Part shown: positions 1-36,810 of the stretch, one piece after another | Numbering within the stretch: the stretch's first letter is position 1 | How the letters are laid out: each line of letters starts with the position of its first letter | Origin: Candidatus Margulisiibacteriota bacterium | GTDB taxonomy: Bacteria > Margulisbacteria > Riflemargulisbacteria > GWF2-35-9 > DYQY01 | DNA length: 36,810 nucleotides | Reading direction: 5' to 3' | Assembly: GCA_028706105.1 (NCBI GenBank) | Contig: JAQWCF010000006.1 | Coordinates: 1-36,810, forward strand | Program-made: the position numbers and the translations under genes | The notes under the pieces: generated by a model | What the model was told of the DNA's origin: nothing | Seen by the model: only the letters and a program-made list of their open reading frames with translations | Database searches by the model: none

Positions 1-99
1 TTTAAGAATTTTTGGTTTAGCTTGAGCTATATTTTCTTTTAACTCTACTAACGCTTCTTGTAATTCTCTTTTTTCTTCTTCAGTTAAATTTTGTTCCAT
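1..99 (-). CDS. Partial hypothetical protein, N-terminal 33 codons, runs off left edge
   Basis: An open frame reads from an ATG at 99 down to base 1 without a stop. It begins MEQNLTEEEKRE and is rich in Glu and Lys, looking like an N-terminal charged helix. The ATG lies inside the last codons of lepB (about 20 nt overlap), which is typical of a tightly packed operon and suggests translational coupling. No good Shine-Dalgarno sequence is visible. I do not recognise the family from 33 residues. The rest of the gene lies outside the window. Confidence 0.5.
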   Translation of the reverse strand, partial: MEQNLTEEEKRELQEALVELKENIAQAKPKILK

Positions 100-811
100 A
101 ACGCTCTATACTCTTAACCCTATTGAACGGCCAAAATACTACCAAAACTCTACCTAACAAATTTTCTTCAGGTACTGGACCCCAATACCTACTATCACTG
201 CTTCTAGGACGATTGTCACCAATCATAAAATAACTGCTTGCTGGAACTATTATCGGACCAAAATCAAAATAATCTCTGTTCACTGGGAACGGTTCTTCTA
301 GTTTCTTACCATTGATGTAAATGTAACCGTTTTTAATCTCTAAAACCTCTTCTGGTAAACCGAGTATTCTTTTAACATACTTCTCCCCTATAAGCTGAGG
401 TGCTTCAAAATAAGAAGTTCTCCTTTTGTCACCTGCAAAGGAATACTCACTACCCCAAATAGGCTCTTCTGGTGGGAAAAAAACAACAATATCGTATCTG
501 TTGAGTTGATAATCTCTTTTATAAAAATAAAGATTATCAGAAAATGGTAAATTGGCTTTATATAGTGGGTTTCTCATTAAAAGCATGATGCTTTTCTTTT
601 TCTTCGCATTATACAGTGGGTTCTGTATACCAAAAGACATTCTACTCACAACTAGTCTATCTCCAACCTCAAAATATGGAATCATAGACCCAGAAGGAAT
701 CAGTTGAAATTCAAGAAAAAATTCCTTAATAAAAAAAGCAATAAGGACAGCTATAATAACTGTCCCTATAAAATTTAATATACTAGCTATGGCCTTTTTG
801 ATGTGAGCCAT
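80..811 (-). CDS. lepB: Signal peptidase I
   Basis: Membrane-anchored serine protease that removes signal peptides from exported proteins. Residues 10-33 form one hydrophobic anchor. The catalytic Ser is S42 in PSGSM, the general-base Lys is K147 in KYVKRILGLP, and the GDNRPRSSDSRYWG signature is at 198-211. At 243 aa it is longer than minimal Gram-positive enzymes because of a Lys-rich insertion at about 62-130. It starts 2 nt after the rplS stop with no separate Shine-Dalgarno sequence, so it is probably coupled to rplS. It is the last complete gene of the rpsP operon. Active site and signature are directly visible, so the family call is secure. Confidence 0.96.
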   Translation of the reverse strand: MAHIKKAIASILNFIGTVIIAVLIAFFIKEFFLEFQLIPSGSMIPYFEVGDRLVVSRMSFGIQNPLYNAKKKKSIMLLMRNPLYKANLPFSDNLYFYKRDYQLNRYDIVVFFPPEEPIWGSEYSFAGDKRRTSYFEAPQLIGEKYVKRILGLPEEVLEIKNGYIYINGKKLEEPFPVNRDYFDFGPIIVPASSYFMIGDNRPRSSDSRYWGPVPEENLLGRVLVVFWPFNRVKSIERYGTKFN

Positions 812-813
812 TT

Positions 814-1173
814 TTAATTGAATCTTGGGTCTTTAGCCTTAATTTTACTAGCCCTGCTACCTATTCTATCTCTTAAATAAAACAATCTAGCTTTTCTTAC
901 TTTACCCTGTCTCAAAACTGTAATTTCAGTAATTTTTGGTGAATGTAGCATATATGTTTTTTCAACGCCTACCCCACCGACAACTTTTCTAACAGTAAAG
1001 CCCTTTGTAACGCCTCCACCATGTATTCTTGTTACAACGCCTTCAAATGGCTGAACTCTTTCTTTCTTTCCTTCGGTAATTTTATAGAATACTTTTATCG
1101 TATCTCCTATATTAAAATCGACAACGTTTTCTTTCATTTGTTCTTTTTCTAATTCCTGTATTATATTACTCAC
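814..1173 (-). CDS. rplS: 50S ribosomal protein L19
   Basis: Large-subunit protein located at the subunit interface. The 119 aa match the usual length (about 115), with the typical L19 segment beginning FNIGDTIKVFYKI and the basic C-terminal region RKARLFYLRDRIGSRASKIK. The start is GTG at 1173, overlapping the trmD stop in a GTGA arrangement. A strong Shine-Dalgarno AAGGAGG at 1184-1190 supports it. The trmD-rplS pair is conserved in most bacteria. Confidence 0.97.
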   Translation of the reverse strand: MSNIIQELEKEQMKENVVDFNIGDTIKVFYKITEGKKERVQPFEGVVTRIHGGGVTKGFTVRKVVGGVGVEKTYMLHSPKITEITVLRQGKVRKARLFYLRDRIGSRASKIKAKDPRFN

Positions 1174-1907
1174 GCTATTTCATCCTCCTTTAAAAAATCT
1201 TTTAAGATTTTTATTTCTTCATTATTAAATTTATATTGTGCTAAAACCTTTGGTCTGCTCACAAGGCTGTTTATTATAGCACTTTTTTTCTTCCATTGCT
1301 CTATTTTTTTATGGTCGCCGGACAATAGTACCGCAGGAACATGTTTTTCGTCAAATTCTCTAGGTCTAGTAAAGACATCCCAATCCAACAGACCACTAGA
1401 AAAAGAATCTTCCGTTGCAGAAAGGTCATTCCCTAAAACTCCCGGAATAAGCCTAACTAGGGCATCTACAATCACCATTGCTGGCAGTTCGCCACCTGTT
1501 AAAACAAAATCTCCTATAGAAATTTCTTCATCTATGTAACCCTCTACCCTACTATCTATACCTTCATAATGACCTGAAATAATTACCAAGTTTTCTTTGG
1601 TTAATAATTCTTGCAATTTATTTTGGTCCAACTTGCTACCTTTTGGTGAAGTCATTATCACGTAGCTTGTTTCTCTCTTTATTTCCTCTAACATTGCCAC
1701 CACAGGCTCAACCCTTATGACCATGCCTGTTGATCCCCCAAACGGAATATCGTCCACTTTATTATGTTTATTGTTTGCTTTATCTCTTATATTAAAAACG
1801 TTCAGAACTATTTTATTTTCTTTTTGTGCTCTGCCTAAGATACTTTCTGAAAAATAAGCTTTAACAACTTCAGGAAATAGTGTCAAAACTGCTATTGTTT
1901 TTATCAT
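1170..1907 (-). CDS. trmD: tRNA (guanine(37)-N1)-methyltransferase
   Basis: SPOUT-class methyltransferase that makes m1G37 in tRNAs reading codons that begin with C, preventing +1 frameshifting. The trefoil-knot SAM site is visible as SIGDFVLTGGELPAM followed by VDALVRLIPGVLGN, with GHYEGIDSRVEGYIDE just before. The 245 aa match the family length. ATG at 1907 overlaps the rimM stop (ATGA), and the end overlaps rplS (GTGA), so rimM, trmD and rplS are translationally coupled. Confidence 0.97.
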   Translation of the reverse strand: MIKTIAVLTLFPEVVKAYFSESILGRAQKENKIVLNVFNIRDKANNKHNKVDDIPFGGSTGMVIRVEPVVAMLEEIKRETSYVIMTSPKGSKLDQNKLQELLTKENLVIISGHYEGIDSRVEGYIDEEISIGDFVLTGGELPAMVIVDALVRLIPGVLGNDLSATEDSFSSGLLDWDVFTRPREFDEKHVPAVLLSGDHKKIEQWKKKSAIINSLVSRPKVLAQYKFNNEEIKILKDFLKEDEIA

Positions 1908-2395
1908 TTATAATATTCTGGCTTAACTACCTTAATAATCTGTTTTTCATCATCAACCTCTAAAATAAATTCTGAAATAACAGGTACAAGAACCTCTTCT
2001 TTTCCAAGAACTACCAACACCTCATTAGCTCCTGTGTATAAAATATTATCAACTACGCCAAGGCTCTTCTTTTTTTCATCTTCTACCCGATAACCAATCC
2101 ACTGCTCACTAAAAAACAAGCCTTCTTCTTTAAAAAAAGTTAATACTTTCTTAGTTTCTATTAAAAGCTCTACATCCCTTAACTCTTCTGCAGCATCCAT
2201 ATCATCTATATCAGCAAATTTCGCAATGAACCCTTGTTTATGTTCTTTTAGAAAAGATACTTTTAATTTATTATTTTCTGTTTTGAATTGTTTTTGATTA
2301 AGTAAGAGCTGAGAAAAAACAGGTTTTATTGGTAGAAGCTTCAGTTCTCCCTTTACGCCATGTGGTTTAATTATTCTAGCAACTGGAAAATACAA
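1904..2395 (-). CDS. rimM: Ribosome maturation factor RimM
   Basis: Assists maturation of the 30S head and binds S19. The N-terminal RimM domain starts YFPVARIIKPHGVKGELKLLPI, and the C-terminal PRC barrel includes VLVPVISEFILEVD. Length 163 aa is usual. The start appears to be TTG at 2395: an in-frame TAG lies two codons upstream and family homology begins at the first residues. No Shine-Dalgarno is seen. A perfect 9-bp hairpin (2404-2427) lies 8 nt upstream of the start, so translation may depend on termination of the preceding ylqD-like gene or be limited by the structure. Confidence 0.93.
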   Translation of the reverse strand: MYFPVARIIKPHGVKGELKLLPIKPVFSQLLLNQKQFKTENNKLKVSFLKEHKQGFIAKFADIDDMDAAEELRDVELLIETKKVLTFFKEEGLFFSEQWIGYRVEDEKKKSLGVVDNILYTGANEVLVVLGKEEVLVPVISEFILEVDDEKQIIKVVKPEYYK

Positions 2396-2403
2396 TAGCT
2401 AAA

Positions 2404-2427
2404 AGAGCAGGATATTAGTCCTGCTCT
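2404..2427 (-). terminator. Perfect hairpin between ylqD-like gene and rimM; weak terminator or attenuator
   Basis: On the minus strand AGAGCAGGA, loop CTAATA, then TCCTGCTCT form a 9-bp perfect stem followed by TTT. The 5' arm includes the last codons of the upstream gene and the loop contains its stop codon. The U tract is short, so full termination is doubtful. A partial terminator, an mRNA-processing site or a translational regulator of rimM are all possible. Confidence 0.55.
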
Positions 2428-2840
2428 CCTTTAATGTCTTGAACAACACCGTCTTTAACTACTATTTCTAATGCTCCAAGCTTTTGATATAGGTTGTCCC
2501 CTGTTTTAACAGTTGTAAAACCATCTATGGTTCCTTGGATGAATTCTGAATCTAGTTGTAAATTTTTTGCATCTTCTATTCTTTTCTGAAGATCAGCAAT
2601 AGTATTTTCTTGTTGCTGTTTTTCAATCTGAAGTTGCTGATTAATCATCTTAACTTGGTCAGCTGCTCCACTTTTTTCTAAAGAAATTACCAGATCAGCT
2701 GCTTGCTTCTCTACATCTGATATTTTTTTCTGAAGATCTTTAATTGATGTTTCTAGTTCATAAGTTAAATATTTCTTAAAATCATCAGTAACAATTGCTT
2801 TGATTGTAACGGTTCTTTTTAAAGTAACAGACTTTGCCAT
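2415..2840 (-). CDS. ylqD: YlqD family protein
   Basis: A 141-aa protein of the YlqD type, whose biochemical role is not established. Residues 1-22 (SVTLKRTVTIKAIVTDDFK) form a beta-rich start. Residues about 28-93 form a long Gln/Lys/Glu-rich coiled coil. The end (TVKTGDNLYQKLGALEIVVKDGVVQDI) is a small beta domain. Its position between khpA and rimM is exactly that of ylqD in Bacillus (rpsP-ylqC-ylqD-rimM-trmD-rplS), which together with the layout supports the call. A Shine-Dalgarno AAGGAG overlaps the khpA stop. A role in ribosome or RNA biology is inferred from context only. Confidence 0.75.
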   Translation of the reverse strand: MAKSVTLKRTVTIKAIVTDDFKKYLTYELETSIKDLQKKISDVEKQAADLVISLEKSGAADQVKMINQQLQIEKQQQENTIADLQKRIEDAKNLQLDSEFIQGTIDGFTTVKTGDNLYQKLGALEIVVKDGVVQDIKGEQD

Positions 2841-2850
2841 AATAAACTCC

Positions 2851-3084
2851 TTATTTAGTTATGATTTCAACTGTTACTTTTTTGCCTTGCTTTGCAGCAG
2901 CAGCTTTTACAACAGTTCTAATCGCGTTAGCAATTCTTCCTTCTTTACCAATAACCTTACCAATATCTTCTTGTCCTACCTTAATCTCAAGAATAATAAT
3001 ACTCTCACCAACTGTTTCTTTTATAACAACTTCTTCAGGATTATCTACTAATGCTTTAGTTAATAGTTCTAATAGATCTTTCAT
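2851..3084 (-). CDS. khpA: KH-domain RNA-binding protein KhpA
   Basis: Small single KH-domain protein (77 aa). The GxxG nucleic-acid-binding loop is visible in IGKVIGKEGRIANAIRTVV. In Gram-positive bacteria KhpA pairs with KhpB (Jag/EloR) to bind mRNAs affecting division and envelope growth; KhpB is not in this window. A strong AGGAGG lies just before the ATG and overlaps the rpsP stop, so the pair is tightly coupled. Confidence 0.93.
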   Translation of the reverse strand: MKDLLELLTKALVDNPEEVVIKETVGESIIILEIKVGQEDIGKVIGKEGRIANAIRTVVKAAAAKQGKKVTVEIITK

Positions 3085-3096
3085 CTTATCTGCCTC

Positions 3097-3456
3097 CTAC
3101 TTTGTTTCAGCTTCTGCTGTAGCCTTCTTTGCTGCTTTCTTTTTGGCTACTGGTGCTTCTTCCGCAACTACTTCTTCCTTAACTGGTACTGCTTTTTTGT
3201 TTTGTTTTTTTGCTTCCAGGTAGCCTTTGCTGATTAATAATCGCTCTACTGTTTCAGTAGGTTGAGCTCCATTGCCAAGCCACTTTTTAACTTTTTCTTC
3301 AACTAAATCAAGCACCATCGGCTCTGTTAGTGGATTATATTGACCTATTATATCAATAATTTTTCCATCTCTTGCTGCTTTGGAATCTTGGATAACAATC
3401 CTATAAACTGGTTTCTTTGTTCTTCCTCTTCTTTGTAGCTTTATCTTTACTGTCAT
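3097..3456 (-). CDS. rpsP: 30S ribosomal protein S16
   Basis: Small-subunit assembly protein. The core (VKIKLQRRGRTKKPVYRIVI) is typical, followed by an Ala/Lys/Glu-rich C-terminal tail (about 40 residues) that lengthens the usual 80-90 aa to 119. I place the start at ATG 3456 because a GGAGG Shine-Dalgarno lies 11 nt upstream. A farther ATG at 3474 would contain that Shine-Dalgarno within its own codons. First gene of the rpsP-lepB operon. Confidence 0.95.
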   Translation of the reverse strand: MTVKIKLQRRGRTKKPVYRIVIQDSKAARDGKIIDIIGQYNPLTEPMVLDLVEEKVKKWLGNGAQPTETVERLLISKGYLEAKKQNKKAVPVKEEVVAEEAPVAKKKAAKKATAEAETK

Positions 3457-3490
3457 CTGCTTCTTCACCTCCATTTAAACTGTTGCTGTA

Positions 3491-3506
3491 TTGTGTTATG
3501 ACACAA
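3491..3506 (-). promoter_or_regulatory. Leader hairpin upstream of rpsP
   Basis: TTGTGT and ACACAA form a 6-bp inverted repeat around a 4-nt loop, 35-50 nt upstream of the rpsP ATG. It lies downstream of two possible -10 hexamers, TATAAT at 3515-3520 and TAAAAT at 3527-3532; the latter has TTGCCC 18 bp farther up. It could be a leader structure or an operator. Promoter assignment is tentative. Confidence 0.35.
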
Positions 3507-3567
3507 GGACATTTATTATAAGTTAACATTTTACACTTTATTGATAAAAGGGGCAACATCCAGAATA

Positions 3568-4671
3568 CTAGACATTAAACTTAAAAACAACCACATCTCC
3601 GTCTTGCATAACGTATTCTTTTCCCTCTAGTCTTACTGTACCATTTTCTTTAGCTTTAGCCATACTTTCTGCAGATTTAAGGTCTTTATAAGCAACTATT
3701 TCTGCTTTAATAAATCCTCTTTCAAAATCTGTATGAATCACACCAGCAGCACCCGGAGCTTTTGTGCCTTTTTTTATCGTCCAAGCTCTTGTTTCCTTTT
3801 CCCCTGTTGTTAAATAAGTGATTAACCCTAAGAGTCGATAACTAGAACTAACGAGTTTTGCTAATCCCGATTCTTTCATGCCTAATTCAGCCAAAAACTC
3901 TTTTGCTTCAGCTTCTTCTAGTTGAGATATCTCAGACTCAATTTGAGCTGAAATTACTACAACCTCGTTGCTTTCTCCGCTCGCAAATTCTTTAACTTTT
4001 TTCACAAAAGCATTTTCTTCTCCACTTATAATATCCTCTTCACTAACATTAGCTGCATAAATAACAGGTTTAAAGGTTAATAAACTAATTTGCCTGATTA
4101 TTTTCTCTTCTTCTTCATTAATCTGTACGGACCTAGCTGCTCTCCCGGCTGACAATGCCTCAAGAAATTTGGAAAAACAGTTAAACTGAGCAACAGCTTC
4201 TTTGTCTTGACCACCCTTAGCTTTCTTCTGGACAGCTTGCAGTCTTTTCTCAACTGTTTGCAAGTCAGCCAAAATAAGCTCTGTGTTAATTACATCTATA
4301 TCTCTAATGGGATCAACGGAACCATCTACGTGAATTACTTGTGGGTCTTCAAAACATCTAACGACATGAACAATTGCACTAACTTCTCTAATGTTTGCTA
4401 AAAACTGATTTCCTAATCCTTCACCATTGGAGGCACCCTTAACTAACCCAGCAATGTCTACAAACTCGATTGCGGTTGGTAATAGTTGCTTAGAGCCCGA
4501 TATTTTTGATAAAACTTCTAATCTCTCGTCTGGTACTGTCACTACGCCAACATTTGGGTCTATTGTACAAAAAGGATAATTACTAGCCTCTGCTCCAACT
4601 TTAGTTATTGCATTAAAAAGTGTTGACTTACCAACATTTGGAAGGCCGACTATCCCTAAAGAAAACCCCAC
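3568..4671 (-). CDS. ychF: Obg-family nucleotide-binding protein YchF/EngD
   Basis: Universal P-loop NTPase of the Obg family that binds ribosomes; known members prefer ATP. G1 is GLPNVGKST (residues 9-17), G3 is DIAGLVKGASNGEGLGN, and the usual NKxD is replaced by NVSEED as in the ATP-preferring members. The C-terminal TGS domain contains GAAGVIHTDFERGFIKAEIV. Length 367 aa is canonical. GTG at 4671 directly follows the gyrA stop with no gap and no clear Shine-Dalgarno; the family start MGFxxGIVGLPNVGKS confirms this start. Confidence 0.96.
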   Translation of the reverse strand: MGFSLGIVGLPNVGKSTLFNAITKVGAEASNYPFCTIDPNVGVVTVPDERLEVLSKISGSKQLLPTAIEFVDIAGLVKGASNGEGLGNQFLANIREVSAIVHVVRCFEDPQVIHVDGSVDPIRDIDVINTELILADLQTVEKRLQAVQKKAKGGQDKEAVAQFNCFSKFLEALSAGRAARSVQINEEEEKIIRQISLLTFKPVIYAANVSEEDIISGEENAFVKKVKEFASGESNEVVVISAQIESEISQLEEAEAKEFLAELGMKESGLAKLVSSSYRLLGLITYLTTGEKETRAWTIKKGTKAPGAAGVIHTDFERGFIKAEIVAYKDLKSAESMAKAKENGTVRLEGKEYVMQDGDVVVFKFNV

Positions 4672-7137
4672 TTATACTTGGCTCTCTTCACCGTCATCTT
4701 CTAAAAGCTTAGCAAAAGCAACCACAGTGTCGCCACCATCTAACTTTTGAACTTTAACACCTCTAGCTGCTCTTCCTTGTGAAGATATTAACTTAACTGA
4801 TTGTCTAGAAACCGTTCCTTTAGAAGAAACAATTATGACCTCGTCATCAGGTTGCACGACAAGTCCACCAGCTAATTTGTCATCAACTTTGAGTTTAATT
4901 CCAATAACCCCAATACCTGCTCTATTTTGAACTCTAAAGTTACTAACTTGTGTTCTTTTTCCAGTACCGGTTGACGCAATCATTAATAAGCTTTCTTTTT
5001 CAGCATCAGGATCGATTATACTATTTCCAACGATAATATCATTAGCTCTTAGCTTCATTCCTCTTACGCCTCTAGCGGTACGTCCAACAGAGCGAACTTG
5101 TTCTTCGTCAAACCTTATAACCATACCGTTACTGCTAACCATTAACACATCCATTTTTCCATTAGTTATCTCAACCCATCTTAGTTCATCACCCTCGTCT
5201 AAATTAATAGCGATAATGCCTGTTGTTCTAATGTTCTTAAAGTCTGATACTTTGGACCTTTTTACAACTCCATGAACTGTTGTCATTAATAAATACTGGT
5301 CATCTACATCAAAGTTCTCAATTACAACACCTGTTGTAACCTTCTCTTCCTCTTTGATATTAAGAACGTTTTTAATCGAAGAACCTTTGCTGTAGCGTGA
5401 TTCCTCTGGTATATTATAAACTTTTGTTTTATAAGCTTTACCCTCGGAAGTAAAACAAACTAAGTAACTATGAGTGGAAGTGATAACAACTTTTTCAATT
5501 ATATCTCCTTCTCTGGTTACCATACCGCCGATACCTCTTCCGCCTCTTAATTGGTTTCTAAAAGTATCTACTGCTAATCTTTTTACAAATCCAAACTTTG
5601 TAAAGAAAACTGCTACTTTTTCTTCTTGAATAAGATCTTCAATGTTAATATCTTCTAAGCCTTCTGCAATTTCTGTTTTTCTTTCGTCTCCAAATTTTTC
5701 TTTCAAATAAAAGCAATCTGCTTTAATAATATCTAACAACCTACTTTTTTTAGAAAGAATATCCATCATGTCTTTTATTTTTTCCATTAAATCATTATAT
5801 TCTATTTCTATTTTTTCTCTTTCAAGCCCTGTTAATCTTTGTAACTTCATATCCAATATAGCTTGAGCTTGTATTTCTGATAAACCAAACCTTACAACCA
5901 AAGCATCTCTAGCCTCTGCTCCTGTTGCGCTTGCCCTAATCAGCTCAATTACTTCGTCTAAATTATTTAACGCTATTCTTAGCCCTTCTAAGATATGAGC
6001 TCTTGCTTGTGCTTTATTTAAATCAAACTCAACTGCTCTTTTGACAACAATAAATCTATGTTCTAAAAACTTAACAAGCATTTCTTTAAGATTAAGCTGT
6101 TTTGGTTGTCCGTTATCCAGTGCAACGATATTAATTCCATAACTCATGAAGAGGCTTGTGTGCTTCATTAAAAGATTTAAAACAATATCTTCATTTGCTT
6201 CTTTCTTCAGCTCTATATAAATCCTCATACCTTTTCTATCTGACTCATCTCTTAAGTCAGCAATACCGTTAAAAACTTTTTCTTTTACTAAATCAGCAAT
6301 TTTAATGATTAACTGTGCTTTATTTACTGTATAGGGTATTTCTGTAACGATTATTGCTTTTCTTTTTTTACTTTTCACTTCTTCAATGTGATATTTTGCT
6401 TGAAGCTTGATAATACCTTTTCCTGTAGTATATGCCTCTATTATTCCTTTTTGTCCTCTGATAATTCCACCTGTAGGAAAATCAGGTCCTTTGATAAAAC
6501 CCATAAGTTGCATCGGCGTAATTTCTGGATTATCGATAAGTGCTAATAAACCATTTAATACTTCTGTGATATTATGCGGTGGGATGTTTGTGGCCATACC
6601 TACTGCGATACCCGAGCTTCCATTAATAAGTAAGCTTGGTAGTTTTGATGGTAATACTGCTGGCTCACTCAAGGATTCATCAAAATTTGGTGTAAACTCT
6701 ACTGTATTTTTTTCAATATCCGCTAACATTTCTGCTGCTATTTTGGACATTCTTGCTTCCGTATATCTCATTGCTGCTGCACTGTCTCCATCCACTGACC
6801 CAAAGTTACCTTGGCCATCAATCATTGGATAACGTAAAGAAAACTCCTGTGCCATTCTAACCATTGAGTCATAAACAGCTGTGTCTCCGTGTGGGTGATA
6901 TTTACCTAAAACTTCCCCAACTACTCTGGCTGATTTTTTATAAGATTTATCATGTGTTATTCCTTGTTCATACATAGCGTATAGTATTCTTCTATGTACT
7001 GGCTTTAATCCGTCTCTAACATCCGGCAAAGCACGACCAACGATAACGCTCATCGCATAATCGATGTAGGAAGCCTTCATCTCTACTTCTATGTTAACTG
7101 GTTTAATATTAATTGTTGTAAAAAGATCTTCTTGCAT
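4672..7137 (-). CDS. gyrA: DNA gyrase subunit A
   Basis: Breakage-reunion subunit of gyrase, working with GyrB to introduce negative supercoils. The catalytic Tyr is Y125 in [10 protein letters not shown]. The quinolone-determining region reads [10 protein letters not shown] (81-90), so the position equivalent to E. coli Ser83 is Thr86 while the acidic Asp90 is kept. A GyrA-box-like QLRGGRG, one residue off the QRRGGxG consensus, lies at the start of the beta-pinwheel domain and supports gyrase rather than topoisomerase IV. Length 821 aa is usual. AAAGGA precedes the ATG in the 24-nt gap after gyrB. Confidence 0.97.
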
Positions 7138-7161
7138 TTATTATTTTTTCCTTTCTATACC

Positions 7162-9513
<2,352 letters not shown>

Positions 9514-9524
9514 TCATTCTCTCC

Positions 9525-10331
9525 TTAGCTTTGGTATAATTTGAACCATTTTTTTTGAATATTATTCTCTATGTTTTCTTTTGTTAACTCTGTAGGCTCT
9601 ATACTTATTTTCAAAATCACTAATTCCTCTATTTTAGACTTAAAAAACTCTGTGTTAGGTTTTCTGTTTTTTTGAATATCTATATATTCTTTTTCAATAA
9701 TATCACAAATTCTGTTGATTTTAAACTTCTTTTCTTGCATAAATCCCTCATAATTCATGATTTTTTTTTGATTTTGTTCTATTTCTTCATATTTAACCCA
9801 AGGTGTTTCTTTTAGTATTTCTTGAATTCCTTTTTTTCGTATTGCTTTATTTTGTGATAAACATAACGAACAAAAGTTTGTTTTTTTAGAAAGTACTGGA
9901 CTCCCACACACAGCGCAAACATGTTCATAATTCCGTTCAGAATTAATAATGATTTTTTTTATTTTTGTTCTATATTTGGAATCACAATTATTAATATCTT
10001 GAACTAAATTTGTTATATCTTTTTTGGTTTTTTTACTTTTTATTGTTTGTTCCTCTGGAGCTAAATCAAAAGAAACTAGTATTTTTACATCTTTAATTGT
10101 TTTTACAACCTCTTTAGCTCTTTTCAGAATAGTATGTTTATATTGCATTAATTGGGTTGCCCAAACATTATCTTTTACATAAATACACAATGTGTTGTTT
10201 TTATATAATAGATCTATTGTAACGTTTACAATTTTTTCGTTTACTATTTCTTTGTATGCTCGTTTAAGCAACAAGCTCTCTTTAAGATTTTTTACTGTAC
10301 TTTGTAATAAAATATCTTTTAAGCTATTCAT
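9525..10331 (-). CDS. DUF721/DciA-like protein with zinc ribbon and C-terminal extension
   Basis: The N-terminal part (about 30-80) carries the DUF721/DciA-type segment LLYKNNTLCIYVKDNVWATQL followed by a short helix. DciA proteins are replicative-helicase operators or loaders in many bacteria lacking DnaC/DnaI. Between recF and gyrB is a usual place for DUF721 genes. Unlike short DciA proteins, this 268-aa protein continues with a Lys-rich linker, a CX2C-X11-CX2C zinc ribbon (C139, C142, C154, C157) and about 110 further Lys/Glu/Ile-rich residues of unknown function. It follows recF directly. The DciA relationship is inferred from motif and context; the helicase role is not shown. Confidence 0.7.
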   Translation of the reverse strand: MNSLKDILLQSTVKNLKESLLLKRAYKEIVNEKIVNVTIDLLYKNNTLCIYVKDNVWATQLMQYKHTILKRAKEVVKTIKDVKILVSFDLAPEEQTIKSKKTKKDITNLVQDINNCDSKYRTKIKKIIINSERNYEHVCAVCGSPVLSKKTNFCSLCLSQNKAIRKKGIQEILKETPWVKYEEIEQNQKKIMNYEGFMQEKKFKINRICDIIEKEYIDIQKNRKPNTEFFKSKIEELVILKISIEPTELTKENIENNIQKKWFKLYQS

Positions 10332-11354
10332 CTATAACCTTAGGATGCTTGGATTAATTACTTTATTTTGATATTTATCCTCTGTGGAGGTTAGTATTTT
10401 TTGATGATCGCTTTCAATAAGTTCATAGAAAATAGTTTGCCTTTCATCATCTAATCCTAAAAAAGCATCATCTAACAATAGTACTGGTTTTATTTTTAGT
10501 TTATCGTTAAATAAATTTTTTTCACTTATTTTCATTAATAAACTTATTAGCCTTTTTTCACCTGTAGAGCTATATTTTTTAGCTGATTTCTCGTTTAAGT
10601 AAATCTCAAAATCATCTCTATGTGATCCGTATAAACACTCTCTATAATTTTTTTCTTTCACTATGTCTTCCAATAGAAAAGTGTCTACATATTTTAGTTC
10701 TATAAACCCTACTTTGTAGTAATATTGTTTAAAATATTTATTAGCTGTTTCTTGTATTTCTTGTAATATTTTTGTTCTATAAGATACTATTTTAGTATTT
10801 ACTTTTTTAAGTTGTTCATGATAAATATTTAACAAATCCTCATTAATAGTATTTCCTTTTAATACTTTCCGTTTAATATCTATTATTCTTTTCTGTTCTT
10901 TTACTATATCTAAATATCCTGGCAGTGTTTTAGATAAGATTGTATCTAAATATCTTCTTCTCACGCTTGGTGTGCCATCTATTATGGTTATATCGTTTGG
11001 TGATACTAAAATAGCAGTAAATTCTTTTAATAAATCTGAGGATTTATTTAAAATACTATTATTGATTGAAATTTTTTTTGAGCCATCTTCTTTAAAAACA
11101 ATATTTATTTTACTTATTTTTTTTTCATTAACTACTTCTGCTATCAATGAAGCTTCTTTTTGATTAAAGTTTATAATTTCTTTATTGATATTTGTTTTAA
11201 ATGATCTTGCTGACGATAAAAAATTAATAGCCTCAATAAGATTACTTTTACCTTTACCGTTTAACCCAATAATTAAATTATTCTGTTCTGTAAATGTAAA
11301 TCTTTTATCAATAAATGTTCTAAAGTTATATAAGTAAATACTCTTTATGAGCAT
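10332..11354 (-). CDS. recF: DNA replication and repair protein RecF
   Basis: SMC-like ATPase that helps load RecA at single-strand gaps. Walker A is GLNGKGKS (30-37), the ABC signature region is SSTGEKRLISLLMKI, and Walker B is PVLLLDDAFLGLDDE. The middle helical arm is present. Length 340 aa is slightly short of the usual about 360. ATG overlaps the dnaN stop by one base (TAATG), and the stop abuts the next gene, so dnaN, recF and the DUF721 gene form one coupled unit. Confidence 0.95.
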   Translation of the reverse strand: MLIKSIYLYNFRTFIDKRFTFTEQNNLIIGLNGKGKSNLIEAINFLSSARSFKTNINKEIINFNQKEASLIAEVVNEKKISKINIVFKEDGSKKISINNSILNKSSDLLKEFTAILVSPNDITIIDGTPSVRRRYLDTILSKTLPGYLDIVKEQKRIIDIKRKVLKGNTINEDLLNIYHEQLKKVNTKIVSYRTKILQEIQETANKYFKQYYYKVGFIELKYVDTFLLEDIVKEKNYRECLYGSHRDDFEIYLNEKSAKKYSSTGEKRLISLLMKISEKNLFNDKLKIKPVLLLDDAFLGLDDERQTIFYELIESDHQKILTSTEDKYQNKVINPSILRL

Positions 11355-12466
11355 TACCTTTTAACTTTTATTGGCATCATAATATAAATATATTCTTGAT
11401 TATTATCTTCTTTGATTACTAATGGTTTTTCATCATTAATAATTTCTATTTTTATATAATCACTTTCTAAACTTTTTAAAACATCCATCATTAATCTTAC
11501 ATTAAAAACTACATTAATATTATCATCCCCTGAGTACTCTATGCTTAATTTTTCACTTCCATCACCAAAGTCTGGTGTTACAGAAGAAATAACTAACGCT
11601 TTATTTACTAACTCAACTTTCACCATGTATGAATTTCTTTGAGCTATAATATTTATTCTTTCACAGGCATCTAAAAATTCTTTTCTATTTATTTTAATGT
11701 CTAAGTTTTTTTCTTTTGGTATTAATAAATTATAGTCTGGGAATTGTCCATTAATTACCCTGGAATACATTTGAACTTCTTCTATCATAAATAAAATTTT
11801 ATCTTCACCTAATCTTATTTTTATTGTTTCTGTTTCTTTAATTGAAAAAATTGACATAATTTCTTTAATTGTTTTAATTGGTATTATTACTTTTAAAGAG
11901 TCTTTTCCATTAAAACTAATATCGTCTTTAGCTAATCTATAGCCATCTGCAGCTACAAAAATTATCTTTTTTTTCTCACTATCGATATCTATTAAAACAC
12001 CATTTAATATTACTTTTTCCTCTTCTTCTGAAGCAGCAAAAGCAACTCTTCTTACCATATCTTTAAAAACTTCTTTACTTAAAGATATTTCTTTATATTC
12101 ATCAATAAGCATATTTTCTGGAAACTCTTCTGGGTTTGCTGTAAATATATTAAAAGTTGAATCACCACTACTAATTAACAATGTATTATTTTCACTTAAA
12201 TACATAGAAACATCTTCTGAAGGTAATTTACTTATAATATTATAAAAAGTTTTCGCATGAACTAAGGTAACTCCTTCTGAATCAACTTGCGCATCTAAAG
12301 AACAAATAATATTAGTTTTTAAATTATTTGTAGTAATAATCAATAAATTATTCTTTGTTTCTAATTTAAAACATTTTAATGCCTCAACTGTTGTTCTTTC
12401 ACTTACTGAATTCATGCTTATTGATAAAATTTTCAATAGTTTGTTTTTTTCACAGGTTATATTCAT
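11354..12466 (-). CDS. dnaN: DNA polymerase III beta sliding clamp
   Basis: Ring-shaped processivity factor. The three clamp repeats are recognisable: an N-terminal segment MNITCEKNKLLKIL, a middle domain with ADGYRLA and GQFPDYNLLIP, and a C-terminal end YIYIMMPIKVKR typical of DnaN. Length 370 aa is usual. An AAGGAG Shine-Dalgarno lies 8 nt before the ATG. The gene sits just across the candidate origin from dnaA, in the usual dnaA-dnaN-recF order. Confidence 0.97.
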   Translation of the reverse strand: MNITCEKNKLLKILSISMNSVSERTTVEALKCFKLETKNNLLIITTNNLKTNIICSLDAQVDSEGVTLVHAKTFYNIISKLPSEDVSMYLSENNTLLISSGDSTFNIFTANPEEFPENMLIDEYKEISLSKEVFKDMVRRVAFAASEEEEKVILNGVLIDIDSEKKKIIFVAADGYRLAKDDISFNGKDSLKVIIPIKTIKEIMSIFSIKETETIKIRLGEDKILFMIEEVQMYSRVINGQFPDYNLLIPKEKNLDIKINRKEFLDACERINIIAQRNSYMVKVELVNKALVISSVTPDFGDGSEKLSIEYSGDDNINVVFNVRLMMDVLKSLESDYIKIEIINDEKPLVIKEDNNQEYIYIMMPIKVKR

Positions 12467-12687
12467 ATTACTACTCCTTATTAATTTATATATTTTAAAC
12501 TCTTCTTACTCATACCTGTTGATATGTAGAACAACAAGTATTTTATTGATAACTATCAAGGAAAACTCTCCACAAATTATAAGAGTTTCTTCCTAGTATT
12601 ATCAACAGTTTTTTATTTTTTTCACTTATCCCCTTTTTTTGTTAAGTTATTAATAAGTTATTAACAACATTATCAACAAATTATTAT
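12467..12687. other. Candidate replication origin (oriC) between dnaA and dnaN
   Basis: The 221-bp gap holds DnaA-box-like 9-mers: TTATCAACA at 12599-12607 and 12670-12678, the near match TTAACAACA at 12661-12669 directly abutting the latter, and a reverse-strand ATATCAACA at 12517-12525. Next to them is an AT-only-rich tandem repeat, AAGTTATTAAT (12644-12654) followed by AAGTTATTAAC (12655-12665), which could be a duplex-unwinding element. An inverted repeat TTGATA-AC-TATCAA lies at 12546-12559. Strand composition also changes around here: dnaN is strongly C-rich over G on the plus strand, while dnaA is not. Location and boxes fit an origin; function is inferred. Confidence 0.6.
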
Positions 12688-14106
12688 TTAGTCTATTAGT
12701 GTTGTTTTTATTTGATTTAAAGCACTTTTTAGATCAGTATTTTTTTTAATATCGTTTCTTACTTTATCACAGGCATGCATAACAGTGGTATGGTCTCGAC
12801 CTCCAAAATTTTCTCCAATTTTAGGCAAAGAAAAGTTAGTTAGTTCTCTACATAAATACATTGCTACTTGTCTAGCATGTACTATTTCTTTAGTTCTAAT
12901 TTTTGCAGATAATCCTTCATACTCAATATTGTAGTATTCAGCAACAGATTTCTTAATTTTAGAAATAGAAATAGGTTTTTTAGTATTGTTTTTTACAATG
13001 TCTTTAATAACATCTTTTGCTAAATTAATAGTTATTTCTTGATTAATTAAAGAAGAGTAAGCAATTATTTTTATTAACGCACCTTCTAATTCTCTAATAT
13101 TGCCAGGAATTTGAGAGGCAATATAATAAATAACATCCTGAGGGATGTTTTGAAACTCAGGTTCTAGTTTTTTGTATAAAATAGCCATTCTTGTTTCAAG
13201 GTCAGGCGCTTGAATATCTGCGGATAAACCCCACTCAAAACGTGATTTAAGCCGATCCTGGATAGAAGGAATGTCTTTTGGTAATCTATCAGAAGTTATA
13301 ACAATTTGTTTGTTAAATTGATATAAATAATTAAAAGTATGAAAAAATTCTTCTTCTGTTTTTTCTTTACCAGCAATAAAAGGTATATCATCGATAAGCA
13401 AAACATCTACTTTTCTATATTTTTCTCTAAATTCATTAATTTTATTGTTTTGAAGCGAACTTATAAGATGGTTGGTAAATTCTTCCGCTGTGATGTATAT
13501 AACTTTTAGATAAGGATGCTGATCTTGAACCTTATGACCAATAGCATGCATTAAATGGGTTTTACCCAGACCAACGCCACCATAAATAAAAAAAGGATTA
13601 TACGCTTTTCCGGGCGCTTTTGCCACAGCCAGAGAAGCTGCATGACTAAAGCGGTTGCTTTGACCAACGACATAGGTGTCATATGTATATTTAGGGTTGA
13701 GCATGTATGCTGATTCTTGAGGTTCTATACTAAATGTCTTACGTTGTGGTTGTTCTTCTTCAAGGTTTTGAGAGAAAGTCAACTCTTCTTCTTCGTTTGC
13801 AAAAAAATCGTCCTCTGCTTTTTGTTTCATTTGCTCATTAACATTGAGCTCGAGGATAATATCAAGGTCAAAATTATTTTTAACAGACCTTTTTATATGA
13901 TAATCACATTTTTCATATACCCATTTTTTCATAAAAGCATTAGGTACCCCCAGAATAAGGGAATTATTTAAAAAAGAGATGGGTTTGACTGCTTTTTGAA
14001 AAGTAGCATAAGAAATTTTTCCTAGCTTTTCTTGAAGATACTCGTCTACGTGTTCCCATACATCAATGATACTAATAGCTGTGTTATTTACCTGTGGATA
14101 ACTCAT
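12688..14106 (-). CDS. dnaA: Chromosomal replication initiator DnaA
   Basis: AAA+ initiator that binds DnaA boxes and opens the origin. From ATG 14106 the protein is 472 aa: helicase-interaction domain I (about 1-80), an acidic linker (about 95-130), AAA+ with Walker A GGVGLGKT (176-183) and Walker B VLLIDDIPF (about 234-242), and DNA-binding domain IV with the signature GGRDHTTVMHA near the end. An in-frame TTG 19 codons upstream adds a stretch unlike DnaA and is rejected. No Shine-Dalgarno precedes ATG 14106. DnaA boxes lie on both sides of the start codon, suggesting autorepression. Confidence 0.96.
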   Translation of the reverse strand: MSYPQVNNTAISIIDVWEHVDEYLQEKLGKISYATFQKAVKPISFLNNSLILGVPNAFMKKWVYEKCDYHIKRSVKNNFDLDIILELNVNEQMKQKAEDDFFANEEEELTFSQNLEEEQPQRKTFSIEPQESAYMLNPKYTYDTYVVGQSNRFSHAASLAVAKAPGKAYNPFFIYGGVGLGKTHLMHAIGHKVQDQHPYLKVIYITAEEFTNHLISSLQNNKINEFREKYRKVDVLLIDDIPFIAGKEKTEEEFFHTFNYLYQFNKQIVITSDRLPKDIPSIQDRLKSRFEWGLSADIQAPDLETRMAILYKKLEPEFQNIPQDVIYYIASQIPGNIRELEGALIKIIAYSSLINQEITINLAKDVIKDIVKNNTKKPISISKIKKSVAEYYNIEYEGLSAKIRTKEIVHARQVAMYLCRELTNFSLPKIGENFGGRDHTTVMHACDKVRNDIKKNTDLKSALNQIKTTLID

Positions 14107-14115
14107 TGTTGATAA
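14093..14115 (-). promoter_or_regulatory. Two DnaA boxes straddling the dnaA start codon
   Basis: On the minus strand TTATCAACA (14115-14107) ends immediately before the ATG (14106-14104). After AG comes a consensus TTATCCACA (14101-14093), which encodes part of codons 3-5 (MSYPQ). A weak -10-like GATACT or TACGAT lies 8-11 nt upstream of the ATG, so both boxes would cover the initiation region for transcription and translation. Autoregulation by DnaA is known in other bacteria; here it is inference. Confidence 0.65.
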
Positions 14116-14171
14116 GTATCGTATCAAACAAAAAATAAATTTGCAATAATGAAAGAGTTGCAAAAGTGAAG

Positions 14172-14185
14172 TTACAAATTTGTAA
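14172..14185. repeat. 14-bp perfect palindrome upstream of dnaA
   Basis: TTACAAATTTGTAA is a perfect palindrome about 66-79 bp upstream of the dnaA ATG, in the dnaA-thiH gap. It may be an operator or a weak hairpin after thiH. No factor is assigned. In this AT-rich DNA it may also be chance. Confidence 0.3.
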
Positions 14186-14270
14186 TTTTAAAATAACCTT
14201 GCAGCTCTTATGTTTTCTGATTTATGGTCTTTTTTTAGTATGTTGTTTTTTCAATCTATTTTAAGTTAAA

Positions 14271-15284
14271 TTATTGTTTTTTTGATAAGATTGTAGACCA
14301 ATCTTTGATGACAGGATCAAAGCCTTTTTTTTCCAAAGTTGAGATGATTTCCTCTAGTGATCTGTTGTCGCTAACTTTAAATTGCTCATCAGAGGAATTT
14401 TCACTATAACCACCAGGATTGGTTTTTGATTCAGCACTAATTTGAGTAACTCCTAGCCCAAGAAGATTATCTCTAAGTTGTGCATTTTCTCTAGTAGAAA
14501 GAAGGATGCCAACTTTAGGAAAAGCTATTCTGAAGGCTAAAATCATTTGCACAAAGTCTCTGTCTGAAACAGCTTGGATTGGTAGGCCATTAGGAGCTTC
14601 ATGTATCCTAGGAAAAGAAACCGTGAAATCTGCTTTCCAGTATTTTTTCATTAAATAATCAAGATGTTCAGCCAAGTTTATTGCTTCTGTTTGCCAATCC
14701 GACAAGCCAAGCAAAAAGCCTAAACCCATTTTTCTCATGCCAGCAGTGAGAGCTCTTTCTGGTGCAGTAAAGCGAAAATCAAAGTCTCTTTTTGGGCCAG
14801 CAGGATGCATGTTAGAATAAATTTTTCTGTTATACGTTTCTTGATATATGGTGAGTCCACTAGTACCAGCGTCCACAAGTTTTTTGTATTCTGCAGTTGT
14901 ACAAGGGAAAACTTCTAGTGCCACATAAGAGAACATTTTTTGTGCTTGCTGAATGATCGGTTCTAAATAATCTACGCCAACGCTAGCTTTATGTTCACCA
15001 GTTAAGAGTAAAATATTATCAAAACCCTTGCTTTTGATTATTTGAAGTTGCGAAGTGGCTTCTTCAAGAGACAATGTTTGTCTTTTAATCTTCTGGTTTT
15101 TGTTAAATCCACAATATAAGCAAGAATTACAACATTCATTGGATAAGTATAGCGGTATATAAAGTTGGATGGTGTTGCCAAAGTGTTGTTGGGTTAATTT
15201 TTTTGCTTTCAGAGCTAAGTTATTTAATTCAGAGTCAGAAGTAGCTGTTAATAGTTTAGCAAAAGAAGAAACATTAAATGTCAC
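14271..15284 (-). CDS. thiH: 2-iminoacetate synthase ThiH (radical SAM)
   Basis: Cleaves tyrosine to dehydroglycine for the thiazole half of thiamine. The radical-SAM cluster motif is CCNSCLYC (CX3CX2C, at about 51-58 from the start used here), followed by GFNKNQKIKRQTLS, typical of ThiH. FPRIHEAPNG and LLSTRENAQLRD are also characteristic. I prefer GTG 15284 because it overlaps the thiG stop as GTGA; a TTG at 15296 is the alternative, and neither has a good Shine-Dalgarno. The upstream partner is thiG. No thiS, thiF or thiC is in the window. Confidence 0.92.
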   Translation of the reverse strand: MTFNVSSFAKLLTATSDSELNNLALKAKKLTQQHFGNTIQLYIPLYLSNECCNSCLYCGFNKNQKIKRQTLSLEEATSQLQIIKSKGFDNILLLTGEHKASVGVDYLEPIIQQAQKMFSYVALEVFPCTTAEYKKLVDAGTSGLTIYQETYNRKIYSNMHPAGPKRDFDFRFTAPERALTAGMRKMGLGFLLGLSDWQTEAINLAEHLDYLMKKYWKADFTVSFPRIHEAPNGLPIQAVSDRDFVQMILAFRIAFPKVGILLSTRENAQLRDNLLGLGVTQISAESKTNPGGYSENSSDEQFKVSDNRSLEEIISTLEKKGFDPVIKDWSTILSKKQ

Positions 15285-16051
15285 TTTATTAACCAAGATA
15301 AAGGACTAGAAGCTTCTCCTTCTGATTCTTCAGCTAAGCCGGCAAGATATCCCTGCCTGCCCGCTATAACGGCACTTCTAAAAGCCGAAGCAATTAATAT
15401 GGGGTCATTAGCAATAGCAATTGCAGTATTAACAAGAACAGCATCAGCTCCAAGCTCCATCGCCTCACAAGCATGAGAAGGAGCGCCAATTCCTGCGTCA
15501 ACCACTACCGGAATATTGGAATTAGCAATTATAATTTTAATAAGCTCTTTGGTTTTTAGCCCTTTATTAGAACCAATTGGAGAGCCAAGAGGCATTACAG
15601 TTGCTGCACCAGCGTCTTCTAGTTTTTTGGCTAAGATAGGATCAGCTTGCATATAAGGGAGAACAACAAAGCCTTCTTTTACTAGAAATTTAGTTGCTAT
15701 TAATGTTTCTTCACCATCAGGAACAAGATGTCTTGGTTCAGGTGTAACCTCTAGCTTTATCCAATTAGTTTGGCTCGAGGCTCTGGAAAGCATGGCTAGT
15801 CGGATTGCTTCATCGGCAGATTGAGCACCGGCAGTATTTGGTAGAAGTTGACACTTTTTAAGATCTAGGTGATTTAAAATATGATCGTCAGGATTACTTA
15901 AATCAACTCGTCTTAGTGCTACCGTAACCATTTCAGTTTCAGAAGCAATTAACGCACTTTTCATTATTGTTGAGGAGGAAAATTTGCCAGTACCAATAAA
16001 GAGACGAGAACCAAACAAGCGGCCAGCGATTTTTAAATCATCACCGATCAT
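15281..16051 (-). CDS. thiG: Thiazole synthase ThiG
   Basis: TIM-barrel enzyme that assembles the thiazole phosphate from deoxyxylulose phosphate, dehydroglycine and ThiS thiocarboxylate. The Schiff-base lysine is K99 in NWIKLEV. The phosphate-binding loop region includes MPLGSPIGSNKGL and VVDAGIGAPSHACEAMELGADAVLVNTAIA in successive segments. Length 256 aa is canonical. ATG overlaps the lipoprotein stop (ATGA) and the gene end overlaps thiH, so the three genes are coupled. Confidence 0.95.
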   Translation of the reverse strand: MIGDDLKIAGRLFGSRLFIGTGKFSSSTIMKSALIASETEMVTVALRRVDLSNPDDHILNHLDLKKCQLLPNTAGAQSADEAIRLAMLSRASSQTNWIKLEVTPEPRHLVPDGEETLIATKFLVKEGFVVLPYMQADPILAKKLEDAGAATVMPLGSPIGSNKGLKTKELIKIIIANSNIPVVVDAGIGAPSHACEAMELGADAVLVNTAIAIANDPILIASAFRSAVIAGRQGYLAGLAEESEGEASSPLSWLIK

Positions 16052-16455
16052 CTTGCTAAGTCTATTCTGCGTAATTGTGGAGAAGTAGCTTCAATTTCCT
16101 TTGATTTTAAATAAATTTCATAATTTTTTGAGATTACAGTTTGTAAGTTTGTTAGTTTATTTTCATCAGCATTTTCTGCCGTGATTAAGACATCAGCATC
16201 AGGACCATTTTGAAGAAATTTCATTTCAACATTAGAAGGGTATAAAGTTCCTTGATAGTTGGAATAGGAAACGGTTGTTGTTGGAAAATCAAAACTGATT
16301 AGTGCTGTTGGTAATTCTTTCTTTAATGCAGTAATAGTGGTGATAAAAAGTTCGTCTGCAGCAGAATTTTTTATAGTAATATTTTTTTCAGCTGTACAAC
16401 CAAAAAGAATGAACGTTAACAAAAGCATTGAAAGAAAAAGAATTTTTTTAAGCAT
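16048..16455 (-). CDS. Small lipoprotein of unknown function
   Basis: A 135-aa protein with a lipoprotein signal peptide: positively charged MLKK, a hydrophobic stretch, and a lipobox ILFGC with the acylated Cys at residue 20. The mature part is about 115 residues of mixed helix and strand with no motif I recognise. It overlaps thiG by 4 nt and shares its promoter. Possible links to thiamine precursor binding are speculation. A GAGGTG Shine-Dalgarno precedes the ATG. Confidence 0.8.
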   Translation of the reverse strand: MLKKILFLSMLLLTFILFGCTAEKNITIKNSAADELFITTITALKKELPTALISFDFPTTTVSYSNYQGTLYPSNVEMKFLQNGPDADVLITAENADENKLTNLQTVISKNYEIYLKSKEIEATSPQLRRIDLAR

Positions 16456-16472
16456 TTTGCACCTCAGCCTAA

Positions 16473-16501
16473 AGTATAAAGAATAGAAGTATATTTATCA
16501 A
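16473..16501 (-). promoter_or_regulatory. Promoter of the lipoprotein-thiG-thiH operon
   Basis: On the minus strand TTGATA (16501-16496), a 17-bp spacer and TATACT (16478-16473) closely match sigma-70-type consensus. The predicted start is about 10 nt before the GAGGTG Shine-Dalgarno region of the lipoprotein gene. No TPP-riboswitch (THI box) sequence was seen in this short leader. Confidence 0.7.
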
Positions 16502-16591
16502 TAAGAGTTATAAGCATAGGTGATAATAACAGAAACAAAGCATACAAACATAACCTTGGGTTTAACGTTTTAAAAGTTATAGGAGTTAATA

Positions 16592-17017
16592 ATGGAAATA
16601 ACCTTTGGGGAAAGTAATTTAAATAGTCTTGTTAGTAAAGGAGCCTTTGATAGTGTTTTTAGTTCAGTTGCTGGAAATAAGTTTTTTGATCAAAAAGCAC
16701 TTAACAAGATACAAACAGATGACCTGCGAGAGGCTTTTTTTGATTGGTCTGAGGCAGAGCTTTTTGGAGTTGGCGAAAACGAAGAACATAAAAGTATTAT
16801 TGCAGAAGTGACTGCAGGCCTAGAAGAATATAGAGAAGACTGGACAAAGTTTAACGTTGCTGAGAGCAAAAGAGATAATATTAGAATTCAGATAGACAAA
16901 CTTGAAAAACAACAGGCTTACGAAGAATCGTTGTCTTTACCAGGAGAAATAGATAGTGATGTTGTTAAGCAAATAGCACAACTTAAATCCCAATTGCTAC
17001 AAATCCAAGAAGGATAA
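16592..17017 (+). CDS. Hypothetical protein, helical, orphan
   Basis: A 141-aa acidic protein starting MEITFGESNLNSLVSKG. It has a clear AGGAG Shine-Dalgarno 7 nt before the ATG. The first half is mixed; residues about 70-140 are predicted helical with a coiled-coil look (ESKRDNIRIQIDKLEKQQ and a C-terminal VVKQIAQLKSQLLQIQ). No signal peptide, membrane segment or recognised domain. It opens the plus-strand block and is divergent to the thiamine operon. A terminator-like hairpin follows it. Real gene by ribosome site and codon pattern; function unknown. Confidence 0.75.
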   Translation: MEITFGESNLNSLVSKGAFDSVFSSVAGNKFFDQKALNKIQTDDLREAFFDWSEAELFGVGENEEHKSIIAEVTAGLEEYREDWTKFNVAESKRDNIRIQIDKLEKQQAYEESLSLPGEIDSDVVKQIAQLKSQLLQIQEG

Positions 17018-17018
17018 T

Positions 17019-17053
17019 AAAACCAGCTTAACCGGATAGCAGTGCTGGGTTTT
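17019..17053 (+). terminator. Probable terminator after the 16.6-kb hypothetical gene
   Basis: AAAACCAGC (17019-17027) pairs with GCTGGGTTTT (17044-17053) with one bulged G, leaving a 16-nt loop, and a T-containing tail follows. It starts within 2 nt of the stop codon. The stem is A/U-rich outside and G/C-rich inside, as in intrinsic terminators, though the long loop makes it moderate. Confidence 0.5.
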
Positions 17054-17171
17054 CACTTTCCAACAAAATAAAATAATGTATTTAAATAAAAATAGTAGGG
17101 ACAAGTTCTTGTAGTAAACGACATATGACATATTAATAATTCATGAAAACGTAAGATAAGAAAGGTAAAAA

Positions 17172-17750
17172 ATGAACAATAAAATAATAGCAAATCAAGT
17201 ATCTGTTACAGATAACACTTTAAAAACACGTACTGATAGTAATGACGTACAAAAAATTGAAACAAGCTGGGAAAGGTTAAAGAAACAAGCAAGTCAAATT
17301 AAAATTGAAACCGTCTCTATTGTTGGAAGCCCTATAGAAATAGCAACTATTAAAGCAATATTAAAGACATTATTTCCAAATACAACAATAAATACAGTAG
17401 AAGCAGCAAATTTTTATACAAACGCAACTAACCAAGGGTTTCAATTAGAATTAGCAAAAAATAATCAGATTGTGTTTATATCAGTCAAACCCTCTCCACA
17501 ACAAAAAGAAATGTTGGAAGCAGTTTTGCAGTTATCCAGTAAAATAAACGTAATCACTTACAGTCAACAGCAAAAAGGATATTTAGTTAATACGTTAAAC
17601 GGGTTAGTTGGAGTTCAAACAACAGGGCATATTATTTTTGAGGGTGGATATCCGTTAGGAGTGTTTGCTGGTGGACAAAACACAACAGTTGATAGTTATT
17701 ATTCAGTAGCACAGAAGTTACTAGAAATAATACAAACATTAGCAGAGTAG
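17172..17750 (+). CDS. Hypothetical protein, orphan
   Basis: A 192-aa soluble protein. After a Thr/Asn-rich start it shows alternating strand-helix segments: VSIVGSPIEIATIKAILKTL, then NQIVFISVKPS, then INVITYSQQ. It ends with a Gly-rich part containing GHIIFEGGYPLGVFAGGQ. The pattern suggests a small alpha/beta (Rossmann-like) fold, but no nucleotide-binding motif or known family is recognised. AAGGT lies a few bases before the ATG. It stands alone between two hairpin-bearing gaps. Function unknown. Confidence 0.7.
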   Translation: MNNKIIANQVSVTDNTLKTRTDSNDVQKIETSWERLKKQASQIKIETVSIVGSPIEIATIKAILKTLFPNTTINTVEAANFYTNATNQGFQLELAKNNQIVFISVKPSPQQKEMLEAVLQLSSKINVITYSQQQKGYLVNTLNGLVGVQTTGHIIFEGGYPLGVFAGGQNTTVDSYYSVAQKLLEIIQTLAE

Positions 17751-17805
17751 TGTTGCAAAATAAAACAAGCTAGAGAATTAGCGTTTACAACACTAGTTGC
17801 AACAC
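17750..17805. repeat. Widely spaced 9-bp inverted repeat around the U32 gene promoter
   Basis: GTGTTGCAA at 17750-17758 and its perfect complement TTGCAACAC at 17797-17805 are separated by 38 bp. The second arm lies inside the spacer between -35 and -10 of the promoter at 17784-17812. It may be a pair of operator half-sites or a structured RNA end of the preceding gene. Confidence 0.35.
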
Positions 17806-17812
17806 GTAAAAT
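17784..17812 (+). promoter_or_regulatory. Promoter of the U32/TrhP-like gene, near-leaderless
   Basis: TTTACA (17784-17789), a 17-bp spacer and TAAAAT (17807-17812) match consensus at 5 of 6 positions each. Only 10 nt separate the -10 from the ATG at 17823 and no Shine-Dalgarno exists, so the transcript would have a leader of a few nt at most. Confidence 0.6.
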
Positions 17813-17822
17813 TGAATTTATT

Positions 17823-19043
17823 ATGAAAAGACCAGAACTACTAGCCCCGGCAGGTAATTACGAAAACGCTTTTTTTGCACTTAAATATGGTGCAGATGCT
17901 ATTTTTCAGGGATTGGATGGATTTTCTTTACGAAGAACAGCCAAGGCGGAGCTAGGCATAGAAGAGCTTACTCGTTGTGCGGAACTAGCTCATTCGTTAG
18001 GGAAAAAGCATTACTTGGCAATAAATCTTTTTGCTCATGAAGCAGACATTGTTAAGCTAAAAACTATAAGCCAAAAGCTAAAGGCTATCAAGACAGATGC
18101 TTTTATTGTTTCTGATCCTGGTATTTTTTTGATTTTAAAAGAACAGCTTCCAGATGCTGAATTTCATCTTTCTACACAAGCAAATACTCTTAATTCTGCA
18201 GCAGTAAAGTTTTGGCAGAAACAAGGAATAATTAGGGTTATTTTAGCCAGAGAGCTTACCAAAGAAGATATAGTTTCCATAAGAGATAACACGTCTATTG
18301 GATTAGAGATATTTGTGCACGGAGCGATGTGCATGAGTTATTCTGGAAGATGCCATTTAAGTAACTATTTTTTAGGTAGAGATGCCAATAGTGGAGAGTG
18401 TGCTCAACCATGTCGGTGGGAATACAAGCAGAAGGACGAAGGACGTGGGACGAAGGACGATAAGATGTATGTTGAGATTGAAGAAGATGAAAAAGGTACA
18501 TATATTTTGAACTCTAAGGACCTATGTTTGGTAGAAAAGATACCAGAATTAATGGAAATAGGGATAGATTCATTCAAGATTGAAGGTAGGAACAAAACAA
18601 GCTATTACGTAGCAAATGTAGTGCGAGTATATCGTGCAGTAATAGATGAGTGTTTACAGGGAAAACTTAGAGAGGCTACTCTGGCTTGGGCTAAACAAGA
18701 GCTGACTAATATTTCACATCGTGATTACAGCACTGGATTTTATGACGGGGAAAAGGGGAGCTTTAACTTTGAATCTTCAGGCTATATTAAGGATACAAAA
18801 ATGGTAGGGATTGCTTATTCTGATAGTAATCAAATAACCGTAGACGTAAGGGACAAAATAGAAGCAGGAGACGTGTTGGAGTTTCTTTTTCCAGGAGAAA
18901 AGGAAGCAAAAAGTGTCCTTCTTGAGAAAATGAAAGATGCCAATAAAGATGCCGTTTTGAGTGTTGCACATAACAGAACGAAGGTTTTAATTCCAAATAA
19001 GTTCGGTGCTTTTGAGCAAATAATAGTACGCAAAAATAGTTGA
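17823..19043 (+). CDS. U32-family protein, TrhP/YegQ-like tRNA hydroxylation protein
   Basis: Peptidase-U32-family protein. Members such as TrhP (YegQ) are needed for 5-hydroxyuridine at tRNA position 34. The N terminus RPELLAPAGNYENAFFALKYGADAI and the core GAMCMSYSGRCHLSNYFLGR are hallmarks. The conserved cysteines of the probable iron-sulfur site are C170, C177, C193 and C197, with C235 in SKDLCL. Residues 204-213 (KDEGRGTKDD) are encoded by a heptanucleotide tandem repeat and form an extra hydrophilic loop. No Shine-Dalgarno. Exact tRNA function is by family; it could be another U32 subtype. Confidence 0.85.
   Translation: MKRPELLAPAGNYENAFFALKYGADAIFQGLDGFSLRRTAKAELGIEELTRCAELAHSLGKKHYLAINLFAHEADIVKLKTISQKLKAIKTDAFIVSDPGIFLILKEQLPDAEFHLSTQANTLNSAAVKFWQKQGIIRVILARELTKEDIVSIRDNTSIGLEIFVHGAMCMSYSGRCHLSNYFLGRDANSGECAQPCRWEYKQKDEGRGTKDDKMYVEIEEDEKGTYILNSKDLCLVEKIPELMEIGIDSFKIEGRNKTSYYVANVVRVYRAVIDECLQGKLREATLAWAKQELTNISHRDYSTGFYDGEKGSFNFESSGYIKDTKMVGIAYSDSNQITVDVRDKIEAGDVLEFLFPGEKEAKSVLLEKMKDANKDAVLSVAHNRTKVLIPNKFGAFEQIIVRKNS
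18434..18461 (+). repeat. Heptanucleotide tandem repeat inside the U32 gene
   Basis: Four head-to-tail 7-mers GGACGAA, GGACGTG, GGACGAA, GGACGAT. They are G-rich in contrast to the AT-rich surroundings. The unit is not a multiple of three, so a change of one copy would shift the frame. The encoded residues fall in a variable loop before the EDEKGTYILNSKDLC segment. Confidence 0.85.
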
Positions 19044-19104
19044 GATTTTTTCGTTTTAAAAACGATAAATTATCCAGAGATAAATCATTATCAAAGGAGA
19101 ATGC

Positions 19105-19758
19105 ATGTACTATAAAATAATGAGTCTTAGAGAACAAGATTCTGAAATACAAGTAAGCTTGTTTAAGGCACTACAAATATTAGAAGATCAAAATAACCTT
19201 TGTTTTCAAAAAACCCAAGGTAGAGTTGAAATTAGCGGGATGAATAATGCGTTGTTTATAGAAGGCGATAAACCAGCATTACATGATTCTTTATATTCAT
19301 TTTCAAAACAAATAGCTCAAAGAATATTAAATAACTTCTTAAATGAATTTGAGTTAAATCTAGTAGCAGATTTTGATGATGATTTTGCGCCAGTTTTTAA
19401 AAGTCAAAATGAACAGTTAGGGTTTATTATTTTGGAGCTTATTAAAAATGCTATTGTTCACGGTAACAAAATGCATTTAGAGTATCCAGTACAGTTAGAG
19501 TGGAAGCTAGATAGGACCTCCTCTAGCTTAAAGGTAAACGTAATAGACAAAGCAGTTGAAGACAATAGCTTACTTAATGCTATTCCAATAGAGGACTTGC
19601 GATTTAAGTGGAGACTAGGAGGACTAAAAAGGGCAACTAGGTTTATACGAACAATGACCAGAGGAACGGGGATAAATGTGGAAAAAAATACCGAAAGAGG
19701 TACAGTTGCAAGCGTTAATGTAAAGCTAAAAAGAGCGTACAAAGCAGTTTTTAGATAA
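19105..19758 (+). CDS. GHKL-type ATP-binding protein, degenerate, standalone
   Basis: A 217-aa protein with a C-terminal histidine-kinase-like ATPase domain. The N-box is LELIKNAIVHGN (about 110-121), and a G2-like ERGTVASV is at 197-204. The G1 motif DxGxG is degenerate (IDKAVED, 147-153), and the lid region reads RLGGLKRATRFI. The first about 100 residues match no sensor or phosphoacceptor domain I know. It resembles RsbW-type anti-sigma kinases or scaffold ATPases more than a full sensor kinase. AAAGGAGA precedes the ATG. ATP binding is inferred and may be weakened. Confidence 0.7.
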   Translation: MYYKIMSLREQDSEIQVSLFKALQILEDQNNLCFQKTQGRVEISGMNNALFIEGDKPALHDSLYSFSKQIAQRILNNFLNEFELNLVADFDDDFAPVFKSQNEQLGFIILELIKNAIVHGNKMHLEYPVQLEWKLDRTSSSLKVNVIDKAVEDNSLLNAIPIEDLRFKWRLGGLKRATRFIRTMTRGTGINVEKNTERGTVASVNVKLKRAYKAVFR

Positions 19759-19778
19759 ACCATGATTATATTAGGGTA

Positions 19779-19853
19779 ATGCCAGTAAACGTTGAATTTG
19801 GCTTTACACCTTCTAATCTTGAAAACGATATATTCGGAGAAACACAAGAATAA
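19779..19853 (+). CDS. Possible 24-aa small ORF before lepA
   Basis: ATG at 19779 opens a 24-codon frame, MPVNVEFGFTPSNLE then NDIFGETQE, ending in TAA at 19851-19853. TATATT lies 6 nt upstream of the ATG; no Shine-Dalgarno. Codon choice looks coding-like and the start faintly resembles that of the 16.6-kb hypothetical protein (FG then SNL). It may be a real peptide, a remnant, or chance in the 129-nt gap. Confidence 0.25.
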   Translation: MPVNVEFGFTPSNLENDIFGETQE

Positions 19854-19882
19854 TATCAATGTATACAAATGGACATTTAGAT

Positions 19883-19888
19883 TATAAT
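19883..19888 (+). promoter_or_regulatory. Consensus -10 hexamer just upstream of lepA
   Basis: TATAAT ends 8 nt before the ATG at 19897, placing a predicted transcription start at or next to the start codon. No convincing -35 is found 16-19 bp upstream and no Shine-Dalgarno exists. Consistent with leaderless lepA mRNA, but only one element is seen. Confidence 0.4.
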
Positions 19889-19896
19889 TGCTGTTG

Positions 19897-21696
19897 ATGG
19901 ATCAAAAATATATTAGAAATTTTTCAATTATTGCTCATATAGACCATGGTAAATCTACTTTAGCTGATAGATTATTGGAGGTCACAGGCACAACCAGTAA
20001 GCGTCAAATGAAAGCACAGCTCTTAGACTCTATGGATCTAGAACAAGAGCGTGGCATAACTATCAAACTTCATCCAGCAAGAATGATGTATAAGGCAGAA
20101 GATGGTAATGAATATATGCTTAATCTTATTGATACACCAGGTCACGTTGATTTTACTTATGAAGTTTCCAGAAGTTTAGCAGCCTGTGAAGGTGCTCTTT
20201 TGGTTGTAGATGCCACACAAGGCATAGAAGCCCAAACATTAGCAAACATATACTTAGCAATAGAAAACGATTTAACAATAATGCCTGTTATTAACAAGAT
20301 AGACCTTCCAGCAGCAGAACCAGAGAAAGTGATGAAAGAAGTTGAAGCGATTCTTGGACCGTCTGACTATATACCGGTTAGTGCAAAAACGGGAGTTGGA
20401 GTAAAAAATGTTCTAGAGGCGATAGTCAACTTTGTGCCTCAGCCAAAGGGTGAAGTTAATAAGCCACTTAAAGCGTTAGTTTTTGATTCTCATTTCGACA
20501 GTTATAGAGGCGTTGAAGTAATGATAAGGGTGATAGATGGAAGCATTAAAGAGGGTCAAACGATAAAGTTTATGCAAACTGATGCCGAATATGATATTAC
20601 AGAAATAGGTTATTTTAAACCAAGCCAAATTAGGACAGGCTTTTTGAATACGGGGGAAGTAGGGTACTTAATTGGGAATATAAAAAATATAGAGAATGTG
20701 AAAATAGGCGATACGATTACTCTTGCTGGAGACGAAACAGAAGAAGCATTGCCAGGATATAAAGAACCACAATCTATGGTTTTTTGTGGACTTTACCCAG
20801 TAAGTAGTGATGATTATGAAGACTTAAGGGACGCCTTACAAAAACTTAAATTAAATGATTCTTCTTTGAGGTTTGAGCCAGAAACATCCAAAGCCTTAGG
20901 TTTTGGCTTTAGGTGTGGATTTTTAGGTCTTTTACATATGGAAATCATCAAAGAGAGAATAGAGAGAGAATTCAATATTGAAATGATAGCAACATCACCG
21001 GGAGTTGTTTATCATATAACATTAACTAATGGTGAAAAATTAATTATTGATAATCCAGCCAATTATCCTGAACGAGGAATTGTAGAAATAATAGAGGAAC
21101 CAATTGCCAAGGCGAATATAATTTTGCCGAACGAATATGTGGGTGCCATTATGGATTTATGTAATAGAAAAAGAGGAAAACTAGACCATATGGAATATTT
21201 AACAGAAGAAAGAATAATGCTTTACTATAGGCTTCCTTTAAATGAGATTGTGGTTGATTTTTTTGGTCAACTGAAGTCTCTGAGCAAGGGATATGCTTCA
21301 CTGGATTATGAGCTCGCAGGATACGAATCATCAGATTTGGTGAAGGTTGATATTCTTTTAAAGAGTGATTTAGTTGATGCTTTTTCTTTTATTTGTCACA
21401 AAGATCATGCTTATTTTAGGGGTAGAGCTATTGTAAAAAAATTAAGAGAATTAATACCAAGACAAATGTTTGAGATACCTATTCAAGCCTCTATCGGAAG
21501 CAAAATTATTTCTAGAGAAACGATTAAAGCGTTAAGAAAAAATGTTACAGCCAAGTGTTATGGCGGTGATATTTCTAGAAAAAGAAAGCTTTTAGAGAAA
21601 CAAAAAGAAGGTAAAAAGAGGATGAAAAGTGTGGGAAGTGTTGAAATTCCAGATGAAGCTTTCATGTCCATCTTAAGTATCGAAGACGAAAAATAA
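19897..21696 (+). CDS. lepA: Elongation factor 4 (LepA)
   Basis: Ribosome-associated translational GTPase that affects initiation and stalled elongation. G1 is AHIDHGKST, followed by [15 protein letters not shown]3 is DTPGHVDF and G4 is NKIDLP. Domain IV/C-terminal marks include [19 protein letters not shown] and [18 protein letters not shown] near the end. From ATG 19897 it is 599 aa, the usual size. An in-frame TTG nine bases upstream overlaps the -10 box and is rejected. The next gene, hemW, starts immediately after the stop, as in Bacillus lepA-hemW order. Confidence 0.97.
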
Positions 21697-22737
21697 ATGG
21701 TATCCCATTTTTATGTTCACATTCCATATTGCACAACAAAATGTGACTACTGTGATTTTTATTCTGTTTCCGGAAACTCATGCGTTGATGAGGTTTACGT
21801 GGATGCTGTTTTATTAGAGATACAAGAAAGGTATCAGGGTGACAAACTAGAGACTATTTTTTTTGGTGGTGGAACACCAAGTCTTTTAAGTGGCAAGCAG
21901 ATAGAAAAAATATTTAGTAAACTGAACATTTCAACAAATTGTGAGATAACTATTGAATGTAATCCAGAGACATTAAATCATCAGCAACTCCTGTCTTTTC
22001 GGAAATCAGGCATTAATAGACTTAGTATAGGTATACAGTCTTTTAACGAGGATAAATTGAGACTTATAGGTAGAAAAAGAACAGTAAATGCACGAGAGAA
22101 AGCAGAGTTAGCTTTAAAGGTGTTTGATAATGTTGGGATTGATTTAATGTATGCACTACCTAAGCAAAAAAAGTCAGATATTTTTAGAGAAGTAAGCCTG
22201 ATCCCACAAGAAATAAAACATGTTTCTTATTATGCGCTTACTTTGGAAAAGAAGACAAAACTTTATAGCAAACTAAACGGGAGGCATCCTGTAAAGGACG
22301 ACGCTCAAGCAGAACTTGCAGAAGAAGTGTTGCAAGGGCTAGAGAGTAGAGGATATGAGCGTTATGAAATATCTAATTTTGCAAACAAGGGATATGAGTG
22401 TAAACACAACTTAGCTTATTGGGACTATTTGGATTACCTGGGGGTAGGCGCAGGTGCAGTTTCTACTGTCAGCGGAATTAGAACAGAGAACATTAAAGAT
22501 ATTGGCAAGTATGTCCAAGGTACAAAAGCTAATCAAGATAGATTAACAGAAAATGAACAAGTGAATGAAAGACTAATGATGAATTTAAGAACCATAAACG
22601 GTGCACCACTTGAGAAACGATTTAAAACGGTTGTAGATAGATATGGCGACCTTCTTGTTGTGAAAGAAGGTCGCTTAATCCTGACCAATAAAGGGTTTTT
22701 GTTTCACGATACCATTGTGGGTGAACTAATGTTATAA
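21697..22737 (+). CDS. hemW: HemW-like radical SAM protein (heme chaperone)
   Basis: The radical-SAM cluster motif is C12-TTK-C16-DY-C19 in HIPYCTTKCDYCDFYS, which is HemW style; FFGGGTPSLL and IECNPETL follow. HemW members bind heme and probably insert it into respiratory proteins, unlike the true coproporphyrinogen dehydrogenase HemN. Length 346 aa is short of the about 380 usual, with a compact C-terminal domain. It abuts lepA (TAA-ATG) and overlaps the convergent prepilin gene by 6 nt. Confidence 0.9.
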   Translation: MVSHFYVHIPYCTTKCDYCDFYSVSGNSCVDEVYVDAVLLEIQERYQGDKLETIFFGGGTPSLLSGKQIEKIFSKLNISTNCEITIECNPETLNHQQLLSFRKSGINRLSIGIQSFNEDKLRLIGRKRTVNAREKAELALKVFDNVGIDLMYALPKQKKSDIFREVSLIPQEIKHVSYYALTLEKKTKLYSKLNGRHPVKDDAQAELAEEVLQGLESRGYERYEISNFANKGYECKHNLAYWDYLDYLGVGAGAVSTVSGIRTENIKDIGKYVQGTKANQDRLTENEQVNERLMMNLRTINGAPLEKRFKTVVDRYGDLLVVKEGRLILTNKGFLFHDTIVGELML

Positions 22738-23142
22738 GCTGTTTAGGCTAAGTCCAACAGTTGTACCATCTGCTTCGTATAGATTGAGAGTATAGTCCTC
22801 CCCATCACTAGAAGCATAAGTGATTTTACCCTTAGTGTCGCTATCAGCGTATGCTTTTTTGGTATACGGATTTATTGGGCTTGTTTTGATTAGCTCCTCG
22901 GTTTTTAATGTTTCAAAAAGTTCTTTTGCTCCTAAACTGCCTGAGGGATAAATATTATTTTCGATAAAATAATTTTCTACGCAAGATTGAAAAGTTCGCA
23001 AGTTAACTTCCGCCGTCATTTGATTGCTTTTATTTTGAATTTTTTTAATATTTGGCACAACAAAAGAACTCAGTATAACCATTAACGACAAAGCAATAAG
23101 TAGCTCAAACAAACTAAACCCTGATCTTTTTTTCATTTTCAT
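22732..23142 (-). CDS. Type IV pilin / pseudopilin-like prepilin
   Basis: A 136-aa prepilin. The leader MKMKKRSG is followed by FSLFELLIALSLMVILSSF, with the prepilin-peptidase cleavage expected after Gly8 and the conserved Glu at +5. The C-terminal part resembles the compact GspG/PulG-type head (NIYPSG, INPYTKKAYADSD, then ITYASSDGEDYTL). No other pilus or secretion gene is in the window, so the assembly machinery must lie elsewhere. GGAGGTG precedes the ATG and a strong promoter lies upstream. Confidence 0.9.
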   Translation of the reverse strand: MKMKKRSGFSLFELLIALSLMVILSSFVVPNIKKIQNKSNQMTAEVNLRTFQSCVENYFIENNIYPSGSLGAKELFETLKTEELIKTSPINPYTKKAYADSDTKGKITYASSDGEDYTLNLYEADGTTVGLSLNSL

Positions 23143-23176
23143 TTTAACACCTCCACTTTATTTTTATACGTTAGTA

Positions 23177-23205
23177 ATTATATTACAAAGAAATGATGAC
23201 GTCAA
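23177..23205 (-). promoter_or_regulatory. Near-consensus promoter of the prepilin gene
   Basis: On the minus strand TTGACG (23205-23200), a 17-bp spacer and TATAAT (23182-23177): 5/6 and 6/6 matches. The predicted start leaves a leader of about 28 nt with GGAGGTG. The -35 overlaps an 8-bp palindrome TGACGTCA (23197-23204). Confidence 0.8.
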
Positions 23206-23270
23206 TAGACTCGTTGTTAAATATTATTGCCGTAACATTTAGATATTTATTAAAATTATTAAGGTGACAG

Positions 23271-23299
23271 TTGCTATCAAATAATTAAATCAATATAAT
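23271..23299 (+). promoter_or_regulatory. Promoter of the small membrane ORF and outer-membrane protein
   Basis: TTGCTA (23271-23276), a 17-bp spacer and TATAAT (23294-23299). The ATG of the small ORF begins at 23307, 7 nt after the -10, so transcription should start at or within a base or two of it. Confidence 0.7.
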
Positions 23300-23306
23300 G
23301 GTTACT

Positions 23307-23405
23307 ATGGATCAAGGACGCCTTAGTTATCTTATGGTTTCAGCTTTTGTTGTAACCTTTTTTTATACAGTAAAACTACTGATAGAAACAATAATCGCTT
23401 ATTAA
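23307..23405 (+). CDS. Unannotated 32-aa single-span membrane peptide, leaderless
   Basis: Frame from ATG 23307 to TAA 23403-23405, starting MDQGRLSYLMVSAFVV and ending LLIETIIAY. Residues about 7-29 are hydrophobic, predicting one membrane span with Lys22 inside it. The stop overlaps the ATG of the downstream outer-membrane protein gene by one base (TAATG). That downstream gene has no Shine-Dalgarno of its own, so it would be translated by coupling to this ORF. An in-frame ATG at 23298 overlaps the -10 box and is unlikely. Function unknown; possible regulator, leader peptide or envelope peptide. Confidence 0.6.
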   Translation: MDQGRLSYLMVSAFVVTFFYTVKLLIETIIAY

Positions 23406-24544
23406 TGAATTATCGTGTTTCTAATTTCTTATTATATTTAAGTCTGCTTATTGTTATGACGTCTACTTCTTTTGCACGTTATGGTAATTTATCTATGAAT
23501 GATTTGGAGCAAGATAGTGGCGGTACATTTTCTATGATTTCTCGTGAGGGTCAAAATGTGCTGAACATGAACATAGCTAAGAGTTTTTCTTTTGATGATC
23601 TTAGTGCGAGAGTGGGAGTAAACATTGTTTTCCCAGAAAACAAAAGACCACAAGGTTTATCTTTATTGGAGATTAGATATGTTCAGTACGACAATGGATT
23701 ATGGGGCATTAGATTTGGAGAATTGTCAGCGGAAACCTATGGATATGGTCTTATTATGGATGATTATGATGCTTCGCCGGAATCAACTTATTTCAATATG
23801 AGTAGAGCAGGGGCAAAGGGATATACAAAAATATTTTCACCTTTGGGTGTCTATGCCATGCACTCAGGGACAGGTGTAGCGGGTGCGAGATTTACTTATG
23901 AATTAGTGAAACTACTAGAGCTTAATACACCACTAGTTGTAGGGCTTAGTTATATTGTAGACAGTGATGGCATTGTGGATTCCACGGGTACATTGATAAA
24001 CAAAAATGCTCAGGGATATAGTGCAGATTTAGGTTTTAAACTGATAGACCCTTGGATGGATGCTTATTTAGAATATGGATTGTTGTCAAACCAGTCTAGC
24101 GCTTTAGCTTTAGGCACAAAAATAGATGGGGGTGAGATAATAGACTATAGGCTGGAATATCGTATATTAGGAGAAAATTTTATTCCTGGTTTTTTTAATG
24201 CGAACTATGAAATAGCTCCGGCGAATATAAAAGATTCTTATCCAGCTGGATATGGATATTTTGCGGGAGCAGAGGTAAGGTTTGCACCACTTGGTGTTGT
24301 AAGTTTTGGTTATGAGAAGTATAGTAACAGGGACTCTGTGTTAAGGGCGGCAGTGGCTTTTAATAAAATAAACGGCATGTCTGGTGTTGTTTCTTATGAG
24401 CAGACACTGCAGTCAGCAACATCACATAAAATTAATGGTGTCTTGGTTTACCCATTAAATGCTGTTACGAGCCTAGTGACTTATTTTGAAAAAATAGGAA
24501 ACAAAGAAACTTCTTATACCGTAGCTTACAAAATGAATTTTTGA
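23405..24544 (+). CDS. Outer-membrane beta-barrel protein, unknown function
   Basis: A 379-aa exported protein. Residues 1-24 are a signal peptide with probable cleavage after SFA. The mature protein has many alternating hydrophobic and aromatic strands (for example LLEIRYVQYDNGLWGIRFG, ADLGFKLIDPWMDAYLEYG, VSFGYEKYSN) and ends YTVAYKMNF, the terminal Phe typical of barrels handled by BamA. This is the best evidence of a diderm envelope here. No specific porin family recognised. Coupled to the small ORF upstream; its own start lacks a Shine-Dalgarno. Confidence 0.8.
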   Translation: MNYRVSNFLLYLSLLIVMTSTSFARYGNLSMNDLEQDSGGTFSMISREGQNVLNMNIAKSFSFDDLSARVGVNIVFPENKRPQGLSLLEIRYVQYDNGLWGIRFGELSAETYGYGLIMDDYDASPESTYFNMSRAGAKGYTKIFSPLGVYAMHSGTGVAGARFTYELVKLLELNTPLVVGLSYIVDSDGIVDSTGTLINKNAQGYSADLGFKLIDPWMDAYLEYGLLSNQSSALALGTKIDGGEIIDYRLEYRILGENFIPGFFNANYEIAPANIKDSYPAGYGYFAGAEVRFAPLGVVSFGYEKYSNRDSVLRAAVAFNKINGMSGVVSYEQTLQSATSHKINGVLVYPLNAVTSLVTYFEKIGNKETSYTVAYKMNF

Positions 24545-24564
24545 TTATATTAAGAGGAGAAAAT

Positions 24565-25170
24565 GTGTACGATAAAAAGAAAAAATATGGAGAAAAGCTT
24601 AATAAGCCAACAAAAAAAATACACTCCAAACCAGCCAACTTGCTTTATCCAATACCTGCAGTGATTATCTCTTGTGGAATTGAGCCAAAGGACCATAATT
24701 TAATAACAGTTTCTTGGGCAGGAACAATTTGTAGTGATCCAGTTATGCTTTCAATTTCCCTAAGACCATCCCGTCATTCATATAAAATAATTAAAGAAAC
24801 AGGAGAATTTGTTGTGAATTTGACAGATATGATGATGGTTAAAGAAACAGATTTCTGCGGAGTTAGGTCAGGTAAAGAGATGGACAAATGGTCTGTGCTT
24901 AGGCTCAAGAAATCAGCATCACAACAAATTGCTACACCACAAATTGCTACTTCTCCAGTCAGTTTAGAGTGTAAAACAAAACAGATTTTATCCTTAGGTT
25001 CCCATGATTGCTTCATAGCAGAAGTAGTTGGCGTTTCTGTAAGGGAAGACCTGGTGAATAAAAGCGGAGAGTTTAATCTGGATAAAGCAAATCTAATAGC
25101 TTACAGTCATGGTTCATATTATTCATTAGGTCAAAAATTAGGAAAATTTGGCTTTTCAGTAAAGAAATAA
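24565..25170 (+). CDS. Flavin reductase-like, FMN-binding protein (flavoredoxin family)
   Basis: A 201-aa protein of the flavin-reductase-like split-barrel family. PIPAVIISCGIEP, NLITVSWAGTICSDPVMLSISLRPSRHS (in parts), GEFVVNLTD and the C-terminal YSHGSYYSLGQKLGKFGFSV are typical. The family binds FMN and transfers electrons or reduces flavin; the substrate is unknown. I choose GTG 24565 because AGAGGAG lies 6-7 nt upstream; an in-frame TTG at 24541 would sit before that site and overlap the upstream stop. Confidence 0.85.
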   Translation: MYDKKKKYGEKLNKPTKKIHSKPANLLYPIPAVIISCGIEPKDHNLITVSWAGTICSDPVMLSISLRPSRHSYKIIKETGEFVVNLTDMMMVKETDFCGVRSGKEMDKWSVLRLKKSASQQIATPQIATSPVSLECKTKQILSLGSHDCFIAEVVGVSVREDLVNKSGEFNLDKANLIAYSHGSYYSLGQKLGKFGFSVKK

Positions 25171-25172
25171 AC

Positions 25173-25967
25173 CTAAATATTTAATTTTTCAAAAACAGTT
25201 CTACCAGTGGATACTGCGTCTTTGTTAATAAAGTGATAGTCTCTTTGATATTGTAAATTATCTCTTTCTTTTTGAAATTCTTCTCGCATTCTTTTGCATA
25301 CTTTTATTTTGATTGTTAAGGCGTGTTCTTGGCTGTAATAGTTTGTTTTACCCAGTTTGTTCATTTGAGTTGCTAGTTGTTGTCTAATTTCATCCATTAT
25401 CCTAACTTCTTTTTTTATTTTTTTTGGAGAGCCACCTATTACATAAATCATTTCTTCATTGTATTCGTTCTCTTCGAATAGCAGCTCGTTCTCTTCCTGC
25501 GCACCCTTAAGTGCCCTTTTTTGCATTTTCATAAGCTCGGGAGGAGCAAGACCTAGGTTAGAGAGGGTTTGAGACAAAAAAGCCGTTTTGAGCTCAGCGA
25601 ATTTAGCAACCATAAAATTATGTGATTTAGACTGTAAAAAGTTTTTGATGTATTTATCTTTAAGGGTTTCTATTTTTTCTTGTAGATTAATTTTGTAGCC
25701 CATTTTATAGGCAATAACATTTGCAGAAACAGATTTATCCATTTGTCTAATACTGCTTAGTTTGACATGGTCTGTTTCTAGTAAAGGGTCTATTTTTTTT
25801 GTGCCATCGTCTTTTTTGACAATATTCCATTTTATTTTAGAATTAGACGAAGCTATTGCGCTTTCCCTTGTTTGGGCTTCTTTTTCTAGGGCTTGCTTGT
25901 AAGCATCTAAATTATTAGCTTTGAGCTGTCTACTTAAGTCAACATTATTGATTTTGTGGATGACCAT
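25173..25967 (-). CDS. Hypothetical protein, helical, coupled orphan
   Basis: A 264-aa charged, mainly helical soluble protein with no signal peptide or membrane segment. Residues about 95-165 and 185-245 look like long amphipathic helices (LKTAFLSQTLSNLGL; EEFQKERDNLQYQRDYHF). Between them a short hydrophobic MIYVIGGSPKKIKKE stands out. It starts 4 nt after the stop of the upstream 112-aa gene with no Shine-Dalgarno, so the two are probably translated together. No family recognised. Confidence 0.7.
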   Translation of the reverse strand: MVIHKINNVDLSRQLKANNLDAYKQALEKEAQTRESAIASSNSKIKWNIVKKDDGTKKIDPLLETDHVKLSSIRQMDKSVSANVIAYKMGYKINLQEKIETLKDKYIKNFLQSKSHNFMVAKFAELKTAFLSQTLSNLGLAPPELMKMQKRALKGAQEENELLFEENEYNEEMIYVIGGSPKKIKKEVRIMDEIRQQLATQMNKLGKTNYYSQEHALTIKIKVCKRMREEFQKERDNLQYQRDYHFINKDAVSTGRTVFEKLNI

Positions 25968-25971
25968 TATA

Positions 25972-26310
25972 TTATGATATCAGCCTAGATACTTCCTTTT
26001 CAATTTCTTTAAGAAAATCAAAACTGGACACTAGAGTTCTACTAAGGTCTTTTAGTTCATTAAGCTTAGTATTGATAAAGAAAAGCGAACCAGCGGAATT
26101 CTTATCTTCTATTAATTGTCCATCAATTGTCATAGATTCTACAGCTGGGTCAGCTAAATCTAGCGTGATTTTGTTAATAGTACCCTCTAATGTTTTCATG
26201 AAGGTTTTTCTATCACCGAGATAATATTTCTCATTACGATTTGTAATTAGTAAAGATTGCTTGGAATCATTACTTTTAAAAGCTGAGTCAGCATTTATAA
26301 AACCAGACAT
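25972..26310 (-). CDS. Hypothetical protein, small, coupled orphan
   Basis: A 112-aa protein starting MSGFINADSAFKSND, with AAAGGGG as Shine-Dalgarno. A mixed first half (LLITNRNEKYYLGDRKTF) is followed by a helical C terminus (KLNELKDLSRTLVSSFDFLKEIEKEVSRLIS). No signal peptide or known domain. It leads the two-gene unit with the 264-aa protein. Size and pairing would suit a chaperone-effector or two-subunit complex, but that is speculation. Confidence 0.7.
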   Translation of the reverse strand: MSGFINADSAFKSNDSKQSLLITNRNEKYYLGDRKTFMKTLEGTINKITLDLADPAVESMTIDGQLIEDKNSAGSLFFINTKLNELKDLSRTLVSSFDFLKEIEKEVSRLIS

Positions 26311-26403
26311 GTTGTGCCCCTTTCGGTTTGCTTATACATTTTCTTAGACACGTATAATATCGACAAAGTTCCGGCTATTTATTCATGGTATATTTTTGGT
26401 GAA

Positions 26404-26850
26404 TTAGTTAAACTGTCGAATTGCCTCGTAAAGTACTATGCCTACTGATGTTGCGAGGTTTATGCTTCTTACTTTTTCATTAAACATAGGAATGGTTATT
26501 CCTGTATCATTTGAAAATATTAGGTTTTCGGGAAGTCCTCTGGATTCTGGTCCAAAAACAAGAAAATCATTTTCTTTGTAGGTAATTTCTGTATATAGTT
26601 TTGTGGCTTTAGTTGAAAGGTAGTAAAAGTTGCTGTTTGGAAAATCTTTGTGAAGGCTTTCAATTGTTGGAACCAGTTGATAGTTAACATGTTGCCAGTA
26701 ATCCAAGCCTGCTCGTTTAAGGTGTTTATCGTCTAAGGAAAACCCGAGAGGTTCTATCAGATATAGAGGACTGTTGGTAGCCAGGCAAAGTCTAGCGATA
26801 TTACCAGTGTTCGGAGGAATTTCAGGTTCATATAGTACAATATTTACCAT
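26404..26850 (-). CDS. trmL: tRNA (cytidine/uridine-34-2'-O)-methyltransferase TrmL
   Basis: Minimal SPOUT methyltransferase that modifies the wobble base of tRNA-Leu isoacceptors. MVNIVLYEPEIPPNTGNIARLC is the classic start. The knot region shows FGPESRGLPENLI, then IPMF and VRSINLATSVGIVLYEA. Length 148 aa is typical. It starts 2 nt after dus with AAGGT as a ribosome site. It ends the rsmG-parA-parB-dus-trmL unit. Confidence 0.95.
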   Translation of the reverse strand: MVNIVLYEPEIPPNTGNIARLCLATNSPLYLIEPLGFSLDDKHLKRAGLDYWQHVNYQLVPTIESLHKDFPNSNFYYLSTKATKLYTEITYKENDFLVFGPESRGLPENLIFSNDTGITIPMFNEKVRSINLATSVGIVLYEAIRQFN

Positions 26851-26852
26851 AA

Positions 26853-27812
26853 TTAAACCTTACCAAAAGAGGTTTCTGGTGTATAGCACTGATTTTGCAT
26901 TAATCTGATAAGTTCAGGCAAATCGTTAGAGGAAGAAAAAGTATTGCCAACCATTCTTAGTTCGTGAGCATTAGGAAGACCTTTTACGTATTTGCTGATA
27001 AATTTTCTGAACAAGATAGCTGCTTTTTTTTCACCGTGAAAAGAAGACAAGTATTTGAAATGTAAAACCATGGTTTCTTGTAAGGGTTGTCTATCTTTGA
27101 GTAGGTAGTCACTAATTAACCAAGGATTACCCCATAAGCCTCTGCCTAGCATTACAGCATCTACGTCATATTCTGATAAATGTGCGGTAATATTTTCAGG
27201 AGTCTTTAAGTCACCAGAACCAATTATCACACCTGAAAATACTTTTCTAATTTCATTTAGTTTGTGCCAATTAGAAAGTCCAGAATACATTTGAACAGCA
27301 TAGCGTGGATGCAGACAAAGAACGTTTACCCCATTGTTTTCAGCTATTTTACATAAATCTAAATAGTTTTCTTCATTATTGTTCCAGCCAAGTCTAATCT
27401 TAATAGATAAGGGAATCTTTGTCGCAGAACGAACAGCACTTATGATTTTTTCTGTTAAGACAATATCTCTAGCAAGGGCTGCTCCTGCCTTTTGTTTAGC
27501 AACTTTTTTAACAGGACAACCTAAGTTTATGTCTATCATGTCGGCGCCTAAATCCTGAAAATGGTGTGCAGCAAAAGCCATAGCATTAGGGTCAGCTCCG
27601 AAGATTTGAATCGCTACAGGATGTTCATTTTTTTGAAAGGTAAAGTCCAGACTTTTTTTATCTCCTTTTACTATGCCCATGGCAGAAATCATTTCGGTAT
27701 AGCAAAGTTCTGCACCAAATGTTCGACATAAGTTACGAAAGGGAGGATCTGTTATTCCTGCCATAGGGGCAATAACGATTTTTGTTTTCTTAATTAATTC
27801 TTCAATTATCAA
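26853..27812 (-). CDS. dus: tRNA-dihydrouridine synthase (DusB-type)
   Basis: FMN-dependent reductase making dihydrouridine in tRNA. IAPMAGITDPPFRNLCR starts the barrel, and the catalytic Cys is C99 in INLGCPVKKVAKQKAGAAL. The FMN phosphate region is VIIGSGDLKTPEN and VMLGRGLWGNPWL. Length 319 aa is usual. The start is TTG at 27812, 5 nt after the parB stop, with no clear Shine-Dalgarno, so it relies on coupling. Assignment to the DusB subgroup is tentative. Confidence 0.94.
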   Translation of the reverse strand: MIIEELIKKTKIVIAPMAGITDPPFRNLCRTFGAELCYTEMISAMGIVKGDKKSLDFTFQKNEHPVAIQIFGADPNAMAFAAHHFQDLGADMIDINLGCPVKKVAKQKAGAALARDIVLTEKIISAVRSATKIPLSIKIRLGWNNNEENYLDLCKIAENNGVNVLCLHPRYAVQMYSGLSNWHKLNEIRKVFSGVIIGSGDLKTPENITAHLSEYDVDAVMLGRGLWGNPWLISDYLLKDRQPLQETMVLHFKYLSSFHGEKKAAILFRKFISKYVKGLPNAHELRMVGNTFSSSNDLPELIRLMQNQCYTPETSFGKV

Positions 27813-27817
27813 TTATG

Positions 27818-28633
27818 TTAAATATTTTCTAGAATATTCATAAGTTCTTTGTATTCATCGTTTGTGGAAAAGTTTATGACAAAAGAACCTTTTGAGTCTC
27901 TTTTTTTGCAGTAAATTTTATAAGTTGGGTTTTTTATGCTTACATTTTTAACAGATACTGATTTTTTTGGGTTTTTAGAAATAATTTTTGTTTCAATATC
28001 TCTAACAGTCATATTGTTACTAGTAATTTCTAGTAGCATTTTGTTTTGAGCATCATGAGTAGCAAGTTGCAAAAGTTTTCTAGCATGGCTTTCAGAGATA
28101 AGTTCTTCTTCAAGTGCCTTTTTGCATTCGAGAGAGAGATCTAGAAGCCTAATAGTGTTTGCTACCGCTGGTCTGCTTTTTCCTATCATTTCTGCTAAAT
28201 TAGCTTGAGTAATGTGTTGTTCTTCCATTATTTTTTTATAGCAGGTTGCTTGTTCAATAGGGCTAATATCTTCTCTTTGTATGTTTTCAATTAAAGCCAT
28301 TAGCATGCTTTCTTTGTCTGATATTTGTTCTTTGATAATTGCTGGAATAGAGTTGTGCCCAAGCTGTTTTGCGGCTCGTAAACGTCTTTCGCCAGAGATC
28401 AACTCAAAGCCATTATCTTTTTTTCTAACAACAATGGGTTGAATAAGTCCATTTTCCTTAATGGAATTAGCTAGCTCGAGAATGGACTCAGCCTTGAAAA
28501 TTATTCTTGGTTGATAAGGATTTGTAGTAATTTTTTCTATTGCAATTGTTTGTAGCCCCGATTCTACAGAAGTAGTCGAGTTTTTTTCTGGGAGTAATGC
28601 CGACAAGCCTCTTCCTAATTTATTTTTAGACAT
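27818..28633 (-). CDS. parB: Chromosome partitioning protein ParB
   Basis: CTP-dependent DNA clamp that loads at parS and slides along DNA. The N terminus KNKLGRGLSALL is the usual ParA-interaction motif. NPYQPR and GERRLRAAKQLG (81-92) mark the CTP-binding domain. The helix-turn-helix is ITQANLAEMIGKSRPAVANTIRLL. Length 271 aa. An AAAGGAG Shine-Dalgarno lies within the end of parA, and the genes overlap by 8 nt. Its cognate parS sites lie 1.4-1.8 kb upstream. Confidence 0.96.
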   Translation of the reverse strand: MSKNKLGRGLSALLPEKNSTTSVESGLQTIAIEKITTNPYQPRIIFKAESILELANSIKENGLIQPIVVRKKDNGFELISGERRLRAAKQLGHNSIPAIIKEQISDKESMLMALIENIQREDISPIEQATCYKKIMEEQHITQANLAEMIGKSRPAVANTIRLLDLSLECKKALEEELISESHARKLLQLATHDAQNKMLLEITSNNMTVRDIETKIISKNPKKSVSVKNVSIKNPTYKIYCKKRDSKGSFVINFSTNDEYKELMNILENI

Positions 28634-29381
28634 TAATTATCTCCTTTATTAAGTTTTTATAAGCCTTAGCTCCTTTAGATTTTTTGTCATAATTTATAAT
28701 AGGTTCGCCAAAACTAGGAGCTTCGCTCAGCTTAACATTTCTTGGGATAACAGTTTCAAAAACTAACGACCCCAAGTGTTCTCTTGCTTCTTCTTCCACT
28801 TGCCTACTAAGCCCCAGACGACTGTCGTACATAGTCATTAGAATCCCTTTAATTGTTAGTTCAGGATTTAGAGCCTTCTTAACAGTTTCTATTGTTTGCA
28901 TTAATCTTGCCAGTCCTTCTAGTGCGAAGTATTCGCATTGAACAGGGATAATAACTTCTGTTGAGGCAGTTAGTGCATTGATGGTGAGTAAGCCTAGGGA
29001 TGGTGGGCAGTCAATTATTATGATTTCAAAATCAAGATCTAGTTTATTGATCATTGTTTTTAAAAATCTTTCTCGATTGAATTCTGAAACTAGTTCAATC
29101 TCTGCACCAGCAAGGTCTTTGGTGGACGGCATAATAGCTAGATTGCTTATAGCTGTTGGGTAAACAGCTAATGTAGGGTCAATATTTCCGAGCATTGCCT
29201 CGTAAACGCTATGTGTGAAATTGTTTTCGTAAAGACCAAGACCGCTAGTTGCATTTGCTTGTGGGTCAAAGTCAATTAATAGTGTTTTTTTATTTTTTTT
29301 GCCAAACATGGCTGCGATGTTTACCGCGGAGGTTGTTTTGCCAACCCCACCCTTTTGATTTACTAAAGAAATTATGCGCAT
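28626..29381 (-). CDS. parA: Chromosome partitioning ATPase ParA (Soj)
   Basis: Deviant Walker A ATPase that drives origin segregation with ParB. Walker A KGGVGKTT is at residues 10-17, DFDPQANAT follows, and IIIDCPPSLG is the Walker B region. Length 251 aa fits the small Soj-type chromosomal protein without an N-terminal helix-turn-helix. AAGGAG precedes the ATG, which overlaps rsmG by 10 nt. The rsmG-parA-parB order is conserved near many origins. Confidence 0.96.
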   Translation of the reverse strand: MRIISLVNQKGGVGKTTSAVNIAAMFGKKNKKTLLIDFDPQANATSGLGLYENNFTHSVYEAMLGNIDPTLAVYPTAISNLAIMPSTKDLAGAEIELVSEFNRERFLKTMINKLDLDFEIIIIDCPPSLGLLTINALTASTEVIIPVQCEYFALEGLARLMQTIETVKKALNPELTIKGILMTMYDSRLGLSRQVEEEAREHLGSLVFETVIPRNVKLSEAPSFGEPIINYDKKSKGAKAYKNLIKEIINV

Positions 29382-30058
29382 AGCTTACTCCTTAATGGCT
29401 TATTCCTTGCTTCTCCGTTTTTTCTTGGAAGCTTTATTTTTGATTTTTTGGTCTTTGTGAATACTAGGAGTTGCCTATTTCTTTGAAACAACGAATATGG
29501 CATCTTTTTGAAGTCTCCAAATCCAAGATGACTGGCAACAAGCGAGGCGTTGCTTGCTTCTTCGTCAATGTCTGATGATTTCATGGCAATGAGAATGCCA
29601 CCAAATTTTAAGAGAGGGGAAGCGTATTCTAATAGAACGTCTAGAGGTGCCAACGCTTTTGCGCAGACAATGTTTGCGTTTTCCGGACAGCCAATGTCTT
29701 CTATTCTTGAGTTCAGGGCGGTTGCATTGTTTATTTGTAGTTCCTTTAAAACTAAATTAATGAAAGTTGTTTTTTTTCTGTTTGAGTCAATCATGGTGAC
29801 TTTTTTGTTAGGATTATTTATTGCGATAACTAGGCCAGGAAATCCTGCTCCAGAGCCAAGATCAAGAACGTTAATGTTGGAGTCAGAAAGGGTAGAAATA
29901 TAATCAGAAACAGCAAGGCTGTCCAAAATATGTTGGTCATACATTCCTTGCCAGTCCTTAATTCCTGAAAGGTTATGAATCTGATTTTCTCTAAGGAGCA
30001 AATCTATGATTTTATGAAAAATTTTATCATTTTCTGTTGATTGTTTCACGTGAAACAT
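29372..30058 (-). CDS. rsmG: 16S rRNA (guanine(527)-N7)-methyltransferase RsmG
   Basis: SAM-dependent methyltransferase acting on G527 of 16S rRNA. The SAM motif is VLDLGSGAGFPGLV (64-77), with VTMIDSNRKKTTFI downstream. The first codons (MFHVKQ) are formed by a perfect parS palindrome. No Shine-Dalgarno is visible before ATG 30058, and a GTG at codon 4 is an alternative start. The C terminus is Lys/Arg-rich. Length 228 aa is normal. Confidence 0.94.
   Translation of the reverse strand: MFHVKQSTENDKIFHKIIDLLLRENQIHNLSGIKDWQGMYDQHILDSLAVSDYISTLSDSNINVLDLGSGAGFPGLVIAINNPNKKVTMIDSNRKKTTFINLVLKELQINNATALNSRIEDIGCPENANIVCAKALAPLDVLLEYASPLLKFGGILIAMKSSDIDEEASNASLVASHLGFGDFKKMPYSLFQRNRQLLVFTKTKKSKIKLPRKNGEARNKPLRSKLCA
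30042..30057. promoter_or_regulatory. parS: parS site 1, within the rsmG start codons
   Basis: TGTTTCACGTGAAACA is a perfect 16-bp palindrome equal to the canonical Bacillus-type parS. It covers the first codons of rsmG, so ParB loading here could also affect expression of the rsmG-parAB operon. Confidence 0.95.
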
Positions 30059-30127
30059 TATGCCACAAATTTGTTATTTTTATAAGTAGAGAATTCGTGA
30101 TTTTATGGATTTTTTTCTTATTTTATT

Positions 30128-30159
30128 ATTAAAAATGTTTCACGTGAAACATTTTTAAT
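30128..30159. promoter_or_regulatory. parS: parS site 2, intergenic, in a 32-bp perfect palindrome
   Basis: The 16-bp parS core is at 30136-30151. The symmetry continues 8 bp on each side (ATTAAAAA and TTTTTAAT), giving a 32-bp perfect palindrome in the divergent rsmG-nadE gap. The A/T arms with T tracts could also form a terminator-like hairpin. Confidence 0.95.
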
Positions 30160-30206
30160 CGCTAATTACTATAAACAACATAACAAAAGGTGATAAAATA
30201 GATAAT

Positions 30207-31931
30207 ATGAAAATTGCTATTCACCAGTTTGATTCTATTGTTGGAAATCCAAAAGTTAACCTGCTTCGTATGGTTACTGGTGTCAAAGAGAAGGTTGCTG
30301 ATTTGCATTTGTTTGGAGAGCTAGCACTTACGGGTTGCTACGCGCAGGACATTTTTTTTAATAAGCAAATACAGAAGGAAGTAGAATTTTGTTTGCAGGA
30401 AATTGAAAATGTTTCACGTGAAACATTTTCAAGTATTGGTGTTGGTTTTTCAAGTGCAAATAAGAGCATAGGAGAGAAAGCGTTATTTAATACCTATGGT
30501 GTTTTTGGGAGAGATTCTTTTAGGCAAAACAAGGTTTGTTTGTCTGGGCATGAAGAAGTTAATGAGAGCAGGTGGTTTCAGGCTGGGAAGATAGAGTCTG
30601 TTAGTGTTAAAAAAATAGGTGATGAATATTTTGGATTTTTGACAGGCGAAAATGATTGGGCTGGCACCTCTGATGGAATAGCTAAAAAGCACTTTTTGTG
30701 TGAGCAGGATTTGTATGAAAAGTTGGCTGGGGAGGCAAAGTCTCAAGGGGTGAAGCTATCGGCTTTTATAAACATTTCTGCAAGTCCAGAGTATCTAGGA
30801 AAGCAAAAATTACGTTTGGGTAAGCTTTCTGGGATTGCAAAGCATTATTGCGTACCTATTATTTTTATTAATACAGTAGGAGCACAAGATGAATTGATTT
30901 TTGGAGGAAGAAGCTTTGTTTTAAATGCTAAGGGAGAATTAGTACAAGAACTTAAAGGCTTTGAGGAAGACATTCAGATAGTAGATACAAAAAAGATAGA
31001 CACAATGTCACAAGTAATTTTTAGTGAAGATAAAATGCGTGAGCTGGATGAGATGATAGGTTGTTATTTAAAGGGATATTTGCGGAAGTCTGGTTTATTA
31101 GACAAGAAAGTCATTGTGGGATTGTCTGGAGGTAAAGACTCAACTGTTGTTGCTGTAGCTTTAAAAAGGCATTTGGGTGCCGATAAGGTGCTTGGGGTTA
31201 TGCTGCCTTATAAATTAGGTAAATACACTGCTACTCTTTCCAAACAAATAGCTGAAAGACTTGGGAAAACCTTAAAAATAGAAGTTCGTGAGGTTATGAT
31301 TGATAATATGGTTGAGCCCATTCGCAGTAGTTTAAAGATAGCAAAAGATAGTCTTGCACATCAGAATTTACAGGCGAGAGTTAGGGCTAATGTGTTGTGG
31401 GCGATAGCTAATGAAGAGAATGGGATAGTTATAAATACTACTAATTTTTCAGAAGCGGCTGTTGGTTATGGAACAATAGGTGGTGATTTGTTGGGGTTAC
31501 CATTAATAGCTTCAATTCCGGCAACAATGGTTGTTGAATATTTGAGATGGTTAAAGGCTAATGGGGAAAACTTTTTAGACGAGGAAATGATTAGTCGACC
31601 ACCGTCGGCCGAGCTAATTCCTGATCAGATTGATGCGAATGAGCTTGGTGATTATGACTATATTGATCCGATATTAGAGGCGCTACGAATGAGTTATGGT
31701 AATCAGGAAAAAGTAAAAAAACAGTTCTTAGATAAAAGCGTAAGACAATATCAGCAATATTGGTCTGAGCCAGAGTTGTTTGAGCAGAAGTTAAAGTTTT
31801 TATCTACAAAACTTATCAATCAGACAGAGTATAAACGGTGGTATTATAATCGCACCCCACAGTTTACCCCCTTTAGTTGGCTTCGTTGGAGATGGCCATT
31901 AGCTAATGTAGAAATGAATAAAGAACCTTAA
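30207..31931 (+). CDS. nadE: NAD+ synthetase with N-terminal nitrilase-like domain
   Basis: Last step of NAD synthesis: amidation of nicotinate adenine dinucleotide. The N-terminal part (1-265) is a carbon-nitrogen hydrolase domain that in this family frees ammonia from glutamine; the C-terminal part (about 285-574) is the synthetase with the PP-loop GLSGGKDST. E38 (FGELALTG) and K109 (NKVCL) of the glutaminase triad are kept. The nucleophile position reads FGFLTGENDW, where the family has ICED.W, so Cys is replaced by Gly147 (codon GGC at 30645-30647). The protein may depend on free ammonia. AAAAGGTGAT precedes ATG. Confidence 0.93.
   Translation: MKIAIHQFDSIVGNPKVNLLRMVTGVKEKVADLHLFGELALTGCYAQDIFFNKQIQKEVEFCLQEIENVSRETFSSIGVGFSSANKSIGEKALFNTYGVFGRDSFRQNKVCLSGHEEVNESRWFQAGKIESVSVKKIGDEYFGFLTGENDWAGTSDGIAKKHFLCEQDLYEKLAGEAKSQGVKLSAFINISASPEYLGKQKLRLGKLSGIAKHYCVPIIFINTVGAQDELIFGGRSFVLNAKGELVQELKGFEEDIQIVDTKKIDTMSQVIFSEDKMRELDEMIGCYLKGYLRKSGLLDKKVIVGLSGGKDSTVVAVALKRHLGADKVLGVMLPYKLGKYTATLSKQIAERLGKTLKIEVREVMIDNMVEPIRSSLKIAKDSLAHQNLQARVRANVLWAIANEENGIVINTTNFSEAAVGYGTIGGDLLGLPLIASIPATMVVEYLRWLKANGENFLDEEMISRPPSAELIPDQIDANELGDYDYIDPILEALRMSYGNQEKVKKQFLDKSVRQYQQYWSEPELFEQKLKFLSTKLINQTEYKRWYYNRTPQFTPFSWLRWRWPLANVEMNKEP
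30403..30432. promoter_or_regulatory. parS: parS site 3, inside nadE coding sequence
   Basis: The 16-bp parS core is at 30410-30425, extended to a 30-bp perfect palindrome. It is read in frame as ENVSRETF (residues 67-74 of NadE), so the gene accommodates a full site with no change of frame. Confidence 0.95.
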
Positions 31932-31966
31932 AAAACACAAGTTATTATCCTTATTGATAGCTGTAT

Positions 31967-31980
31967 GTGAATTAATTCAC
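31967..31980. promoter_or_regulatory. Rex-type operator 1 (upstream copy)
   Basis: GTGAATTAATTCAC is a 14-bp perfect palindrome 36 bp after the nadE stop and about 26 bp upstream of the rex -35. It matches the Rex consensus TTGTGAANNNNTTCACAA at 11 of 14 defined positions. The same 14-mer recurs at 32053-32066. Confidence 0.65.
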
Positions 31981-32005
31981 GCCTGAATACCATATAAAAT
32001 AGCTA

Positions 32006-32034
32006 TTGTTCTAACCATAATTCAGTTGTATACT
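32006..32034 (+). promoter_or_regulatory. Promoter of rex-serA
   Basis: TTGTTC (32006-32011), a 17-bp spacer and TATACT (32029-32034). The predicted start near 32041 leaves a leader of about 40 nt that contains the second Rex-type palindrome and the GGAAG ribosome site. Confidence 0.65.
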
Positions 32035-32051
32035 AGTTTTAGATATTAAAG

Positions 32052-32067
32052 TGTGAATTAATTCACA
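32052..32067. promoter_or_regulatory. Rex-type operator 2 (promoter-proximal)
   Basis: TGTGAATTAATTCACA is a 16-bp perfect palindrome matching 13 of 14 defined positions of the Rex consensus. It lies just downstream of the predicted rex transcription start and ends 14 nt before the rex ATG, ideal for repression by roadblock. Confidence 0.8.
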
Positions 32068-32081
32068 AAAGGAAGATTCTG

Positions 32082-32684
32082 ATGTTACCAAAAAATACTG
32101 CAGAGCGATTATCTAAGATTTATGGTGTGTTACAAACAATTAGCAAAGATGCTGAGTATGTGACTTCAAAAGAGTTAGCAGCTGTTATGGGGACTACGGA
32201 TTTCACTATTAGGAAGGATATTGGCACGCTTAACATTATGAATTTTGGTAGAAAAGGTTACCATGTTGAGGAGTTGTCCTCAGCGTTGGGAAGGGTGCTT
32301 CAGTTGACACGACCATATAGGACATGTGTTGTAGGATTAGGAAAGCTAGGTACAGCGGTATTAGATTATGAAGCATTTAAAGATACTGGGTTTGATATTG
32401 TTGCTGGGTTTGATATAAATTTAAACAAAGTTGAAAGACTACACACGGAAATTGCTGTGTATCATTCAAGTGACTTGGACCATATTGTGAAAAGCAAAAG
32501 CGTTGAGGTGGCAATTATCGCTGTCCCTCAGGCGTCAGCCCAAGAGGTAGCTACAACTTTAGTTGCTAATGGAGTTAAAGCGATTTTAAATTTTTCCCCA
32601 GCACAAATTAAAGTACCAAAGGGAATTGCTTTGTATAATATGGACTTCACGGCGGCTTTAAGGTTTGTTGTGTCCCAAATTTAA
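32082..32684 (+). CDS. rex: Redox-sensing transcriptional repressor Rex
   Basis: Homodimeric repressor that leaves DNA when NADH/NAD+ rises. The N-terminal winged helix (about 1-60: LPKNTAERLSKIYGVL, VTSKELAAVMGTTDFTIRKDI) is followed by a Rossmann fold with GLGKLG (85-90). FDINLNKV, and a C-terminal swap helix beginning NMDFTAALRF, complete the family pattern. Length 200 aa is near the usual 210. Two matching palindromes upstream suggest autoregulation. It is followed after 18 nt by the dehydrogenase gene. Confidence 0.95.
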   Translation: MLPKNTAERLSKIYGVLQTISKDAEYVTSKELAAVMGTTDFTIRKDIGTLNIMNFGRKGYHVEELSSALGRVLQLTRPYRTCVVGLGKLGTAVLDYEAFKDTGFDIVAGFDINLNKVERLHTEIAVYHSSDLDHIVKSKSVEVAIIAVPQASAQEVATTLVANGVKAILNFSPAQIKVPKGIALYNMDFTAALRFVVSQI

Positions 32685-32702
32685 AAATAAAAGGAGAGAA
32701 AA

Positions 32703-33875
32703 ATGAGAAAAATATTAACACTAAACAAAATCGATGCAGCAGGTTTGGCTTTATTGCCACTAGATGATTATGAGATAGGTACAGAAATAAAGAGTCCGGA
32801 TGCTATTCTTGTCCGAAGCTTTAAAATGCATGACATGAAGCTGCCAGAGTCTCTTTTGGCAATTGGTAGAGCAGGAGCAGGAACAAACAATATTCCAGTA
32901 GATAAGTGTTTGGAAAAAGGAATTGTTGTTTTTAATTCTCCAGGTGCAAACGCTAATGCAGTAAAAGAGTTAGTTATTGCCGGTTTATTTTTATCTTCTA
33001 GAGACATTTATCAGGGGATTGTTTATTCTCAGTCATTACAGGGAAAGGGAGACGATGTTTCAACATTAGTAGAGAAAAATAAGGAAAATTATGCTGGTTG
33101 TGAGATTGCAGGGAAAACATTGGGAGTTATTGGTTTAGGCAAGATAGGCGTAATGGTGGCAAACGCTGCTCTTGACCTTGGAATGAAGGTAGTAGGCTTA
33201 GACCCTTTTATTTCTGTTGAATCTGCCTGGGGACTATCTAAGGATGTTTCAAGAGCAATAGGAATAGATGGACTGTTGGCTGAATGTGATTACATATCTA
33301 TTCATACACCGCTTAATGATGCAACAAAGGGCATGCTAAATGAAGGGAAATTTAAGGTTATGAAAAAAGGAATGAGAATCCTTAATTTTTCCAGAGGTGG
33401 CATTGTTAACAATGAGGACTTAAAAAAAGCGATTGATAACGGTATAGTTGCTAGATACGTCACAGATTTCCCTGATGAAGAATTGCTAGGAATCAATCAA
33501 GTAATTCCAATTCCTCATTTAGGTGCTTCTACTGCTGAAGCAGAAGTAAATTGTGCTGTAATTGTAACAAGCCAGGTTAAGGATTTTTTAGAAAATGGTA
33601 ATATTGTCAACTCAGTGAACTATCCTAATGCTACATTACCAATTAACTCAAAATTTAGATTAATAATTATGAATAAAAATGTTCCTAACATGGTTGGACA
33701 AATTTCTGCAGTTTTAGCGGAAAGGAATGTAAACATTATTGAAATGCTTAACAAAAGTAAAGGTGAGTATGCTTACAATATTATTGATGTTGAAAATGAA
33801 CTAGATGAAAAGACAATCAAAACGTTGCAGGGCATCAAAGGTGTTGTTAAGGTTAGGTTTATAGTAATTAAGTAA
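32703..33875 (+). CDS. serA: D-3-phosphoglycerate dehydrogenase with ACT domain
   Basis: NAD-dependent oxidation of 3-phosphoglycerate, the first step of serine synthesis. The nucleotide fold has GLGKIG (144-149). The catalytic set appears as R231 (NFSRGG), an acidic residue in FPDEE (about 259-260) and H272 (PHLGAST). Residues about 320-390 form an ACT domain (VPNMVGQISAVLAERNVNI), probably for serine feedback. Length 390 aa is the short SerA form. AAAGGAGAG precedes ATG. It is cotranscribed with rex; no serB or serC nearby. Another 2-hydroxyacid substrate cannot be excluded. Confidence 0.9.
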   Translation: MRKILTLNKIDAAGLALLPLDDYEIGTEIKSPDAILVRSFKMHDMKLPESLLAIGRAGAGTNNIPVDKCLEKGIVVFNSPGANANAVKELVIAGLFLSSRDIYQGIVYSQSLQGKGDDVSTLVEKNKENYAGCEIAGKTLGVIGLGKIGVMVANAALDLGMKVVGLDPFISVESAWGLSKDVSRAIGIDGLLAECDYISIHTPLNDATKGMLNEGKFKVMKKGMRILNFSRGGIVNNEDLKKAIDNGIVARYVTDFPDEELLGINQVIPIPHLGASTAEAEVNCAVIVTSQVKDFLENGNIVNSVNYPNATLPINSKFRLIIMNKNVPNMVGQISAVLAERNVNIIEMLNKSKGEYAYNIIDVENELDEKTIKTLQGIKGVVKVRFIVIK

Positions 33876-33883
33876 ACTCAAAG

Positions 33884-33915
33884 AAAAAAGCAGGGGTACA
33901 TACCCCTGCTTTTTT
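33884..33915. terminator. Strong bidirectional intrinsic terminator
   Basis: AAAAAAGCAGGGGT and ACCCCTGCTTTTTT form a 14-bp perfect stem around a 4-nt ACAT loop. There is a T run on each strand. It lies between the convergent serA and glgP genes and can end transcripts from both sides. Confidence 0.95.
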
Positions 33916-33917
33916 AG

Positions 33918-36461
33918 TTAGTTAGGATTAATAGGTTGTATTTCCCAAATATCATCAGCATATTCTTGGACAGACCTGTCTGAAGAGAAATAACCCATTC
34001 TGGCTATATTTAATAGTGTAAGTTTTGCCCATTCCATAGGATTTTTATATGTTTCTCCCACTTTTTTTTGTGCTTCAGCATAGGCTGGAAGATCTCTTAA
34101 TACTAAGTAGTGGTCGTTAGCCATAAGACCATTGATTAGTTCAGCGGCTATTCTTTTTTCATCATCATTTTTACCAATTTGTCCATTTTTCATTTGATCA
34201 ACAAGCTGTCTAATTTCAGAATTTGAACTATAAACAGACCAGGGGTTATAACCAGAAGTTTTTTCTTGTTTTACCTCTGGTGTTGTTAGACCAAAAATAA
34301 ACATGTTTTCTTTACCAATATCTCTGGCCATTTCAACGTTTGCACCATCCATTGTGCCAATAGTTAGCGCTCCATTTAAGGAAAACTTCATATTTCCTGT
34401 GCCCGAAGCTTCAAGTCCTGCGGTTGAAATTTGCTCACTTAAGTCTGCCGCAGGTATTAGTTTTTCTGCTAAAGAGACGTTATAGTTTTCTAAAAAAACA
34501 ACTTTTATTCTTCCATTAATCTGTGGGTCATTATTTATTAAGTCAGCCAGCATATTGATAAACTTAATAATGTTTTTGGCTGTATGATATCCTGGGGCAG
34601 CTTTTGCAGCGAAGATGAATGTTCTTGGAGTAAAACTCATGCTAGGTTTTTCTTTAAGCTTATTGTATAGCATTAAGATATGTAACGCACTCATGAGTTG
34701 TCGTTTGTACTCATGTAATCTTTTTGCTTGTACATCAAATATAGAGTTTGGGTTAACTTTTGTTCTGGAGACAACATTACCTTTTTTATCTTTTATTGCA
34801 TTATTGTTATAAATATAAGAGGCTAAGGCTTGTTTATTTTTTTGTTTTATTTTAAGGAGTTTAGTTAATACTGCTGTATTTTCAGAAAACTCAGCTAGTT
34901 TTTCTAGTTGGCCGAGATCAGTTATCCAAGAATCACCAATTAAACTGGTGATTAGTTCTGCAAGTTCTGGGTTCGCTTGTCTAATCCAGCGTCTAGGTGT
35001 TACCCCGTTTGTAACATTGTGAAATTTTTCAGGAAACATTACAAAAAAATCGTGAAGCACATCATCTTTTAGTATTTCAGTATGAAGAGCAGCAACACCA
35101 TTAATGGAGTGTCCTCCAACAAGGGCAAGGTGTGCCATTTTTACTTGCCCATCTTGAATAATAGACATTCTTCGTACTCTGTCTTCATCATTTGGAAACT
35201 GTTTTCTAATCTCATTACAAAACTTAAGGTTTAGACCTTCAATGATATTGTATTGTCTTGGTAAGAGACTTCTTAATAGTTCGGTATCCCATTTTTCTAG
35301 TGCTTCACTTAAAACCGTGTGGTTTGTGTATGCAATGCTTTTTTGGGTTATACTTCTTGCTTCCTCCGCGCTTAGGTTGTGTTCATCTATCAGTATTCTT
35401 ATAAGTTCAGGAACAAGAAGAGCAGCGTGTGTATCATTAATTTGAAGACCAACCTTCTCATCAAAAGATACTATATTATTTCCGTTCTTAAGGTATTCGG
35501 CAACAATACTTTGTAGTCCAGCAGAAACCAGTGCAAACTCTTGCATTAATCTTAATGTTTTTCCTGGAGTGTGATTGTCGTTAGGGTATAATACTGAGTT
35601 CATTGCTGCGTGGTTAGGATTAATGACATTTTTATAAGCACTATGATAATTTCCGTTGTTAATATCTGAAAAATTGATTGCTCCACTTTGAGGATGGATT
35701 CTCCAAAGAGTTAAGCTATTAATATTTGGTTGTTCGTCTTTTTTGTAACCAATAATGGGTGCACGGAAAGGAACCATTTCAACGCTTTCGTAACCCTTGA
35801 GTTCGCATTTACCTTTTTCAATTGACATGTGGCCACCAAAACGAACCTTAACAGCACTACAAGCATCTTCAATCATCCAAGGCATAGCATTTTCTCCCCA
35901 GACATCTGGTTCCTCTGTTTGATGACCGTTCATAATTTCTTGTTTAAAAATACCATAGTCATACCAAAATCCCTCTCCGTGTAATGGAAGACCAAGGGTA
36001 GCCCCTGAATCTAAATAGCAAGCAGCCAATCTTCCTAAACCCCCATTACCAAGCCCCCAATCGTTTTCAATTCTTTCTAAATCATTTTTAGCATCATTAC
36101 TGTTTGCTAAATTAGGATTAATTTTTTTTAAAAAATTTACAATTTCTTGAACTTCCGAGTTTAAATTTAAATTGGCAATATTGTTACCAGTCATTCGGCC
36201 CATTAAAAACTCCATTGAAAAGTAGAATACTTGTTTTGCGTTATGTTCTCTGTAAGCTTTTTGTGTTTTGGCCCATTGTGGTATGATTGATTTTCTTAAA
36301 GCATTTGTGAGTGTAGTATATAATTCAGCTATTGAACAGTTTTCAATAGAAACACCTCGTAATGATAGTCCTGAGTCATCAATCTGATTAATCATCATAT
36401 TTAGAATTTCTTTAGCTTTTGGGCTGAGTGTTTTAGTTATTGCAATAAGTTTGTTATACAT
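33918..36461 (-). CDS. glgP: Glycogen/starch/maltodextrin phosphorylase
   Basis: Releases glucose-1-phosphate from alpha-1,4-glucans by phosphorolysis, using PLP. The PLP-binding lysine is K692 in EASGTGNMKFSLNGALTIGT. FYSMEFLMGR, NGGLGRLAACYLDS, FHNVTNGVTPRRW and VFLENYNVSLAEKLIPAADLS are conserved blocks. Length 847 aa is typical of the bacterial and eukaryotic GlgP family. AAAGGA lies upstream of the ATG. It stands alone, separated from serA by a bidirectional terminator; other glycogen genes are not in the window. Confidence 0.96.
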   Translation of the reverse strand: MYNKLIAITKTLSPKAKEILNMMINQIDDSGLSLRGVSIENCSIAELYTTLTNALRKSIIPQWAKTQKAYREHNAKQVFYFSMEFLMGRMTGNNIANLNLNSEVQEIVNFLKKINPNLANSNDAKNDLERIENDWGLGNGGLGRLAACYLDSGATLGLPLHGEGFWYDYGIFKQEIMNGHQTEEPDVWGENAMPWMIEDACSAVKVRFGGHMSIEKGKCELKGYESVEMVPFRAPIIGYKKDEQPNINSLTLWRIHPQSGAINFSDINNGNYHSAYKNVINPNHAAMNSVLYPNDNHTPGKTLRLMQEFALVSAGLQSIVAEYLKNGNNIVSFDEKVGLQINDTHAALLVPELIRILIDEHNLSAEEARSITQKSIAYTNHTVLSEALEKWDTELLRSLLPRQYNIIEGLNLKFCNEIRKQFPNDEDRVRRMSIIQDGQVKMAHLALVGGHSINGVAALHTEILKDDVLHDFFVMFPEKFHNVTNGVTPRRWIRQANPELAELITSLIGDSWITDLGQLEKLAEFSENTAVLTKLLKIKQKNKQALASYIYNNNAIKDKKGNVVSRTKVNPNSIFDVQAKRLHEYKRQLMSALHILMLYNKLKEKPSMSFTPRTFIFAAKAAPGYHTAKNIIKFINMLADLINNDPQINGRIKVVFLENYNVSLAEKLIPAADLSEQISTAGLEASGTGNMKFSLNGALTIGTMDGANVEMARDIGKENMFIFGLTTPEVKQEKTSGYNPWSVYSSNSEIRQLVDQMKNGQIGKNDDEKRIAAELINGLMANDHYLVLRDLPAYAEAQKKVGETYKNPMEWAKLTLLNIARMGYFSSDRSVQEYADDIWEIQPINPN

Positions 36462-36810
36462 TATTTATTCCTTTCAGTTGCTTGTTAATTAACATAGTTT
36501 GTTAGTTCTTTAAAATATCGAAGGGAGTAAAGAAAAGTTGCAGACATTTAATCAAACATAAAAAACAGATGAAATACTAGTAAGAACGAAAAGCTAAAGA
36601 GATAGAATTATTCGGTTTTATAAACTTTAATATTGGTCAATATAAAAAGTGTTTATTGGAAGTTTTTTTGGGATTTGAATGAGATCAGTTCGGAATTTGG
36701 ATAGAAGCCAATGACATCAGGGGTTTAAGGATATATTGAAAGATATTGATTAATTATTTATTAGAAAATATCAAAAGAAATGTCTGATATTTCTCCTTCA
36801 ATAACTTTTG
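36462..36810. other. Right-edge intergenic region with no complete gene
   Basis: This 349-bp stretch holds the glgP upstream region and no complete ORF. At its right end two partial frames are possible: on the minus strand the C terminus KVIEGEISDISFDIF ending at a TAA (36761-36763), or on the plus strand a start MSDISPSITF at 36780. Neither has a decisive signal. No RNA gene or clear promoter was recognised. Confidence 0.4.

Follow-up and report, generated by a model that had tools for sequence, protein, structure and literature searches.

Can an open reading frame (ORF) of 32 codons, lying between a promoter and the start codon of a predicted outer-membrane protein, be a gene in its own right, and if so, does it act through its product or through the act of its translation? 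The question is raised by a locus in a 36,810-nucleotide stretch of DNA (the window) from G000, a 1.93-Mb MAG of the phylum Margulisbacteria, for which the original prediction offered two roles, a leader-peptide control device or an envelope partner of the downstream barrel. Comparison with related genomes points to a different answer: the ORF probably encodes a conserved single-span membrane protein of 32–33 residues that is the leaderless first cistron of its operon, functions in trans and is often followed by re-initiation on the next gene.

A small ORF directly behind a promoter

The ORF occupies positions 23307–23405 of the plus strand (32 codons plus TAA) and encodes MDQGRLSYLMVSAFVVTFFYTVKLLIETIIAY; homology and the dN/dS against the congener G001 mark it as a small membrane protein gene. 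On the same strand it is preceded by a −35 element, TTGCTA (23271–23276, read directly), and, after a 17-bp spacer, by a −10 element, TATAAT (23294–23299), which lies 7 nt before the ATG at 23307–23309 and is backed by conservation of the hexamer in the order and by a genome-wide −10 peak. The hydrophobic span covers about residues 8–32 (23328–23402, plus strand; Kyte–Doolittle and alignment) and includes a TxxYxxK motif at residues 17–23. The 17-residue Kyte–Doolittle maximum is about 1.98 in the G000 peptide and 1.98–2.19 across the peptides of six genomes, in all of which the span is long enough to cross a membrane. At its end, the TAA stop (23403–23405) shares its last A with the ATG at 23405 of a 379-aa ORF, forming a TAATG overlap (23403–23407, plus strand, read directly). 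The promoter and hydrophobic ORF of the original prediction were thus confirmed to the base, and so was its one-base overlap with the barrel start. Searches for the peptide family in Pfam and NCBIfam returned no match.

Such an arrangement is easily found in this genome. In 437 kb of G000, surveyed on both strands for ORFs of 12–70 codons, 87 ORFs had a −10-like hexamer 6–8 nt before their ATG. As the promoter–ORF pattern is common by chance, conservation was taken as the deciding test.

The promoter itself is shared among relatives. A −10-like hexamer stands 6–8 nt before the peptide ATG in all six genomes that carry the peptide (TATAAT, TATAAT, TACAAT, TAAAAT, TATAAT and TATAAT). By eye, TTGnnn with a 17-bp spacer is seen in four of them (TTGCTA in G000 and G001, TTGTTT in G003 and TTGTAT in G004), and G002 and G005 have no TTG at the −35 position. 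From this sequence context we infer that transcription starts at or next to the ATG at 23307 and that the peptide gene is leaderless. The same signature recurs across the genome: among 327 genes in the 437-kb sample of G000 used for the leaderless survey, 48 −10 boxes were found at gaps of 6–8 nt before the ATG versus 9.4 expected from a background of 3.1 boxes per position, an excess corresponding to about 12% of genes, with the genome-wide peak at 6–7 nt. This peak is also present in G001 (about 12% of genes), G004 (about 6%) and the distant G011 (about 9%), and leaderless starts therefore look widespread in Margulisbacteria, at an estimated 6–12% of genes in four genomes. Apparently leaderless genes in G000 include lepA, hisA, hisF and gltX (names other than lepA judged from N-terminal sequences). 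The lepA gene lies in the window at 19888–21696; its longest ORF opens at TTG 19888, the likely start is ATG 19897, and a TATAAT 8 nt upstream of this ATG, as in G001, makes it apparently leaderless. Among the papers covered by a full-text search, none paired 'Margulisbacteria' with 'leaderless'.

Conservation and selection within one order

Seven genomes of the window's order were compared (G000–G006), among which G001 is a congener of G000 and G002 and G005 share another genus. The peptide is present in six of them (G000–G005; E-values of 1e-14 to 1e-18), with a common reading frame and −10-to-ATG spacing, so that conservation of the frame in relatives, which the original prediction had set as its test, held in six genomes of one order. 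The G001 peptide is identical to that of G000 at 28 of 32 residues, and its gene shares the promoter and the TAATG of G000; the others are MDNTRLNILIASTLVLTVIYSFKLAFNGLFLLR (G004), MDNSRFMLLFTFTIFLTVIYSLKVIIEKLVFLN (G003), MHPQEKINLVVFGTVMTTIIYIIKLLFSWQWVR (G002) and MQPQEKINLVVFGTVMTTIIYIIKLLLSWHWVQ (G005). Four residues, M1, T17, Y20 and K23, are invariant in the six peptides. The seventh genome, G006 (completeness estimate of 86%), has no HemW match, and the peptide locus is for that reason probably missing from its assembly, which makes G006 uninformative. No convincing homologue was found outside the order in the other phylum genomes searched; weak matches there (E-values of 0.006 and worse) were partial, many of them inside long frames, and were treated as chance.

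The substitutions between close relatives are strongly biased towards synonymous sites. G000 and G001 differ at 20 nucleotides, 12 of them at third positions (dN 0.11, dS 1.11), with 4 amino-acid changes versus 13.0 expected under random placement of substitutions. G002 and G005 differ at 15 nucleotides, 13 of them at third positions (dN 0.067, dS 0.77), again with 4 amino-acid changes, versus 10.5 expected under the same model. The dN/dS ratios of the two close pairs are 0.095 and 0.087 (about 0.09), and none of 5,000 simulations in each pair was as conservative as the observed sequences. Judged by these substitution patterns, the ORF is under purifying selection and is selected as a protein.

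The predicted downstream barrel and its loss

The 379-aa ORF at 23405–24544 (plus strand; ORF and homology) was originally described as an outer-membrane barrel. This description remains plausible: a signal peptide, a C-terminal NF with its aromatic F and many predicted strands speak for it, but the protein has no match in Pfam, PDB or NCBIfam, and an AlphaFold2 model built from three sequences (pLDDT 37) was too poor for a structure search. Homologues occur in 49 of the 75 genomes searched, nearly all of them Margulisbacteria. In many of the phylum's other families, the gene that precedes the barrel gene, probably purH, encodes a protein with FTGRRHF(K/R)H at its C-terminus. A distant homologue (27% identity) was also seen in L069, a MAG labelled Candidatus Poribacteria, which could reflect either a wider spread or a mislabelled bin.

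The third cistron is a flavin reductase-like gene (24565–25170, plus strand; Flavin_Reduct E-value of 2.9e-26, synteny) with a GTG start and the Shine–Dalgarno (SD) sequence AGAGGAG. On the other side, a type IV pilin-like gene diverges from the peptide gene (22732–23142, minus strand; Pfam N_methyl and T2SSG, synteny; NCBIfam GspG/ComGE-like match below cut-off) under its own minus-strand promoter (TTGACG, 17-bp spacer, TATAAT). An ACGTCAA motif found upstream in several relatives was considered as a separate operator and rejected, the copy in the window being the pilin −35 element. All six genomes have the pilin gene next to the peptide gene (the G005 contig holds only the first pilin codons), a constancy that may be mere synteny. 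Beyond the flavin reductase, the minus strand of the window carries a gene pair (25173–25967 and 25972–26310; 264 and 112 aa) with no Pfam or NCBIfam match; its synteny is conserved in G001 and G003, and the larger gene is also present in G004.

The order peptide, barrel, flavin reductase is found in G000, G001 and G004. No barrel homologue was found in G002 and G005, where the peptide and its leaderless promoter are kept, flanked by the divergent pilin gene on one side and on the other by the flavin reductase gene, which is there the second cistron; given the order in the other three genomes, the third gene would have come to lie next to the peptide when the barrel was lost. The promoter–ORF–barrel layout expected in relatives was accordingly recovered in G001, G003 and G004 but not in the two genomes without a barrel. 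As the G002 and G005 peptides differ almost only synonymously, selection appears to have continued after barrel loss, an argument that assumes a single loss in their common ancestor. In G003 the flavin reductase gene is located elsewhere, and the peptide is absent upstream of the flavin reductase gene in both G003 and G007. Because the peptide is kept without the barrel in one genus and is absent before the flavin reductase in these two genomes, it is, by this comparison of gene orders, strictly tied to neither gene.

Membrane protein or leader

In the membrane-protein reading that we favour, RNA polymerase would start at or beside the A of the peptide ATG, and ribosomes would start directly on the 5′-terminal AUG, as predicted for roughly a tenth of G000 genes. 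The peptide would then insert in the inner membrane and act there in trans, while ribosomes that reach its stop would move on, by sliding or re-initiation, to the start codon overlapping it, that of the barrel in the window's genus and that of the flavin reductase in the barrel-less genus. A limit on this reading is the narrow range of the peptide, whose six carrier genomes all belong to a single order. We tentatively suggest, as a possibility well short of probable, that the peptide is an order-specific small envelope protein and the stable element of the locus beside the divergent pilin gene, with the downstream cistron swapped and recaptured by overlap; it would then be a portable leaderless translation starter as well as a functional protein.

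The re-initiation step rests on the junction between the peptide and the next gene. No SD sequence is visible before the barrel ATG in G000, as had been noted originally, and the peptide stop overlaps the next start in G000, G001, G002 and G005, the overlap with the flavin reductase start being ATGA in G005 and 13 nt long in G002. The overlap is absent in G003 and G004, where the barrel gene has its own SD sequence (AAGGAG and GGAGG) and lies 19 and 16 nt after the peptide stop. Overlap of stop and start without an SD sequence also occurs elsewhere in G000. The earlier claim that barrel translation needs the ORF is therefore plausible in the window's genus, with its TAATG and lack of an SD sequence, but not general, given the SD sequences of G003 and G004.

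These junctions also lend themselves to a cis-acting leader, in which the passage of ribosomes controls translation of the next gene and the hydrophobic nascent chain perhaps draws the mRNA to the membrane. The ORF is always first in its operon and often overlapped, four of the six genomes combine a stop/start overlap with no SD sequence before the next gene, and coupled leaderless small ORFs have precedents in mycobacteria (PMC4633059). Such a role is nevertheless rather unlikely: in two genomes the next gene has its own SD sequence behind a 16–19-nt gap, the amino-acid sequence is conserved although pure coupling does not need it, and the flavin reductase that follows in G002 and G005 shows no sign of export.

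Less likely still is an envelope partner that aids export or assembly of the barrel and is made in step with it. The peptide gene is adjacent to and upstream of the barrel gene in all four genomes of the order that have both, with a tight overlap in the window's genus, but dozens of phylum genomes have barrel homologues without the peptide, and the two barrel-less genomes, G002 and G005, keep it under selection and joined to a flavin reductase gene. The original proposal of a barrel partner was not supported by this comparison, and a barrel-specific role is disfavoured.

Also disfavoured, and very improbable, is an attenuation or ribosome-arrest leader peptide that senses a small molecule. The position of a short ORF at the head of an operon would suit the leader-peptide control first envisaged; against it, the ORF contains no regulatory codon runs, there is no untranslated gap for an attenuator or terminator between it and the next gene, and the fold of the 174-nt 5′ end gave no significant RNA structure (z −0.69). 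In G000 the start codon of the barrel gene lies within an inverted repeat, TAGAAAC...GTTTCTA (23383–23424 of the window), whose local hairpin (z −2.23) has no counterpart in the congener G001 (z +0.33). Last, that the ORF arose by chance or is a spurious call, for which the frequency of similar promoter–ORF patterns in AT-rich G000 might speak, is refuted by conservation of its frame, residues and spacing in six genomes, together with the synonymous-biased changes in two pairs, and has practically no probability left.

On the membrane-protein reading, a phylum known mostly from metagenomes gains a family of conserved small membrane proteins, of a size commonly missed by gene callers, and the locus also suggests that leaderless translation is widespread in Margulisbacteria. 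In its length and single hydrophobic span the peptide resembles small bacterial membrane proteins in general, from which it is set apart by the lack of a Pfam or NCBIfam match. Zheng et al. 2011 (PMC3160421) infer leaderless bacterial genes from −10-like signals before the start codon; the signature used here is of the same type and is seen genome-wide, but is applied to Margulisbacteria. Termination–reinitiation at overlapping gene pairs is a widespread form of coupling (Huber et al. 2019, PMC6728339), and the present junctions resemble those pairs in their overlapping stop and start, with or without an SD sequence; they differ in that the upstream gene is a 32-codon small protein, the coupling is predicted and the overlap is missing in two relatives.

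The closest parallel is the leaderless small ORFs of mycobacteria that are coupled to a downstream gene (Shell et al. 2015, PMC4633059; Smith et al. 2022, PMC9094748). In both cases a short ORF opens a leaderless mRNA as the first gene of an operon in genomes with a general leaderless habit, and stop and start overlap, by RTGA in mycobacteria and by TAATG, ATGA or 13 nt here. The differences are that the present ORF belongs to a different phylum and encodes a hydrophobic, sequence-conserved membrane peptide that is not Cys-rich. In one mycobacterial example the linkage is kept and the sequence is not (PMC4633059), whereas here the downstream partner changes between genera and the peptide sequence is kept. 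Loss of the barrel with retention of the peptide provides a natural experiment on whether coupled leaderless small ORFs are leaders or proteins.
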